Source: Streptococcus rubneri (lineage in GTDB: Bacteria; Bacillota; Bacilli; Lactobacillales; Streptococcaceae). Taken from it: a stretch of 64,000 nt of DNA. The stretch is taken from the NCBI RefSeq assembly GCF_004785935.1, contig NZ_SRRP01000001.1, positions 868,001-932,000 on the forward strand, written 5' to 3'. The translations under genes and the position numbers were made by a program. Within the stretch, counting starts at the first letter, position 1, and the number at the start of each line of letters is the position of its first letter. Shown here in pieces: positions 1 through 64,000 of the stretch. The notes below the pieces were generated by a model. That model saw only the letters and a list, made by a program, of their open reading frames with translations, made no database searches and was not told the origin of the DNA.

Positions 1-1
1 C

Positions 2-91
2 CCTACCAAGCAAGCCATGATCCGTAACTTGGTCATTGGACTACTTACCATGGGTGTTACCTATCTCTTCGGACAATTGTTTAGTATCTAA
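2..91 (+). CDS. C-terminal end of a VIT1/CCC1-type membrane transporter (partial)
   Basis: Only the last 29 residues are inside the window, in the frame that ends with TAA at 89-91. They form a hydrophobic helix preceded by KQAMIRN and containing GLLTMGVTYLFG. This resembles the last transmembrane helix of VIT1/CCC1 family iron/manganese transporters, which commonly end with a glycine-rich helix of this kind. The assignment rests on this short tail only; another polytopic membrane protein is possible. It is followed by a hairpin-rich intergenic region. Confidence 0.5.
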   Translation, partial: PTKQAMIRNLVIGLLTMGVTYLFGQLFSI

Positions 92-265
92 AAAAAGCTG
101 AGACAGAAGTCTCAGCTCAATTTGAAGATTTAATCTTCAAAAAAACTTTCCTTAGGTGAGTACGGACGTCAGCGAACTTCGTAGAAGTTCCATGACTTAG
201 TTTTGGACCTAAGGTTCCAAAACTCCCGAGTGCCTGAAACAATTACGTTTCAGGCACTTTTTTCA
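92..265 (+). other. Hairpin-rich intergenic RNA candidate ending in a terminator
   Basis: Five successive stem-loops are visible: GCTGAGAC/GTCTCAGC (97-116), TTGAAGA/TCTTCAA (122-140), GAACTTC/GAAGTTC extended by GTCA/TGAC (168-196), GTTTTGGA/TCCAAAAC (200-223), and the terminator stem (230-257). GAGT at 158-161 could pair with ACTC near 222-225, which would make a multi-branch junction holding the two central arms. The density of perfect stems over about 170 nt suggests a structured RNA or an intergenic repeat rather than a plain 3' end. I do not recognise it securely; the Lactobacillales asd RNA motif (multistem junction, about 170 nt) is one thing to test. Confidence 0.4.
230..263 (+). terminator. 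Intrinsic terminator
   Basis: A perfect 11-bp stem GTGCCTGAAAC/GTTTCAGGCAC with a 6-nt loop is followed by six T residues. It closes the transcript of the upstream transporter or of the structured RNA candidate. Confidence 0.8.
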
Positions 266-369
266 CAGCGGAAAGTTTTTGTTCTTCTTAAATGACTAAA
301 AATAAAAGTCATTATTTTAATGAATCATCTAGATAGTCTATGCAAAAAGTAGTTTGCCCACATTCTAAG

Positions 370-548
370 AAGCTGGGACAAAAGTCCTAGCCTCTCAATT
401 GTCTTTGGATTATCGAGCAAGACGCAGTGGTTGAGTGGGCTCTACTACGCTGATTTCATCAGCTTTTACAGCCCTACTCAACTGTGCGGAGGTGGGACGA
501 CGAAATCGAATTCTAACGAATTACCGATTTCTGTCCCACTCTCTTTTC
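370..548 (+). repeat. ~180-bp structured intergenic repeat, copy A
   Basis: This stretch is nearly identical to 23898-24077 (same strand) and to the reverse complement of 16904-17084. It holds three consecutive stem-loops: a GGGAC/GTCCT stem at the left end, a GTTGAGT-GGGCT/AGCCCTACTCAAC stem with an inner GCTGAT/ATCAGC hairpin, and a GTGGGAC/GTCCCAC stem with an inner GAAATCG/CGATTTC helix at the right end. Its right end abuts the stop codon of the FMN reductase gene. A 70-codon ORF through it is a by-product of the repeat. I do not match it to BOX or RUP elements. Confidence 0.85.
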
Positions 549-1088
549 TCATGCTTCCAATAAGGCTTGGGCTTGTTTTTCCAATCCTGCGATGGCTTCG
601 TCTGTCAAGACCAATTCACCTGTTGCCCAGGCTTCTGGGTTAACGATTGTTCCTGTGAAGTCACCCACTACTTGGGTACGAACGAATGGTAAGAGGGCTT
701 GGTAAGCCGCAAACATTGGCTCGTGTCCTGCGTTAGCGACTGAAGAGACGGTTACGATCTTGTCTTGGAGGGCAGATGGGCCACGAGTTTCTGATAGGTC
801 AAGCGCACGGCTGAGCCAGTCGATCAAGTTTTTCACTACACCTGGAATGGCAAAGTTATAGACTGGTGAGAAGATCCAGATGGCATCCGTAGCAAGGACC
901 GCATCACGAGCTGCTTGCACTGCTGGCAAGGTTGGCGTTTCCAAATCTTGGTTCATCATAGGGATGTCCTTGTAGTCCAAGTAAGTCACAGTTGCTTTTC
1001 CTTCAAGAAGACTTTCTGCTTTCTGAGCCATTTGGTGGTTGAAAGATCCTTGACGAAGGGATCCGACGATAAATAAAATGTTTTTCAT
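549..1088 (-). CDS. NADPH-dependent FMN reductase family protein
   Basis: The protein has 179 residues, the usual size for the FMN_red flavodoxin-like family (ArsH, chromate reductase, azoreductase relatives), which moves electrons from NAD(P)H through bound FMN to quinones, azo dyes or metal oxyanions in the cytosol. The N-terminal IVGSLRQGSFNHQ is the phosphate-binding loop for FMN, and SPVYNFAIPGVVKNLIDW (about residues 94-111) is the family's second flavin-contact motif. It is transcribed alone from a strong promoter flanked by TTGTAA-type inverted repeats also found before the next gene, so both probably answer to one repressor of electrophile or quinone stress. The physiological substrate cannot be read from sequence. 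Confidence 0.85.
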   Translation of the reverse strand: MKNILFIVGSLRQGSFNHQMAQKAESLLEGKATVTYLDYKDIPMMNQDLETPTLPAVQAARDAVLATDAIWIFSPVYNFAIPGVVKNLIDWLSRALDLSETRGPSALQDKIVTVSSVANAGHEPMFAAYQALLPFVRTQVVGDFTGTIVNPEAWATGELVLTDEAIAGLEKQAQALLEA

Positions 1089-1106
1089 AGCTGTTTTCTC
1101 TTTCTG

Positions 1107-1127
1107 TTGTAAGACTATTTATTACAA
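1107..1127. promoter_or_regulatory. Operator TTGTAA-N9-TTACAA, proximal
   Basis: TTGTAA (1107-1112) and TTACAA (1122-1127) form an inverted repeat with a 9-bp spacer, just downstream of the -10. A repressor here would block transcript start. The same arms and spacing occur at 2116-2136. Confidence 0.7.
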
Positions 1128-1132
1128 AAACT

Positions 1133-1160
1133 ATTATACACGGCCTAGATGTAATGTCAA
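1133..1160 (-). promoter_or_regulatory. Promoter of the FMN reductase gene
   Basis: On the minus strand TTGACA (1155-1160) is separated by 16 bp from TATAAT (1133-1138). This is close to a perfect sigma-A promoter. Confidence 0.8.
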
Positions 1161-1169
1161 GAATTACAA
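1149..1169. promoter_or_regulatory. Operator-like ATGTAA-N9-TTACAA, distal
   Basis: A second inverted repeat with the same 9-bp spacer overlaps the -35 of the FMN reductase promoter. One arm has a single mismatch to TTGTAA. Two sites bracketing the promoter suggest cooperative repression. Confidence 0.6.
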
Positions 1170-1235
1170 CTTGAAATATCACTAATTTTTACTATTTAGT
1201 TTTTTTCTATCAAAAAGCCTAATTTATCAGGCTTT

Positions 1236-2087
1236 CTAAACCTTTCTGACTCGAGTCACGATCCCATCCGGATCTGTAAACGCGAGCTCACTTGAGGTCA
1301 GCCAGGTGACAGCTGCCTCCTGCTCTTTTGCTCTCTCGGCGATGGCAACCAAGTCTTCTTTCTTTTCTACGTGGACGACGTAATAGGCAAGGCCAGGAAG
1401 CTGGGCTTCCCGTTTGGCCAAGTGCTTGCCGGCCCACTCATTGACTGCCAGGTGATGGTGGTAGACTCCAGAAGCGATCCAGCTGGCAGATGGAGCAGTA
1501 AACTTATTCGATAATTCCAGCACCTTTTGGTAAAAGGCTGATGCTGCTCGGCTATCCCTTACGGAGAGGTGGATATGACCCATGCGGGTAGCGGACGCTA
1601 TCTGGAAGGGCTCCACCTTGCGACCCATTTCATAGATCTCTTGAGCAGATAGCTCCTCTGTCACCCCAATGATGCGGCCATCCTCACGAATATCCCACTC
1701 CGCCACCGGCTTATCCCGGTAGAGCTCAATACCATTGCCTTCGGGATCTTCGAGATAGAGAGCTTCACTGTAGCCATGGTCCGCAGCCCCGACAAAGGGA
1801 ACCTTCAGCTCAGCCATATGCTTGAAGACATCCGCCAAGTCCTCCCGACTAGGTAGGAGAATAGCCATGTGATAGAGACCATAGCTCCCCTTAACTGCCT
1901 CAGTCCGATTCGTTTGGATGAGATGGACCAAGGGCTTGCCTCCAGCCCCAAGAAGAACTTCCTCCTCCGTCTGAGACAGAATCTCTAAGCCCAACATTTG
2001 AGTATAAAAAGCGGTCTGGCGCGCCAGGTCTTTCACATTGAGCGCAGCTTCTGCCAAGTAAATCTTGCTATTGTAGGCGTAGGTCAT
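1236..2087 (-). CDS. VOC-family dioxygenase-like protein (two glyoxalase-fold modules)
   Basis: The 283 residues contain two vicinal-oxygen-chelate modules, about residues 8-130 and 168-280, as in the CatE/catechol 2,3-dioxygenase-like group. Metal-ligand candidates are the His of VHLIQ and the Glu of GIELYRDKP in the first module and the His of GHIHLS in the second. Members open aromatic or quinone-derived rings or detoxify electrophiles, but no substrate is provable here. The start has a good ribosome binding site (AAGGAGAT). It shares an operator type with the adjacent FMN reductase, which fits a small detoxification regulon; no regulator gene for it lies in the window. Confidence 0.8.
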   Translation of the reverse strand: MTYAYNSKIYLAEAALNVKDLARQTAFYTQMLGLEILSQTEEEVLLGAGGKPLVHLIQTNRTEAVKGSYGLYHMAILLPSREDLADVFKHMAELKVPFVGAADHGYSEALYLEDPEGNGIELYRDKPVAEWDIREDGRIIGVTEELSAQEIYEMGRKVEPFQIASATRMGHIHLSVRDSRAASAFYQKVLELSNKFTAPSASWIASGVYHHHLAVNEWAGKHLAKREAQLPGLAYYVVHVEKKEDLVAIAERAKEQEAAVTWLTSSELAFTDPDGIVTRVRKV

Positions 2088-2115
2088 GGGTATCTCCTTT
2101 TCGGTTTTGTTTTTG

Positions 2116-2136
2116 TTGTAAATTTTTGTGTTACAA
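2116..2136. promoter_or_regulatory. Operator TTGTAA-N9-TTACAA before the VOC gene
   Basis: TTGTAA (2116-2121) and TTACAA (2131-2136) are perfect inverted arms with the same 9-bp spacing as the site at 1107-1127. The site sits directly downstream of the -10. Confidence 0.7.
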
Positions 2137-2137
2137 C

Positions 2138-2165
2138 ATTATACACTCTTTTTCCAAAGAAGCAA
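2138..2165 (-). promoter_or_regulatory. Promoter of the VOC gene
   Basis: On the minus strand TTGCTT (2160-2165) and TATAAT (2138-2143) are 16 bp apart, ending next to the operator. Confidence 0.7.
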
Positions 2166-2182
2166 ATAAAATAACTCGACAG

Positions 2183-2209
2183 AAAAACCTCCTTAGAAAA
2201 CTAAGGAGG
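2183..2209 (-). terminator. Terminator of the toxin-antitoxin operon
   Basis: A perfect 9-bp stem CCTCCTTAG/CTAAGGAGG with an AAAA loop (2188-2209) is followed on the minus strand by five T residues. Confidence 0.8.
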
Positions 2210-2284
2210 GTGAGTTATGATAATCCTTAACTAAACAGTTTACAGTCACATCAAGACACAAAATCCTATTCAGTCACCATGTAC

Positions 2285-3367
2285 TTAAACAAAGTAATAG
2301 TTCACCTTCAACTCTCTGAACTGCTCATATCCAAGATACTGATCCTTCTGCAAGCGACCTAAAACAATACTAGGATGGATATCGATTTCCTCAGCAAAGC
2401 GTTGAATATCCGACTTATCAAAATTTCCTTTTTCAACAAAAGCCTGATAGTCTTCTGGGCTAATCAAGAGATCTTTTGCAAACTGGTCTGCCCGTTCCTC
2501 AGAACGACGGTAGGATTCACTATTTCCATCATCTGATGAAAAATCGTTTTCTAGAATATGCCCTATCTCATGGAAAAGTGAGAACCAGAAAATATCGGAC
2601 GCTTTATTTCGATCTGTGAGTAAAAGCATGGCACTACCATTTCCAAATTTTCTCGTAGCACCATTTAGATTGGCATTTGGCAAAGCAGGTAGACCGACTA
2701 GGACAACACCACAATCTAGCAAGATATCATATAAGCGTTGAGGAAAGACTTCAGGATTTTGTCTGGTCAACTTTCTCAAAGCAGGCAAGCTTCTCTCAAG
2801 CTTTCTGCGATTGAGCTTAGTAGTCGTTATATCACGTGCTTTTTTAGATGCCAACTCCAGCATGATATTGGAGTTGACTATACTTTTAGTCGTGAACTCA
2901 CGCGTATTCCGATAGCTGACTAGATGGTTAAAAGATGTAAGGTTTACTAAACTTGCAACACCTAGAATCTTGCGAAGCTCGATAATCTTTTCCTTCAAGC
3001 TATAGCGTTTGTCTGGCACGTAGCCTTCTTCCTTAAAATACTTGAAATCAATCACCTCACTGATTTCTTTCTCGCTACCTTCTTCTAGCTCTTTTTGTTC
3101 TACAATCTCTGCAACTTTTACATCATAAGCATTTTGAAGATTGAGCCAAGTTTGCATGGCAACTCCGCTTAGCTTGGCTAATTTATGCGCCGTTTCCTTA
3201 CTGATCGACTCCTCAGCATTGACGAGCTTGCTGACAGTCTTTGCCGAAACTCCTAAGCGCTCCGCAAATTCCTTCTGCGTCACATTGTAATCTTCGATTA
3301 ACTCACTAACATACTGACCTGGATGAAAAGCAATCAGGTCTTTGTATTCAACAATTTTTTTACTCAT
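2285..3367 (-). CDS. higA: HigA-type antitoxin with ImmA/IrrE metalloprotease domain
   Basis: The 360-residue protein starts with an XRE helix-turn-helix (about residues 28-60, QKEFAERLGVSAKTVSKLV) and ends with an ImmA/IrrE domain carrying the zinc motif HEIGH at 266-270 and a downstream EERADQFAKDLL helix that supplies another ligand. Most HigA antitoxins have about 100 residues, so this is the long fused form. By family knowledge it neutralises the HigB toxin and represses its own operon. Whether the HEXXH centre cleaves a protein (itself, a repressor or a phage factor) cannot be told. Its start overlaps the toxin gene by 8 bp, so the two are translationally coupled. Confidence 0.85.
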   Translation of the reverse strand: MSKKIVEYKDLIAFHPGQYVSELIEDYNVTQKEFAERLGVSAKTVSKLVNAEESISKETAHKLAKLSGVAMQTWLNLQNAYDVKVAEIVEQKELEEGSEKEISEVIDFKYFKEEGYVPDKRYSLKEKIIELRKILGVASLVNLTSFNHLVSYRNTREFTTKSIVNSNIMLELASKKARDITTTKLNRRKLERSLPALRKLTRQNPEVFPQRLYDILLDCGVVLVGLPALPNANLNGATRKFGNGSAMLLLTDRNKASDIFWFSLFHEIGHILENDFSSDDGNSESYRRSEERADQFAKDLLISPEDYQAFVEKGNFDKSDIQRFAEEIDIHPSIVLGRLQKDQYLGYEQFRELKVNYYFV

Positions 3368-3698
3368 AATGATTGCTGACCTCCTCTATTTTTAGGATTT
3401 CAATTTCAACAGGACTAGGAAATACCTTTTCTAGATCCTCCTCACGAAATTCTACAATCAACCGATAGGAACTTTTCCGACCATCTATATCCAAAGCAAA
3501 TTGTCCCTGTCTCTTCCCCTTGAGTTGGTGAAAGTGATATTTAGGAAAAGCTATCACACTGGCCAAAGAATCTGCTGCTTCCAAAAAGGTAATCAACTGA
3601 TGCAACTTTACAGCAATCTTATCCGAAAAATCCTTTTTCGCTCGCCTCAGCTCTGTGCACTGCTTTTCAACAGTTTTATTTGTATAGATAAGCTTCAT
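3360..3698 (-). CDS. higB: HigB-like RelE/ParE-superfamily toxin
   Basis: The protein has 112 residues with the core YHFHQLKGKRQGQFALDI and SYRLIVEFRE, typical of HigB/killer-protein mRNA interferases of the RelE fold, which cut mRNA at the ribosome. Lys, Arg and Tyr residues in these two segments are the expected catalytic or RNA-contacting set. It is the first gene of the operon, the toxin-first order characteristic of HigBA. A perfect palindrome at its promoter is the likely autoregulatory site. The pair sits directly downstream of the type I restriction locus but behind that locus's own terminator. Confidence 0.85.
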   Translation of the reverse strand: MKLIYTNKTVEKQCTELRRAKKDFSDKIAVKLHQLITFLEAADSLASVIAFPKYHFHQLKGKRQGQFALDIDGRKSSYRLIVEFREEDLEKVFPSPVEIEILKIEEVSNHYE

Positions 3699-3714
3699 AT
3701 GTCCCTTTCTGTTG

Positions 3715-3743
3715 AATTAAATTACCTTTTAGGTAATTTAATT
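3715..3743. promoter_or_regulatory. HigBA operator (12-bp-arm palindrome) with -10 box
   Basis: AATTAAATTACC (3715-3726) and GGTAATTTAATT (3732-3743) are perfect inverted arms around TTTTA. A minus-strand -10 TACAAT (3741-3746) overlaps one arm. The position directly upstream of the toxin start fits binding by the HTH domain of HigA. Confidence 0.75.
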
Positions 3744-3759
3744 GTATCAGATTAGCAAC

Positions 3760-3791
3760 AAAAAGACCAGTTAAAACTTTCATTAACTGGT
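3760..3791 (-). terminator. Terminator of the restriction locus
   Basis: ACCAGTTAA (3766-3774) pairs with TTAACTGGT (3783-3791) and is followed on the minus strand by CTTTTTG. It separates hsdM transcription from the toxin-antitoxin promoter. Confidence 0.75.
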
Positions 3792-3816
3792 ACTTATTTT
3801 ATCAAAGACTGATACC

Positions 3817-5424
3817 TTACCCCTTAAACTCCTCGACAAATTTCTTGAGTTCGGCATCGGCTTCAGGTGTCGTCCCATGAAGCTGGCTGAGCATGTCTAG
3901 GAGGGAGGCTGTCTGGACCTCAATAGTGGCGTTGGTTTGGTTGATCTTAGCCACGATATCTGTCAGTGGCTCTACTTCTTCTTCCACAAAGGTATCTACA
4001 TAGCGTGGGATATTGAGGTTATAGTCATTCTCGACGATCTCCTCAAAGCTAGCCAGATGGGCGAACTTATCCATGTCTTCTCTACTCTTATAGGCCTGGA
4101 GGATCTTCTCGATATGGGCATCCGTCATGATGTTCTGGTTCTTGCCCTTGTCAAATTCCTTAGAAGCATCAATTAAGTATACGTCCCGATTGGTCCGGTT
4201 CTTTTTGAGAATGATGACCGTCGTTGGGATGCTAGTATTGAAGAAGATATTGGCAGGTAGTCCGATTACGGTATCAATGGCTCCTTCTTCCAGCAAGGCC
4301 TTGCGAATGGTTCCTTCCGCATTGCCACGGAAAAGAACCCCGTGAGGAAGGACGATGGCCATCACACCATTGTCTTGTTTCAAGTGATAGTAACCGTGCA
4401 AGAGAAAGGCGAAGTCAGCCTTAGATTGAGGCGCCAGCTTGCCAAATGGGGAGAAGCGAGGATCTTGGAGGAAACCAGAGCTTGCAGACCACTTAGCTGA
4501 GTAGGGTGGGTTCATAAGGACCCCATCAAAGTTGGTCGGCTCTTGGGTCGGCCAGTCTTCGTCCAAGGTATCGGCATTATGCAAGAACTGGTTTTCCACT
4601 GGAACCCCGTGTAGAATCATGTTCATCCGAGCCAGGTTGTAGGTAGAGGTATTGAGCTCCTGACCAAAGTACTGGACCGTTTGAGGCTGGTGAGAAAATT
4701 TCTTGGCATTAAGCAAGAGGGATCCTGATCCCATGGTGGCATCGTAGATGGTAAAGCCCCGCTCGTCTTCACGCCCTAAAAAGGCAATCTGGGTCATGAG
4801 CTTGGCTACAGGCTGAGGTGTATAGAACTCACCTGCTTTCTTACCCGAGTCGGTCGCAAACTGACCAATCAGATACTCATAGGCATCCCCCAGCATATCG
4901 CCTGCATGACCAGCCACATCTAGCACAGCCAATTCTTTCATGACTGCTGCTACCGTTTGATTTTGCTTTTGCGGAGTTGCCCCTAGCTTTTTAGAGTAGA
5001 GGTCGATATCTTCAAAGAGATTTTCATAGAGATCATCACTCTGCTCGATATCACGAAAACCTTGAGCCAAGTCTTCCAGCTGGAAAGTCCCCTCATTGAC
5101 ACGTGCTACCAGAGCCGTAAAGGTCAAGTCTGGCTTGATAATATAGTTGAGCTCATCCTTCATGACTGCAAGAAGATCCTCGTGAGTATCCGCATCCTCA
5201 TAGTAGTTGCGATAGACCTCAAGGGCATCCTCAAGACTATCTGTCCCTTCTTCCATGGTCTCCGCCACGAAAAAGAGCATCTTGTCTGACAGATACTTAT
5301 AAAAGACCATGCCCAAGAGATAAGACTTGTAGTCATTAGCATCCATCTTAGAGCGGAGAACATCCGCTGAGTTCCACAGGGCTTGGTAGAGCGACTGGGA
5401 CGTTTGTGTTGTTTCTTTAATCAT
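3817..5424 (-). CDS. hsdM: Type I restriction-modification methyltransferase subunit HsdM
   Basis: The 535-residue protein has an N-terminal helical HsdM region (to about residue 150) and an N6-adenine methylase domain. GEFYTPQPVAKLM precedes the SAM-binding motif DATMGSGS (228-235), and the catalytic motif NPPY is at 305-308. With HsdS it methylates adenines in a bipartite site; with HsdR it forms the restriction complex. It is the last gene of the locus. Base composition is clearly more GC-rich than in the gene just upstream, so the locus looks like a mosaic. The ribosome binding site is weak and A-rich. Confidence 0.95.
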   Translation of the reverse strand: MIKETTQTSQSLYQALWNSADVLRSKMDANDYKSYLLGMVFYKYLSDKMLFFVAETMEEGTDSLEDALEVYRNYYEDADTHEDLLAVMKDELNYIIKPDLTFTALVARVNEGTFQLEDLAQGFRDIEQSDDLYENLFEDIDLYSKKLGATPQKQNQTVAAVMKELAVLDVAGHAGDMLGDAYEYLIGQFATDSGKKAGEFYTPQPVAKLMTQIAFLGREDERGFTIYDATMGSGSLLLNAKKFSHQPQTVQYFGQELNTSTYNLARMNMILHGVPVENQFLHNADTLDEDWPTQEPTNFDGVLMNPPYSAKWSASSGFLQDPRFSPFGKLAPQSKADFAFLLHGYYHLKQDNGVMAIVLPHGVLFRGNAEGTIRKALLEEGAIDTVIGLPANIFFNTSIPTTVIILKKNRTNRDVYLIDASKEFDKGKNQNIMTDAHIEKILQAYKSREDMDKFAHLASFEEIVENDYNLNIPRYVDTFVEEEVEPLTDIVAKINQTNATIEVQTASLLDMLSQLHGTTPEADAELKKFVEEFKG

Positions 5425-5447
5425 AGATCTAATTTTTTTCTTTCTTT

Positions 5448-7040
5448 TTAAACTACTGGAATTTTTAAAATTGAATATTTAAATCCCATGCTTTTTAATT
5501 GTTGAATCGCATTGAATAAATTAACCATTGAAAAGAATGGTAATATATCAGAATTTCTTACTCCTCCTTTTACTCGTTTATCTAAAATTGCAAATACAAT
5601 TTCCAACTCATTATTTGTCTCTGATAGATTCAGTATTTTACAACCGCATTTTTTATTAATGAATTTTTTCATTTTAATATCCTGAGCTAATATAGTGGCA
5701 GACACAACACCCTGAGAAAATAAATGACTTAATTTTGACGAAGAACCTCCTTTTTTTACATGAATTAACTTTTTGTCTTTGGTCACAATATCTGCCACTT
5801 CAACACTACTTCTTCCATAGCTATCCCCATGATACATTTCTTTATCCAATATATAGTAATCTGGATGACTTGCAGAAAATGCTTTATTAAAATCTCCTTC
5901 ACTCTGTCCATTAGAAGCTAGGAGAACAATTGGAAGCATAGTATCCACAATATTATCAATTTCAGTTTTTATAGTATTAAAAAATTTTTTATTAATTTTA
6001 TACCAAGAACCATAACATAAAATATATTTTTCTTTGTTATAATCTATTTCGAAAATTAATGATGAATATAAGCTTCCAACTATTCTTTCCTCATCTGTGT
6101 CTTTATATTTGGTAACTAATTTATTCCGTTTTAAAGACGATATAAAAGAGCTATTTGATTTATTTTTTCCTATTGTTGAGAAATATGCATTCGAATCAAT
6201 TTCAATTGAAAACTCTTTTTCTCTTTTTCCAGTTCCAGTAAGAAAAAAGCCTTCTATATTCTCCCAATCAAGTAAAGTATTAGGAGCAATGGTTGGATAG
6301 TTCCCCGTTGTTATCTCTAGGTATAATTGATTATCTAAATCGGATTTTAAATTTTTTTCTCTCACTTCCAAAATATTATCAAGCCATGAAAAACCATTGT
6401 TTTTATAATCATCTTTTTTATAGCTACTAAAATAATAATCAATACTTTCTTTAATGTTAGTTATACTCATTTTTCGACTAGCTACTAAACTATCTGTTCC
6501 TACCAGAAATGTTGCCACACTTTCCTGACTAGGTGCTCCAGAAACGGATTGTAGTAAATTTTTTCGAGTATCTAAATCAAATATATCTTGAGAAGCGTAA
6601 ATTGAACTTTGTCTTTGGGATGAGACTATGACATCTTCAATACTGGTTATATTCATACTTCTTATTTTATCTTTATCAATTAGATTTGCCGCTACTTTCA
6701 AACCAAAATTTCTAACTATTTTTAAATCATTTAGCATTGATCTGCCATACCCATAAGTTATACTAAAAAATCTATTTCTTAGCTTCACTACAACCACGGC
6801 TTTATTGGGAACATTTTCAGAAAACTTTATTTTTAGGGCAGATAGTTGATTTAACTCATCCTGCCAAGAAGGCAATTTAGGATCTGATTTCTGAACAAAT
6901 ATTTTCCCATTTAGTCCAATTTTACTATTTAATGGGTATTCATCATACTTAATCTTATCTTTTAGACAGTCTTCAAATTTTTTAACTGATTTGCTATTAA
7001 GAAACAAAGAAATTTGAGTAGTTTTTAATCTTTCAGTCAT
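5448..7040 (-). CDS. DUF6119 / TIGR04141-type protein inside the restriction locus
   Basis: The start at 7040 is chosen because GGAGAG lies just before it; an in-frame ATG at 7061 overlaps hsdS. The 530 residues resemble the sporadically distributed TIGR04141 family, with the typical segment HVKKGGSSSKLSHLFSQG from about residue 427. An Asp/Glu-rich run (SVEVADIV) precedes the HVKK strand, loosely like a PD-(D/E)XK nuclease core; that reading is inference. Such proteins are known in and near phage-defence loci, but no mechanism is established to my knowledge. The gene is very AT-rich compared with hsdM and hsdR. It lies between hsdS and hsdM with short gaps, so it is co-transcribed with the methylase genes. 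Confidence 0.7.
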   Translation of the reverse strand: MTERLKTTQISLFLNSKSVKKFEDCLKDKIKYDEYPLNSKIGLNGKIFVQKSDPKLPSWQDELNQLSALKIKFSENVPNKAVVVVKLRNRFFSITYGYGRSMLNDLKIVRNFGLKVAANLIDKDKIRSMNITSIEDVIVSSQRQSSIYASQDIFDLDTRKNLLQSVSGAPSQESVATFLVGTDSLVASRKMSITNIKESIDYYFSSYKKDDYKNNGFSWLDNILEVREKNLKSDLDNQLYLEITTGNYPTIAPNTLLDWENIEGFFLTGTGKREKEFSIEIDSNAYFSTIGKNKSNSSFISSLKRNKLVTKYKDTDEERIVGSLYSSLIFEIDYNKEKYILCYGSWYKINKKFFNTIKTEIDNIVDTMLPIVLLASNGQSEGDFNKAFSASHPDYYILDKEMYHGDSYGRSSVEVADIVTKDKKLIHVKKGGSSSKLSHLFSQGVVSATILAQDIKMKKFINKKCGCKILNLSETNNELEIVFAILDKRVKGGVRNSDILPFFSMVNLFNAIQQLKSMGFKYSILKIPVV

Positions 7041-7053
7041 AGTCTCTCCAATC

Positions 7054-8271
7054 TTAAACAAACATATCTTTCAAAAGTTTCTTTTTCAGTGTTTCTAACT
7101 GAGAAATTTTTTCTTGGTGAGAATTGATGAGGTTATCTAGGTTTGAGAAATAGGCACCGATGGCTTGTTGCTCAGCTACATTCGGAGGTAAAAAGATATT
7201 CGTTTCTAATATATTCTTATTGTATAGTCGTTTTATTGTTGTTCCCTCAATTCCAGACCATTTTATTATTCCATAATATTGTTTCAAATATGAATTATCT
7301 AATTGCTGATCATGCTTTAACCATACTATATTTGAATCTTGATAATAGGCAGCTTCACCGTTGTATACAACAGTTCTACCAATACTGCCAGATGCAGATA
7401 TAAGGATATCGCCTATTTCAGGATAAGGATATTTTTCTTTATACTCTTTGAATTTTTCTTTAGATATAAAAGCATCAGCAGTTCCTCCAAATGTTCCAAT
7501 TTTATAGAAAGGAATATCACCATTTACACTAGTTTCATTTTTAAAAATACGTTTATTCATAGCAACAGAACCCAAACTGCCTAATGTCCTTTCTTTCCAC
7601 TCACCTTCAAATCCATCTAAACGAATTTCGGGAACAGTCTGTCCAGCTTTGGGAAACATTTTGGCAAGCATGGTCTCCTTGAGTGATTGGTAGTTAGTGA
7701 GATTATCCTTGTATCTCGCCAGAAGGTCATCGAAAGTGCTGAAGAGGGAGCCAATGGCAGATTGTTCAGAGAAAGATGGAACGCTCATTTTCATACTTTT
7801 CAATATTACACTAGATAAGTTTCCAATCGCACCATTTCCCCCTTGTACAAATTGTAACACTCGTTTATACTCATTTGAACTCATCCAAGCATTTACGAAG
7901 TAATTCTGCTCAGTTTTAAACAATAACATAAAACCACCATGGACAACTATCTCATCATCTGGTAAATTTTTTATAATTGCATGTTTTCCGACTAGCTTAG
8001 TGGATCCATTAGCTGCAGTTACTAAAATATCTCCATTGCTTACTCGGGGAATATTTATCACGTCTTTACTTACAAACACATCATCATCTGATATCACGAA
8101 GGAATCATCTACTATGTTCGAGCTTCTTAAAACCCGTGCTCCCTTACTTCTTACATCGTTTGGGTTATAGGTCAGACCTCTTCTTACTTCTACTTGAGAT
8201 AATAACGAAGACGTCCGCCAATAATCGTTAAAATTATCAAATCTTAAAATAGGTAAGATTTTCTCTTCCAT
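7054..8271 (-). CDS. hsdS: Type I restriction specificity subunit HsdS
   Basis: The 405-residue protein shows two target-recognition domains, about residues 10-160 and 220-365, each followed by a conserved helical spacer: QSAIGSLFSTFDDLLARYK and QQAIGAYFSNLDNLINSHQ, both leading into a LETLKKKLL/YQSLKETML coiled segment. This is the complete HsdS architecture that reads two half-sites. Only one full hsdS is present, with no truncated silent copies or recombinase, so there is no sign of the inverting specificity systems seen in some streptococci. The GGAGAG ribosome binding site overlaps the end of the AbiH-like gene's intergenic gap. Confidence 0.92.
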   Translation of the reverse strand: MEEKILPILRFDNFNDYWRTSSLLSQVEVRRGLTYNPNDVRSKGARVLRSSNIVDDSFVISDDDVFVSKDVINIPRVSNGDILVTAANGSTKLVGKHAIIKNLPDDEIVVHGGFMLLFKTEQNYFVNAWMSSNEYKRVLQFVQGGNGAIGNLSSVILKSMKMSVPSFSEQSAIGSLFSTFDDLLARYKDNLTNYQSLKETMLAKMFPKAGQTVPEIRLDGFEGEWKERTLGSLGSVAMNKRIFKNETSVNGDIPFYKIGTFGGTADAFISKEKFKEYKEKYPYPEIGDILISASGSIGRTVVYNGEAAYYQDSNIVWLKHDQQLDNSYLKQYYGIIKWSGIEGTTIKRLYNKNILETNIFLPPNVAEQQAIGAYFSNLDNLINSHQEKISQLETLKKKLLKDMFV

Positions 8272-8287
8272 TTATTTTTCTCTCCAT

Positions 8288-10867
8288 TCACAAACTATAT
8301 TTTTTATGTAGAGTAGTCGCAAATTTCCTTATTGCAGTATTAAGTTCTTGTTTATAGATCAATTTAATTTTGTTATTCTTGAGAGGATACTCTTCATAAT
8401 TTGCTGTGTCTTTTAGAGCCGTTTCTCCAAATTGTTTTTCATTTTTATTTTCAACATCAAAATTTAGTACATAAAAAGTCAACGCTTGGCTATCAACTGC
8501 CCATGTTTTAGCAAATTCATTGATTTCTTTTTCAATGTTTTTTGCCTCAACATAATTTGCTTCATCTACATTTTCGGAGTGTTTTAATTTATTTTCAGAA
8601 ATATACTTTAAAATTGCATCAAAGACATCATCTTTTGTTTCAAAAGACATTTTTTTAATATTAGTATTTTCTCGATTATCTTCAATACTTTCTTCTCCCC
8701 TACTTATCTTATGATTATTTATATAAGTAAATCCTAAAGTATCTGTCGAGTCTTTGTCTTTCTTATTTTCTATATTTCTAATCTCCTCACGCTTTTTATC
8801 ATTTGCTTCTTGTTGTATATTTTGTGCTTCAACCCACATATTTAACAGTGACATCTCTTCGCCATTATATGTAATATATCTAAGATTAGGAACAACATCA
8901 AATATTAATTTTTGACTACCATCAAAAACTGATATTTCTATTTCAGTCAGATTGGACAAATATTGGGTTTTATCTGTTTGATTATTATCATCAAACTTAA
9001 ATAACGAAGAAAATCTATAAGTATCTGTCTCTCCTTTTATTTCATTTGTTTTCTCTGACAAAGATACACCAAGCAATTTTAAACTTCTAATTTTTGGAGA
9101 CAGAATAATTCCAGTGATAATTGGATCCACATCTACTTCCTGAGCATCAAGAATGAATGTTGACACATTGGGAAAGTAAATATCGTAACCAAACTCACTA
9201 TTTTCTGGATAATCCAATTCAATATAGCGACTATTACTAACAAAATTTAGCAAAGAATAATCTATCTTAATATTTTCATTTTCACGAATTATTATTTTTT
9301 TCAAAGTGTTACTAATTATATTTTTAGAAGCAATGATATTTACTATATGTTCCTCACTGATATTGTTTTTACACATTTCAAAATATTCAATATTCTGAAG
9401 CTGACTGATATCAATCTCAACGTTTTCAACACCTTCACAATAAATTGCACAATTACTAATTTTTATTTTTCTACATTTTTCAGTACTTGAAATTAAATTT
9501 TTTAGTTTCTCAATACTTAACGATGAGTTTGTAATTTCAATAGATTCACTATTTTTTATACATTCAATAAACTCTTTCATATCAAACAACTCATCCAAAA
9601 GCAACCTATCATCAGATTTTGCTCCGACTCCATCAATTATTACATGAAGTTTTTCATTGTATGTTTCTTTTATATCTAAAAAACTTAAAATCTTTTTTAA
9701 AGATTCGCACTCTATAATACTCGATATTTTTAAATATTGAAACTGATTGAATATAAAAAGTTTATTAGTCAGTATGAATTTGTCAAAAGGATATATTATC
9801 GGCAAAGATACATTGAACATTCTTTTCAATAATTCAATATCATTATTGTCCAGCTGAATTGAAGTAGTATTATTGCCTCCAAATTCTAAATTTTTCTTAC
9901 TGTCTTTGACCAAAATATCATAGAATGGTACTAAAACTATTTTTTCTAAGATATCGTTATTCAAAATTTTATTAATCTTCTGTAATTTGATTAGATAATC
10001 ATTACCAAAATAAAACAAATAAATTCTATTTGATTTTTCAAATATTTTTGACAAGAATGGTAAATCACTTCCATAAATAGAGTGACCTATAATATAGGTA
10101 TCAACTGAATTTCTCTTATATTTCTTTATTTTCTCTATCAATTGGGTGCGTTTTTCAAATAAATAAGTATCTTTTTTTATTCGAATCAGTTTGTCATTGT
10201 CCATAGAACCCGGAACATTAAACCCACTGTACTCTTCATTCCCAGTGAATCCACCTCCAAAAATAATATTCTTCTCAATTAAAGATCCGTGTACTTGAAA
10301 GTATTTTTGATTACTAACACTCCCAGTTTGAACTAGGTTTAAATCATATAAAGTACTTGTATAATTAAAGTTAATTACATCAGCATCTTTAAATATATTT
10401 TTATAAACCTCATTAACTACCAAACTGCTTTTATTATTTCTTTGAACTCTGTATGAATTATGCCATTTCTCGTAAAATTCAGACAAATAGGACGAAAATA
10501 AATCTTCTAACTCTTTAAGATACGCATTTATTTCAGTAACACTATATATACTCCTGATTTCATCGTCACTATTGTAAGTTATCTCATTAATCTCTTTAAT
10601 ATGATTTTCAAAAATTGACTCTAAATCGTTCCAATTTAATGATTTCCCATCAAATTTTTGTAAAAATAATTTATTAAAATTATAAATATCTTCATTTGTT
10701 TCAAGTTTCTCTTCAACCCTCAAGTGGTCTACAAAATTATTATACGAACTTTTTATCCCTACACTGATATCAAATCCGTTTCCTACTATAATCATTTTAG
10801 GATTGCTTGAATTAGCATTGATTACATCAGAGTGTACTAATTTATTTTCAATAATATCCTCAGACAT
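8288..10867 (-). CDS. AbiH-like abortive-infection protein with LRR-like middle and HsdR-like C-terminus
   Basis: The N-terminal ~340 residues of this 859-residue protein carry the AbiH signatures: IIVGNGFDISVG (26-37), FNYTSTL (167-173), VHGS (192-195), IIGHSIYGSD (259-268) and YLFYFGN (283-289). Residues about 370-690 are a series of irregular leucine/isoleucine-asparagine repeats resembling leucine-rich repeats. A charged coil follows (about 700-760). The last 75 residues (FAKTW at 785, GETAL at 814, NYEEY at 823) line up with the last 77 residues of the HsdR encoded next door (FAKRW, GESQL, RYKDY) with a two-residue gap. AbiH proteins are phage-abortive-infection factors of ill-defined mechanism. 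The position between hsdR and hsdS, and the shared tail, suggest that it associates with the methylase complex. The gene is strongly AT-rich. Confidence 0.75.
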   Translation of the reverse strand: MSEDIIENKLVHSDVINANSSNPKMIIVGNGFDISVGIKSSYNNFVDHLRVEEKLETNEDIYNFNKLFLQKFDGKSLNWNDLESIFENHIKEINEITYNSDDEIRSIYSVTEINAYLKELEDLFSSYLSEFYEKWHNSYRVQRNNKSSLVVNEVYKNIFKDADVINFNYTSTLYDLNLVQTGSVSNQKYFQVHGSLIEKNIIFGGGFTGNEEYSGFNVPGSMDNDKLIRIKKDTYLFEKRTQLIEKIKKYKRNSVDTYIIGHSIYGSDLPFLSKIFEKSNRIYLFYFGNDYLIKLQKINKILNNDILEKIVLVPFYDILVKDSKKNLEFGGNNTTSIQLDNNDIELLKRMFNVSLPIIYPFDKFILTNKLFIFNQFQYLKISSIIECESLKKILSFLDIKETYNEKLHVIIDGVGAKSDDRLLLDELFDMKEFIECIKNSESIEITNSSLSIEKLKNLISSTEKCRKIKISNCAIYCEGVENVEIDISQLQNIEYFEMCKNNISEEHIVNIIASKNIISNTLKKIIIRENENIKIDYSLLNFVSNSRYIELDYPENSEFGYDIYFPNVSTFILDAQEVDVDPIITGIILSPKIRSLKLLGVSLSEKTNEIKGETDTYRFSSLFKFDDNNQTDKTQYLSNLTEIEISVFDGSQKLIFDVVPNLRYITYNGEEMSLLNMWVEAQNIQQEANDKKREEIRNIENKKDKDSTDTLGFTYINNHKISRGEESIEDNRENTNIKKMSFETKDDVFDAILKYISENKLKHSENVDEANYVEAKNIEKEINEFAKTWAVDSQALTFYVLNFDVENKNEKQFGETALKDTANYEEYPLKNNKIKLIYKQELNTAIRKFATTLHKKYSL

Positions 10868-11005
10868 TTATATGAATACCTCTCTATTTAGTTCTTAATT
10901 ACACTAATAAATAAATTTGTCTAAATTATGATATTTATTTAAGTTCAGATTATTATTATTTTAAATGAAAAATCTAAACAATTATCTAACTACAGTTTTA
11001 AAACT
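10868..11005 (-). promoter_or_regulatory. AT-rich gap before the AbiH-like gene, possible promoter
   Basis: The 138-bp gap between hsdR and the AbiH-like gene is very AT-rich. On the minus strand TTAGAC and TAATTA are 17 bp apart near 10897-10925 and could be a weak promoter. GAGAGG lies 11 bp before the ATG. No hairpin with a T-run was seen, so read-through from hsdR is also possible. Confidence 0.35.
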
Positions 11006-13999
11006 CTACCTCCCCACTCTCAGTGGTTCAATCACCTCTTCGATCAGTTGGGTATAGGCTTCTTTGATTTGTTTTTTGTAGCTGAGTGGGTTGAGGGCGT
11101 CTGCTACTTCTGCCTTGTAGTCTTTGTAGCGTTGGCTCTTGGTCAGTTGGCTTTCGCCAGCTTGTTTTTTGGCGCCTTTGCGGTAGTGTTGGATATAGTA
11201 GCGCAGCTCGTCAGCTCCGATATACCAGCGTTTGGCAAAGCTTACGATATGGCTATCGATGATGGATTCGATCATCTGGTCCAAGACTCCGGTGATGGAT
11301 TGTCCTCGGTAGCGTTCGGGCTCTTCTTGGACTTGGGTCCAGAGATTTTGGATGATCTCTGCTAGGCTTGGATTGGTCCGATTCAGTCTCTCGATATAGC
11401 TATCCACAGTTGCGATATCCTTGTCACTCAGGCTTTGCTCGTCATTTTCCTCCTGCTGGATCATACTCTGGATCAGCATCAGGATATAGGCATAGTTGAT
11501 CTCATCGACTTGGACAGACTCCAGCTCATAGTGGATATCCAGCTCATCTTGGCTGTCCACTTCTGGATCCCTGCTCTTGATCTCCGCCAGGATATTTTGA
11601 TAGAAGCCTAGATAGGCTTCAAGCTGTCTGTCGCTAAGACCTGTTTCCCGATAGATCTCTTCCTTATCGTACTCTGAGTAGACGCGGATAGAAGCTTGGT
11701 ACTTGTCAAAGACCTGATAGGCTTTAGCAACCTTGCGGAGCTGCGCTGTTGGGACCTGCTCGAGGGCGACTCCTTCTTCTTCCAAGTCTGTGACTTGGCC
11801 TTTAAACTCTGCCCAGGCTTTTAAGAAGTTGCGCTTCTCTTCTTCCCAGCTTGGTGCTAGGACCTCATTTTCTCCTCCATTGGAGTAGAGCTTGAGGGCA
11901 TTGTCGACAGCTTCCTTAAAGGCTTGAGGGCGCTGGAAGGTGATGATATGACCAAAGTGCTTCTTGTCATCAAAGATCCGATTGGTCCGGCTGAAGGCCT
12001 GGATCAAGTCCTGTGGGCGCATAGGCTTGCGATCGATAAAAAGCGTAGAAAGACAAGGTGCATCAAAGCCTGTCAAGAGACGGTCGACCACGATGACCAG
12101 GTCCAACTGCTCATTGCGGTAGAGGTACTTGTCCTGCTTTCTGGCCAGGCGATTGTTGATATCGCTATTAAAGCCCCGCAGATCCGCTATGCTAAAATGC
12201 GTACCAAACTCTTGGTTGTAGTCCTCCATGACCTGCTTCATGTGGTCTTGGTAGCCGATAGATTCTTCCTCATTTTCAGATACTGAGTAGGTGATGGTAA
12301 ACTTTGGAAAATCTGGCAAATAACGTTTGACCCGCTCAGAGACCTTGACCCGCTCCTTGCCAGCGAGAATGCTCTTGAGCAGATTATAGTAAGCCTGTGC
12401 TCGTGGGATAGACTTGACCGTCAAGATACCCTCATTGCTCTTTCCGACCCCTTTAGGGATATTGAGCTGTTGCTGGCTCTTATTGAGGATGGCATCTAGG
12501 ACTTCTAGCATGTGCTCCTTTTCCTCATAGGCCTGGTCTGGGATTTCTTCTTCTAGGAGATCTGAGATGATGGTATTGCGGTAGTCGACCTTAAAGCCTA
12601 GAACCGCTCCATCATGGATGGCTTCCTTGACAGTGTATTCATGTAGGCGATCGCCATACTGTTGGTGGGTGGTCTGAGCCAGGTCTCCCACTTGTTTGCG
12701 TTTGTTTTCCTTGAAGATCGGAGTCCCTGTAAAGCCGTACCAGAGAGAGTTCTTGAAGTAGGCCTTGATCTCCTTTTGTGTCTGTGGCGTAACCGCCCGA
12801 TGGCACTCATCCACGACAAAGGCCACGCGCAAATCCTTGATCTTCCCAGCATCCCGCTGGTACTTCCCTTCTTCGAACTTGCGCATCATGGTTGTGATTT
12901 TCTGGATGGTCGTGACCACCACGCGCTTGTCATTGCCCCCTAGGCGCTTGACCAGCTCATGGGTATTGTCCGTCTCGTCGATGTCGATGACATCATTGGC
13001 CGCATAAGAGAGGAAGGACGAGGTCGTCTGCTGGTCCAGGTCTCTGCGGTCGACGACAAAGATGGTCTTTTGGATGGCTGGAATCTGCAAGAGATTGCGT
13101 GCTACCTTGTAAGAGGTCAGGGTCTTACCTGAACCGGTCGTATGCCAGATATAGCCTGACTCTTGACGGCGGGAGGCTTCCTGCACGGCCTCGATGGCAT
13201 GGATCTGGTAGGGACGCAGGAGGATGAGGGCTTTCTTGCTATCGTCGATGACCGAGTACTGCATGACCATCTGGTGGGCCCGGGGGATGGAGAGGACCTC
13301 ATGAGCAAAGCTATTGAGATCGATCATGGGCTGGTTGCCCTTGTCCACCCACTTGGTCAGAAATTGCTTATTTAGCTTGCTTTCACGGGCCGCAGCGATA
13401 TAGCGTGTGTCAACCTTATTGGTCACGACAAACATCTGCAAACTGGAGTAAATGCCCCGGAACTTGCCTTCACGGTCGTACTTTTTTATCTGGTGAAAGG
13501 CATCTAGAAAGGCCACTCGTGGACTCTTGAGTTCGATATGGATGAGGGGCAGGCCATTGATCATAAGGGTCGTATCGAGCCTTCGATCCTGGTCTAGCGG
13601 ATAGGCCTTGTCGCGTTCGACTTGGTTGACCACTTCATAGCTCGACTTACCAGCTGCGATATTGTCCCGCCAGATGACCGCCAGACGGATGGTCCCTAGA
13701 CTGGCATCCTCACGTTGGACTTCAACCTTGGCGATACCATTTTCACCCGCAAGCCACTTGGCTGCTTCATAATAGCTGACAAAGTTGAGCTGGTTCTTGA
13801 TTTGGCGCTTTTCCTGGTCGGTCAAGGGGTGGTCTGCCAGCAAGGCGACATTGTTTTGCGCGAGCTTGTCAAAAAAATTATCCCATAACTGGTCTTCGTT
13901 CTTGAGATCCTCACGATAGGTCCACTGACTCTCCCCTGATGTCAACTGCTGGATCAACTGTCTTTCAATCTCAAGTTCTGGAGTTGCTACTGCCTTCAT
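11006..13999 (-). CDS. hsdR: Type I restriction endonuclease subunit HsdR
   Basis: The start at 13999 (997 residues) follows AGGA at a 7-bp distance; an upstream in-frame ATG at 14095 lies in a terminator-proximal repeat and is unlikely. The N-terminal nuclease domain has the PD-(D/E)XK core with IELK (155-158). The translocase has Walker A TTGSGKT (287-293), DECH (397-400), GFTGTPIF and QAFSRTNRI. The C-terminal helical region (FAKRW at about 921 to the end) is the part thought to dock on HsdM/HsdS in this family. It pumps DNA and cleaves unmethylated invaders. It is the first gene of the locus. Confidence 0.95.
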
Positions 14000-14033
14000 C
14001 CGTCTATCCTTTTCCTCTACATAATCTCCTATT

Positions 14034-14042
14034 ATTATAGCA
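14034..14042 (-). promoter_or_regulatory. Extended -10 promoter of hsdR
   Basis: On the minus strand the sequence reads TGCTATAAT, an extended -10 box, about 35 bp before the hsdR start. No good -35 is seen at the right spacing. Confidence 0.65.
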
Positions 14043-14072
14043 TGTTTGGGAAAGAAATTAACGCTTTCAAAG

Positions 14073-14100
14073 CATTTTGTTGGTTTTTCGCGCAAAAAAA
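14073..14100. repeat. 28-bp direct repeat, left copy
   Basis: These 28 bp are identical to 16041-16068 and in the same orientation. They contain TTTTTCGCGC and end in seven A residues. The left copy lies between the hsdR promoter and the terminator of the small-gene cluster. Confidence 0.85.
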
Positions 14101-14114
14101 CAGGCCTAAGCCTG
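14094..14114 (-). terminator. Terminator of the small-gene cluster
   Basis: CAGGC (14101-14105) pairs with GCCTG (14110-14114) and is followed on the minus strand by seven T residues that belong to the 28-bp repeat. Confidence 0.7.
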
Positions 14115-14250
14115 CTCTGTTTCTTTTCCTGTTTCTACCAAATTTTATTGCTTATAAATAAGCAGATAAAATACAAAGGGTAACTAAAAGGGATTAAATC
14201 GATGAGTTCAGTAAGCAAGTAAATTGCACCTGTCATAGGTGCTTTTTATT

Positions 14251-14478
14251 TTAATAATACTGCACTTCAATTCCATCCATAATATTTATTAAAGTATTAT
14301 CGCCAATTTTTAAAGAAATCAGTTCATTTAATGATGATACCTGATATTCCTTATCTCCAATAACCACTACAAAATCATGAACAGAATTAGGAAAAATCCC
14401 ACAAGCTTGACCATTATAATCAAAAGAGGCGTCCCAGCCGTTATCATATAACGCTTGTAAATCATCTAATATCGCCAT
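14251..14478 (-). CDS. Small acidic protein of unknown function (75 aa)
   Basis: A good GGGAAAGGA ribosome binding site precedes the ATG. The product is acidic, with an N-terminal helix (DDLQALYDNGWD) and a strand-rich remainder (VVVIGDKEYQVSSLNEL). No family is recognised. It is the last gene of a six-gene cluster of tiny ORFs read in one direction and is followed by a GCACCT/AGGTGC hairpin at 14230-14247. Size, acidity and clustering resemble immunity or antitoxin genes, but no partner toxin is visible in the window. Confidence 0.6.
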   Translation of the reverse strand: MAILDDLQALYDNGWDASFDYNGQACGIFPNSVHDFVVVIGDKEYQVSSLNELISLKIGDNTLINIMDGIEVQYY

Positions 14479-14483
14479 AAAAA

Positions 14484-14533
14484 ATCCTTTCCCATAGTGA
14501 TTTGATAGGTGAAAGCACCTAGATTGTTCTAAG
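14484..14533 (-). repeat. Intergenic repeat between small genes, copy 2
   Basis: About 54 bp from CCTTTCCCA to AAGCGCTA match 14752-14800 at roughly four of five positions. The block holds the ribosome binding site of the next gene, a short hairpin (AGGTGC/ACCT on the minus strand) and the TAGCGCTTAG that ends the previous gene. Confidence 0.65.
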
Positions 14534-14741
14534 CGCTACTAGATTGCTTTAATTGAGATAATTTCACTCTCAAAGAGAGAAATCTCAGTTGGTTCATCAG
14601 GGCTAGGATTGTCAATGAGGATAGTTGCTCATCATTGTCCATTTCGTCAATAAAATCTGTGACAAAGCCTTTTATAACTTTACCGTCACTAGTTACCACC
14701 TGAACTTTTGATCGTAGGTAGTCCCAAAGTTGTTTACTCAT
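14529..14741 (-). pseudogene. Frameshifted paralogue of the 63-aa small gene
   Basis: The first ~43 codons encode a homologue of the 63-aa protein at 15248-15439 (shared pattern: LW-x(n)-GxVIxGFVxDxxDxxDN). After SSL the reading frame changes: the other frame encodes LIDNPSPDEPTEISLFESE and then IISIKAI, ending with TAG at 14539-14541, which matches the C-terminus LLVDVNG...EDEILSITEV of the paralogue. A small deletion near 14620-14630 (length 1 modulo 3 against the paralogue) explains this. The open frame therefore runs on to the stop at 14529 with a non-homologous tail. A sequencing error is the alternative. Confidence 0.65.
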
Positions 14742-14751
14742 TTACGGTCTC

Positions 14752-14800
14752 CTTTCCCAAAGTGTTTTTTGCAGGTGAAAACGCCTAGAATGTACTAAGC
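14752..14800 (-). repeat. Intergenic repeat between small genes, copy 1
   Basis: This is the partner of 14484-14533, placed between the 93-aa gene and the frameshifted gene. Its presence in two intergenic gaps indicates duplication of gene-plus-spacer units. Confidence 0.65.
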
Positions 14801-15076
14801 GCTATGTTTTACTAACTGTTTTGCTTTGTTGTAGTATGGTTCAAGAAATTTCCTACACAATTCTCTATTTTCTGTATCTTCTTCAACATAGAAAAAATAC
14901 ATTGGTTCGTCATTGATAAGGTCAAAAAGGGGCTCATTCTCTGCTATCAATCCATCAGCAAAAGCCTCATCTTCGCCTAATTTGGCAGTGAGTTCAAGAA
15001 AAAAGTCATAGTAATCATCAACATCACCATCTACTCCTCTTTTTAGCATATTTAAGACTTGTTGACCGTATTTCAT
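14795..15076 (-). CDS. Small acidic helical protein (93 aa), paralogue of the 95-aa gene
   Basis: The product is acidic and helical, starting MKYGQQVLNMLKRGVDGDVDD and ending FLEPYYNKAKQLVK. It aligns over its whole length with the 95-aa product at 15440-15727 (QQVLxML, then GExExFA, NExxxFDxxND and FLxPYxxxAKQL). Its start overlaps the preceding gene by 4 bp (ATGA), so the cluster is one operon. The pattern is loosely like bacteriocin-type immunity proteins of the colicin D immunity kind; this is a guess that needs a profile search. Confidence 0.65.
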   Translation of the reverse strand: MKYGQQVLNMLKRGVDGDVDDYYDFFLELTAKLGEDEAFADGLIAENEPLFDLINDEPMYFFYVEEDTENRELCRKFLEPYYNKAKQLVKHSA

Positions 15077-15246
15077 AACACTAGACCTCTTTTCTTGAGT
15101 TCAGCCATGATATCCTCTTCATCTTCTTTTGAGAACGTAGTAAACCTCAAATGTGATAGCTCTTCATCTGTCATCTCAGATAGGTTAAACTTTGGAGAAC
15201 TCAACCCCATTGAGTCAATTTGAGAAAAAGCCTCTGATAAATTCAT
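15073..15246 (-). CDS. Small acidic protein of unknown function (57 aa)
   Basis: The start at 15246 (MNLSEAFSQIDSMG) is preferred over an upstream one inside the previous gene because it follows that gene's stop by 1 bp. The product is acidic (MTDEELSHLRF, KEDEEDIMAELKKRG) and predicted helical. No family is recognised. It sits between the two paralogous gene pairs and overlaps the next gene by 4 bp. Confidence 0.5.
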   Translation of the reverse strand: MNLSEAFSQIDSMGLSSPKFNLSEMTDEELSHLRFTTFSKEDEEDIMAELKKRGLVL

Positions 15247-15247
15247 G

Positions 15248-15439
15248 TTAAACCTCTGTGATACTAAGAATTTCATCCTCAAAATATTCATAAAGAGTAC
15301 CGTTAACATCTACAAGCAACGAGTCCATCTCTTCTGCATTGTCTAAGGCGTCACAATAGTCCTCTACAAACCCTCTAACTATCACACCATTTTTTAGAGT
15401 AATAACTACATCTGTACGGTTAAATTCCCAGAGCTTCAT
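15248..15439 (-). CDS. Small beta-rich protein (63 aa), intact paralogue
   Basis: The product has alternating strands (DVVITLKNGVIVRGFVEDY, then SLLVDVNGTLYEYFEDEIL and SITEV). The pattern of a glycine turn between two strands and a final EI-x-SI strand looks like a small Sm-like barrel, but that is only a visual impression. The start codon directly follows the stop of the 95-aa gene. A frameshifted copy lies at 14529-14741, also directly downstream of a copy of the 95-aa gene, so the two genes were duplicated as a pair. Confidence 0.6.
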   Translation of the reverse strand: MKLWEFNRTDVVITLKNGVIVRGFVEDYCDALDNAEEMDSLLVDVNGTLYEYFEDEILSITEV

Positions 15440-15727
15440 TTAAATATCCCTTTCAATATTGGCTAATTGCTTTGCTCGTTCGCAGTAAGGTGTTAGGAAA
15501 TTGATAAATCCTTGCTTATCTCTTGGGTCATGTTCCTCTAAGAACATCATCAGCTCAAAGTCATTGAGAGCGTCAAACATTTCAGGGTTTTCATTATACC
15601 AAGCCTCGGCAAACTCCTCATTTTCTCCCAAAAGAGCGTTAAACTTAAAGGAAAAGTCCCAAAAATTATCAATCTGGCCAGTGACTGCTTGCTGTAGCAT
15701 GTCTAATACTTGTTGACTGCATCTCAT
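15440..15727 (-). CDS. Small acidic helical protein (95 aa), first gene of the cluster
   Basis: A strong ribosome binding site (GGAGGGTGGGG) precedes the ATG. The product is helical and acidic (MRCSQQVLDMLQQAVTGQ, LLGENEEFAEAWYNENPEMF, FLTPYCERAKQLAN). It is a full-length paralogue of the 93-aa product. The function is unknown; paired duplication with the 63-aa gene suggests the two act together. Confidence 0.65.
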   Translation of the reverse strand: MRCSQQVLDMLQQAVTGQIDNFWDFSFKFNALLGENEEFAEAWYNENPEMFDALNDFELMMFLEEHDPRDKQGFINFLTPYCERAKQLANIERDI

Positions 15728-16040
15728 CGCCCCACCCTCCTAATAAAAGCATTATAGCATACCTAACTTACTAAAGTACAATATACCCTAACAAGTGCTT
15801 CATTTTTTTAAAGAAACAAAAATGAAGCGTAGGACTATTCCTATGCTAACAAAGCGCCCTCTCTATAGTTTTTAGCAAAATACAGCGGCATCTCAGCTTT
15901 TAGATAACTATTAGCAATTTATAAAAAATCAGTCATAGGTAACTAAAAAGGTAGTAAAAAGAATAAAGCACTCTAGGATAGAGTCCTAAAGTGCTTAGTT
16001 TCAAAGCTTCATAGCCTGTTACAGTTAAAAAAAATTACAA

Positions 16041-16068
16041 CATTTTGTTGGTTTTTCGCGCAAAAAAA
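16041..16068. repeat. 28-bp direct repeat, right copy
   Basis: The stretch is identical over 28 bp to 14073-14100, 1968 bp away and in the same orientation. As on the left, the seven A residues abut a terminator hairpin. Confidence 0.85.
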
Positions 16069-16090
16069 GAACCTGGTCTGGTTCGTTTTT
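16062..16090 (-). terminator. Terminator of the Pyr_excise operon
   Basis: GAACC (16069-16073) pairs with GGTTC (16080-16084). On the minus strand seven T residues follow; on the plus strand GTTTTTC follows, so it may work both ways. Confidence 0.7.
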
Positions 16091-16091
16091 C

Positions 16092-16457
16092 TTAATCTAA
16101 ATGGATCCCTTTTTCTGCTAGGTTGTCTAGGCATTCTTGGAGGTAAGTAGCCTGGTGCTCGGGATAGATGGGGGTACTCAAAGATTCCTCTTCTAGTTCT
16201 GGATAGGCTGGGCAGGTCTTGCCACGGTAGGTCGACTCCCACCACTCTGGGCTGACCTTGTAGCCACGAGCGGTCATCTCCTCCATGATCAGGCGGTGAT
16301 AGGCATAGAGACGATAGGGCGAGCAGTCAAAGACATAGTTGACCGTCGCGTGCTTCTTGCCCCAGCCATTGCCTCGAAGGGCGCAGCATTCCCGGTGTTG
16401 GCCCAGGAGCTGGGGACGAGGGAGTTTGGGAATCAAGTCTTGGTGCCAGAGTCTCAT
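16092..16457 (-). CDS. Pyrimidine dimer DNA glycosylase family protein (TIGR02328-like)
   Basis: The 121 residues begin MRLWHQDLIPKLPRPQLLGQ and continue HRECCALRGNGWGKKHATVNYVF, the hallmark of the Pyr_excise/TIGR02328 family related to T4 endonuclease V. Members are thought to remove UV-damaged bases or cleave at abasic sites, but the bacterial branch is poorly characterised. The Arg/Glu pair in HREC is the likely equivalent of the conserved contact region of endonuclease V. The start codon directly follows the stop of the DUF1722 gene, so the two form an operon. Confidence 0.8.
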   Translation of the reverse strand: MRLWHQDLIPKLPRPQLLGQHRECCALRGNGWGKKHATVNYVFDCSPYRLYAYHRLIMEEMTARGYKVSPEWWESTYRGKTCPAYPELEEESLSTPIYPEHQATYLQECLDNLAEKGIHLD

Positions 16458-16835
16458 CTATTGACCTCCTAGTAGCGTCGAGTCTTGTAAGTAGCGATTC
16501 GGGTAGCGCTCAAGGAGGGTTTGGATCCCCTTGATCAGATCCTCTTGGCTAGCTTGGCCATGCTGGTACTTCTCAAGTAGCAACATAAAGTCCGCCTTTT
16601 CCTCAGGAGTCGCCTGCTTTTTGAAATAGCCCCAGATATGCTGAAAGGCATTGGAGACCTGGCCACGATTTTCCGGCAGGGCTAGCGCTTGCTGGATCAA
16701 GCCTTCGACGTGGCTGACCTCTACCTGGTCTTGCTTGAGGTATTCCCGGATTTCCTTGTAGAGATTACTGGAACGACTGAGCACCAGGTATTTATTTTTC
16801 GCCCATAGGACTTGACAGTGATGTTTTTGATCCAC
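16458..16835 (-). CDS. DUF1722 (YbgA-type) protein
   Basis: The 125-residue product matches the DUF1722 pattern: LWAKNKYLVLSRS near the N-terminus, then NAFQHIWGYFKKQAT, EKADFMLLLEKYQHG and a C-terminal RYPNRYLQDSTLLGG. In Escherichia coli the relative YbgA is encoded beside the photolyase gene. Here the gene precedes a pyrimidine-dimer glycosylase family gene, again linking DUF1722 to UV damage. The biochemical role is unknown. Confidence 0.75.
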   Translation of the reverse strand: MDQKHHCQVLWAKNKYLVLSRSSNLYKEIREYLKQDQVEVSHVEGLIQQALALPENRGQVSNAFQHIWGYFKKQATPEEKADFMLLLEKYQHGQASQEDLIKGIQTLLERYPNRYLQDSTLLGGQ

Positions 16836-16903
16836 TCTTGTCTCCTTTTGATCTTCTCTATAAATAGTCCTCCCATTATACCATGGAAATGAGTTAAGTC
16901 ATA

Positions 16904-17084
16904 AAAAGAGAGTGGGACAGAAATCGATAATTCGTTAGAATTCGATTTCGTCGTCCCACCTCCGCACAGTTGAGTAGGGCTGTAAAAGCTGATGAAATCA
17001 GCGTAGTAGAGCCCACTCAACCACTGCGTCTTGCTCGATAATCCGAAGACAATTGAGAGGCTAGGACTTTTGTCCTAGCCTCTT
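16904..17084 (-). repeat. ~180-bp structured intergenic repeat, copy B (inverted)
   Basis: This is the reverse complement of copies A and C. Its outer hairpin is improved here to an 11-bp perfect stem (GAGGCTAGGAC/GTCCTAGCCTC, 17056-17081) followed by TTTCTC on the plus strand. It lies between the Rpn-type gene and the DUF1722 gene. Confidence 0.85.
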
Positions 17085-17119
17085 TCTCTCCTCTCTATCT
17101 ATCAAAGGGAGGCTTTTAA

Positions 17120-18049
17120 CTATTCTATCTGCTCTTCACTTAAATAGGTATACTGTTGGACATCCTCAGTGCTAAAGCCATTGGCCAAGAGCTCTTGGGC
17201 GATACGAAGGGTAGCTTCTTCCCGTCCTTGTTCTAACCCCTGCATTCTTCCTTGTTCTAAACCTTGTTCTAATGCAATCTTGCCAGCTTCTTCCTTGGTT
17301 TCTTTGAGCAAGGTTTCCATACACATATTCCAGTTTTCTCTGAGGCGGATGCGTTCATCTATCATGTCTTTTTCCTCCTTGGTCCAATTGGATGGGATTA
17401 AGAGTGACTCTGCTTGTTCGATCACCTGATCAGGTTGATGGCTAAAAGGATGATTCCCGAAGAATTCTAGCCACTGTTGCAATGGATCACTCACTTGCGT
17501 CCCTCTACTTTCATTATACTTGTCCAATTCTAAAAAGGCAAGTCGCAATAGATTATGACGCTGATTCCCCTTGCTATTGGACAGTAAGGGACCACCATGG
17601 ATGGCATGACGCACTTCATAAACATTTACAGGAGAAGCCTCATCAGGGAAAATACTTTTCTCCAAAATCGCAATCCCATAGACTGGAACCAGATCCTCGT
17701 ACATCTGATGAGTTTTGCCTTTCTTCCGTTTCTTTCGGACATTTTCAATCAACTGGTTGGCCAGATAATAATAAAAACGATTGACAAAATACTCCTGCTT
17801 CATGACTTGAATCTCAATAATGACTTCTAGGCCTGTATCCAATTTGGCCCGCACATCTACAGAAGTTTCAAATGGGAAATCTCCTAGGAAACCTTGTTCA
17901 TGGATTTGATTGCCTTCTAAGATTTCTACCGAGCGGATGGATAAGTCCAGGACCTCTTGGATAAATTTTGCAGTGACATCTGGAAGACTAAAAATTTTCT
18001 TCGCAATCAGATCCAGAGTAGGTGAAATATGGGGATGGCGTTTGCGCAT
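17120..18049 (-). CDS. Rpn-family PD-(D/E)XK nuclease / putative transposase
   Basis: The 309-residue protein matches the PDDEXK_2 group: SPTLDLIAKKIF at the start, the nuclease core SVDVRAKLDTGLEVIIEIQV (Asp about 63, Glu-Ile-Gln about 77), then YYLANQLIENVRKKR. Rpn proteins are DNA endonucleases that promote RecA-independent recombination and often carry variable C-terminal tails. The tail here has a Glu-Gln-Gly repeat (GLEQGRMQGLEQGREEA), typical of the family and prone to repeat-length change. AAAAGGAGGAAAAA is an excellent ribosome binding site. A cin-box-like sequence lies upstream. Confidence 0.85.
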   Translation of the reverse strand: MRKRHPHISPTLDLIAKKIFSLPDVTAKFIQEVLDLSIRSVEILEGNQIHEQGFLGDFPFETSVDVRAKLDTGLEVIIEIQVMKQEYFVNRFYYYLANQLIENVRKKRKKGKTHQMYEDLVPVYGIAILEKSIFPDEASPVNVYEVRHAIHGGPLLSNSKGNQRHNLLRLAFLELDKYNESRGTQVSDPLQQWLEFFGNHPFSHQPDQVIEQAESLLIPSNWTKEEKDMIDERIRLRENWNMCMETLLKETKEEAGKIALEQGLEQGRMQGLEQGREEATLRIAQELLANGFSTEDVQQYTYLSEEQIE

Positions 18050-18106
18050 CTTTTTCCTCCTTTTACATTCTTAATAAGGGAGAACCAACTCCTCCCTCAC
18101 TTATAT

Positions 18107-18114
18107 CATTCGTA
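18107..18114 (-). promoter_or_regulatory. Cin-box-like element before the Rpn-type gene
   Basis: The minus strand reads TACGAATG preceded by a T-run, one mismatch from the streptococcal SigX (ComX) box TACGAATA. It lies about 58 bp upstream of the start. The adjacent GATATAAG could instead act as a sigma-A -10. Confidence 0.3.
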
Positions 18115-18132
18115 AAAAGATTCGCTCCCACG

Positions 18133-18165
18133 AAAAAAAGCCTGAGCCAACGCTCAGACTTTTTT
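18133..18165 (-). terminator. Bidirectional terminator after the ABC exporter operon
   Basis: GCCTGAGC (18140-18147) pairs with GCTCAGAC (18152-18159) and is flanked by A7 on the left and T6 on the right, so it ends the exporter operon on the minus strand. Confidence 0.8.
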
Positions 18166-18166
18166 G

Positions 18167-20035
18167 TTAATCAATTTCTAGGCCACCGGTGTAGAGGCGG
18201 TGATAAGTCCCGCGTTCTGCCATCAAGGAAGCGTGGTTGCCTCGCTCGATGATGCGTCCCTTGTCCATGACCATGATCACGTCCGAGTTGACGATGGTTG
18301 AGAGACGGTGGGCGATGACAAAGACAGTCCGTCCTGCCATCAGGCGATCCATCCCCTCTTGGACCATCTTCTCTGTCCGTGAATCGATCGAGGAAGTTGC
18401 TTCATCAAGGATCAAGACCGGCGCATTGGCCAAGGCAGCACGCGCAATGGCGATCAGCTGACGTTGACCGTTGGATAGACCGGCTCCATCATCGCTCAAG
18501 ACGGTATCGTAGCCTTGGTCCAAATGTTTGACGAAGGAGTCTACATTGGCAATGCGGGCTGCTTCCAGAATTTCCTCCCGGGTCGCATCTGATCGACCAT
18601 AGGCGATATTTTCTGCGATGGTTCCAGTGAAGAGATGGGTATCCTGCAAGACGATCCCTAGCGAGCGACGGAGTGAAGCCTTCTCGATCAGCTTCACATC
18701 GATCCCATCATAGGTGATAGATCCTGATTGGATATCGTAGAAACGGTTGATCAAGTTGGTAATGGTGGTCTTTCCTGCTCCTGTCGCGCCGACAAAGGCC
18801 ACTTTTTGCCCCTTGTCCGCATAGAGGTTGATATCGTAGAGGATTTGGTTCTTCTCATTGTAGGAGAAGTCTACATTGGTAAAGACGACATTTCCGACCA
18901 GTTTGACCAGTTCGTAGTCGCCGTTTTCCCGAGGGTGTTTCCAAGCCCAGAGGTTGGTCTTCTTATCAGTGATGATCATGCGACCATCGACCTCTTCATA
19001 GTTGACCAAGGTGACTTTTCCCTCATCCACTTCGACTTCTTCATCCAAGAGATCGAAAATCCGATCTCCCCCAGCCAGAGCCATGAGGACAAAGTTCAAC
19101 TGTTGCGATACTTGGGTGATTGGTCCGTTGAAGGAACGGTTGAGCTGGAGAAAGGCCATGAGGCCACCAATGGTGAGCCCACTAATGCCATTCAAGGCGA
19201 AGATCCCTCCGACCAGTGAGGTCAAGACGAAGGAGACATTTCCCAGGTTCCCCAAGACAGGCATCAAGACATTGGCATAGCGGTTGGCCTGATAAGAAGA
19301 TTCAAAGAGTTGGTCATTGATCCGCTCAAAGGCTTCAATGCTCTCTTCTTCATGCACGAAGGCCTTGACCACCTTTTGACCAGACATCATCTCTTCGATA
19401 AAGCCATTTTCAATCCCTAGGTTCTTTTGTTGGTCAGCGAAATAGCGACCAGACTTACCAGAGATTTCCTTGATGACATAGGCCATGACTCCGACCATCG
19501 AAAGAACGAGAAGGAAAAGGAGAGGGCTGATCATGATCATGCTGACGGCTACACCGATGATGGTGATGGCAGACTGCAAGAGCTGAGGGATAGACTGCTC
19601 GATTGCTTGGCGAAGAGCGTCAATATCATTGGTGTAGATTGACATGATATCCCCGTGCTGGTGGGTATCAAAGTACTTGACAGGGAGCTTTTGCATGCGG
19701 GCAAAGAGCTGGTTTCGTAGAGAGCGCAGGGTATCCTGAGACACTGTCGACATAATGAGGGAGAAACCATAGTTGGCCAAAACTCCCACCACTCCAATCA
19801 CAGCCAGTGTCGATAAGAAAGTTAAGAGGGGTCCAAAATCCTTGCTTCCTGAATCCAACATGGGTTGGATGTATTGGTCCACCAAGGCCCGGATAGAGGA
19901 CGTGATATAGACCGTGGAGAGGGAGGCTGTTACGATGAGGGCAGCTGCTAAAAGAAGGACGAACTTATACTGTTTCCACATATAGTCTAGCAAGCGTACG
20001 AGAGAGTCCCAGCTAGCTTTTTTCTTATTCTTCAT
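18167..20035 (-). CDS. Heterodimeric ABC exporter, catalytic half (BmrD/LmrD-like)
   Basis: The start at 20035 follows AAGGAGG; the longer frame to 20092 is in the previous gene. The 622 residues contain six transmembrane helices (to about 320) and an ATPase domain with Walker A GATGAGKTTI, Walker B VLILDEATS with the catalytic Glu, and H-loop FVIAHRLSTI. The signature is LSNGQ instead of LSGGQ. An insertion of about 50 residues (LWAWKHPRENGDYELVK region) lies before the ATPase, as in BmrD/LmrD-type subunits. It pairs with the next gene to form a multidrug or lipid exporter; the substrate is not known. Confidence 0.9.
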   Translation of the reverse strand: MKNKKKASWDSLVRLLDYMWKQYKFVLLLAAALIVTASLSTVYITSSIRALVDQYIQPMLDSGSKDFGPLLTFLSTLAVIGVVGVLANYGFSLIMSTVSQDTLRSLRNQLFARMQKLPVKYFDTHQHGDIMSIYTNDIDALRQAIEQSIPQLLQSAITIIGVAVSMIMISPLLFLLVLSMVGVMAYVIKEISGKSGRYFADQQKNLGIENGFIEEMMSGQKVVKAFVHEEESIEAFERINDQLFESSYQANRYANVLMPVLGNLGNVSFVLTSLVGGIFALNGISGLTIGGLMAFLQLNRSFNGPITQVSQQLNFVLMALAGGDRIFDLLDEEVEVDEGKVTLVNYEEVDGRMIITDKKTNLWAWKHPRENGDYELVKLVGNVVFTNVDFSYNEKNQILYDINLYADKGQKVAFVGATGAGKTTITNLINRFYDIQSGSITYDGIDVKLIEKASLRRSLGIVLQDTHLFTGTIAENIAYGRSDATREEILEAARIANVDSFVKHLDQGYDTVLSDDGAGLSNGQRQLIAIARAALANAPVLILDEATSSIDSRTEKMVQEGMDRLMAGRTVFVIAHRLSTIVNSDVIMVMDKGRIIERGNHASLMAERGTYHRLYTGGLEID

Positions 20036-21773
20036 CTGCTTGTCCTCCTTTCCCTTGGGTTTGCATGTCATAGACTTCACGGTAGATGGCATTGCTCTCG
20101 ATCAGTTCTTGGTGACTACCGATCGCATCGATCTTCCCATCATTCATGACCACGATCCGATCTGCATCTTGGATAGAAGAGATCCGTTGCCCAATGATGA
20201 TCTTGGTCGTGTCCTTGAGACTAGTCGCTAGACCTTGACGGATCAGACTATCCGTTTTGGTATCGACAGCTGAGGTCGAATCATCCAAGATCAAGATCTT
20301 CGGATTCATCAAGAGAGCGCGGGCGATACAGAGACGTTGGCGCTGACCACCTGAGACATTGGCCCCACCACGTTCGATCATGGTATCATAGCCATCCTTA
20401 AAGTTCTGGATAAATTCATCCGCTTGAGCGATCTTACAAACTTCTATGATTTCTTCATCCGTCGCGTTCTTATTTCCCCAGCGCATATTTTCCTTGATGG
20501 TACCAGAGAAAAGGACATTGGTCTGAAGCACCATGGCAACTTGCTTGCGCAAATAGTCTAGATCATAGTTTCGCACATCCTGACCAGCTACCTTGACACT
20601 ACCAGACTCTACATCATAGAGACGAGGGATGAGCTGGACTAGACTAGACTTACCAGAACCAGTCCCCCCAAGGATTCCGATCACTTCACCCGAGCGAATG
20701 CTGAGGTTGATATCGGACAAGACATGGGCCTTGTCGCCATTTTCGTCTGTGTAGGCGAAGTTCACATGGTCGAAGGTAATAGATCCATCTGCTACTTCTG
20801 TCAGACCATTTTCAGGAGAGACGATGGTTGACTCTGTCCCAAGGACTTCATTGATCCGCTCCACAGATGCCATAGAGATCGAGAGCATGACGAAGATCAT
20901 CATAAACATCATGAGAGACATGAGGATGGTCATGACATAGGCAAACATAGAGGTCAGCTCACCTGTCGTAAAGCTTCCAGCCACGATGAGTTGGGCACCG
21001 ATCCAAGAGATCAAGATAAAGGAAGCATACAAGGACAGCATCATGGCTGGACTACTCAAGATCACGATGCGAATGGCCTTCATGAACATGTTGTAGATCA
21101 AGCGAGAAGCCTTCTTAAACTTAACCGTCTCTTCTTCTTCCTTGACATAGGACTTGACCACGCGCATGTTGGTGATATTTTCCTGGATGCTATTGTTCAA
21201 GTTATCATAGGCCTCGAAGACCTTAGTAAAGAGTGGATAGACAATCTTAGTGATTACACCCAAAACCAGACCCAAGAAAAGAGTGATTCCGACAAAGATC
21301 ATGGCCATCTGCGGATTGATCAGATAGCTAGCAACAATGGCAAAAATCAAGTTAAGCGGTGCACGCACACAGATCCGGATGACCATCTGATAGGAGTTCT
21401 GCACATTGGTCACATCCGTCATCATGCGGGTTACTAGACCACCTGAGGAGAAGCTATCGATGTTTTCAAAGGAGAAGGTTTGGATCTTTTTAAAGATCGC
21501 CTTCCGTAGATTCTTAGCAAATCCGGCTGATGCAAAAGCCCCGTAGCGAGCCGACTGCATCCCACAGAAAAGAGAGAGAAAGGCGAAGACCAACATGAGG
21601 AGACCATAGGTCAGAACCGTGGTCATATCCCCCTTCTGAACCCCCTTGTCCAGAAGCGTCGCCATGATAAAGGGAATAGAAATCTCAAACATGACCTCAA
21701 ACACCATATAGAGTGAGGCTAGAACTGAGGGTTTCTTGTATTCCTTGATTTCAGCAATCAATGACTGAAGCAT
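20025..21773 (-). CDS. Heterodimeric ABC exporter, degenerate half (BmrC/LmrC-like)
   Basis: The 582-residue half-transporter has an N-terminal six-helix domain and an ATPase with intact Walker A (GGTGSGKSSL) and signature (VSGGQRQR). The residue after Walker B is Asp (LILDDSTS) and the H-loop His is Gln (IIIGQRISSI). So its own ATP site is degenerate and pairs with the LSNGQ signature of the partner, while the partner's Walker site pairs with this intact signature. That is the classic asymmetric heterodimer. TAGGAGG precedes the start. The two genes overlap by 11 bp. Confidence 0.9.
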   Translation of the reverse strand: MLQSLIAEIKEYKKPSVLASLYMVFEVMFEISIPFIMATLLDKGVQKGDMTTVLTYGLLMLVFAFLSLFCGMQSARYGAFASAGFAKNLRKAIFKKIQTFSFENIDSFSSGGLVTRMMTDVTNVQNSYQMVIRICVRAPLNLIFAIVASYLINPQMAMIFVGITLFLGLVLGVITKIVYPLFTKVFEAYDNLNNSIQENITNMRVVKSYVKEEEETVKFKKASRLIYNMFMKAIRIVILSSPAMMLSLYASFILISWIGAQLIVAGSFTTGELTSMFAYVMTILMSLMMFMMIFVMLSISMASVERINEVLGTESTIVSPENGLTEVADGSITFDHVNFAYTDENGDKAHVLSDINLSIRSGEVIGILGGTGSGKSSLVQLIPRLYDVESGSVKVAGQDVRNYDLDYLRKQVAMVLQTNVLFSGTIKENMRWGNKNATDEEIIEVCKIAQADEFIQNFKDGYDTMIERGGANVSGGQRQRLCIARALLMNPKILILDDSTSAVDTKTDSLIRQGLATSLKDTTKIIIGQRISSIQDADRIVVMNDGKIDAIGSHQELIESNAIYREVYDMQTQGKGGQADEE

Positions 21774-21788
21774 AGATACCTCCTAAAA

Positions 21789-21800
21789 TACTAGTTAGTA
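21789..21800. promoter_or_regulatory. Operator-like palindrome TACTA-N2-TAGTA, start-proximal
   Basis: TACTAGTTAGTA is a perfect palindrome apart from its 2-bp centre. It lies 15 bp before the exporter start codon and matches the site at 21939-21950. Confidence 0.55.
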
Positions 21801-21938
21801 CAGTTTTCGTTAGCAAGACGTCCATTTCCGAACAAAGAAACAGCTCTTCGGTCTGAAAAGGATCGTTCCTGCACAATAAAGTTAGAGAAACAGAAAGCGC
21901 CCTGACAGCGTGACTGTAGGGACGACTTTCGTTATTCA

Positions 21939-21975
21939 TACTATTTAGTATAGAGCAATATGGGAGAAAAATCAA
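21939..21975 (-). promoter_or_regulatory. Exporter promoter overlapped by a TACTA-N2-TAGTA palindrome
   Basis: On the minus strand TTGATT (21970-21975) and TATACT (21947-21952) are 17 bp apart. The palindrome TACTATTTAGTA (21939-21950) overlaps the -10. The paired sites suggest repression, possibly with DNA looping over the ~150-nt leader; no matching regulator gene is adjacent. Confidence 0.6.
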
Positions 21976-22058
21976 ACATTTAGTCATCCTCTCCACCGAA
22001 TATTCCGATTTAGCTATCTTGAAGGCCAGTTAGCTAAAGTTCTATTTAAACCGTATCT

Positions 22059-23822
22059 CTATTTACTGGTACTGAGAGATACCAAGCTTAAGAAGCGATC
22101 AAAGTAGGTCTTGTTCTTCTTCAAGTTTTTCTTCAGGCTTTGCGCCTCTGCTACTTCATCCGTGATGATTCCATCTACCGGCCGTTGAAGGTAGGCCGTT
22201 AACTTTTCTTCGTCATTGATGGTCCAGACATAGAGCTCTTTTTTCATCTCATGGGCCTGGGTTACCAAATCCTCCTGATAAGAAAAGTCTTCAATCGCAA
22301 AGAAGTCGACCGAGGTGTTTTCAAATTGTCCAAACTGAATCGGAATGACATAGCCAGTCTTAATCTCCGGAGCTTTCTTCTCCACCTTTTCCATCACCGA
22401 CAGATCCAAGGACATGGTTGGATAGTCCTTTTCAACTCCCAACTCCTTCATCTTTTGGACGAAGAGATCTACGTAATTCTCTGGTTCTGCACCGTAAGGT
22501 TTGAGCTCGACCAAGAGAGGCATCTTCAGCTCCTTGGCCCGGGTGACAAACTCCTCAAAGGAGGGGATATGACTGGTATGACCATCCTGTTGGATCTTCA
22601 ATCCCTGCACCTCAGCCAGGGTCATATCTTTGACATCCTTGTCCACTCCTGCCAAGCGTTTGAGATTGTAATCATGCATGACGACGAATTGATGGTCCTT
22701 GGTCAAGAGGATATCCATCTCGACATAGGAAGCCTTCTCCTTGGCAGCTGCCTCGAGTGCTTCGAGGGAATTCTCTACCCCCTTAGCCACATAGCCACGA
22801 TGGGCTACGATTTTTACCTGATCATTGACCTCTAAGGTCGCTAAATCAAATGCTGCCATCCCTGACTGAGCCAAGAGGAAAAGAAAGGTCAGGACAAAGA
22901 GGCCCTTCATCTTGCGAGAGCCTCGAGTCTTGATGACCGAGCTACTCGGAGCCTCACAGCCATTGTCCAGGATGATTCCCAAGGTTCCCAGTTTAGACAT
23001 GACAGAAAAGAGGAAAATATAGAGGCGGATCAAGACCAAAAAGATAGTCTGCACCCAGATATGCTGGCCCGTTTTGTCCAGCTGACTAGATGCAAAGACC
23101 AGGCCAAGGATCAAGAGAATACCCGTAACAGAAAGGATAAACTCAAAGGAGAAGATCCGCAAAATAAGGCGAATCCCACCTTTTTTGGTCATCTCCCAAC
23201 TCTTACGCATGGCAGCCCCAAAAGGCAACTCTTCAATCACGATATTGGGTACCGTATAGATGAGACGTAGATTGAGATAAATCAGAAGCAATTGAACTAT
23301 GAAGAGGCCGATGGCCCCAGCAGTCGTCTTGCTAAACTCCCCTGTGATAAAGTTCGGAATATAGAGACCGTCAGTCAGTGTTGAGCCAATGAAGAGACCC
23401 GCTACGGGCAGAGTCAGAACCATATAAAAGAGAAAATGCAACAGGTTCCAACCGCTAAAATCCTTTAAGCGACCAAAAGACTGGCGAAATACCTTTTTAA
23501 AAGACAGGTGCTGATCCGTACGAGACAGATAGATCAGGGCGATCATGGTCCGCATCTCCAGCATAAAGAGAAAGGCGAAGACGATGGCAAAGAGAATCAA
23601 AGCCACTAGACTCAGAGGATTGGTCAAGGTCGTGAGGATATTGTTCTTGTCAATGTTGGACTCACCCGATAAGAGGAGGGCCAGTTGAAAGACCCAACTC
23701 AAGGCCGCAGCTCCTATACCAACCACAAACTGCAAAAGGATCCCCACAGAGATGAAGGACCATTTATTACGCCAGATTAAGTAAAAGGCCCCCTTCAGGT
23801 CCTGCCAATAACTCCGTTTCAT
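22059..23822 (-). CDS. Membrane-anchored glycerophosphodiester phosphodiesterase
   Basis: The start at 23822 (MKRSYWQDLKGAF, after GGAAAGGGAATG) gives 587 residues; the longer frame runs back into the repeat. The N-terminal half has about seven to eight transmembrane segments (the GDPD-membrane domain), and the C-terminal half from about residue 335 is a GDPD TIM barrel: AHRGYVAKGVENSLEALEAA, then YVEMDILLTKDHQFVVMHD. These His and Glu/Asp residues bind the metal and attack glycerophosphodiesters such as deacylated lipids or teichoic acid fragments. The catalytic part should face outside. It appears to be a single-gene unit. Confidence 0.9.
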   Translation of the reverse strand: MKRSYWQDLKGAFYLIWRNKWSFISVGILLQFVVGIGAAALSWVFQLALLLSGESNIDKNNILTTLTNPLSLVALILFAIVFAFLFMLEMRTMIALIYLSRTDQHLSFKKVFRQSFGRLKDFSGWNLLHFLFYMVLTLPVAGLFIGSTLTDGLYIPNFITGEFSKTTAGAIGLFIVQLLLIYLNLRLIYTVPNIVIEELPFGAAMRKSWEMTKKGGIRLILRIFSFEFILSVTGILLILGLVFASSQLDKTGQHIWVQTIFLVLIRLYIFLFSVMSKLGTLGIILDNGCEAPSSSVIKTRGSRKMKGLFVLTFLFLLAQSGMAAFDLATLEVNDQVKIVAHRGYVAKGVENSLEALEAAAKEKASYVEMDILLTKDHQFVVMHDYNLKRLAGVDKDVKDMTLAEVQGLKIQQDGHTSHIPSFEEFVTRAKELKMPLLVELKPYGAEPENYVDLFVQKMKELGVEKDYPTMSLDLSVMEKVEKKAPEIKTGYVIPIQFGQFENTSVDFFAIEDFSYQEDLVTQAHEMKKELYVWTINDEEKLTAYLQRPVDGIITDEVAEAQSLKKNLKKNKTYFDRFLSLVSLSTSK

Positions 23823-23897
23823 CTCATTCCCTTTCCTTTCTTTTATTCCCTTAGAATAGCGGAAAAGCCCCTCCCTGTCAATGATTCTACAAGAAAA

Positions 23898-24077
23898 AGG
23901 CTGGGACAAAAGTCCTGGCCTCTCAATTGTCTTTAGATTGTCGAGCAAGACGCAGTAGTTGAGTGGGCTCTACTACGCTGATTTCATCAGCTTTTACAGC
24001 CCTACTCAACTGTGCGGAGGTGGGACGACGAAATCGAATTCTAACGAATTACCGATTTCTGTCCCACTCTCTTTTCT
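23898..24077 (+). repeat. ~180-bp structured intergenic repeat, copy C
   Basis: This copy is nearly identical to copy A (370-548) in the same orientation. It fills the gap between the glycerophosphodiesterase start and the stop of the FtsX-type permease, ending 2 bp before that stop. Confidence 0.85.
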
Positions 24078-24079
24078 AT

Positions 24080-25225
24080 TTATTCAGCTAAGAGCACTTC
24101 TTTAATCGTTTGTTTTTGGAGTTTTCTGTTGGATAGATAAAAGAGGCTTTCGTAAACTACAGCAAAACCTATCAAGGTCCAAAAGCACACATTCCCATCA
24201 AAGTGATGCTCAATCTTTTCAGGAACCGTATCTTTGATCACACCAATCAAAATTTCCATGATGCCATATTGATAAGCTGTCCCAAGAACAAATCCTAAAT
24301 AAGCCCAAAAACGATAAGGAGAGAGAATATGACCTTGGCATTCACGATCGGTGTAGCCAAAAGCCTTCATAAGAGCCAAGGTTTCGCGACTTTCAGAGAC
24401 CACAATCCCCAATGACAAAAAGAGTATCGAGAAAGAAAGGATCAAGCCAATCATGATCATCATGGTTTGGATGATATCATCTGTGTAATCCCTGAGGCCA
24501 AAGGACAATTGAACCATGGCCGCAAAACACATAGAGCCAAAGACTACAAAAAACAGTATAGATTTTCTCCCCCAAATCAGCGATGAGGACAGCTCTTTTA
24601 GGAAGGCCTTCTCTTTCTTAGGAGTCCTCTTTCTCCTTTGGACCTTGATTGGGATTGGGGACTTTTTCAATAAGCGGAGTGCCGGCGTTTGTAGTTGTCT
24701 TCTAGCATAACCAATCGCGAGAAGCATAAAGAAGCTCGTTGGCAGTATCACCAAGGCAAGAAGGAGCTGCCAATGAAAATGAATGGTGATTTCTGGCAGG
24801 ATCCCCTTCTCATTACGAAAGTCATAAAAATGTCCCATCATAAGAAAAGAAGCGAAATAGCCAAGAAGCGCTCCAGCTCCAAAACTGAGCCCAAAGACCC
24901 AAAACCGTTTAGCTAACTGGCCATTGCTGTATCCCAAAGCCTTTAAAATTCCTAATTGTTCCTTGTGGTCATCGACAAATTGTTTGATATAAAAACACAT
25001 GAGAAGGACCGACGTCAAGGACAAGACAACCCCACTGACCATGGCCACCATCCAGGAAAGCGAAACCTGGGCATCATAATAGGTCTGAATCATGGGATTG
25101 GTTTTCGAAATCTCCAACTGTTCGATATCCAGGTAAAAATTCAAGAAGAGATTGGCCACAAAGACCGCACAAGCCCCAATGATGCTGACGACAACTAATT
25201 TTCGAATATCTTTTACTGAAAACAT
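24080..25225 (-). CDS. FtsX-type ABC transporter permease
   Basis: The 381 residues contain two FtsX-type membrane blocks with a QLGILKALGYSNGQL motif (about 93-107) in the first and ETLALMKAFGYTDREC in the second, both characteristic of MacB/FtsX-like permeases. It lacks the large extracellular domain usual between the first helices, so it is a compact form. It lies 3 bp behind the ATPase gene and is the last gene of the TetR-controlled operon. The substrate is unknown. Confidence 0.85.
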   Translation of the reverse strand: MFSVKDIRKLVVVSIIGACAVFVANLFLNFYLDIEQLEISKTNPMIQTYYDAQVSLSWMVAMVSGVVLSLTSVLLMCFYIKQFVDDHKEQLGILKALGYSNGQLAKRFWVFGLSFGAGALLGYFASFLMMGHFYDFRNEKGILPEITIHFHWQLLLALVILPTSFFMLLAIGYARRQLQTPALRLLKKSPIPIKVQRRKRTPKKEKAFLKELSSSLIWGRKSILFFVVFGSMCFAAMVQLSFGLRDYTDDIIQTMMIMIGLILSFSILFLSLGIVVSESRETLALMKAFGYTDRECQGHILSPYRFWAYLGFVLGTAYQYGIMEILIGVIKDTVPEKIEHHFDGNVCFWTLIGFAVVYESLFYLSNRKLQKQTIKEVLLAE

Positions 25226-25228
25226 GGC

Positions 25229-25909
25229 TTACCATCCAATCTCATAAGCAGTCTGAGGCTGATCATTGGTCACAACTTCGGTAATCTTGCCACTATTGAC
25301 TCGAATGATGGTTCTGGCCATATCCGCAATATTTTGGTTGTGCGTCACCATGATGAGGGTAAAGCCCAGCTTTTCCTTCAATTTCCAGATATAGTCTAGA
25401 ATCTTTCGCCCTGTTTCTTCATCGAGAGCTCCCGTCGGCTCATCTAAGAAGAGTATCTCTGGCTTTTTGGCCAAGGCCCGAGCAATGGAGACTCTCTGCT
25501 GTTCCCCACCCGACAATTCACTCGGATACTTGTCTAGCTTATCGCCAAGTCCCAAATCTTCTATGATCTGCAAAAAGTCATGATTGTTTGCCAGGTCAGC
25601 TCCCATCTTTACATTTTGTCTAACCGTCAGATTCGGCAATAGATAATACTGCTGGAAAATAAAGGCAATCTTCTCACGTCTAAAAGTTGTCAATTGAGCA
25701 TCCGTGAGTTGTGATAAATCTTGTCCTTGAATGAGGATATGCCCCTCGTCAACCTTTTCTAAGCCTGATAACACATTTAAGAGAGTTGATTTCCCCGATC
25801 CAGAAGGACCGAGGATAACCACATCATCCTGGTCCTGAATCTGCAAATCAATCCCCTTTAAAACCTTGGTTTGGCCGTAACTTTTGTGCACATTTTCTAG
25901 TTGAATCAT
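25229..25909 (-). CDS. ABC transporter ATP-binding protein (MacB/LolD class)
   Basis: The start at 25909 follows AGGAAAG and overlaps the TetR stop by ATGA. The 226 residues have Walker [12 protein letters not shown]-loop FQQYYLL, signature LSGGEQQRV and Walker [23 protein letters not shown] and its pairing with an FtsX-type permease place it in the MacB/LolD group, which powers lipid, peptide or drug extrusion. Its expression is probably controlled by the TetR regulator encoded first in the operon. Confidence 0.92.
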
Positions 25910-26481
25910 TTCTTTCCTACCATTTCTTTGATGAGAGATTGACAAACCTCTGTCAGTAATCCAATCATTTCTTCCATGCTGAACTGATAAATACCAGAAG
26001 CAACCATTGAGGCCATCCCGTGTGAGTAGATAAATAGATGCTGGTACAAGCGACTAGCCTCTTCTACAGTCAAAGGATAGTCTGCAACAATCGAATCCAG
26101 AACCAATTGGTAACTATGATCCTTCATGGGGAGAAAATCTTGAAAGCGACGAATCGTATCTTTGCTAGGATTTTGGAAAAGCAACTGAAAGAGTTGGGGT
26201 TCTTTTGAGGCGAAAAGGATATAAGCAACCCCGACAGATCGAAAAGGTTTCTCATCTTCTAAGGCCTTGCGAATATACTCCACCACGACCATCTCCGCAG
26301 CACCAATAACCTCTGCTTGTAACTCGGACATATTAGCAAATTGCCCAAAAATGACTCTCGGTGTGGCTCCCAGTTTCTCCGCTAATGCTCGAGCAGTTAA
26401 ACTAGCCATGCCCTCTTCTCTCACCAATTGTAAAGCTATCCCAATGATAGCCTCTTTACTGAATTTAACCTTTGGTGGCAT
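25906..26481 (-). CDS. TetR/AcrR-family transcriptional regulator
   Basis: The start at 26481 (MPPKVKFSKEA, after AAAGGAG) gives 191 residues. The N-terminal helix-turn-helix is about residues 10-52 (LVREEGMASLTARALAEKLG); the rest is the ligand-binding helical domain. It heads the ATPase-permease operon and sits directly downstream of two abutting palindromes, so it is most likely an autorepressor that responds to a substrate of the transporter. Confidence 0.9.
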   Translation of the reverse strand: MPPKVKFSKEAIIGIALQLVREEGMASLTARALAEKLGATPRVIFGQFANMSELQAEVIGAAEMVVVEYIRKALEDEKPFRSVGVAYILFASKEPQLFQLLFQNPSKDTIRRFQDFLPMKDHSYQLVLDSIVADYPLTVEEASRLYQHLFIYSHGMASMVASGIYQFSMEEMIGLLTEVCQSLIKEMVGKK

Positions 26482-26495
26482 AAGACTCCTTTCAC

Positions 26496-26557
26496 GCAAC
26501 ATTTGTTGCGCAACACTTGTTGCATAAAGAATACCATAAAAAAGAAAGACTTGTCAA
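26496..26557 (-). promoter_or_regulatory. TetR operon promoter with two tandem 14-bp palindromes
   Basis: GCAACA-TT-TGTTGC (26496-26509) directly abuts GCAACA-CT-TGTTGC (26510-26523). Upstream, on the minus strand, TTGACA (26552-26557) and TATTCT (26528-26533) are 18 bp apart. The operators lie at the transcript start, ideal for autorepression by the TetR protein. Confidence 0.8.
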
Positions 26558-26574
26558 GAAAAATCTGAAAACTA

Positions 26575-26617
26575 CAAAACAAAAAACCAGTCCACAGATA
26601 AGAGTGGAATCTGGTTT
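26575..26617 (-). terminator. Terminator of the aldo/keto reductase gene
   Basis: AAACCAG (26584-26590) pairs with CTGGTTT (26611-26617), with an inner TCCAC/GTGGA helix, and is followed on the minus strand by T-rich sequence. Confidence 0.7.
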
Positions 26618-26629
26618 ACTAACAAGATT

Positions 26630-27553
26630 CTAAGGCAAATCATTTCCCGCCGCCAAGTAGATTTGGTACCATTCCTTGCGGGTCAAATTCACCTCTGCTG
26701 CTTTCCCTGCTTCAAGGACATGCTGGGGCTTGGTCGTTCCGATGACAGCCTGCATCTTACCCGGATAGCGAAGGACCCAAGCAAGGGCGATAGCTGTCGG
26801 TGTAACTTGATATTTCTTCGCCAAGTCAGTAAGGACATGATTGAGAGCCGCAAATTCTTCTTTGCCGACAAAATTCCCCTTGAAATAGCCATGCTGGAGG
26901 ACAGACCAAGCTTGAATCACCGTATCAGTTAAGCGACAATACTCAAAGACACTGCCATCTCGCACAGCTGCTTTTGGGCCTTCCATGTTGACATGAAAAC
27001 CAGCTTCAAAGCTCGGTGTAAAGGCTGCACTCAACTGGAGCTGGTTGACCTTGAGAGGTTGTTTGACAGCCGTCTTAAGCAATTCCATCATCATGGGATT
27101 TTGATTGGACACCCCAAAATGACGGACCTTGCCCGCTTGCTCCAACTGATCAAAAGCTTCCGCCACCTCTTCAGGCTCCATGAGGGCATCCGGTCGGTGA
27201 AGGAGGAGGCTATCCAAGCGCTCGATCTGCAGACGCTCGAGGATGCCATCAACGGAATCCAAAATATAATCTTTGGAAAAATCAAAATAGGTAAAGCCGT
27301 CCTTGCGAATCCCACACTTGGACTGGATCCACATCTGGTCCCGAAAATCCGGACGACGCTTGAGAACCTTACCCAGCAGGACCTCACACTGGCCATCGCC
27401 ATAGATATCTGCTAAGTCAAAGGTGTTGATCCCAATTGACAAGGCTGCCTCCACCAAGGCCTCCACCTCATCTTCACTCAACTGACTGATTCGCATCATC
27501 CCAAGGACAATCGTGGACAGACGCTCATTTTCAGCAAACTCAATATAGTTCAT
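26630..27553 (-). CDS. Aldo/keto reductase
   Basis: The 307 residues form an AKR TIM barrel. GINTFDLADIYGDGQCE carries the catalytic Asp and Tyr, IQSKCGI the Lys, and LLHRPDALMEPEEVAEAF the His of the tetrad. IGTTKPQHVLEAGKA is the NADPH phosphate-binding segment. It belongs to the YdhF-like oxidoreductase group and probably reduces aldehydes or ketones; the substrate is unknown. GGAGGCGGAC is a strong ribosome binding site. It appears monocistronic. Confidence 0.9.
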   Translation of the reverse strand: MNYIEFAENERLSTIVLGMMRISQLSEDEVEALVEAALSIGINTFDLADIYGDGQCEVLLGKVLKRRPDFRDQMWIQSKCGIRKDGFTYFDFSKDYILDSVDGILERLQIERLDSLLLHRPDALMEPEEVAEAFDQLEQAGKVRHFGVSNQNPMMMELLKTAVKQPLKVNQLQLSAAFTPSFEAGFHVNMEGPKAAVRDGSVFEYCRLTDTVIQAWSVLQHGYFKGNFVGKEEFAALNHVLTDLAKKYQVTPTAIALAWVLRYPGKMQAVIGTTKPQHVLEAGKAAEVNLTRKEWYQIYLAAGNDLP

Positions 27554-27626
27554 GTCCGCCTCCTTTTCATTCTACTTTCATTATAATGTAAAGAAGATCA
27601 AACAGCAATGATTTTCGAAAGTCAAA

Positions 27627-27652
27627 ACACCTCCAGCATCTACTGAAGGTGT
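27627..27652 (-). terminator. Weak terminator after the NatAB-like operon
   Basis: ACACCT (27627-27632) pairs with AGGTGT (27647-27652) with a 14-nt loop and is followed on the minus strand by TTTT. Confidence 0.5.
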
Positions 27653-27657
27653 CTCTT

Positions 27658-28872
27658 TTAGCGATAGCTCAAGGCTTTTTTAACTGTTTTGACCAAGCCT
27701 AGGTCATCCGTTTGTAAGATGAGGCTAGAATAGATTTTTCCAATAATCATAGTGCCGAGGAGCGTGAAGGCCAAGGCGATTCCGAATGAACCCCATGATT
27801 CAAGTCCACTTGCATAGCCATTGATCGTACGGAATGGCATGAAGAAGGTTGAAATGAATGGAACGTAAGATCCAATCTTCAATAGTGGGACATCTCCTGC
27901 GCTACCCAAGGTAGTCACTCCAAAGAATCCAACCATCACCAACATCATCAGAGGAGAGAGGGCCTTCCCTGTATCTTCAGGACGAGCAACTGTTGAGCCT
28001 AAGAAAGCTGAGAGAACCACGTACATGAAGATTCCGAGAATGATAAAGAAGAAGGTATTCAAGGAAATGGATTGTCCAATATGTTGAGTAATAGGAGAGT
28101 CTGGTGATAAAATATCTTTCACAAGCGGAATGGAATCTCTAAAGATCCAAACGCCTCCCAAACCTACTGCATAGATACCAATATGGGTAAAAATCACCCC
28201 GAATAGACCAATCATACGAGCATAGAAATAGTGAGTTGCGCGAATGCTTGAGAAGACCACTTCCATAATCTTGGTCCCTTTTTCACTGGCTACCTCTTGA
28301 GCAGTGATACTTGAATAAAAGATCAGAATCATGTAGAGAAGAAAACCGATTCCTCCAGCTACCATGGTCTGCACCATTTTCAGGCCTTCTTTCTTCTCAT
28401 CAATTTTTTCAGTCAATGAGACCTGTTGAGAAAGGGCTGTTAACTGCTCTTGGCTTAAGTCTGCCTTAGAAACATTGAGCATTTGTTGGACCTGACTCAA
28501 TTTTGCCATGACGATTGATTTGAACTCTGGCTTCATGGCATCCTCGCTCTGGTAGCGAGCCTCTAGCTGGCCATTCTTTTCTTCAACTGTGAGGATACCT
28601 TTGATCTCTTCCTCTTTCATAGCCTTTTTAGCTGCTGCTTCATCCTTATAGTCAAAGGTCAAGCCATCGGTGTCTTTCAATCCTTCCTTGACAGGAGCTT
28701 GATCTGTAATCAAGGCGACGTTGCTTTTAGCAGAGGTAGAAGAGCCAACGAAATAGTTTATTCCGATCGTCAATCCAATGAAGAGAAAGGGAGAAAGGAC
28801 CATCAGGAAAAAGCTCCATGATTTCACTTGGCGTAAATAAGTTTCTTTGATAACAATCAGCATCTGTTTCAT
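27658..28872 (-). CDS. ABC-2 type permease (NatB-like)
   Basis: The 404-residue protein has one N-terminal transmembrane helix, a ~150-residue extracellular domain with amphipathic helices, and about five C-terminal helices (IGFLLYMILIFYSS onward). EVASEKGTKIMEVVFSSI is a characteristic coupling-helix segment of NatB/YhaP permeases. It overlaps the ATPase gene by 4 bp. NatAB-type pumps extrude sodium or toxic compounds; the actual substrate is unproven. Confidence 0.88.
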   Translation of the reverse strand: MKQMLIVIKETYLRQVKSWSFFLMVLSPFLFIGLTIGINYFVGSSTSAKSNVALITDQAPVKEGLKDTDGLTFDYKDEAAAKKAMKEEEIKGILTVEEKNGQLEARYQSEDAMKPEFKSIVMAKLSQVQQMLNVSKADLSQEQLTALSQQVSLTEKIDEKKEGLKMVQTMVAGGIGFLLYMILIFYSSITAQEVASEKGTKIMEVVFSSIRATHYFYARMIGLFGVIFTHIGIYAVGLGGVWIFRDSIPLVKDILSPDSPITQHIGQSISLNTFFFIILGIFMYVVLSAFLGSTVARPEDTGKALSPLMMLVMVGFFGVTTLGSAGDVPLLKIGSYVPFISTFFMPFRTINGYASGLESWGSFGIALAFTLLGTMIIGKIYSSLILQTDDLGLVKTVKKALSYR

Positions 28873-29762
28873 ACTTCTACTCCTGATTCTAATTTAAAGA
28901 TTTCATCAATGGTTGGGGCTTGTTGGTCAAAGGTTGCTAGATAGCGACCCTTGGTCAACTGGTCAAAGAGGTCTGGACCTGCTGTCTCATCATCCAATAC
29001 CAACTTCCATAGACCTTGCTTGGTCATAGTCACTTTAGTCACATGAGGCAAGTCTTCCAACTCCTCTTTACTGAAGTCATTGGATACGAAGAGACGAGTC
29101 TTGCCAAAGCTATTACGAACTTCTTGTACGGGACCTGAAAGAATCACAGATCCATCACGGATCATGACCAACTCATCACAGAGTTCTTCCACATTGGTCA
29201 TGACATGGTCAGAGAAGATAATGGTCGCACCGCGTTCTTTTTCTTCAAAGATGACCTGCTTGAGGACTTCTGTATTGACAGGATCCAGTCCACTAAAAGG
29301 CTCATCTAGGATGATCAATTTTGGCTCATGAATCATGGTAATGATCAATTGCACCTTTTGCTGATTCCCTTTTGAGAGGCTCTTGATCTTATCGGTTAAT
29401 TTCCCTTTTACTTGGAGTTTTTCCATCCAGATTGGAAGTTTCTCCTTTACCTCAGCTGTTGACATGCCTTTGAGATTGGCAAGGTAACGGACTTGCTCAT
29501 AGATGGTCAACTTAGGCATGAGGCTCCGCTCTTCTGGCAGGTAACCAATTTCCTTATAGGTTTCTTGACTGATTGCTTTGCCATCCAATTGGATATCGCC
29601 ACTGTATTCTAGGAAGCGGAGGATACTATGGAAGATGGTGGTCTTCCCTGCTCCGTTCTTCCCGATCAAACCTAAGATGGATCCTTTTTTCGCAGTCAAG
29701 TCAATGCCGAACAAGACTTGCTTTTTGCCAAAACTCTTTTCTAAATTTCTGATTTCTAACAT
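28869..29762 (-). CDS. ABC transporter ATP-binding protein (NatA-like)
   Basis: The 297 residues show Walker A GKNGAGKTTI, signature LSKGNQQKV, Walker B LIILDEPFSGLDP and the DUF4162-type C-terminal extension seen in NatA/YhaQ ATPases. LSKGNQQK is the usual variant signature of this group. It is coupled to the permease by overlap and lies 11 bp downstream of the DUF3169 gene, so the whole set from the 102-aa gene on is probably one operon. Confidence 0.9.
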   Translation of the reverse strand: MLEIRNLEKSFGKKQVLFGIDLTAKKGSILGLIGKNGAGKTTIFHSILRFLEYSGDIQLDGKAISQETYKEIGYLPEERSLMPKLTIYEQVRYLANLKGMSTAEVKEKLPIWMEKLQVKGKLTDKIKSLSKGNQQKVQLIITMIHEPKLIILDEPFSGLDPVNTEVLKQVIFEEKERGATIIFSDHVMTNVEELCDELVMIRDGSVILSGPVQEVRNSFGKTRLFVSNDFSKEELEDLPHVTKVTMTKQGLWKLVLDDETAGPDLFDQLTKGRYLATFDQQAPTIDEIFKLESGVEV

Positions 29763-29773
29763 AGAAAACTCCT

Positions 29774-30547
29774 CTACTCTTTATAGTAACGTTTGGTAAT
29801 CTTGTACTGAGAGACCAAGATATAGATATAAATCAGTGATACAACTACTAATGCTAACAAGATATCTGCCTGGAATGTAATGCCCACTAAGAATATCGCC
29901 ATTAAGGAAATCGGTAAGACATAATTGCTTAACTTAAAGACAATGTCGAAGTTCTCCTCATAGCAAATTTGTTTCTCTGCCTCATCCATCATGCTCATCA
30001 TTAATTCACGGACTTCTGCCCCACTAGCATTGCGTGGGATTGCTTTTCCATAAATCTGTTTGAAGGTTTTTCTAAACTGATGTTCCAGTCCAAAAGTAAG
30101 AAGGAGCAAAGCAAGGAAAATAAGCGGGATGGTGTATTTCCCAAAAACACCTGTTAGTTTTTCTTCATAGACTAGTTTTTGGCAAGAAAAGAAAATCACT
30201 AATAGATAGGGAACAATCATGATGCCTTTGAAAATCGCGGCCAAGTCATAAAGCCTTCTCGTTTGACTTTCATAATGGTAGGCTTCGTCCTCATCTTCTG
30301 TCTCCTCTATCATTTGATAAGACTGGCGGGACGACAAGAGATAAGTAGACGCAATTCCGAAGCTCACCAGATATAAAATGATTGACCCTATATAGAGCAT
30401 ATCTCGATCAAATAGCTTTTGGATTTCAATAGGATGATCTGAACCAAAATAACCTGTCAAAAAGCCAATGATTATTCCTAAAAGGATCAAGGCCATGTTT
30501 CTCCAAAAACGAAAACGGGCTGACCTTTCTTTATACTTCTTTTTCAC
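29774..30547 (-). CDS. DUF3169-type membrane protein
   Basis: The 257 residues have a basic N-terminus and about six transmembrane segments (ALILLGIIIGFLTGYFG; LYIGSIILYLVSFGIAS; MIVPYLLVIFF; TIPLIFLALLLLTFG; YVLPISLMAIFLVG; ADILLALVVVSLIYIY). The order of a small XRE repressor followed by a DUF3169 protein is common in Gram-positive bacteria. The protein may sense or modulate the regulator or the adjacent ABC pump, but its role is not known. Confidence 0.7.
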   Translation of the reverse strand: MKKKYKERSARFRFWRNMALILLGIIIGFLTGYFGSDHPIEIQKLFDRDMLYIGSIILYLVSFGIASTYLLSSRQSYQMIEETEDEDEAYHYESQTRRLYDLAAIFKGIMIVPYLLVIFFSCQKLVYEEKLTGVFGKYTIPLIFLALLLLTFGLEHQFRKTFKQIYGKAIPRNASGAEVRELMMSMMDEAEKQICYEENFDIVFKLSNYVLPISLMAIFLVGITFQADILLALVVVSLIYIYILVSQYKITKRYYKE

Positions 30548-30549
30548 TT

Positions 30550-30759
30550 TTATTCTTCTCCCTCTACTAGACTAAAAACATTCTCCACCGGTTCCTTGAA
30601 AATTTGGGCGATGGTGATGGCAATGATAACCGAAGGGGTGTATTCCCCCCGCTCCAAGAGACTGATGGACTGGCGCGAGACCCCTGCTAGCTTGGCTAGC
30701 TCGGATTGGTTGAGTCCATCACGCGCCCTCAGCTCTTTCAGTCGATTTTTTAAGATCAT
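30550..30759 (-). CDS. Small XRE-family transcriptional regulator
   Basis: The 69 residues are almost entirely one helix-turn-helix (NQSELAKLAGVSRQSISLLE, about 18-37) followed by a short helix, the YozG/Cro-like form. The ribosome binding site is GGGGGCG. It lies 2 bp upstream of the DUF3169 gene and probably represses the operon through TTGACAA-type inverted repeats upstream. Confidence 0.88.
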   Translation of the reverse strand: MILKNRLKELRARDGLNQSELAKLAGVSRQSISLLERGEYTPSVIIAITIAQIFKEPVENVFSLVEGEE

Positions 30760-30772
30760 GGCTTTCGCCCCC

Positions 30773-31081
30773 TTATAGTTGAATACCTTGAATATCTTCG
30801 ATGCGAACTAATTTTGTCTCTCTTTGTTGTTTATTATTCACACGAGTCAGTTTGACCCAATCTTCGTCGATATCCAAAATTTCATACTCGAATCCAACAC
30901 CACTCACTGTAACAGTGGCCGTTTGGCCTTTTAATTCTTCTAAAATTCTAGACATGTCTTGATTTCCTTTCACTTGTTTTTCTAATCGTCTAATGCGTTT
31001 GTTCAACCTTTTAATCTTCTTTTCTGAGCTCGCATAAACCATAATCAGAAAAGGGATAAAAAGAATCCATATGGCTCCCAT
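30773..31081 (-). CDS. Membrane-anchored coiled-coil protein of unknown function (102 aa)
   Basis: One N-terminal transmembrane helix (IWILFIPFLIMVYA) is followed by a basic coiled coil (KKIKRLNKRIRRLEKQV) and a small strand-rich domain (TATVTVSGVGFEYEILDI, WVKLTRV, RIEDIQGIQL) that looks like a five-stranded barrel. No family is recognised with certainty. It is the first gene of the operon with the XRE regulator, DUF3169 and NatAB-like genes. Confidence 0.65.
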   Translation of the reverse strand: MGAIWILFIPFLIMVYASSEKKIKRLNKRIRRLEKQVKGNQDMSRILEELKGQTATVTVSGVGFEYEILDIDEDWVKLTRVNNKQQRETKLVRIEDIQGIQL

Positions 31082-31111
31082 AAGAAACCTCCCCTTCTTT
31101 CAACTAAAATC

Positions 31112-31178
31112 ATTGTAACACTTCTTTTTCTTTTTGACAAGTATATTTGTCAAAAAAATAAAAATATTTGTCAAAAAT
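31112..31178 (-). promoter_or_regulatory. Promoter with TTTGACAAA-type inverted repeats
   Basis: On the minus strand TTGTCA (31135-31140) and TACAAT (31112-31117) are 17 bp apart. The -35 lies inside an inverted repeat TTTTTGACAA/TTTGTCAAAAA (31131-31156), and a further TTTGTCAAAAA half-site is at 31167-31177. The arrangement fits autoregulation by the downstream XRE protein. Confidence 0.6.
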
Positions 31179-31269
31179 AGAAGAATGCTTGACATAGATA
31201 TTTTGAGTACTTAAAGGAATTTCTCTATTTTAATAGGGTTTCAAGGCCTATAACTTGCAAATCCTGTAA

Positions 31270-31300
31270 GAAAAAAACAGTTGAGAAATTCTCAACTGTT
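31270..31300 (-). terminator. Terminator of the phenylalanyl-tRNA synthetase operon
   Basis: AACAGTTGAG (31276-31285) pairs perfectly with CTCAACTGTT (31291-31300) and is followed on the minus strand by T residues. Confidence 0.85.
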
Positions 31301-31315
31301 TCATCTTTTTACGAT

Positions 31316-33721
31316 TTAACGCACTTCTGCGTCTACTTTTTCTTCAAGTGATGCTTGGATTTTCTCCATGTAGCGTGCGACTTCTTCGTCGGTCAAGCTA
31401 TCTTCTGGATTTTGGAAGGTCAAGCTATAAGCCATGGACTTCATTCCGATACCCAGTTTTTCACCTGAGAAGACGTCAAAGAGTTTGATATCTGTCAAAC
31501 GTTTCACGCCTGCAGCTTGGATGGCATCGACTACCTCTTGGTGAGTCACTTCTGCCTTGAGGAGAAGGGCGATATCACGGCTGACCGCAGGGAACTTCGT
31601 AATTTCCACAAAGGCTGCGGCTGGTTGAAGGGCTGCTTCAATAGCTGAAAGGTTAAGCTCAGCCACATAAGTCTCTGGAATATCATAAGCCTTAGCCGTC
31701 ACAGGGTGTACTTGACCGAGGAAACCAAGAACTTGATCCCCGAGTGAAATCAAGGCTGTACGTCCTGGATGGAGACTAGCTATTTCAGAGGTTGCTGTAT
31801 AAGTCACTTCAAGACCCAAGCGAGCAAAGAGGGCTTCCAAGATTCCCTTAGCGTAGAAGAAATCAACTGGTGTTGCCGCTGTTTGGAAGTCTTTTTCAGC
31901 GACTAAACCTGTCAAGGCAAAGGCAAAGCTGTTGATTTCATTTGGCAATTCTTCTTTTGGATTACCCGTTTGCTCGAAGACTTTTCCGATCTCGTAGAGA
32001 GCCAAGTCTTTGTTCTTACGCGCTACGTTGTAGGCAACTGTATCCAAAATACCAGAAACCATATTTTGACGGAGGACTGAACGGTCCACGGTCATTGGCC
32101 ACATGAGCTCAGTTAAGTTGCTTGGTGCAGTCGTAAATTCAACCGCCTTTTCAGGAGTTGTCAGAGCGTAGGTAATGATCTCAGTCAATCCTGCTCCTTC
32201 AGCAATCGTCCGAACTTGACGACGCAATTTTTGTGTCGCAGTCAACTCACCTGCTGTTCCATCGTCTTTTGGAAGGCTAGTTGGCAAGCGGTCATAACCA
32301 TAGATACGAGCAATTTCTTCAAAGAGATCCGCTTCGATAGTAATATCCCAGCGGCGACGTGGAACGCTGACAGTGAAGCTTTCAGCATTTCCAGAAAGGC
32401 CAAAACCAAGGCGACGGAAGACATCTTCGACATCGGCATAAGTAAGATCAGTCCCAAGGACACGGTTAACGTCTGCAAGGGTTGAAGAAACTTCTACATC
32501 TGAAGTATCAAGCTGACCTGCTGAAACGATACCCTTACGCACTGTTGCTCCTGCAAGTTCAGCAATCATGCTGGCTGCCGCATCAAGGGCTTCATTGACT
32601 GTTGCCACATTGATGCCTTTTTCAAAGCGAGAAGATGATTCAGAACGAAGGTTGAGACGACCACTTGTCTTACGGATAGATTTGCCATTAAAGACAGCAG
32701 CTTCAAGGACGATACGAGTAGATTTTTCAGAGATTTCTGTAGCTTGTCCACCCATGACACCTGCAAGGGCTACTGGTTTGTCAGCCACAGTAATGACTAA
32801 GTCACTCGTTTCCAACTCACGCTCTTCCCCGTCCAAGGTCACCAATTTTTCACCCGCACGCGCTTCACGCACACGGATATCAGTTCCTTCAAAGGTATCC
32901 AAGTCAAAGGCATGCATCGGTTGACCAAAGTAAAGCAGGATGTAGTTGGTCACGTCAACCACATTGTTAATCGGACGGATACCTTCGTTCATGAGAAGAT
33001 TTTGCAACCATTGTGGACTTGGTGCGATAGTCACATTGTCCAAGATACGAGCCGCATAGTAAGGTGCCTTGTCTGTGTCAATGCTGACAGAAAGAGCGTC
33101 TGCTGCAGCTTGGTCTGTTTCTGTTAAACTGAATTCCTTAAAGTTGACTGCCTTGTCATAGATGGCTGCCACTTCATGTGCAACTCCACGCATAGAAAGA
33201 GCGTCTGCACGGTTAGGGGTGATGGAAAGTTCGATAATTTCATCATCCAAGTCTAGGTAAGAGAAGACTTCATCCCCTGGCACTGCATCTTGAGGCAAGA
33301 TTTGAATCCCATCTGCGAATTCCTTCGGTACAACGGAGTCAGAAATGCCCAACTCACCAAGGGAACAGATCATTCCAAGTGACTCTAAGCCACGGATTTT
33401 CCCTTTTTTGATCTTGTAGTTGTCCGCAATGCGAGCACCTGGAAGAGCTACCATGACCTTGATGCCAGCGCGCACATTTGGTGCTCCACAGACGATTTGA
33501 CGGGCTTCTTCTTCACCCACATTGACTTGGCAGACATGCAAGTGTGTTTCTGGCACATCTTCACAAGACAGGACTTCTCCGACGACAATTTTTGAGAGAC
33601 CAGCAGCGGGTGATTCCACACCTTCTACTTCAATCCCTGTGGTTGACATTTTTTCAGCCAACTCTTGTGATGGCACATCAATGTCCACCAATTCTTTTAA
33701 CCATTTATAACTAACTAACAT
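31316..33721 (-). CDS. pheT: Phenylalanine-tRNA ligase beta subunit
   Basis: The 801-residue protein has the PheT layout: an N-terminal tRNA-binding domain ([20 protein letters not shown]), the B3/B4 editing domain ([19 protein letters not shown]), B5 helix-turn-helix and a C-terminal ferredoxin-like anticodon-binding domain ([13 protein letters not shown]). It forms the alpha2-beta2 enzyme with PheS and edits Tyr-tRNAPhe. It is separated from the GNAT gene by 157 bp, unusually far for an operon, and no clear ribosome binding site precedes its ATG. Confidence 0.97.
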
Positions 33722-33878
33722 ATGTAAGATACCAAGGGCTAAGCAGAAATCTAGATATCTTTCCTAGATCTCCATCCACCCTCGTTTTGATCCTTTCATT
33801 TTGTGTTTTCCAGCTCGAGGCTGGTTTAGGTAGGTCTAGTAACCTCCCCTTCTCTAGAATAGAAGTTTCTCGTTCCTT
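33722..33878 (-). other. Long intra-operon spacer before pheT
   Basis: The 157 bp between the GNAT and pheT genes contain a CCAGC/GCTGG hairpin (33811-33825 region) and a run of TCTAGAT-like inverted sequence (33749-33774). No -10/-35 pair or terminator T-run is convincing. It may hold an RNA element setting pheT translation, or remnants of DNA. Confidence 0.35.
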
Positions 33879-34394
33879 CTAGATCAATTTCTTTCTCAAC
33901 AACCAGTCTGTATCCACGGTATCTCCAGTGATATACTGGTGTTCACTAAATCGTTCAAATCCAAAGCGATAGTAAAAATCTTGCGCCTTAAAGTTGCGTT
34001 CCCAGACACCTAGCCAAGCCCACTCAAAGCCACGGTTCTTGGCTTGATCCAGCGCAAAGGTAAACATTTCCTTGCCAAAACCAGCCCCATGCCATTCCTT
34101 TTTGACATAGATCCGTTGGATCTCAAAGGCCTTGTCCATCTCTACTGGCTCCGTCTGTGCTTGCCCCCAATTGATCTTGAGAAAACCACAGATTTCTTGT
34201 TCTTCATTGAGGACAAAATAGATTTCAGATTCTGGATCTAGCAGATCCTTCTCGATTTGCTCCAAAGAGAGCACGGTAGAGAAGTACTCTTCCAAGTCTT
34301 CCTCAACAATATAGGGACCAAAGGTCTCCCGATAGGTTTCCACCTCTAGGTCACGTAAGGTCTGTAATTGATCGATTTTTACTCTAACTAACAT
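33879..34394 (-). CDS. GNAT-family N-acetyltransferase between pheS and pheT
   Basis: The 171 residues form a GNAT fold with the acetyl-CoA loop IYVKKEWHGAGFGKEMF (about 93-109) and the C-terminal AQDFYYRFGFERF. It lies 2 bp downstream of pheS and is co-transcribed with the synthetase. Streptococci commonly carry an acetyltransferase gene in this place. Members near the YesJ/PaiA type acetylate small amines, but the substrate here is unknown. Confidence 0.88.
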   Translation of the reverse strand: MLVRVKIDQLQTLRDLEVETYRETFGPYIVEEDLEEYFSTVLSLEQIEKDLLDPESEIYFVLNEEQEICGFLKINWGQAQTEPVEMDKAFEIQRIYVKKEWHGAGFGKEMFTFALDQAKNRGFEWAWLGVWERNFKAQDFYYRFGFERFSEHQYITGDTVDTDWLLRKKLI

Positions 34395-34396
34395 GA

Positions 34397-35443
34397 TTAT
34401 TTAAACTGTTCTGAGAAGCGAACATCTCCTTGATAAAAGCCACGGATATCATTGATTCCATAACGAAGCATGGCTACACGCTCCTGACCAAGTCCAAAGG
34501 CGAATCCTGAATAGACTGTCGAATCAATGCCACTCATCTCGAGCACGCGTGGGTGAACCATACCGGCCCCCATGATTTCGATCCAACCTGTCTTCTTACA
34601 TACATTACATCCCGCTCCACCACATTTGAAGCAAGATACATCGACCTCAACGGATGGCTCGGTGAATGGGAAGTAAGAAGGACGCAGACGGATTTGACGT
34701 TCTGCACCAAACATCTTTTGCACGATCAACTGAAGCGTTCCTTGGAGGTCTGCCATAGAAATATTCTTCCCAACGACCAAACCTTCGATTTGATGGAACT
34801 GGTGGCTGTGGGTCGCATCATCTGTATCCCGACGGAAGACCCGCCCTGGAGAGATCATCTTCAAAGGCCCCTTGCTAAAGTCATGCGCATCCATAGCACG
34901 CGCCTGAACTGGTGATGTGTGGGTCCGAAGCAAGATTTCTTCTGTGATGTAGAAGGTGTCCTGCATATCCCGCGCTGGGTGATCTTTTGGAAGGTTCATG
35001 CGTTCAAAGTTGTAGTAGTCTTTTTCGACTTCAAACCCATCGACGACTTGGTAGCCCATCCCGATAAAGATATCTTCGATTTCTTCACTGGTTTGGGTCA
35101 AGACATGACGATGACCACTTGCGACTGGACGTCCTGGTAGGGTCACGTCGATACTTTCACTAGCCAATTTAGCTTGGACTTTCTTTTCTTCCAAGAGCTT
35201 GGCTGTTTCTTCAAAGGCAGCCGTCAAGACATCACGCGCTTCATTGACGTGTTTTCCGATAACCGGACGCATTTCAGCAGAGACATCTTTCATCCCTTTA
35301 AGGATTTCAGTAAGGGAACCTTTTTTCCCAAGGACAGAGACGCGTAACTCTTGCATCTCTTTTTTGTTTTCAGCAGAGATCTGCTTCAAAGCTGCCAGCG
35401 TTTCTTCCCGAAGCGCTTTTAGTTGTTCTTCAATCGTTGACAT
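34397..35443 (-). CDS. pheS: Phenylalanine-tRNA ligase alpha subunit
   Basis: The 348-residue class II synthetase subunit has an N-terminal coiled coil for tRNA binding (1-90), motif 2 [24 protein letters not shown] and motif 3 [18 protein letters not shown]. Streptococcal PheS often carries a CxxC pair set, seen here as [17 protein letters not shown] (about 275-291). It is the catalytic subunit and the first gene of the operon, preceded by a phenylalanine T-box. Confidence 0.97.
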
Positions 35444-35476
35444 ATTTCCTCCATCATGGTCTTCACTCAGACATAG

Positions 35477-35709
35477 AAAAAACCACGCGCCACACCCACA
35501 TTCGGAGCGTTGACACGCGGTACCATCCGTCTTTTATCTGAAACTCAGACCTTAATTTCTAAATCCTTGCGCAAGTGAATTCACTCAGCTTTCATGCAAA
35601 GAGCTTTCAGTCACGGCTCTTCTCCCTGTTGCACTTCCCTTGAGGTACTAGTCTTGCAGATTTCTATTCAATTACATTCTAGTTTATCAGATTTTTAGTT
35701 AAAAAACAA
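35477..35709 (-). promoter_or_regulatory. T-box riboswitch (UUC, phenylalanine) with promoter and terminator
   Basis: The minus strand has a promoter TTGTTT (35704-35709), 17 bp, TGATAAACT, then a leader with the T-box core TGGTACCGCG (35516-35525). A GC-rich terminator (35483-35520) ends in six T residues. The specifier reads GAA-UUC-AC at 35577-35582, so the codon is UUC at 35577-35579. Uncharged tRNAPhe would base-pair with the core and open the operon when phenylalanine is scarce. Confidence 0.9.
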
Positions 35710-35756
35710 GTTAGATGAGACTAATTTCAATAGACAAAGAAACAAGACGCAGGGCA

Positions 35757-36176
35757 TTATTTATTTGCCTTGTCTGTTTCATCTGCTTTCCTTTTCAATA
35801 GAAGAGTTGCTGCTTGGTTAAAACCATCACACCAGTTATACCATTTTGCTTCATACTCATCTTGAGCTAAGATACGATGTTTTAAATCCATAACAGAGTA
35901 TATCTTTCTTTCCTCGCAAGCTTGCGCATAGAGATGATAGAACTCATCACCACCATCTCTATCAAACTCAGCAGAAATCGTATCCCGACCAGCCAATAAA
36001 GCCTGATATGCCCTGTGATGCCCATCTGTAATCAAGAAGCAATTTCCAAACGCAAGAATACTAATTGGATCCACATTGATTATTTCCGCCGACTGATCAA
36101 GCATCTGGATATCATGTAACTTCTTTTCTGATAAATATAGTTGGGTCGGATGAAGATCTGTTATTTTGATTTTCAA
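35757..36176 (-). CDS. ParB/sulfiredoxin-fold protein (139 aa)
   Basis: The start is set at TTG 36176, which has GAGGAGA 7 bp upstream; an ATG frame start at 36230 lacks a ribosome binding site. The product has ITDLHPTQLYLSEKKL followed by LITDGHHRAYQALLAG (about 70-85), the ParB-like nuclease motif DGHHR. The fold binds DNA or nucleotides, but no partition partner or KorB-type helix-turn-helix is present, so it is a stand-alone member. It lies where the permease gene of a tryptophan transporter would be expected. Confidence 0.65.
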   Translation of the reverse strand: MKIKITDLHPTQLYLSEKKLHDIQMLDQSAEIINVDPISILAFGNCFLITDGHHRAYQALLAGRDTISAEFDRDGGDEFYHLYAQACEERKIYSVMDLKHRILAQDEYEAKWYNWCDGFNQAATLLLKRKADETDKANK

Positions 36177-36299
36177 TTCTTTCTCCTCTACCAAGAGTAA
36201 AATAAGCTGGTCCTGGGCACTGGTGGACATTTTTAAAGGTCAGGATTTAAAGACCTGCCAAAGCCAAATTCCTCTGCCATTCTTGTTATTCTTTTGTTT

Positions 36300-37304
36300 T
36301 TATTCGATGACTTGTCCAGCTTCTTTCAAGACAGATTCTGGAATGGTAATGCCTAATTCTTCTGCCACTTTTTTGTTGATGACAGATTTACCATCTGTGA
36401 AGATTTCGACTGGTGTATCACCTGGTTTTTGACCTTTCAAGATTTTCGCAGCCATTTTACCAGTTGCCACTCCAAGATCGTGTTGGTCGACAACGACTGA
36501 CCCTAAACCACCAGCTTCGACCATGGCTGTCGCACTTGGGAAGATTGGTTTTTTAGCTGTTTTGTTTGCTTCGACTACCGTTGAGAAGGCTGAAGCGATG
36601 GTGTTGTCGATTGGAACCCAGATGGCATCTACTTTACCAGTCATGACAGAAACCGTTGAAGCAATTTCATTTGTAGAAGGTACTGAATAAGGAACTACCT
36701 TGTAGCCTGCTTTTTCAGCCAATTTTGTAAATTCTTCTACTTGCGTTTTAGAATTATCTTCACTAGTTGAGTAAAGGACACCGATTGTTTTCACGTTTGG
36801 AGTCAACTCTTTGATTAACTTCAACTGTTGTTCCGTTGGGTTGTGGTCAGATACTCCTGTGATATTGCCACCTGGTTTTTTCAAATCTTTGACCAAGTTA
36901 GCGCCGACTGGGTCTGTGATAGCACCCATGACGATTGGTTTGTCCTTGGTTGCACTAGCCAAACCTTGAGCAGATGGGGTTGCGATTCCGATCAAAACGT
37001 CGTTGTTGTTTTGGACCAATTGCTTACTCATGGTAGCAACCTTGTTTTGGTCCCCTTCTGCATTGAGGAATTCGATCTCAATCTTGTCCTTGTCATAGCC
37101 TTCTTCAGCCAAGCCATCTTGAATCCCCTTGTAGATTTCGTCTAGCGATGGGTGGCTGACCAACTGTAAGACACCGACTTTTACCTTTTTAGTTCCATCT
37201 GCTTTATTGGCATCATTTTTATTGTTTAACATTGGATAGACTACTGCTACTAAAATAATAGCTAGCAAAGCACCGATCATTCCCAATACACGTTTGTTTT
37301 TCAT
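36300..37304 (-). CDS. TrpX-like tryptophan ABC transporter substrate-binding protein
   Basis: The ATG at 37304 follows GAGGTG; a GTG 9 bp upstream is possible. The 334 residues start with an N-terminal transmembrane helix without a lipobox Cys, then KVGVLQLVSHPSLDEIYKGI, GITDPVG-like and VLYSTSEDNSKTQVEEF segments of the ABC_sub_bind family (TrpX). A T-box with a UGG specifier precedes it, which directly supports tryptophan as ligand. The genes for the permease and ATPase (trpY, trpZ) are not next to it, so it either works with a transporter encoded elsewhere or is a remnant. Confidence 0.82.
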   Translation of the reverse strand: MKNKRVLGMIGALLAIILVAVVYPMLNNKNDANKADGTKKVKVGVLQLVSHPSLDEIYKGIQDGLAEEGYDKDKIEIEFLNAEGDQNKVATMSKQLVQNNNDVLIGIATPSAQGLASATKDKPIVMGAITDPVGANLVKDLKKPGGNITGVSDHNPTEQQLKLIKELTPNVKTIGVLYSTSEDNSKTQVEEFTKLAEKAGYKVVPYSVPSTNEIASTVSVMTGKVDAIWVPIDNTIASAFSTVVEANKTAKKPIFPSATAMVEAGGLGSVVVDQHDLGVATGKMAAKILKGQKPGDTPVEIFTDGKSVINKKVAEELGITIPESVLKEAGQVIE

Positions 37305-37404
37305 ATTTTTCACCTCAATTATTTATTTTTTTCGTTTTTTCGCATCTTTGTTAAAGACTGAGTCGCCATCGTTTCTTCATCTTCTTTTCTCCCTTCTTTT
37401 TGAA

Positions 37405-37694
37405 ACAAAAAACACGCCCACACATAGCTATAGCTATGTGAGGACGTGTCATCGCGGTGCCACCTCACTTATGGGAAAATGGATAAACTCCTCCCATCTC
37501 TCTGTCTTGTCTAGCAACAAGTTGCACGATAAGGTGTGCCGACCGAATTTTTATTGTTTCAAATTCATCTCATCATTAGTCCAATTTCATAAATGTCCAC
37601 TACCCACTTCCACCAACCGTGAGCTCTCTATTAAATTTTCATTTATTACTTTTCTAATTGAATCCATTGTAAATGTTTCTGTAAACCTTGTCAA
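37405..37694 (-). promoter_or_regulatory. T-box riboswitch (UGG, tryptophan) with promoter and terminator
   Basis: The minus strand has TTGACA (37689-37694), 17 bp, TACAAT (37666-37671). The leader contains the T-box core TGGCACCGCG (37453-37462). A terminator (ACACG...CATAGC/GCTATG...CGTGT, 37412-37449) is followed by six T residues. The specifier context AAT-UGG-AC at 37579-37586 gives UGG at 37581-37583. tRNATrp would therefore control the TrpX-like gene. Confidence 0.9.
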
Positions 37695-37807
37695 TACTTT
37701 TTTATGTTTTTTTTGAAAACGTTCGTCATTTCCTGAAATTCATTTTCTAACGGATGCTTTTACAAGGATTGAAAACCGCCTTCTTACTGGGTTTTCAGGC
37801 ACTTTTT

Positions 37808-37816
37808 TGATATAAT
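37808..37816 (+). promoter_or_regulatory. Extended -10 promoter of the RqcH/PavA gene
   Basis: TGATATAAT forms an extended -10 about 35 bp before the start. GAGGA lies 5 bp before the ATG. Confidence 0.65.
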
Positions 37817-37850
37817 TTACTAGAATTAGTCTAGAATGTTGAGGAACCCC

Positions 37851-39512
37851 ATGTCTTTTGATGGATTTTTTTTACACCATATGGTGAATGAATTACAAAG
37901 CGAACTCCTAAATGGTCGCATCCAAAAAATTAACCAACCCTTTGAACAAGAGTTGGTTTTACAAATTCGTAGCAACCGCAAGAATCAAAAACTCTTGCTC
38001 TCTTCCCACTCTGTTTTTGGTCGGATCCAACGGACCCAGACCAATTTTGAGAATCCTGCCTTCCCTAATACTTTTATCATGGTCATGCGCAAGTATCTCC
38101 AAGGGGCAGTCATTGAGCAGATTCAGCAACTGGAGAATGACCGTATTTTAGAAATTGCCGTCTCTAATAAAAATGAGATTGGAGATGATATATCTGTGAC
38201 CCTGATCATCGAAATCATGGGTAAGCACAGCAATATCATTCTTCTGGACAAGACGACTGGAAAAATTATCGAAGCGATCAAGCATGTGGGCTTCTCTCAA
38301 AACAGCTATCGGACCCTCTTGCCAGGTTCTACCTATGTAGCTCCTCCAAAAACCGAAGCGGTCAACCCCTTTACCATTAAAGACGAAGCCTTATTCGCCT
38401 TTCTTCACCGAGAAGAGTTGACACCTAAAAACCTTCAAACCCATTTCCAGGGTATTGGTCGAGATACTGCTCAAGAATTAGCCAGTCGATTAGAAACGGG
38501 AGAAAAATTAAAAACCTTCCGAGCTTTCTTTGAAGCTCCAACAGATCCCCGTCTAACGAAAAAATCTTTTGCTGCTCTCGCTTTTGCTGATAGCCAGGAG
38601 GAGACCTTCGAGACCTTATCGGATCTACTTGACCACTACTACTTGGACAAGGCTGAGCGCGACCGGGTCCAACAACAAGCTGGGGAACTGATCCGCAAGG
38701 TGGACAATGACCTAGAAAAGAACCGGAAAAAATTGGCCAAACAGGAAGCCGAACTGGCAGCGACAGAAAATGCCGAAGAGTTCCGTCAAAAAGGCGAACT
38801 GCTTACTACTTTCCTCCATCAAGTCCCAAATGATCAAGACCAAGTCACCTTAGACAACTACTATACCAACCAGCCTATTACCATTGCCTTGGATAAGGCC
38901 TTGACCCCCAGTCAAAATGCACAACGCTACTTCAAGCGCTACCAGAAGCTAAAAGAAGCCGTCAAACATTTGACCTCTCTTATCCAAGAAACCAAGGAAA
39001 GCATCTCCTACCTGGAAACAGTCGAAACTGCTCTGGCCCAAGCCAGCCTTTCTGAAGTAGCCGAGATTCGCGAAGAGCTGATCCAAACAGGCTTTATCAA
39101 ACGACGCAACCGAGAAAAGATCCACAAACGGAAAAAACCAGAGAAGTACTTAGCCTCAGACGGCAAGACCATTATTCTGGTCGGCCGGAATAATCTTCAA
39201 AACGAAGAATTGACCTTCAAAATGGCTAAAAAGGACGAACTCTGGTTCCACGCTAAGGATATTCCAGGTAGTCACGTGGTCATTACAGGTAACCTCAACC
39301 CTTCCGATGAGGTCAAAACCGATGCAGCTGAGCTGGCAGCCTATTTCTCTAAGGGACGCCTCTCCAATCTGGTCCAAGTCGACATGATTGAAACCAAAAA
39401 ACTCAACAAACCAACCGGAGGAAAACCTGGCTTTGTAACCTATACCGGTCAAAAAACCCTACGGGTCACCCCTGAAGAAGAAAAGATCAAATCTATGCGC
39501 ATCAGCGAGTAG
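37851..39512 (+). CDS. rqcH: RqcH/Rqc2-type NFACT protein (PavA/fibronectin-binding protein A)
   Basis: The start at 37851 (MSFDGFFLHHM) follows GAGGA and gives 553 residues, the usual size of PavA/FBP54. The N-terminal NFACT-N domain has IEIMGKHSNIILLD, the middle is a coiled coil, and the C-terminal NFACT-R domain has DELWFHAKDIPGSHVVI. In Bacillus RqcH binds stalled 50S subunits and adds alanine tails for degradation; in streptococci the same protein was described as a fibronectin-binding adhesin. It is a single gene. Confidence 0.95.
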   Translation: MSFDGFFLHHMVNELQSELLNGRIQKINQPFEQELVLQIRSNRKNQKLLLSSHSVFGRIQRTQTNFENPAFPNTFIMVMRKYLQGAVIEQIQQLENDRILEIAVSNKNEIGDDISVTLIIEIMGKHSNIILLDKTTGKIIEAIKHVGFSQNSYRTLLPGSTYVAPPKTEAVNPFTIKDEALFAFLHREELTPKNLQTHFQGIGRDTAQELASRLETGEKLKTFRAFFEAPTDPRLTKKSFAALAFADSQEETFETLSDLLDHYYLDKAERDRVQQQAGELIRKVDNDLEKNRKKLAKQEAELAATENAEEFRQKGELLTTFLHQVPNDQDQVTLDNYYTNQPITIALDKALTPSQNAQRYFKRYQKLKEAVKHLTSLIQETKESISYLETVETALAQASLSEVAEIREELIQTGFIKRRNREKIHKRKKPEKYLASDGKTIILVGRNNLQNEELTFKMAKKDELWFHAKDIPGSHVVITGNLNPSDEVKTDAAELAAYFSKGRLSNLVQVDMIETKKLNKPTGGKPGFVTYTGQKTLRVTPEEEKIKSMRISE

Positions 39513-39523
39513 ACAACGTAAAA

Positions 39524-39549
39524 GGACTGAGATTCATCTCAGCCCTTTT
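39524..39549. terminator. Bidirectional terminator between rqcH and the acetolactate decarboxylase gene
   Basis: GGACTGAGAT (39524-39533) pairs with ATCTCAGCCC (39536-39545) and is flanked by A and T runs. It serves both convergent genes. Confidence 0.75.
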
Positions 39550-39552
39550 GTT

Positions 39553-40269
39553 TTATTCTGCTTTATTGATATCCTCTTTGACCTGGTCAACATTAAACTT
39601 AGCAAAGAGATATTGGCGATCCTGGACAGGGAAACGTTGATCCAATTGATCAATGGCCCCAACTTCAACAATCCCTTCTTTGATAACAAAATCCATGACA
39701 TGACCTCCGAAGGTATGATCATCTGAGATAAAGTGAAGGTGATAGCCTGCTACACTGACCCCATGGAAAATCTCTGGTGTCCAAAAACCAACAATAGTTC
39801 CTGTAACATTTTCTCGCGTAAATTCAGGCTGATGGGTCGCCACATCTGCAAATTTGGTGTCTGAAGTTGATTTGGGAATCATACGCACATGCATCTTGGC
39901 GAAATCACCGTGAATCTTGATGGAACGAAACAAATTTTCGCCATCATAATAAGATTCAATGCGAGCCTCTAATTCCTCATCTGTCATCTCAAAGCGCTGA
40001 CGAAAAATCACTTCGGCCTGATGGGGAACGATAGCCGCATAAGGGACTGTCGCATCCGGGGCCACTTCCACAATCTCTGGCTCCTCCCCTGATCCCTTAG
40101 CTTGGTAGGCCTTGCCATCTAAGACAATCAGTTCGCCATCAATGGAGTCCAAGGTCCCAATTCCAAGATCTCCATGCTCTAGTAATTCTTTAATGGTAAA
40201 GGATCCTCCATAGAGACCAGCCATCAAAGCCCCCAAGGTATTGTATTGAAACAATTTCACCGGTTCCAT
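39553..40269 (-). CDS. budA: Alpha-acetolactate decarboxylase
   Basis: The start at 40269 (MEPVKLFQYNT) follows GAGGGAG and gives 238 residues. TLGALMAGLYGG, GDLGIGTLDSIDGELIVLDG and HLHFISDDHTFGGHV are the family motifs; the latter two His (HLHF) with a further His in TFGGHV bind zinc. The enzyme converts acetolactate to acetoin in pyruvate overflow and limits branched-chain amino acid synthesis. No acetolactate synthase gene is adjacent. Confidence 0.95.
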   Translation of the reverse strand: MEPVKLFQYNTLGALMAGLYGGSFTIKELLEHGDLGIGTLDSIDGELIVLDGKAYQAKGSGEEPEIVEVAPDATVPYAAIVPHQAEVIFRQRFEMTDEELEARIESYYDGENLFRSIKIHGDFAKMHVRMIPKSTSDTKFADVATHQPEFTRENVTGTIVGFWTPEIFHGVSVAGYHLHFISDDHTFGGHVMDFVIKEGIVEVGAIDQLDQRFPVQDRQYLFAKFNVDQVKEDINKAE

Positions 40270-40353
40270 TATCTTCTCCCTCATTCATCTTGTCTTCTTT
40301 TCAGCCCTTCCAGTATACCACATTCTCAAGGACAATGACAGAAAAGACTGATT

Positions 40354-40404
40354 AAAAAAGAGCGGGCCAGAACAAGGATGCACACTTGTTCTGATTCCCG
40401 CCCT
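40354..40404 (-). terminator. Terminator after the TPR gene
   Basis: A long interrupted stem (GAGCGGG...AGAACAAG with CTTGTTCT...CCCGCCC) is followed on the minus strand by six T residues. Confidence 0.75.
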
Positions 40405-40419
40405 TCAAGGGTCAAGTAG

Positions 40420-41658
40420 TTAATCTTCTAACAGGCTCTCATAGAAAGCTTGCATTTGCCCATCATCTGGGACTAGCTGCAAATAGCCTTCTGCCACTTC
40501 CCGGGCTTTTGCGATTTGTCCCAACTCTCTCAAGAGGTAACTATAGCTTTCTAAGTACTCTGGATTTTCTTTCAAATCTGGGTAGAGCTCTTCATAGATC
40601 GGAGCCGCTTTTTCAACCTCTTCGAGTGCTACCAAGGCACGAGCGATATTCCAACGGGTGACGACATTTTCCACTTCCACTTCTTGCCATTCAAGGACGT
40701 CTTCATAACGTTCCTGTTCCAGATAAAGAGTTGTCAGACGAAGGGCGATATCTTCAAGATCCTCAGCAACTTCTTTGGCTTCTAACAAATACTTCTCTGC
40801 TTTTTCTGGCTGGTGCAACTCGTAGGCCAATTGGGAGGCTAGAAGGAGGAGATAAGCGTCAAAAGGATTCTTTTGGATTCCTTGCTCTGCTATTGCTAAC
40901 GCTGTTTCTCGGTCATTTTCAGCTTGAAGAGCCAAGGCATAGCCGTATTCATACCCTTCAAAGTCTGGCGACAGTGTATCAATCTGCTTGAAGTAGATCA
41001 GAGAACGTTGATACTCTTCTCGGTCAGAGAGAAGGGTTGCCAATTCATAGGCAATCTGGTCATCAAACTCAATTTCCAAGGCCTTTTCTAAAAACTCAAT
41101 AGCAGACTCAAACCGACCCAGATTCGCATAAGCATAGCCAATCCGCTGGTATGTGGAAATGCCCGTTTCTTCTAAAATGAGACGGTTGTCTAACTGAGCA
41201 TACTCTTGAATGGCTTCTTGGTAATTTTCAAGTTCTAAATCAATCTCTGCCAAGCCTAGTTGAATAATAGGGTCATCTGAAAGAGTCGCTGCTTCCATCA
41301 GTTTTTCTCGAGCCACATCTGCCAAGCCCTCACTTTGGTAGAGGTCTGCCTTGACTAAGAGACTGGCTAGATACCATTCCGAACTTTCCGGGATTTCTTC
41401 CAAATAAGCAAAGGCTTCTTCCATTAGTCCATCTTCCGCTACGATAGTGGCTAGACTCAGATAGACCTCTGGATAATCATCTCTCAGATGCAAGTAGGTT
41501 TGCTTGGCTTCTGGGTAAAAACCAATACTTTCAAAATATTGTCCCAATTCTAACAAGGTAGCTGGATCATCTTCTAGCAAAGCCTTATCCAAATAAGCTG
41601 GCAGACGATCTAGCTCTTGTTTCTCAATTGCTTCTAGAATTTTTTGACTATTCTTCAC
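40420..41658 (-). CDS. Tetratricopeptide repeat protein
   Basis: The GTG at 41658 with GAGGA 8 bp upstream is chosen as start, giving 412 residues; the longer frame lies in the preceding gene. The whole length is TPR-like helical pairs (LLELGQYFESIGFYPEAKQTY, IGYAYANLGRFESAIEFLEKA). The protein is acidic and soluble, so it is probably a cytosolic scaffold. It overlaps the AI-2E transporter gene by 11 bp. The specific role is unknown. Confidence 0.85.
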   Translation of the reverse strand: MKNSQKILEAIEKQELDRLPAYLDKALLEDDPATLLELGQYFESIGFYPEAKQTYLHLRDDYPEVYLSLATIVAEDGLMEEAFAYLEEIPESSEWYLASLLVKADLYQSEGLADVAREKLMEAATLSDDPIIQLGLAEIDLELENYQEAIQEYAQLDNRLILEETGISTYQRIGYAYANLGRFESAIEFLEKALEIEFDDQIAYELATLLSDREEYQRSLIYFKQIDTLSPDFEGYEYGYALALQAENDRETALAIAEQGIQKNPFDAYLLLLASQLAYELHQPEKAEKYLLEAKEVAEDLEDIALRLTTLYLEQERYEDVLEWQEVEVENVVTRWNIARALVALEEVEKAAPIYEELYPDLKENPEYLESYSYLLRELGQIAKAREVAEGYLQLVPDDGQMQAFYESLLED

Positions 41659-42838
41659 TTTGAATTTCCTCAACTTCGTCCTTTTCGTACAAACCACTGA
41701 CCTCTTTATACCATTCAAATAGAGCACTGATGACTACTTTAGCCGAAGCATAAACCGGGATTCCTAAGAAGACTCCCCAGATTCCAAACATAGAGCCAGA
41801 AGTAATCAATACAAACAGAATCGTGATTGGGTGGATATTGAGCTGACTCCCCAAGACAAGTGGGGAAACGAAACGTCCCTCGATTGTTTGCTCAACAATA
41901 AAGACAATGACGACTTTGACAAACATCTCTGGTCCTGCCACCAACCCCAAGACTAAGGCTGGGAGCATGGCCAAGAAGCTGCCCAAGTATGGTATCAAGT
42001 TCAAAAAACCAGCGGTTACACCGAGTGTCACAGCGTAACGAAGCCCAATGATCTTAAGCAGAAGAATAAACATTAAAGCTACGATGATAGCAACAGTAAT
42101 CTGACCTCTGACATAATTAGCCAATTGTGTATTGACATCAGACAGTACTTTGTCTGCAGATTTACGAATCTTGGTTGGCAAGAAACGGATGATTTGCCCT
42201 TTTAAGTTCTTTCCATCTCTCAAAAGATAGAAGACGATAAAAGGCATAATAATCAAAGCGATAATGACCTGAGAGGCGACAGTAATCAGATTGCTGACCC
42301 AGTTGACTGCTCGGGCGGAAAAAGAACTCGCCCAACTGGTAATATTCTGCGACAATTGGCTGGTCCATTCATCCAGCTGAGGCTTGATTTCTGGCGACAC
42401 TTTGTTGTCTAAGACATCATCGATGGTCCTATTGGCCTTTTCCAAGTAATCTGGCAGGTTCTTCATAAAACTAAGAACTTGATGTTGAATAGCTGGAATA
42501 GCGACAGCCAAGCCCCATAAAATGAGAAGCGCGATCAAAATAAAGACGATGGAAATTGCAATGATCCGTTTGACTCGGTGCCTTTCCAAAAAGTCCACGA
42601 TTGGATTTAACAAATAATAGAGGAGCCCTGAAATAATGACTGGTAGCATGACTGCTGCTCCAAACTCTAACAGGGGTGTAAAAATAAAACTAATCTTGCT
42701 GAGAACTAAAATATTCAATCCCATCAGTAAGGTTACTAGAAAAACAGTAATGGCTTTATTATCTACAAACCATTTAAAAAACCAGGATAAACTAAAATCT
42801 TTTTCTTTATGTTCCACGGGAATCTCCTTCGTTTTCAA
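41648..42838 (-). CDS. AI-2E family transporter (PerM/YdiK-like)
   Basis: The 396-residue protein has about eight transmembrane segments and the family's typical C-terminal block (AGFLNLIPYLGSFLAMLPA, LGSQLNIHPITILFVLI). Some relatives export autoinducer-2 and others are Na+/H+ antiporters, so the name reflects the family, not a shown function. It heads a two-gene operon with the TPR protein. Confidence 0.9.
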   Translation of the reverse strand: MKTKEIPVEHKEKDFSLSWFFKWFVDNKAITVFLVTLLMGLNILVLSKISFIFTPLLEFGAAVMLPVIISGLLYYLLNPIVDFLERHRVKRIIAISIVFILIALLILWGLAVAIPAIQHQVLSFMKNLPDYLEKANRTIDDVLDNKVSPEIKPQLDEWTSQLSQNITSWASSFSARAVNWVSNLITVASQVIIALIIMPFIVFYLLRDGKNLKGQIIRFLPTKIRKSADKVLSDVNTQLANYVRGQITVAIIVALMFILLLKIIGLRYAVTLGVTAGFLNLIPYLGSFLAMLPALVLGLVAGPEMFVKVVIVFIVEQTIEGRFVSPLVLGSQLNIHPITILFVLITSGSMFGIWGVFLGIPVYASAKVVISALFEWYKEVSGLYEKDEVEEIQSEE

Positions 42839-42959
42839 TCTGTCTTTATTTTAGCATTTTTAGTCCATAATTTCACGATATAGCTGAAATGTGAGCTTTT
42901 TTTTAATGCTTAGCTTGTCAATCCTTCACCTAATCGTTTTCCATCCCCTTCTTTTCTGA

Positions 42960-42965
42960 TATAAT
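42960..42965 (+). promoter_or_regulatory. Extended -10 promoter of the lactonase gene
   Basis: TGATATAAT (42957-42965) lies 30 bp before the start; the -35 region is weak. Confidence 0.6.
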
Positions 42966-42995
42966 GGAGCTATCAACAAAGTCGAGGTGCATGTG

Positions 42996-44003
42996 ATGCA
43001 AGATATTTATTTCGGAACCTATACCAAACGAGACTCTAAAGGAATTTATAAGGCTTCCTTCGATGAAAGAACTGGTCAACTTAGCGACTTAGAACTAGTT
43101 GCTCAAGAGCCAAACCCAACCTATCTCGCTTTTTCAAAAGCTGGTTTCTTATACAGTGTGGGTGCGGAGCAAGGTCTTGGCGGCATTGCAAGCTTTAGTC
43201 CTGATCACCAGTTAATCAATCATGTGGTCGAGGAAGGGGCGCCCCTCTGTTATGTCTCTGTTGATGAGGCGCGTGGCTTGGTCTATGGAGCTAACTACCA
43301 CAAGGGACAAGTCCTCTCATATCGCATCCATGAAGATGGTCATTTAACCTTTGTCGACCAAGCGACTCATCAGGGTTCTGGACCTCACGAAAACCAAGCG
43401 AGTCCCCATGTACATTATGCAGATCTCACTCCCGATAAGCTACTCATCACTTGTGATTTGGGTACCGATCAAGTAGTGGTCTATCAAGTCGATGATCTTG
43501 GTAAACTAACGAAGACTCAAACCTATCAAACAGCTCCAGGTGCTGGTCCACGTCATATCATTTTCCACTCTCATTACAAGACCGCCTACCTCATTAACGA
43601 ATTAAACGCTACCATCGATGTCCTTTTCTATGACGGACTTGGCTACTTTGAACATTTCCAAACCATCTCAACCCTACCTAAAGAGTATGAAGGTCAAAAA
43701 TGGGCCGCTGCTATTCGCCTCTCAGAGGATGGGAAATTCCTCTATGCCTCAAATCGTGCCCATAACTCCATTGCAGTTTATGAAATCTTGGCAGATGGTA
43801 GCTTAGTGCTTCTGGAAATCGTTCCAACCAATGGACTCAATCCACGTGATTTCATTCTTAGTCCGGACCAAGAATACCTCATTGCTGTCCATCAAGATTC
43901 AGACAATGCTACTGTTTTTAAACGCGACAAAGCGAGTGGTAGATTGACTGAATTGAGCCATGATTTCTACGTACCAGAGGCGGTTTGCGTCCTCTTCAAC
44001 TAA
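42996..44003 (+). CDS. Lactonase family protein (6-phosphogluconolactonase-like beta-propeller)
   Basis: The ATG at 42996 has GAGG 8 bp upstream; a GTG three codons earlier is less likely. The 335 residues show the YbhE/Pgl propeller pattern: IYFGTYTKRDSKGIY, PNPTYLAFSKAG, GSGPHENQASPHVHYAD, GAGPRHIIFH and FLYASNRAHNSIAVY. The enzyme may hydrolyse 6-phosphogluconolactone in the pentose phosphate pathway, although some members act on other lactones. It is an independent gene. Confidence 0.9.
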   Translation: MQDIYFGTYTKRDSKGIYKASFDERTGQLSDLELVAQEPNPTYLAFSKAGFLYSVGAEQGLGGIASFSPDHQLINHVVEEGAPLCYVSVDEARGLVYGANYHKGQVLSYRIHEDGHLTFVDQATHQGSGPHENQASPHVHYADLTPDKLLITCDLGTDQVVVYQVDDLGKLTKTQTYQTAPGAGPRHIIFHSHYKTAYLINELNATIDVLFYDGLGYFEHFQTISTLPKEYEGQKWAAAIRLSEDGKFLYASNRAHNSIAVYEILADGSLVLLEIVPTNGLNPRDFILSPDQEYLIAVHQDSDNATVFKRDKASGRLTELSHDFYVPEAVCVLFN

Positions 44004-44079
44004 GAATCAAAATCCTTGCTAGTTTGGTTGAAAAATGATTAAATAGTGATATTAATAAATAGTTTATAGGAGAAGCCTC

Positions 44080-44265
44080 ATGAACCCAATGGATTTGTTT
44101 AACCAAGTCAAAGAAATGATCGAAAAGAAAGATTTCGATGCTGCTAAAAAATTTATCGATGACAACAAGGAGAACCTTGGTGACTACTTAGAACAAGCGA
44201 AAGCCCTTGTTGCTGGAAACGATCTCGTCAGCGGTGCTGTTGATAAAATCAAAGGCTTGTTCTAA
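44080..44265 (+). CDS. Small helical protein of unknown function (61 aa)
   Basis: A good ribosome binding site (TAGGAG) and a following terminator support this as a gene. The product MNPMDLFNQVKEMIEKKDF onward is amphipathic and rich in Lys, Asp and Ala, with DKIKGLF at the end; two or three helices are likely. No family is recognised. No convincing promoter was found in the 76 bp after the lactonase gene, so the two may be co-transcribed. Confidence 0.75.
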   Translation: MNPMDLFNQVKEMIEKKDFDAAKKFIDDNKENLGDYLEQAKALVAGNDLVSGAVDKIKGLF

Positions 44266-44275
44266 TCAAACGATT

Positions 44276-44301
44276 CCTCAACTATCTAGTTGAGGATTTT
44301 T
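44276..44301 (+). terminator. Terminator of the 61-aa gene
   Basis: CCTCAAC (44276-44282) pairs with GTTGAGG (44289-44295) and is followed by ATTTTT. Confidence 0.85.
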
Positions 44302-44314
44302 GTTTGGCTCGATA

Positions 44315-44344
44315 ACAAAAAAATCCTTGAGAAAACTCAAGGAT
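44315..44344 (-). terminator. Enolase terminator
   Basis: ATCCTTGAG (44323-44331) pairs with CTCAAGGAT (44336-44344) and is followed on the minus strand by TTTTTTTG. Confidence 0.85.
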
Positions 44345-44366
44345 CTTTTGTATCTAGTTAACTAGA

Positions 44367-45674
<1,308 letters not shown>

Positions 45675-45711
45675 CTACTCTCCTTATTGAGTTAAATTTT
45701 TTTACACCTCT

Positions 45712-45740
45712 ATCATACCGCAATTACCCTATTTTTTCAA
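45712..45740 (-). promoter_or_regulatory. Enolase promoter
   Basis: On the minus strand TTGAAA (45735-45740) and TATGAT (45712-45717) are 17 bp apart. Confidence 0.8.
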
Positions 45741-45834
45741 GAAAAAACAGGGGTTTGCCGGAAGAAAACGATTCCATTTTCACTTTTTTGTGAGAAAACT
45801 CTCAAATTTGCTTCTATCTTCCTTAGAGGAAATA

Positions 45835-45843
45835 TGATATACT
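45835..45843 (+). promoter_or_regulatory. Extended -10 promoter giving a leaderless DUF1694 mRNA
   Basis: TGATATACT ends 6 bp before the ATG at 45850, so transcription should begin at or next to the start codon. Confidence 0.65.
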
Positions 45844-45849
45844 TCTATT

Positions 45850-46296
45850 ATGGAAGATATTAATAAACTAATCACACAAAAAGCATCTGGTGCTAATCGT
45901 CTCAAACCAGATGAACAAAAAAAATTTTTAGAGACTTACCAAGAACGGGTTGTCGCTTACTCAAGTATTGCAGATGCCCATTCACGGGAACTTGAAAAAG
46001 AAATGGGGAGTATTTTGACCTCTTTATTAGAGGAATACCAACCGCTTTTTCTCAAAATTTCTCCTAATATTGACGAAGGAAAACAGGTCTTCTATCTAAA
46101 GGTTGCTCAAACGAATGGTATCGTGGCGACGATCGTTTCAGAAGAATGCAGTGGTTCTCCCTATGGTCTCATCCTCCACACAGATCATGCCCTTGAAATA
46201 GAAGCAAAAAATCTTGTCAGCATGATCCCAGAAGCACCCTCTACATCCAGAAAGGTTGAGAAAAAAGGTTCCTTATGGTCTCGTATTTTTAAATAA
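45850..46296 (+). CDS. DUF1694 (YueI-like) protein
   Basis: The 148 residues contain the family pattern RLKPDEQKKFLETYQERVV near the N-terminus and GLILHTDHALEIEAKNL later. The Bacillus relative YueI has no settled function. The ATG directly follows an extended -10 box and the only SD-like run (AGAGGAAA) is about 20 bp upstream, so translation of a leaderless mRNA is likely. The gene is convergent with the glycerate kinase gene. Confidence 0.8.
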   Translation: MEDINKLITQKASGANRLKPDEQKKFLETYQERVVAYSSIADAHSRELEKEMGSILTSLLEEYQPLFLKISPNIDEGKQVFYLKVAQTNGIVATIVSEECSGSPYGLILHTDHALEIEAKNLVSMIPEAPSTSRKVEKKGSLWSRIFK

Positions 46297-46306
46297 ATTC
46301 GGTCCT

Positions 46307-46344
46307 TGAAAAAGCTTGAGATTTTTGTCTCAAGCTTTTTTTAC
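46307..46344. terminator. Bidirectional terminator between DUF1694 and glycerate kinase genes
   Basis: AAGCTTGAGA (46312-46321) pairs with TCTCAAGCTT (46328-46337), with A and T runs on both sides. Confidence 0.85.
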
Positions 46345-46356
46345 ATTATTTCTTAG

Positions 46357-47493
46357 CTATAAGTTTAATTTAAGAAGCCTAGCTATATTTTTTGAACTTT
46401 CAACAAGTTGCTCGAAAGATGTTTGTTGGAGCTCCTGCCAGCTCATCAATCTTTGGAGGGCAGAAAAGGTTGCTGCAATTCCGTAGGAGGTCAGATCAGG
46501 AAGGTCTCCTCCTAAACTTCCACAAATAGCAACTACTGGTACCCCCCCTTTGACCCTTCTAGCGACTCCTATTGGGGCTTTTCCAGCGAGAGATTGGGCA
46601 TCCATTTTCCCCTCTCCTACAATGACCAGGCTTGCATCTTTTACACGCCGATCAAAGTCGATGAGATCGAGACAGGTATCAATTCCTGAAGCAATTTCTC
46701 CTTTTGCAAAGGCGACCAAAGCAGCTCCTAATCCGCCTCCTGCTCCTCCTCCTTCCAAATGGACTAACTCAGGATTCACGAGTTGGTAAAAGGACTGCAT
46801 GGCCTGGTCCACTTCTTCTAGTTTACTCAAATCGAGTCCCTTTTGAGGAGCAAAAATTTTAGTCGCTCCTTGAGGACCACACAAGGGATTAGTCACATCA
46901 GTTAAAATATGCACCCTCGTTTGATCAAAAGAAACACCATTTTTTTCTTTTACAAAAGAAGTTACTTTTCCTAAATCTTTCCCCATTGGATTTTCAAGTA
47001 ACTTTTCATGATGATAGAAAGAATAGCCTAGAGCTGTAGCCATGCCAATGCCTCCATCATTGCAAGCTGTACCACCTACACCAATATAAATATCCTTCAT
47101 TCCAATCCCCAACAAATGAGCAAGAACTTGCCCAAGGCCCTTAGTCGAAATCAGGAGGGGATTCCGTTTTTCTTGAGGAACCAAAGATAGACCAACCAGA
47201 TCAGCTGTTTCTATCAAGGCACTAGTCCCCTTCACCAAATAAGGGTAGGAAATAGCCTCACCGAAGGGGCCCTCCACATCAACAGTTGCCCACGTTCCTT
47301 TAATAGATTCCTGAATAGCTATCATGGTTCCCTCGCCTCCATCCCCAATAGGCATGATCTCATAGGAAGCTTGAGGAAGGATGCTTTCAAAACCTTTTTT
47401 GATAGCTCTAGCGACTTGGCTTGCTGCTAGGGTTTCTTTATAGGAATCTGGTGCTATGACAATCTTCATTATTTTTTTCTTTGCAGGGGGCAT
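46357..47493 (-). CDS. glxK: Glycerate kinase
   Basis: The core starts MKIVIAPDSYKETLAASQVA (ATG at 47469); an upstream ATG at 47493 has GGAG about 8 bp before it and is used here, giving 378 residues. MPIGDGGEGTM, GVGGTACNDGGIGMATALG and EGGGAGGGLGAALVAF are the type II glycerate kinase motifs (GarK/GlxK family), which phosphorylate glycerate for glycolysis. The gene stands alone between two terminators. Confidence 0.93.
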   Translation of the reverse strand: MPPAKKKIMKIVIAPDSYKETLAASQVARAIKKGFESILPQASYEIMPIGDGGEGTMIAIQESIKGTWATVDVEGPFGEAISYPYLVKGTSALIETADLVGLSLVPQEKRNPLLISTKGLGQVLAHLLGIGMKDIYIGVGGTACNDGGIGMATALGYSFYHHEKLLENPMGKDLGKVTSFVKEKNGVSFDQTRVHILTDVTNPLCGPQGATKIFAPQKGLDLSKLEEVDQAMQSFYQLVNPELVHLEGGGAGGGLGAALVAFAKGEIASGIDTCLDLIDFDRRVKDASLVIVGEGKMDAQSLAGKAPIGVARRVKGGVPVVAICGSLGGDLPDLTSYGIAATFSALQRLMSWQELQQTSFEQLVESSKNIARLLKLNL

Positions 47494-47541
47494 TTCTTTC
47501 ATCTCCAATTCATTTGCTAGTTTAATTTTATTTCATCCTAT

Positions 47542-47573
47542 AAAAAAACATCCAGGACTCTCCTGGATGTTTT
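47542..47573 (-). terminator. Terminator of the gyrB-ezrA operon
   Basis: CATCCAGGA (47549-47557) pairs with TCCTGGATG (47561-47569) and is followed on the minus strand by a T-run. Confidence 0.85.
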
Positions 47574-47576
47574 GAT

Positions 47577-49301
47577 TTAGAATCGAATAGATTCTCGTGT
47601 TTTTTCATAGGATGTAACGAAACGTTCTGTCACACCTGGTTCAATTAGTTCAAGCGCGTCAGAGATGACTTTGAATGAAGCTGGGTAATCGTATTCTCTT
47701 TCAAAGATATACAAGGCCTCATCGAAAGCAGCTTGCACATGGTCATCAAATGAACGGTAGCGATTTGAGTACTGGAGCAATTGCTCAGTCAAGGTCGCAT
47801 TTTGTACCAATCGATAGGTTTCCTCTTCAAGCTCAGTCATATCGTTTGTCAAAATGTCCAGGAGACGATTAGCATTTTCGATATTGACACGATCACTCTC
47901 CAATTCAGATAATAAAGCTTCTGTATTATCACTTGCTGTAAAGAAAATAGTTAGGAAGGATTGAGGAATTCCTGGTAGATTCCGTTTATCCATATAGCGT
48001 TTAATCCCATGTAAGCGATTGGCATAAATATTCACCTTTTGACGAGCATTAGCATCGTCTTTCTCAATTTTAGAGAAGGTTTCGCTAAGGGCTACTTGGT
48101 CATCTTCAATTTCTTTCAGACGTTCTTCAATCGCTTCTAATTCTTCTTGAAGAATAGAATAGGCTTTTTGAGTTTCTGATGTATCTTTCAATGCATCTTC
48201 TACAACCAGCTCTTGAGCTGTTAATTCAGCTTCTAATTCTTTCAAATGGTGGTCGTTCAGGTCTTTGCTAACAAAGGTCTTACTCAAACGTTCTACCTCA
48301 GCTGCTAAGTTGGCATTGTTCTCTTTGGCGTGGGCAAGATAACCTGGCAAGGCTTTGACCAATTTATCAACCACTTTGCGTGATTCAATTTCTCGTGTGA
48401 AAATATCATACAAAGCATTGATTTCTTCTTGGATTTGCTCATTTTCATAAATGGCATTATCCAATTCGAGAGATGCTACATTTGAAAGGTTATCTCTAAG
48501 AGAAGCATGTAATTGCTGGAAGCGTGCTTCCAAATCTGTCTCTGTAAAATGATATCCCGATTCTAAGAGCTTGCGGTGACCAGATTCCAAATCGTCTAAT
48601 TGATCCGGAAGAGTTTTCTGAACGGCTGTTACAATTGCAGGCACCTTTTCAACGATATGAGTCAAGGCCACGATATGATTTTCGGCGGTATCGAGAATTT
48701 CAGCCGCTTCCACTGGATCTCCAGAAGAGTTCAACGTTACGAATTGAGAAAATTCTACTTGAATATTTTCAGATTGTTTTTCAATCTCTGGGAGAGCAGG
48801 TCCGTATGCATCGACGTCAGAAGCTACTTGCTTTTGCAAATTTTCAAACATATCCAAGGCATGGACCACACGTCCACTATTCTTTTCTTCTTGTTCTTTT
48901 AGCTCTGCCAAAGCTTGACGGATAGCTTTGATATCTTCGTCAATCAACTCAATTTGACTCTCAATACTTCTGATGGCTTGCTTTGCTTTTAAAAATCGGA
49001 ATGAATTATTGTAGCCTTCTGCTTCAAAGAGATTGTTCTCAATATCTGCAAATGAGTTAAGGGAAAGATCAACCCATTTTTGATTCCATTCGCGAAATGC
49101 TACTTGACTTTGTCCAATCAAGTGCATGTTCTTAACAGCTTCAACTTCATCATTAACTGGAAGATTATACAGTTGTTCTTTTCTTTCCTCCAGTGCTGCC
49201 AGTAAGGCTTCATTGCGCTTTCTCAATAACACTGCCACAAAGTATCCTACAACTAGTACGAAACCTATGAAAATGATGAGAATAATTAGTCCACTAGACA
49301 T
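47577..49301 (-). CDS. ezrA: Septation ring formation regulator EzrA
   Basis: The 574-residue protein has one N-terminal transmembrane helix (SGLIILIIFIGFVLVVGYFV) and then spectrin-like coiled coils throughout, with the conserved patch RYRSFDDHVQAAFDEAL near the C-terminus. EzrA binds FtsZ and PBP1 and coordinates septal ring formation at midcell. Its place downstream of gyrB is the streptococcal arrangement. Confidence 0.96.
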   Translation of the reverse strand: MSSGLIILIIFIGFVLVVGYFVAVLLRKRNEALLAALEERKEQLYNLPVNDEVEAVKNMHLIGQSQVAFREWNQKWVDLSLNSFADIENNLFEAEGYNNSFRFLKAKQAIRSIESQIELIDEDIKAIRQALAELKEQEEKNSGRVVHALDMFENLQKQVASDVDAYGPALPEIEKQSENIQVEFSQFVTLNSSGDPVEAAEILDTAENHIVALTHIVEKVPAIVTAVQKTLPDQLDDLESGHRKLLESGYHFTETDLEARFQQLHASLRDNLSNVASLELDNAIYENEQIQEEINALYDIFTREIESRKVVDKLVKALPGYLAHAKENNANLAAEVERLSKTFVSKDLNDHHLKELEAELTAQELVVEDALKDTSETQKAYSILQEELEAIEERLKEIEDDQVALSETFSKIEKDDANARQKVNIYANRLHGIKRYMDKRNLPGIPQSFLTIFFTASDNTEALLSELESDRVNIENANRLLDILTNDMTELEEETYRLVQNATLTEQLLQYSNRYRSFDDHVQAAFDEALYIFEREYDYPASFKVISDALELIEPGVTERFVTSYEKTRESIRF

Positions 49302-49387
49302 ATAAAAACTCCTTCATTGTATTACTTGAAAGTAATCGTAGTTATTATATCATAAAAATTCGAATAATAGGCAAATATGGCTGAATT

Positions 49388-51349
<1,962 letters not shown>

Positions 51350-51913
51350 CTAATTAAAAATATAGTTTGTTAATTGATCCATGGAATCAAACAAGTAGGT
51401 CGCCATCCCTGCTCTTTGGCCAGCCTCGATATCAAGCGGACGGTCTCCAATCACTAAGCCACTTTCTATGGCGTACTTATTTTTTAAATACAACATAGAG
51501 GTTGGATCTGGCTTACGAGGAAATCCGTCATCAGCTGTCACGACTTCCGTAAAATAGTGACTGATTCCTGTCTGTTCCAAGATCATCACCACATGATGAT
51601 CACGGTGCGAAACCAAAAAATGGCGGGCTCCTGCCTTGGTCAGGCGGTCCAATAATTCCTCAGTTCCTTCAAATAAGCATGGTCTTTCAAGGGCTTCTTT
51701 TTCCCTTTTCTTATACTCCAGCAAAAAATCAGGAAGATCTGGGGCAAACTGTTGAACTGCATAATCAGTAGAAACTTTTAAAGCTGCATAAACGGAATCA
51801 TGATCAGCCTGCTTTTGGAAAAACTGTAAGGTCGCTACAAAAGCTTTTGTAGAAGTCTCATAATTGTCCAATAAAGTCCCACCAAGATCCCATATAAAAT
51901 CATGATAATCCAT
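51350..51913 (-). CDS. HAD-superfamily hydrolase-like protein
   Basis: The 187 residues form a phosphoglycolate-phosphatase-like HAD domain with VSHRDHH (motif II), RKPDPTSMLY (motif III Lys) and VIGDRPLDIEAG (motif IV). The first motif reads DLGGT in place of the canonical DxDGT, so the general acid/base Asp is Gly. The protein might be a weak phosphatase or a binding protein. It has no ribosome binding site and its ATG follows an extended -10 by 7 bp. It is the first gene of the gyrB-ezrA operon. Confidence 0.85.
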   Translation of the reverse strand: MDYHDFIWDLGGTLLDNYETSTKAFVATLQFFQKQADHDSVYAALKVSTDYAVQQFAPDLPDFLLEYKKREKEALERPCLFEGTEELLDRLTKAGARHFLVSHRDHHVVMILEQTGISHYFTEVVTADDGFPRKPDPTSMLYLKNKYAIESGLVIGDRPLDIEAGQRAGMATYLFDSMDQLTNYIFN

Positions 51914-51920
51914 AGCTTTT

Positions 51921-51929
51921 ATTATACCA
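51921..51929 (-). promoter_or_regulatory. Extended -10 promoter of the HAD-gyrB-ezrA operon
   Basis: On the minus strand TGGTATAAT is followed by AAAAGCT and then the ATG. This places the transcript start at the first codon. Confidence 0.7.
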
Positions 51930-52043
51930 TATTTTGGAAAAAATAGCTTGTAAATCCCATATTTTCACGGTTTTTTCCTACACTCTACTGACTAATTTTT
52001 CCTTGTTTATTCCTTTTTATCTCATAGACAAATTAAACGTAAA

Positions 52044-52074
52044 AAACAAAAAAAGGTAGAGTTCTTTCTACCTT
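52044..52074 (-). terminator. Terminator of the dinG-yeiH-rodA-DJ-1 operon
   Basis: AAGGTAGA (52053-52060) pairs with TCTACCTT (52067-52074) and is followed on the minus strand by TTTTTG and further T residues. Confidence 0.85.
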
Positions 52075-52096
52075 CTTATTTTACCATTTTACCCCA

Positions 52097-52654
52097 TTAA
52101 GGAGCTTCCATCCCGAAGACATCCTGATAAAGCATACCTTCTCGGAGTTTGCTAGCATCTCCTCCGAACTGGTTAACAAGAGCATAGGCAAAGGCAAGAG
52201 CTGTAGCCGGCCCTCTACTGGTCAAGATCCGGCCATCTTGGACCACTGCTTTTTTCAGATAGTGTCCATTCCCAATCTCCTGTTCAAAGCCATCGTAACA
52301 GGTGAAGTTTTTCCCCTCAAGCAGACCTGCTTGATCGAATACAATCGGCGCAGCACAGATAGCTGCCAAGATCTTCCCTTCTATCCTTGCCTCTTTCAAT
52401 TCTTGAATGAGGCCATCATGGTCACGAAGGTTGGCTGCTCCTGGCATCCCCCCTGGAAGGACAATCCCGTCAAAATCAGCTAAGGAGCCTGACCAGACCT
52501 GGTCAGACTTGACAGTGATTCCATGAGAGCCAATCACTTCTTGTCCAAAGCCAATCATTTGACAGTCAATCTCCGCTCTACGCAAGACATCCACTACTGT
52601 TAAGGCTTCAATTTCTTCAAATCCATCTGCTAACAATACAGCTACTTTGACCAT
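52097..52654 (-). CDS. DJ-1/PfpI family protein
   Basis: The 185 residues have the YajL/DJ-1 fold: VLLADGFEEIEALTVVDVLR at the N-terminus with the conserved Glu, DGIVLPGGMPGAANLRD, and AAICAAP with the nucleophile Cys at about 99. It was formerly called ThiJ. DJ-1 proteins act in oxidative stress or glyoxal detoxification. Its ATG directly follows the rodA stop codon. Confidence 0.92.
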   Translation of the reverse strand: MVKVAVLLADGFEEIEALTVVDVLRRAEIDCQMIGFGQEVIGSHGITVKSDQVWSGSLADFDGIVLPGGMPGAANLRDHDGLIQELKEARIEGKILAAICAAPIVFDQAGLLEGKNFTCYDGFEQEIGNGHYLKKAVVQDGRILTSRGPATALAFAYALVNQFGGDASKLREGMLYQDVFGMEAP

Positions 52655-53899
52655 TTATATCATTCCTTTCTCTTGGAGGCGACTCAATTGCTTTTGACGT
52701 AGAAGGCGCCCCTCTTTTTTTCGTTCTTCAGCTACTCGATTCTGGTGGCTCATGGATAACAACAAGCCAATCCCAATTAAGTTACTGATAATAGCGGATC
52801 CACCTTGAGAAATAAAGGGGAGTGGAATACCAGTTAGAGGGAGAATACCAGTAACAGCTCCAATATTCTCAAAAATATGGAAAACCAACATCATAATAAA
52901 ACCTGTAGAAATATAGGTATAAAATTGATTATTGGATTTCAAGGTAATCCGCAACATTTTGTAAACTAAAAACATATAAAGCACGAGAAGTACAGTTGAA
53001 CCGATAAAACCAAAATCTTCTCCGATTACTGTGAAAATCATATCGCTCTCTCTAACAGGAATTAAGAGATTAGATACATTGAATCCTTGTCCAAAAATTC
53101 CCCCGCTTGCAACAGCTAATTGACCTTGAGCCTGCTGGAAGGTCATGGTCTGAGCATAGTCAAAAGGATTTAACCAAGCCAAGATCCGATTCATTTGGTA
53201 GGTCGGCATTCCTAATTGTTGGTGTAAGAAGGCTCGACCACCATCAGATAGAAAGACCGCTAAAAAGAGGGCGATCGCTCCTGCCAAAGATAGAAAGACT
53301 GGCAGGATGATTTTCCAAGAAACGCCCGAGATGAGGATCAATCCAGAAAAGATAGCAATAAAGACCAAAGAAGTTCCTAAGTCATGCTGAAAGGTCAAGA
53401 GAATCAGGATTGGTAAGGTATAAGCAAAGACTTGTGAAATCAGATAGCAATCACTCTTCAAGGTTCGATCCATTTCTCTATTTTTCCGTAAAAAGTGGAC
53501 AATGGAACGAGAAACCATTAAAATATAGGATATTTTCATAAATTCAGATGGTTGGAAGAGACTGATTCCCTTATAAGCCACCCAGTTTTTTGAACCTGTA
53601 GAAGCTACCAAATTTGGATTATAAAAATAAAGTGGTAAGACCATTAAAATCAGGCCTAGCACATATAAATAAGGAGTTGTTTTCCATAAAAACTCCGTGT
53701 TAAATAGCATGACAATAAAGCTGATCATACAGCCCAGAACAATCCAGGCAATCTGTTGCCCTAAAATGGGCCAGACTAAATCCGGATAGTCATGGTAGAC
53801 AGCACTATAAACTGCAAGAACCCCAATCACCAATAGTAAAAACACTGTGATAATCAGGGGAATATCTCCTCTAAGTTTGAAAGACTGACGTCTCTTCAT
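52655..53899 (-). CDS. rodA: RodA (FtsW/RodA/SpoVE family) peptidoglycan polymerase
   Basis: The start at 53899 (MKRRQSFKLRGDIPL, after AAGGGGG) gives 414 residues with about ten transmembrane helices. ARW-type catalytic loop features are seen as ASTGSKNWVAYKGISLFQPSEFMK (the conserved Gly-x-Arg/Lys-W and QPSE motif) and TGIPLPFISQGGSAI. RodA polymerises glycan strands for peripheral growth with a class B PBP. The order with DJ-1, HAD and gyrB downstream matches Streptococcus pneumoniae, where this gene is rodA rather than ftsW. Confidence 0.92.
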   Translation of the reverse strand: MKRRQSFKLRGDIPLIITVFLLLVIGVLAVYSAVYHDYPDLVWPILGQQIAWIVLGCMISFIVMLFNTEFLWKTTPYLYVLGLILMVLPLYFYNPNLVASTGSKNWVAYKGISLFQPSEFMKISYILMVSRSIVHFLRKNREMDRTLKSDCYLISQVFAYTLPILILLTFQHDLGTSLVFIAIFSGLILISGVSWKIILPVFLSLAGAIALFLAVFLSDGGRAFLHQQLGMPTYQMNRILAWLNPFDYAQTMTFQQAQGQLAVASGGIFGQGFNVSNLLIPVRESDMIFTVIGEDFGFIGSTVLLVLYMFLVYKMLRITLKSNNQFYTYISTGFIMMLVFHIFENIGAVTGILPLTGIPLPFISQGGSAIISNLIGIGLLLSMSHQNRVAEERKKEGRLLRQKQLSRLQEKGMI

Positions 53900-53923
53900 T
53901 CCATCCCCCTTTGTTGATATCAT

Positions 53924-54931
53924 TTAAATTCCTAAAAAGTATTGAATCAGCAAGCTCGCCACTGATACACAGCCCCAAGCAACTACTCCAATGAGGAGAG
54001 GGGCCACTCCTTGTTTACGAAAGGCATCTACTGAAACTTGACTTCCAATCCCCACCAAAGCCATGGCCATCAAAAACTGTGACAAAAACTTGCAGATGGG
54101 AAGAAGGAAGGCTGGAACCCACCCCAATGAAGCGAGTAAGGAAGCCAGCATAAAATAAAGGATAAACCAAGGTACTACTTTGGCAAGATTTACTTTTTTC
54201 CCGTTTTTATCTTCTTTTGAATGTTTTAAAAGCTTCAAACCCATCATACCAAAACAGATAGGGATAATCATCAAAGCTCTGGTAAGTTTCACTACTGTTG
54301 CAATTTCTCCTGCTACTTTGCTATACGAAAACGCTGCTGCAACTACTGAGGAAGTATCATTAATTGCAGTACCTGCCCAAACTCCAAACTGATTATCAGT
54401 CATTGATAATAGGTGCCCAAAGAAGGGGAAGATAAAGACTGCTAGGATATTGAAGAAAAAAATTGTCGAAAGTGACAAGGCCATATCCTCTTCATCAGCT
54501 TCTAAAATTGGAGAAGCTGCTGCAATAGCAGAACCACCACAGATGGCTGTCCCCATTCCTACTAAGGCAGTCAGAATCTTCGGTGCTTTTAAGAGATAGC
54601 CCATCGCAAAAGCTGATAGGAAAGCAACACTAATGGTTGGTAAACTGATCAGTAAGGAAGACAAACCTAACTGTGTAACTTTTTGAAAGGACAGAGTAAA
54701 CCCCATCAAAATAATGGAATACTGTAAGAGATTCTTTCCCGAATAAGACAAGCCCGGCCGGCTACTTTGAGGTAATCGCTGACTAGCATTTAAAACGATG
54801 CCACATAAAATAGCAAACAAACTAGATCCGAGTAAAGGAAAGGCCTTCCCTAATAAAATAGAGACTCCCGCACCAATTGCTGCAAGCATTAACCCTTTAC
54901 TAAACTTATTCATCTGTTGTTTTTGACTCAT
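53924..54931 (-). CDS. YeiH-family putative sulfate exporter (UPF0324)
   Basis: The 335 residues have about ten transmembrane helices and the family motifs LVGMGTAICGGSAIAAASP and GVWAGTAINDTSSVVAAAFSY. The transport activity of YeiH has not been firmly shown. It overlaps dinG by 4 bp (ATGA) and lies 24 bp upstream of rodA, so it is part of the operon. Confidence 0.9.
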   Translation of the reverse strand: MSQKQQMNKFSKGLMLAAIGAGVSILLGKAFPLLGSSLFAILCGIVLNASQRLPQSSRPGLSYSGKNLLQYSIILMGFTLSFQKVTQLGLSSLLISLPTISVAFLSAFAMGYLLKAPKILTALVGMGTAICGGSAIAAASPILEADEEDMALSLSTIFFFNILAVFIFPFFGHLLSMTDNQFGVWAGTAINDTSSVVAAAFSYSKVAGEIATVVKLTRALMIIPICFGMMGLKLLKHSKEDKNGKKVNLAKVVPWFILYFMLASLLASLGWVPAFLLPICKFLSQFLMAMALVGIGSQVSVDAFRKQGVAPLLIGVVAWGCVSVASLLIQYFLGI

Positions 54932-57393
54932 TCTCTCCTCCTAAACTGATCTAGCGTCTCCATCACTTCGTCCCTGCTCACAATCGTTAAAGGAGCTATT
55001 TTTTTCAGACTCGTCTGAATTTGAGGGCCATATTGTCGGTTTAGCAATCGTTGGTCTAATAAGATCACTATTGACTCTTGTTCGGCAAACCGATTGGAGC
55101 GCCCCAGAGCTTGTTTCATTCGTAAAATTGCCAAAGGCAGACTGTAATCATAAAATGGATTTTTACCTTCTAAGCGTATTCTTTGGTTAATCTTTTGTAC
55201 TAGAAAATCACTGGGATTGTCGAAAGGGATCCGAGGAATGACTTGGATGAGCTGGCATTGCTGGGCAAAATCTACTCCTTCCCAAAAACTTCCTGATCCC
55301 AATATAACACTCGTTTCTCCTCTATCAAAACGGCGTTTGATATTGGTTGCATCTCCATTTTTATATTGAGCTAGATGAGGAACTAGCATCTGCTGAGAGG
55401 TCTCTAATAATAATTCCTTAGAAGTGAACAAGATAAACACAGGCAAATCAAAAGAGGCCAAGTCATCTATATATGAGGCTAATTCACTAGCTAATTCCTC
55501 TTGACTGAGATTCGTTAGATCAGGAAATTCCCTATCAATGAAAATCGTTTGACCTTGATGAAAATTGATTTCTGTCCCTAAAAATTGATAATTTGTCACG
55601 CCTAAAATGGCAGCTAGGTTGACCTTGCGACTAATTGCTAAGGTAGCTGAGACCATCAAGACCCGAGTACTCTCAGGTATAAAATCTTGGATGGAAACCA
55701 AGGTGTCCCTGCCAGAATGGAGTCGCAAAACTTGGTGACTCTCTTCTTGAATTCGATCCAGCCAGAAAACCTGATAGCGAGAATGAAAGAGCTCCTTTAA
55801 TGATGACAGTTTAGGAACATCTAATTCGAATAAATCCTGTCGAATCTTTTGCACTTGTTCTCCATCTAATTCTAACTTTCTTCCACCATCATCGAGCCTC
55901 TTGACCAAAGCATTTAGTTCAAACTGAAGACTTTCTAAAATACGACGCTTCAGTAATGATTTTTCTGTCTCAATCTCACGCTGGAGCTCAACCATACAAT
56001 CCGCCATGGATAGAGAAGCTCTCGAAAATTGTTCTAAAGAAAAATACAATTTTTGCGCTTCATCCACAACCAAGACTCGATTTTCAACGAGCGACGGATC
56101 ATCCTCTAACCGTGTTAATAGGTAGGCATGGTTGGTTAGCAAAACTCGACTCGATTTTGCATATTCTTGCCCTTTTCTCCAAAAGTCCTCCCTATAAAAT
56201 AAGGACTTTTTAGATAGGTTCCCATCATGACGAATGCGATGAACAAAATTAGCATATCGATGGAGTTGGCCCACTTCATTCAAGTCCCCTGTTTGCGTTT
56301 GGGTTAACCAAACCAAAAGCTGCATCTTGAAACGGTTGAGCAAACGATTTTCTTCTAGTTCATGTAAGGTCTGATAAAAGGCATCTAATTTTAGATAATT
56401 TTGAGGACTTTTCAGACTATGAAAAGAAATCTGAAAGGTTTCTTTAATGAGTTGGGCTTCTTTTTCCATAATTTGGTCTTGCAAGACCTTGGTAGGAACA
56501 CTCACCACAATTTTATCCTGAGTCTGTGCCAACAAGGGGAGCAAGTAACCAAATGTTTTCCCAATGCCTGTCGGAGCCTCGATAAAAGTCGTCACATCCA
56601 GAGGAGCTTCCAAACTCCGTTCAATAAACTGCGCAAATTCTAACTGATGGGGCCGAGGCTCCATCTCCATCAATTGCAAATTAATCGCGAATTGTTTAGA
56701 CAGACTCTTGCTTTTTCCTACTCCACTTGTTTGACGAAGAAATATTCCGTGACATGAGTTCACATCTGGATCTGAATAATTCGAAGTATCTTCAAAGGCA
56801 TCTTCGATGAGGATTCGGGATTCGTAGATTAAATTATCCGATAAGGCCAGAAGGGTTTCTACCAATTCAGTTGGTAAGGAAGCAATCTTCTCCCGTAGTG
56901 TAAGAAAGAGTTGAGCCGTTGCTTGGGCATCTGAGATGGCAGAATGGGCATGATCTAAAGGAATCGCCAATTCTTCACACAGACTACTTAAATTGTACCG
57001 TTCTAGTGTCGGGAAAAAGACCTGAGCTAACTCTACCGTATCAATCCTTGGCGTCGTCAACTCAAACCCTTCCCAGAACAAGGATTCAGCAAGAAGGTTG
57101 GCATCAAATTTAACATTATGGGCCACAAAAACAGCATCTTCCACTAGTTCATAGACCTCTCTAGCAACTTGTGAAAAATCAGGAGCCTTTCTTAATTGGC
57201 GGTCTGTAATCCCAGTCAGCTGGCAAATGTGATGGTCTAACTCCTCATGAGGATTCACATCCGTCTCATAAGTCTCTACAATCTGTCCATCCTCGATAAT
57301 GACTATCCCAATTTGAATAATTTTTGCATTGCTGCTTGCACTGGTTGCTTCCAGGTCAACGACAGCATATTTTCTTTTAACATTCGTCGTCAT
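54928..57393 (-). CDS. dinG: DinG-family DNA helicase with DnaQ-like exonuclease domain
   Basis: The 821-residue protein begins with a DEDDh 3'-5' exonuclease (YAVVDLEATS, FVAHNVKFDANLL, HSAISDAQATAQL; about 8-165) and continues as an XPD/DinG-type helicase (EAPTGIGKTFGYLLPLL Walker A, VVDEAQ box II, SFWEGVDF, QALGRSNR). This fusion is typical of Firmicutes. Gram-positive DinG of this type acts mainly as a nuclease. The ATG is only 10 bp from an extended -10, with no ribosome binding site. Confidence 0.93.
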   Translation of the reverse strand: MTTNVKRKYAVVDLEATSASSNAKIIQIGIVIIEDGQIVETYETDVNPHEELDHHICQLTGITDRQLRKAPDFSQVAREVYELVEDAVFVAHNVKFDANLLAESLFWEGFELTTPRIDTVELAQVFFPTLERYNLSSLCEELAIPLDHAHSAISDAQATAQLFLTLREKIASLPTELVETLLALSDNLIYESRILIEDAFEDTSNYSDPDVNSCHGIFLRQTSGVGKSKSLSKQFAINLQLMEMEPRPHQLEFAQFIERSLEAPLDVTTFIEAPTGIGKTFGYLLPLLAQTQDKIVVSVPTKVLQDQIMEKEAQLIKETFQISFHSLKSPQNYLKLDAFYQTLHELEENRLLNRFKMQLLVWLTQTQTGDLNEVGQLHRYANFVHRIRHDGNLSKKSLFYREDFWRKGQEYAKSSRVLLTNHAYLLTRLEDDPSLVENRVLVVDEAQKLYFSLEQFSRASLSMADCMVELQREIETEKSLLKRRILESLQFELNALVKRLDDGGRKLELDGEQVQKIRQDLFELDVPKLSSLKELFHSRYQVFWLDRIQEESHQVLRLHSGRDTLVSIQDFIPESTRVLMVSATLAISRKVNLAAILGVTNYQFLGTEINFHQGQTIFIDREFPDLTNLSQEELASELASYIDDLASFDLPVFILFTSKELLLETSQQMLVPHLAQYKNGDATNIKRRFDRGETSVILGSGSFWEGVDFAQQCQLIQVIPRIPFDNPSDFLVQKINQRIRLEGKNPFYDYSLPLAILRMKQALGRSNRFAEQESIVILLDQRLLNRQYGPQIQTSLKKIAPLTIVSRDEVMETLDQFRRRE

Positions 57394-57403
57394 AGCACTT
57401 AAA

Positions 57404-57412
57404 ATTATATCA
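57404..57412 (-). promoter_or_regulatory. Extended -10 promoter of dinG
   Basis: On the minus strand TGATATAAT is followed by 10 bp and the ATG. The 5' leader would be about 3 nt. Confidence 0.6.
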
Positions 57413-57562
57413 CTTTCTGACTTGCTTTGCTCGCATTTTTATAAGGGAGAATCGATTCCTACGTCTTATTTTCCCATAAATGATGCAAAGCGAAAGAGAA
57501 GCAAGAGCTCAAGTCAGCTATTTTATTCTATTTTTGATAGACTTATAATGAAAGGAGCTCTT

Positions 57563-58204
57563 ATGAAAATCCAACGTATTGTGAATCCTATTGCTTATGA
57601 AAATACTTATCTTATTGAAAATGACCAGCATCTTCTCGTCATTGATCCAGGTAGTGCCTGGTCTCAAATTCAAAACAGAATTGATCAGATTGCTAAGCCC
57701 GTATCGGCCATTCTCTTAACTCACACCCATTATGATCATATCCTGAGTTTAGAAAGAGTTCGAGAAACTTACGGTCATCCTCCTGTTTATGTAGATGCCC
57801 ATGAAGCAGATTGGCTTCAAAGTCCCGTAGACAACCTGTCCGGTTTGGATCGTCATTCTGATTTATTGAATGTTATTTGTCAACCAGCTGAACAACACTT
57901 TGATTATCAGCAAGAATATAATCTAGATAATTTCCACTTCTATGTCCTTCATACTCCGGGTCATTCGATTGGGGGCGTCTCTATCGTTTTTCCAGATGAT
58001 CATTTCGTTTTAACTGGTGATGCCCTCTTTCGTGAGACTATTGGTCGGACAGACCTTCCAACAGGAAGCGCTCCTCAACTTTTAGAAAGTATCGAGACCC
58101 AGCTGTTCCCTCTTCCATCTTCCTATGTTGTCTATCCAGGACACGGTGGAGAAACAACGATCGGGCACGAAAAAATGTTTAATCCCTTTTTCCAAAAGCA
58201 TTAA
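57563..58204 (+). CDS. MBL-fold metallo-hydrolase (glyoxalase II-like)
   Basis: The start at 57563 has AAAGGAG at the right distance and gives 213 residues, matching the family; the open frame upstream overlaps dinG on the other strand and is ignored. The metal motif THTHYDH (about residues 53-59), HTPGHSIGG, LTGDALF and YPGHGGETT are intact. Such small glyoxalase II-like hydrolases cleave thioesters. It is convergent with ftsX. Confidence 0.93.
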   Translation: MKIQRIVNPIAYENTYLIENDQHLLVIDPGSAWSQIQNRIDQIAKPVSAILLTHTHYDHILSLERVRETYGHPPVYVDAHEADWLQSPVDNLSGLDRHSDLLNVICQPAEQHFDYQQEYNLDNFHFYVLHTPGHSIGGVSIVFPDDHFVLTGDALFRETIGRTDLPTGSAPQLLESIETQLFPLPSSYVVYPGHGGETTIGHEKMFNPFFQKH

Positions 58205-58236
58205 AAAAGGAGTTCCAGCGAACTTCCTTTTTTTAT
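58203..58236. terminator. Bidirectional terminator between the MBL gene and ftsX
   Basis: AAGGAGTTC pairs with GAACTTCCTT, with A and T runs on both sides. Confidence 0.7.
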
Positions 58237-58240
58237 ACTC

Positions 58241-59167
58241 TTAAATCTTCAAGAAGCGTCTCATGGAAATGGAAGAGCCAATAGACCCGATCAATATTCC
58301 AAGCGCAAAGAGTCCACCAATCATCACTGGAACAAGAAGGTTTGGACTGTATAAGAACAATTTCTGATCTTGTAGGGTATTGTACATGGATTTGTAGACA
58401 ATATTATAGACATAATAAAGCAAGAGAGCTGGTGGAATTGCACCAATCAAACCAATCCAGGCACCTTCCAAAAGGAATGGTGCACGAATATAGCCACTCT
58501 TCGCACCTACCAGACGCATAATCTTAATTTCTCTACTTCGTGAAATAATGGTAATCCGAATTGTATTAGAAATCAAGAAGACTGCAATAAACACAAGCAA
58601 GGCAGCTCCGATTAAGCCCCAGATCCGAATGAAATTCCCAAGAGCAAAGAGACGTTGAGTATCAACTCCCCCATCTTTGACTTCAGACACCCCTTCAATT
58701 TTCTTAGCGGCTTTAGAAACCTCTTTCACATATTTAGGAGCCGTTGTCTCTACAAAATAAGCATCATAGAGAGGATTAGCATCCCCGTCAAAAATTTTCC
58801 AGTTATTACCGGCAGTCTTGATCAAGTTTTCATACTGTTCTTCCTTGCTGGAGAACTCAACTTTATCAACATTCTTCATGGCTGTCAACGCATTGTAGAC
58901 TTTCTTGTAGTCCTCATTATCAACCATCTGGCCTTCTTTTTCGATCTGCTGGCTTTGATCTTGGATATCCTTGCGCATATAGACAACAATCCGTACACTG
59001 TTTTGAATATCATCTGATAGCTTGATCGTATTCGCAATAACTGAGGCAAAAATCGCTACAAGTCCAAGTGTAATCATCACCGAACTAACCGCAGCAATGG
59101 TCATCCAGCCATTCCGTTTTAAACTTTTAAATGATTCAATGAGATGGCGGAAAAATCTTCTAATCAT
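58241..59167 (-). CDS. ftsX: Cell division protein FtsX
   Basis: The start at 59167 (MIRRFFRHLIESFKSLKRNG) gives 308 residues, the streptococcal size. One transmembrane helix is followed by an extracellular domain (about 45-170) that binds PcsB, then three helices including LVGAKSGYIRAPFLLEGAWIG. With FtsE it activates the PcsB hydrolase at the septum. It overlaps ftsE by 8 bp. Confidence 0.96.
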   Translation of the reverse strand: MIRRFFRHLIESFKSLKRNGWMTIAAVSSVMITLGLVAIFASVIANTIKLSDDIQNSVRIVVYMRKDIQDQSQQIEKEGQMVDNEDYKKVYNALTAMKNVDKVEFSSKEEQYENLIKTAGNNWKIFDGDANPLYDAYFVETTAPKYVKEVSKAAKKIEGVSEVKDGGVDTQRLFALGNFIRIWGLIGAALLVFIAVFLISNTIRITIISRSREIKIMRLVGAKSGYIRAPFLLEGAWIGLIGAIPPALLLYYVYNIVYKSMYNTLQDQKLFLYSPNLLVPVMIGGLFALGILIGSIGSSISMRRFLKI

Positions 59168-59852
59168 CGTATCCGTACTCTCCTTCCGCTTCATCCCGTA
59201 CAACACGGCCATTTTCAATGGCGATAACACGGTGACGAAGTGTATTTACAATTTGGCTATTATGGGTCGCCATCAAAACAGTGGTACCTTGCAAATTAAT
59301 TCGCTCTAAGAGGTTCATAATTTCCCAAGAGTTATCTGGGTCCAAGTTCCCTGTTGGTTCGTCCGCAATCAATACTTTAGGATTGTTGACGATGGCACGC
59401 GCGATAGCGATCCGTTGTTGCTCACCACCTGAAAGCTCATTTGGGAATGAACGAACCTTGTGTTTCAAACCAACAAGGTCTAAAACTTCCATTACGCGTT
59501 TTTTAATGTTACGACGACGCTCTCCGATTACTTCCATTGCGTAGGCAATATTTTCATAAACGGTCTTTTTAGGAAGCAATTTGTAGTCTTGGAAGACTAC
59601 CCCAACGTTCCGACGCAACATCGGAATATCGCGTTTTTTGATTTTATCTAAATCAAAACCAGCAACTTTCAAGCTACCTTTATCATGCTTCACCTCACGG
59701 TAAAGCAAGCGAATAAAGGTTGATTTACCTGCACCAGAAGGTCCTACAATATAGGCAAATTCTCCTGGTTCAATATGAACGGTCACTCCTCGAAGAGCTG
59801 TCGTTCCGTTGTCATACTTTTTGACAACATCTTTCATTTCAATCATTGACAT
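59160..59852 (-). CDS. ftsE: Cell division ATP-binding protein FtsE
   Basis: The start at 59852 (MSMIEMKDVVKKYDNGTTAL) gives 230 residues, matching known streptococcal FtsE. Walker A GPSGAGKSTF, Q-loop FQDYKLL, signature LSGGEQQRI and Walker B VLIADEPTGNLD are present. It powers FtsX signalling to the peptidoglycan hydrolase PcsB. It lies between prfB and ftsX, the conserved order in streptococci. Confidence 0.97.
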   Translation of the reverse strand: MSMIEMKDVVKKYDNGTTALRGVTVHIEPGEFAYIVGPSGAGKSTFIRLLYREVKHDKGSLKVAGFDLDKIKKRDIPMLRRNVGVVFQDYKLLPKKTVYENIAYAMEVIGERRRNIKKRVMEVLDLVGLKHKVRSFPNELSGGEQQRIAIARAIVNNPKVLIADEPTGNLDPDNSWEIMNLLERINLQGTTVLMATHNSQIVNTLRHRVIAIENGRVVRDEAEGEYGYDD

Positions 59853-59894
59853 GTATTGAAAATTCCTTTCCACATTTTATATAGAAGGAGGACT

Positions 59895-60990
59895 TTAATT
59901 GAGACGCCATTTTAAATAGGCATCAATAAAGCCATCAATATCTCCGTCCATTACTTTATCAACTTGGGCTACTTCATAGCTTGTACGGTGATCCTTCACC
60001 ATGGTATATGGTGTAAAGACGTAGGAGCGAATCTGACTTCCCCAGGTGATTTCTTTTTTATCACCTTTTAAGGAATCCACTTCAGCTGCCTTCTTTTCTT
60101 GCTCCAATTGATAAAGTTTCGCCTGCAACATTTTCATTGCACGGTCACGGTTTCCGTACTGAGTCCGGTCAACCGTCGAAGCAACTACAATCCCTGTTGG
60201 GATGTGAGTCAAACGAACACCTGTAGAAACCTTGTTGACATTTTGTCCACCAGCTCCACCCGAACGGAAGGTATCCATCTTGATATCATCATCTCGGACT
60301 TCCACTTCAATGGTATCATCCAATTCTGGCATGACTTCAACTGATGTGAAGGATGTATGGCGACGTTTAGCTGAGTCGAATGGCGAGATCCGTACCAAAC
60401 GGTGAACGCCCATTTCAGATTTCAACAAGCCATAGGCATGTGGTCCTTCGAAAGACAAGGTAACGGATTTAATCCCAGCCTCGTCTCCTGCCTGGTAGTC
60501 CAAGACTTCCACCTTGAAGCCATGAGCATTTCCGAAGCGGGTATACATCCGAAGAAGCATATCTCCCCAGTCCTGAGCCTCAGTACCACCAGATCCCGGA
60601 TGGATTTCCAAGATTGCATTATTATTATCATAGGGTTCTGATAAGAGAAGCGTCATCTCATAACTGGTCATCATCTTATCCAACTCTGTCAACTTCTCTT
60701 CTAGCTCTTCGTGAACGGATTCATCTTCTGAGAGAAACTCAAGAAGGATTTCGGATTCATCAAACAAGTCTGTCATTTGATGGAAATTCTCATAGGTTTG
60801 TTTCAACTCATTTAATTCCTGGGACGTTTTTTGCGCCGCAATATTATCATCCCAAAAATCAGGTTCTGTCATTTTGTTTTCCAAAATGGCAATTTCTTCT
60901 TCCAGACCCTCTAAGTCAAAGAGACCCCCTGAAAGAAGCTAATTTTTCACGATTCGCGTCAATTTTCTGACGGATTTCTGAAATATCCAT
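59895..60990 (-). CDS. prfB: Peptide chain release factor 2, with programmed +1 frameshift
   Basis: The first 24 codons start at ATG 60990 ([20 protein letters not shown], then RGSL) and end at an in-frame TGA (60916-60918) in the context CTT-TGA-C. A Shine-Dalgarno-like AGGGGG sits just before it. After the +1 shift reading continues as [16 protein letters not shown] to 59895, for 364 residues. The [10 protein letters not shown] motif carries the methylated catalytic Gln, and the SPF tripeptide reads UGA. The slip makes RF2 synthesis respond to its own level. Confidence 0.97.
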
Positions 60991-61112
60991 AAGTACCTCT
61001 TTCTAAGTATCAGTCTATTATACCACAAACCCCGTCATTTGCACATAGTAAGAGATAGTAAGAATGGCTTACCCTACAAAAATCGCATAAAACCAGGTCG
61101 TTGTCACCTCCC

Positions 61113-61150
61113 TTGTTACATAATTGTTAGATTTGTTACATGTTGGTTAC
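61113..61150 (+). promoter_or_regulatory. TTGTTACA-type direct repeats with ~10-bp period
   Basis: TTGTTACA at 61113, TTGTTAGA at 61124, TTGTTACA at 61133 and TTGGTTAC at 61143 recur about once per helical turn directly upstream of a -10 box. TGTTAC-N5-TGTTAG (61114-61130) is one mismatch from the WalR/VicR consensus TGTWAH-N5-TGTWAH. Confidence 0.4.
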
Positions 61151-61172
61151 CTTTCTCTTTCTCATCAACTTA

Positions 61173-61181
61173 TGATACACT
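61173..61181 (+). promoter_or_regulatory. Extended -10 promoter of the phosphoesterase gene
   Basis: TGATACACT ends 6 bp before the ATG at 61188. Confidence 0.6.
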
Positions 61182-61187
61182 AGTGAT

Positions 61188-62045
61188 ATGACACGTATTG
61201 GTTTTATGAGTGACCTGCACCTGGATTCCAATCAGTTTGGCGAGGCCGAACGCATGCAACTCCTGCAGGTCCTACAAGAAGAACAGATTGATCACCTTCA
61301 TCTAGCTGGTGACATTTCCAATGACTTTAAACAGATAAGCCTTCCCTTCATTCAGGACCTCCAAAGACAGCTTCCTGTCTCCTTTAACCTGGGCAATCAC
61401 GATATGCTATTTCTTTCAGAAGAAGAAATCAAACAGTACGATTTTCAGGTCCAGACCTTTGGGGATAACCATTTAGTATCTCTTGCTGGATGGTACGATT
61501 ATAGCTTTGTTCCTGAAAAGAGCAAGGAGGCCCACCTACGTACCAAGAATACTTTCTGGTTTGATCGAAGATTGGAACGTCCTTTAGATGATCCAACCAT
61601 CACGCAAGAAGTTCTCTTCCGATTAGATCAGCTCCTCGCTTCTTTAGATGGTAGAATCATCGTCGCTCTTCACTTTGTCCCCCACAAGGACTTCCTCGTT
61701 AGCCACCCCTACTTTCAGAGATTTAACGCCTTCTTAGGTAGTCAGGCTTTTCATAATCTCTTTGTGAAGCATGAGGTAGCAGATGTCGTTTTCGGACACT
61801 TACATCATCGCCATCCTTCTAGAATCATCGATGGCATCCACTATCACATACGGCCTCTTGGCTATATTCGAGAATGGCAACTGACGGAAGACTTTTTCAA
61901 GGACTTTCCTCAATACAAGATTCCTCACATGTATCGTCTTCATAAACGCTACAATGCAGTGAAAGACTTAGCTGAATTTCATCAATACAAAAGACAACAT
62001 TTAGCAAGTGAATTTCGTCAGGCTTTAACCATCCTTGATTGCTAA
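61188..62045 (+). CDS. Metallophosphoesterase
   Basis: The 285 residues carry the calcineurin-like motif set FMSDLHLDS, LAGDISN, NLGNHD, VALHFVPH and VFGHLHH, with Asp, His and Asn ligands for two metals. It belongs to the YfcE/Lmo0823-like streptococcal group; phosphodiester or protein phosphatase activity is possible but not shown. There is no ribosome binding site, and the ATG lies 6 bp after an extended -10, so the mRNA is probably leaderless. Confidence 0.9.
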   Translation: MTRIGFMSDLHLDSNQFGEAERMQLLQVLQEEQIDHLHLAGDISNDFKQISLPFIQDLQRQLPVSFNLGNHDMLFLSEEEIKQYDFQVQTFGDNHLVSLAGWYDYSFVPEKSKEAHLRTKNTFWFDRRLERPLDDPTITQEVLFRLDQLLASLDGRIIVALHFVPHKDFLVSHPYFQRFNAFLGSQAFHNLFVKHEVADVVFGHLHHRHPSRIIDGIHYHIRPLGYIREWQLTEDFFKDFPQYKIPHMYRLHKRYNAVKDLAEFHQYKRQHLASEFRQALTILDC

Positions 62046-62052
62046 AAAGAAA

Positions 62053-62084
62053 AAGATTTCGACCCCATAGGGAATCGAAATCTT
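62053..62084. terminator. Bidirectional terminator
   Basis: AAGATTTCGA (62053-62062) pairs with TCGAAATCTT (62075-62084), with A and T runs on both sides. Confidence 0.85.
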
Positions 62085-62100
62085 TTTTCGTTAAAATTGC

Positions 62101-62769
62101 TTATGCTTCTGTTTCAAGGAGATTCTTTGCAACAAGGGCTGCAAAGACACCACCAACGATTGGAGCAAGGATAAAGATCCAAATTTGTTGAAGGGCTGCA
62201 CCACCTACAAAGAGAGCAGGAGCCAAGCTACGAGCTGGGTTAACAGAAAGACCTGTAATGTTCAAACCAACAAGAATGATCAAGGTCAAGCTCAAACCGA
62301 TCACAAGACCAGCGATCTTCCCGTTTCCTTTTGAAGCTGATGTCACTGTCATGATAACCAAGATAAAGATAAAGGAAGCAATCACTTCAAACAAGAAACC
62401 GCCAAATGGAGTCACTCCTTTAGCCAAGGCATTTTCACCAAGACTAGCGGTTGACATACCGGAATTGGACAAAAGGAAGAAGACAGAAGCAGTTGCAAGG
62501 AAAGCTCCTACTACTTGCGCTACAATGTAGTTGACCAAGTCTTTTGAAGACAAGCGTTTGTTGACAAACATAGCAATGGAAACAGCAGGATTCAAGTGAG
62601 CACCAGAAACAGTCCCGATAGAGTATGCAGCTGCAACAATTGACAAACCGAATGCCAAGGCAATTCCTAAATGCCCAAGTCCTTCAGTTCCATTTCCAAA
62701 AACAACAGCGCCAGTCCCGATAAAGACAAGCATAAATGTGCCGATTACTTCAGCAAAAAACTTTTTCAT
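62101..62769 (-). CDS. Aquaporin (AqpZ-like MIP family)
   Basis: The start at 62769 (MKKFFAEVIGTFMLVFIG, after AAAGGAAA) gives 222 residues with six transmembrane helices. The two NPA boxes are in HLNPAVSIAMF and SVNPARSLAPALF. Ser after NPAR, in place of the Asp of GlpF, favours an aquaporin rather than a glycerol facilitator. Streptococcal relatives can pass water and peroxide. It is transcribed alone. Confidence 0.9.
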   Translation of the reverse strand: MKKFFAEVIGTFMLVFIGTGAVVFGNGTEGLGHLGIALAFGLSIVAAAYSIGTVSGAHLNPAVSIAMFVNKRLSSKDLVNYIVAQVVGAFLATASVFFLLSNSGMSTASLGENALAKGVTPFGGFLFEVIASFIFILVIMTVTSASKGNGKIAGLVIGLSLTLIILVGLNITGLSVNPARSLAPALFVGGAALQQIWIFILAPIVGGVFAALVAKNLLETEA

Positions 62770-62860
62770 AATCAAGTTTCCTTTCTTAAAACTGTTGTCT
62801 AGTTTATCAAAAATCAACTCTTGCCTCAAGAAATATGCCTAGTCATTTTCTGTCAGATAA

Positions 62861-62884
62861 AAAAGCCATCCGAAGATGACTTTT
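62861..62884 (-). terminator. Terminator of the P-type ATPase gene
   Basis: AAAAGCCATC (62861-62870) pairs with GATGACTTTT (62875-62884), and T residues follow on the minus strand. Confidence 0.75.
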
Positions 62885-62889
62885 TATGC

Positions 62890-64000
62890 TTAAATCGCGT
62901 TTTTATCTTTACCAAGCGCACGTTGAACAGCTTTGACAATCTCAACAAGGACCACAATCATAATTGCACCTACAGCAACCACCAACCATTGCGTCAAACT
63001 CAAATTTGAAACATGGAATAGCTTGTTAAATCCAGGTACCATAATGGTCGCCATTAAAAGAATAAAGGCAACTGGAATAGACCAGTTAAAGGTCTTGTTC
63101 TTGAAAAGTCCCACTTTAAAGATCGATTGGTAAACTGATTTCACGTTAAAAGCATGGAGTAATTGGATCAAACCGAGAGTCGCAAAGGCCATAGTCAGAG
63201 CATCTGCATGAATTTCAGCATGACCTCGGTGCTCTGGGAAGAGAATCGCCCATCCGTAAACGCCAAGTACCAAGATAGTTTGGAAGATTCCTTGATAAAG
63301 GATAGCTCCAAAGACCCCACCGTCAAAGAAGTTGGACTTGCGTCCACGAGGTTTGTGGGTCATGACACCTGGTTCAGCTGGTTCAACGCCAAGAGCGATA
63401 GCTGGGAGAGTGTCCGTTACCAAGTTAATCCATAATAGATGCACTGGTTGAAGAACGTCCCAACCAAAGAGGGTTGCAAAGAAGATGGTAAAGACCTCAG
63501 CCATATTGGCAGACAAGAGGTATTGGATGGATTTTTGGATATTGGAGAAGACCTTACGTCCTTCTTCTACCGCTACGATAATAGTGGCGAAGTTATCATC
63601 GGCAAGGACCATGTCAGAGGCACCCTTAGAAACCTCCGTACCAGTAATCCCCATACCGATACCGATATCAGCTGTCTTAAGTGATGGCGCATCATTAACC
63701 CCGTCACCAGTCATGGCAACGACCTTTCCTTCTTTTTGCCAGGCTTTCACGATCCGAACCTTGTGTTCTGGTGATACACGAGCGTAAACAGAGTACTGCT
63801 TGAAGACTTTTTGGAATTCTTCATCAGAAAGTTCGTTCAACTCAGCTCCAGTGAAGACATGGTCTTCGGTATCATTTGGATCAATGATTCCAAGACGTTT
63901 AGCAATAGCTTCTGCTGTATCTTGGTGGTCACCCGTGATCATGATTGGACGGATACCTGCTTCTTTAGCGATACGAACAGCTTCAGCTGCTTCTGGACGC
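62890..64000 (-). CDS. Calcium-transporting P-type ATPase, C-terminal part (cut by window end)
   Basis: The frame stays open to the window edge, so the N-terminal half including the phosphorylated Asp is outside. The visible 370 residues have MITGDHQDTAEAIAK, MTGDGVNDAPSLKTADIGI (hinge and Mg site), SIQYLLSANMAEVF and NLVTDTLPAIALGVEP (transmembrane ion site), then the long cation ATPase C-terminal domain. This is the PMR1/SERCA-like PacL/LMCA group that exports calcium. It ends with a terminator at 62861-62884. Confidence 0.92.
   Translation of the reverse strand, partial: RPEAAEAVRIAKEAGIRPIMITGDHQDTAEAIAKRLGIIDPNDTEDHVFTGAELNELSDEEFQKVFKQYSVYARVSPEHKVRIVKAWQKEGKVVAMTGDGVNDAPSLKTADIGIGMGITGTEVSKGASDMVLADDNFATIIVAVEEGRKVFSNIQKSIQYLLSANMAEVFTIFFATLFGWDVLQPVHLLWINLVTDTLPAIALGVEPAEPGVMTHKPRGRKSNFFDGGVFGAILYQGIFQTILVLGVYGWAILFPEHRGHAEIHADALTMAFATLGLIQLLHAFNVKSVYQSIFKVGLFKNKTFNWSIPVAFILLMATIMVPGFNKLFHVSNLSLTQWLVVAVGAIMIVVLVEIVKAVQRALGKDKNAI

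What the first reader, a model, noticed from the sequence alone, without database searches (positions are those of the whole stretch)
8288..10867. AbiH-type effector carrying an HsdR-like C-terminal tail inside a type I restriction locus
The last 75 residues of the 859-aa AbiH-like protein align with the last 77 of the neighbouring HsdR with one two-residue gap: FAKTW/FAKRW, a following Leu and Tyr, GETAL/GESQL and NYEEY/RYKDY at matching positions. In HsdR this end is thought to dock on the methylase. Seen directly: AbiH motifs, an LRR-like middle, and the tail match. Inference: the effector competes with or joins HsdR on the HsdM/HsdS complex and is released or activated when a phage blocks restriction, as PrrC is guarded by EcoprrI. 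I know of no described system with this combination.
Basis: partly seen in the sequence, partly recalled or inferred. Interest (0 to 1): 0.88.

Follow-up and report, generated by a model that had tools for sequence, protein, structure and literature searches.

The report
Suicide gene wearing a restriction-enzyme tail
A bacterial defence gene that looks like a cell-killing enzyme with a sensor region ends in a borrowed piece of the DNA-cutting subunit of the restriction enzyme encoded beside it, which suggests that it docks on that enzyme and acts as its back-up alarm.

Summary
Residues about 746-849 of the 859-aa protein (8288-10867, minus) are homologous to the HsdR C-terminus: HsdR-only profiles give 37.7-45.3 bits, against at most 10.4 in 2000 shuffles and 7.9 in reversed ORFs. 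I found four more proteins of this architecture (window's genus, Marinilactibacillus, a Niallia plasmid, an IMG/VR contig). All 5 stand beside complete hsdR, hsdS and hsdM. Predicted folds liken AbiH to SIR2 enzymes, the middle to leucine-rich repeats, the tail to the EcoR124I HsdR C-terminal domain. The tail follows the HsdR clade, not the effector lineage (p-AU 0.031, 0.038), and is under purifying selection behind a freely changing linker. Against a simple story: five tail-less AbiH genes also sit in type I loci of this genus, and the window's tail resembles other Lactobacillales HsdRs more than its own. Most likely a SIR2-like abortive-infection effector docked on HsdM2S by a borrowed HsdR tail, firing when restriction is blocked or evaded; docking and trigger are inferred. 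New variant of a known kind (toxin coupled to type I restriction, as PrrC).

The parts
11006..14095 (-). hsdR, type I restriction subunit (1029 aa from the TTG start)
   Evidence: Pfam HSDR_N, SWI2_SNF2, T1R_D3-like, EcoR124_C; NCBIfam TIGR00348 327.5 bits
11018..11371 (-). C-terminal tail of HsdR that the effector shares (residues 909-1026)
   Evidence: HsdR tail profile A2
8288..10867 (-). AbiH/SIR2-like - LRR-like - HsdR-tail effector, 859 aa
10028..10792 (-). AbiH domain (residues 26-280), SIR2-like predicted fold; invariant GNGFD (29-33), F167-N168-T170, H193-G194, G261-H262-S263 and D268 kept
8798..9877 (-). LRR-like middle (residues about 331-690)
8633..8767 (-). fast-changing linker (residues 701-745)
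   Evidence: 22% identity, dN/dS 1.30 (0.41-3.83) between window and G1269; pLDDT under 50
8291..8632 (-). HsdR-like tail (residues 746-859; strongest stretch 775-849)
   Evidence: dN/dS 0.42 (0.22-0.73); tail model pLDDT 71-93 in blocks over residues 770-859
7054..8271 (-). hsdS, specificity subunit (405 aa)
   Evidence: Pfam Methylase_S; 85% identical in G1269, which also has the effector
5448..7061 (-). DUF6119 / TIGR04141 protein, second passenger of the same gene row
   Evidence: PF19614 408 bits, TIGR04141 487.6 bits
3817..5424 (-). hsdM, methyltransferase subunit (535 aa)
   Evidence: Pfam N6_Mtase, HsdM_N; TIGR00497 357.6 bits
3766..3791 (-). terminator-like hairpin after hsdM; the scan lists none between hsdR and the effector on this strand
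   Evidence: 11 found in the region on both strands, 8.7 expected in shuffles

Best explanation
The gene encodes a three-part abortive-infection effector: a SIR2-like AbiH enzyme, a leucine-rich-repeat-like middle, and, on a flexible linker, a copy of the C-terminal domain of HsdR. The tail lets it take an HsdR place on the HsdM2-HsdS core (or bind it beside HsdR). Held there it is silent. When a phage blocks, displaces or evades the restriction complex, or when the LRR part meets a phage product, the SIR2-like part is released or switched on and stops the cell, probably by consuming NAD. Shown here: the AbiH domain, the tail homology, the tail's selection and its affinity to different HsdR clades within one effector lineage, the location of all five tailed forms in hsd loci. 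Inferred: docking, silence, trigger and enzymatic activity.
Against: No complex was modelled and no activity is known. G1190 has an AbiH-LRR of the same clade without tail in an hsd locus, and four further tail-less AbiH genes sit in hsd loci of the same genus, so type I residence does not need the tail. Matching to HsdR is at clade level only: the window's tail scores 24.3 bits with its own HsdR, 42.0 with another; G1269 32.0 v. 44.3; even the Niallia and IMG/VR tails score as well or slightly better with each other's HsdR (108.3 v. 101.3; 109.8 v. 109.1). None of the four effectors scanned reaches Pfam EcoR124_C (PF12008) in hmmscan, and profile A6 does not find EcoR124I among solved-structure sequences at E up to 1. 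Foldseek itself gives the tail only E 6.6-7.5 for EcoR124I, and 5 of 8 rows behind the tail model are HsdRs, so the model leans that way. AU p values are modest and long branches are in play. Tail dN/dS is higher than that of AbiH (0.10) and rises to 0.45 for Niallia/IMG if residues 741-931 are taken.
Confidence: 0.45

Rival explanations
1. Alternative subunit, not a guard: the effector replaces one or both HsdR subunits, so that M2S bound to an unmodified site switches on the SIR2-like enzyme. A methylation-gated, sequence-guided suicide system.
For: The tail is the part by which HsdR is thought to join M2S (PMC5248579, PMC2878639, passages); two HsdR places exist on M2S and R1M2S is a real intermediate (PMC12707154, passages); HsdS is 85% identical between the two genus loci that hold the effector, whereas in six other genus loci DNA matches to the window's hsdS are stretches of about 120-730 bp only.
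Against: A complete hsdR is present in 5 of 5 loci. Niallia and IMG/VR effectors sit with HsdS proteins only 44% identical. The LRR-like part suggests a protein trigger.
Confidence: 0.22
2. The tail is a DNA-binding or localisation module: it brings the effector to DNA or to phage replication sites and has nothing to do with M2S.
For: The EcoR124I HsdR C-terminal domain is recalled as a domain of 'complex assembly and DNA binding' (title recalled; the identifier that I tried is not held).
Against: The tailed forms found are all in hsd loci (5 of 5) and tail type follows HsdR clade.
Confidence: 0.13
3. By-product: a passenger gene inserted after hsdR picked up a duplicated hsdR 3' end; the tail has no role.
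For: hsdR relics do occur apart from intact hsdR (an example beside rloC in PMC2610378, passages); effector lies next to or near hsdR; a tail-less relative exists (G1190).
Against: Purifying selection on the tail in two independent pairs with upper bounds 0.73 and 0.60; the tail has kept the HsdR pattern although it has diverged far from HsdR; the linker beside it changes freely.
Confidence: 0.08
4. Ordinary AbiH-type passenger in a type I defence slot; the tail only stabilises or co-localises the protein and the two systems act independently, as reported for tgvAB in a V. cholerae type I cluster.
For: The genus uses the same slot for unrelated passengers and for tail-less AbiH; tgvAB protects without HsdR activity, though less than the whole cluster (PMC11411939, passages).
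Against: No other passenger in the seven genus loci L105-L111 carries an HsdR tail (all ORFs of 60 aa or more), so the tail is a special feature of this effector.
Confidence: 0.12

Closest known systems
PrrC / EcoprrI (anticodon nuclease in a type IC locus)
   Same: Latent toxin encoded inside a type I operon; back-up when restriction fails (PMC3874165, PMC12707154, PMC3506569, passages)
   Different: PrrC is an ABC-NTPase plus anticodon nuclease; here SIR2-like AbiH plus LRR-like middle and an HsdR-derived tail, which I know of in no PrrC (recalled, not tested)
AbiH (Lactococcus, Streptococcus)
   Same: Pfam PF14253 domain with the invariant motifs; mechanism listed as unknown, abortive phenotype (PMC12322248, passages)
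   Different: The tail-less AbiH genes seen here are mostly about 290-430 aa, without LRR-like middle or tail
Defence SIR2 proteins (SIR2-HerA/Nezha, DSR2)
   Same: Predicted fold of the AbiH part; AbiH already called a predicted Sir2-superfamily enzyme, and Sir2 enzymes linked to type I RM (PMC3506569, passages)
   Different: No Pfam SIR2 hit by sequence; different accessory domains
Embedded defence genes in type I or Hma operons (tgvAB; Payne et al.)
   Same: Unrelated defence genes inserted among hsd genes (PMC11411939, passages; Payne et al. seen only as a citation there)
   Different: No docking tail shared with HsdR is mentioned in the passages seen
HsdR C-terminal domain (EcoR124_C)
   Same: Homologous tail, profile-profile E 1.9e-23; predicted fold
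   Different: No nuclease and no motor domains in the effector

Membership tests
AbiH (PF14253) | Score above Pfam gathering cut-off | tested here: met
   81.5 bits v. 30.9; three relatives 80.9-102.8
AbiH (PF14253) | Invariant residues of the AbiH domain (GNGFD, W79, FN.T, HG, GHS, D268) | tested here: met
   Alignment of 9 proteins
AbiH (PF14253) | Abortive-infection activity | not testable with these tools
   No experiment
SIR2 superfamily | Match to a SIR2 sequence profile | tested here: not met
   No SIR2 family at E up to 1 in Pfam, nothing in PADLOC at E up to 0.1
SIR2 superfamily | SIR2-like fold | tested here: met
LRR protein | LRR sequence profile | tested here: not met
   No Pfam LRR hit; pattern not above shuffles
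LRR protein | LRR fold | tested here: inconclusive
HsdR | HsdR C-terminal domain | tested here: met
   HsdR-only profiles 37.7-45.3 bits; hhalign E 1.9e-23; Pfam PF12008 itself not reached
HsdR | Nuclease and SF2 motor domains | tested here: not met
   Not found: not a restriction subunit
PrrC-type guarded toxin | Encoded inside a type I locus | tested here: met
   5 of 5 tailed loci
PrrC-type guarded toxin | ABC-NTPase and anticodon nuclease | tested here: not met
   No such Pfam domain at E up to 1: not a PrrC
PrrC-type guarded toxin | Held silent by the RM complex, released by an anti-restriction protein | not testable with these tools
   Needs biochemistry

The most novel reading that the evidence does not exclude
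The HsdR C-terminal domain is a swappable plug for the HsdM2S core: SIR2-like LRR proteins use it to make a type I complex whose output is suicide instead of DNA cutting, so that M2S serves as a methylation-gated, sequence-specific sensor for an NLR-like effector, with the LRR part reading phage anti-restriction proteins.
Probability: 0.2. Interest if true: 0.92.

Novelty: new variant of a known kind. Interest (0 to 1): 0.74.

Why it matters
Many defence genes are found inside type I operons and it is usually unknown whether they talk to the restriction enzyme. A tail borrowed from HsdR, kept under selection and matched to the HsdR clade, gives a concrete physical link that can be tested by a simple pull-down. 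If right, it is a second, architecturally distinct answer after PrrC to how a cell notices that restriction has been disabled, and it offers a sequence tag for finding more RM-docked effectors.

Tried and rejected
Chance match of low-complexity AT-rich sequence: rejected by shuffles and reversed ORFs. Tail as a general feature of type I passengers: tail-profile searches of 395 order genomes (92 with a match) and 398 phylum genomes (12 with a match), and whole-protein profile searches of 398 class genomes, 39 and 27 further genomes and 197 genus genomes, gave no tail carrier that I recognised other than HsdR, HsdR remnants and AbiH-LRR. The samples overlap. Caveat: matches in ORFs of about 850-1125 aa were mostly taken as HsdR by length; I opened the context of 13 short or odd ones (8, 2 short loci, 3); others stayed unopened (for example G373 and G049, and the longer stretches L086 and L087 fetched).

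Literature: nine searches listed no paper whose title or abstract start reports an AbiH protein with an HsdR tail; (AbiH with type I restriction and HsdR) listed none at all. Most subscription papers and bioRxiv are not held, so this is not proof of absence.

Full report
Locus. The window is part of contig 1 of a 2.16 Mb genome. On the minus strand, in order of transcription, lie hsdR (14095-11006), the 859-aa protein of the finding (10867-8288), hsdS (8271-7054), a DUF6119/TIGR04141 gene (7061-5448) and hsdM (5424-3817), then a terminator-like hairpin (3791-3766) and a HigB-like/HigA-M78 pair. G+C falls to about 26-32% over effector, hsdS and DUF6119, between hsdR at about 50% and hsdM at about 42-45%. 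The genus is not named by any tool.

The tail is real. Direct BLASTP gives E 2e-4 in register at both C-termini. A profile made only from HsdR tails scores the protein 45.3 bits, against a best domain score of 10.4 in 2000 shuffles. A second HsdR-only profile searched against 767 ORFs from 19 loci hits 19 HsdRs and, below E 0.01, exactly four other proteins, all AbiH effectors. Effector-only against HsdR-only profile: probability 99.6, E 1.9e-23, 156 columns. In the Niallia relative 182 residues are 40.3% identical to an Enterococcus HsdR (E 7e-26).

The family. I found five proteins with AbiH, LRR-like middle and HsdR tail: the window; G1269 of the same genus (L128 8224-10803); Marinilactibacillus piezotolerans NZ_FOSJ01000016.1 (L015/L060, 798 aa); Niallia taxi plasmid pMEGANia (L061, 953 aa); IMG/VR contig 2822917416_000004 (L080, 935 aa). 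All are on the strand of a complete hsdR, hsdS and hsdM. In four of five the gene directly follows hsdR; in G1269 a 269-aa gene intervenes. The family looks rare: 2 of 395 order genomes and 2 of 197 genus genomes have a tailed protein, the window's own genome counted in both; in the samples of 398 class and 398 phylum genomes only the window's own was recognised.

Results against a simple story. In the genus search five more genomes have AbiH matches (E up to 1e-10), all tail-less, and all five lie between hsdR and hsdS of a type I locus with a longer HsdR (1120-1122 aa): G1190 (AbiH plus short LRR-like part, 519 aa) and G1206, G1239, G1202, G1233 (351-358 aa). Ten other AbiH loci (L112-L116, L081-L085) show neither hsd genes nor tail in the 12-19 kb read, L116 on one side only. 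So tailed AbiH are in hsd loci in 5 of 5, tail-less in 5 of 15; these counts are small and not independent. The tail is not what brings AbiH to type I loci.

Tail evolution. AbiH domains of the five tailed proteins and G1190 form one clade (100/99; 20 rows). Their tails do not: Niallia and IMG/VR tails fall inside the Bacillaceae-type HsdR clade, the other three inside the Lactobacillales HsdR clade. Holding effector tails together costs 23.8 (four effectors) or 32.0 (five) log-likelihood units, p-AU 0.031 and 0.038, and 0 of 200 bootstrap trees have one clade; long branches advise care. Matching is at clade level only: the window tail scores 42.0 bits with another HsdR and 24.3 with its own, and the Niallia and IMG/VR tails do not prefer their own HsdR over each other's. 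Selection: window against G1269, AbiH dN/dS 0.10, middle 0.31, linker 701-745 1.30 (interval 0.41-3.83; 22% identity), tail 0.42 (0.22-0.73); Niallia against IMG/VR tail 0.35 (0.21-0.60) for residues 790-931, 0.45 for 741-931. A constrained domain at the end of a free linker is what a docking module would look like (inference).

What is known. The HsdR C-terminal domain is believed to bind the HsdS-HsdM complex (PMC2878639, PMC5248579, passages). PrrC is held in a type I complex and released on infection by T4, whose Stp peptide neutralises the restriction enzyme (PMC3874165, PMC12707154, PMC2610378, passages). A 2012 paper proposed that toxins are coupled to immunity systems, called AbiH a predicted Sir2-superfamily enzyme and noted Sir2 enzymes linked to type I RM (PMC3506569, passages). 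AbiH mechanism is listed as unknown in 2025 (PMC12322248, passages). As far as my searches go, what is new is the combination and above all the HsdR-derived tail.

Mechanism. I think the tail docks the effector on M2S, where it is silent, and that loss of a proper restriction complex, or a phage product read by the LRR part, turns on the SIR2-like enzyme. Docking I hold at about 0.65, the full guard model at 0.45. The main rival is an alternative subunit driven directly by unmodified DNA. A pull-down with M2S and tail deletion would decide most of it.

Noticed in passing
Window 3817-14095 and L105-L111: In the window's genus the hsd locus is a passenger slot: hsdR (94% DNA identity to the window in five genomes, 76-77% in two) and, where the contig reaches it, hsdM flank changing genes beside hsdS: AAA plus subtilase (IetS-like), SIR2 plus HerA, NA37-like, SIR2, KAP NTPase, unknowns (10 passengers scanned).
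   Followed up: partly
Window 5448-7061: DUF6119/TIGR04141 'sporadically distributed' protein as second passenger between hsdS and hsdM.
   Followed up: no
Window 2285-3698: HigB-like toxin (below the Pfam cut-off) and HigA antitoxin with a Peptidase_M78 domain directly after hsdM; the antitoxin matches PADLOC PD-Lambda-2_B (E 3e-28); a similar gene follows hsdM in G336 (L111 1991-3076).
   Followed up: no
L129-L133: Five type I loci of the genus with 1120-1122 aa HsdR carry tail-less AbiH between hsdR and hsdS; four of the five also have a gene of 412-413 aa on the opposite strand between hsdR and AbiH.
   Followed up: partly
L052 6515-6721: A 68-aa relic of the HsdR tail (E 4e-6) lies about 2 kb downstream of an intact hsdR, perhaps the remains of another tailed passenger.
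   Followed up: no
L053 8471-8689, L054 7802-8062: Orphan HsdR C-terminal relics of 72 and 86 aa; no hsd gene recognised by eye in the stretches listed.
   Followed up: no
L015 3-4311: Upstream of the M. piezotolerans hsd genes lies an ATPase-like gene (882 aa, P-loop-like N-terminus by eye) and two smaller genes, not family-tested.
   Followed up: no
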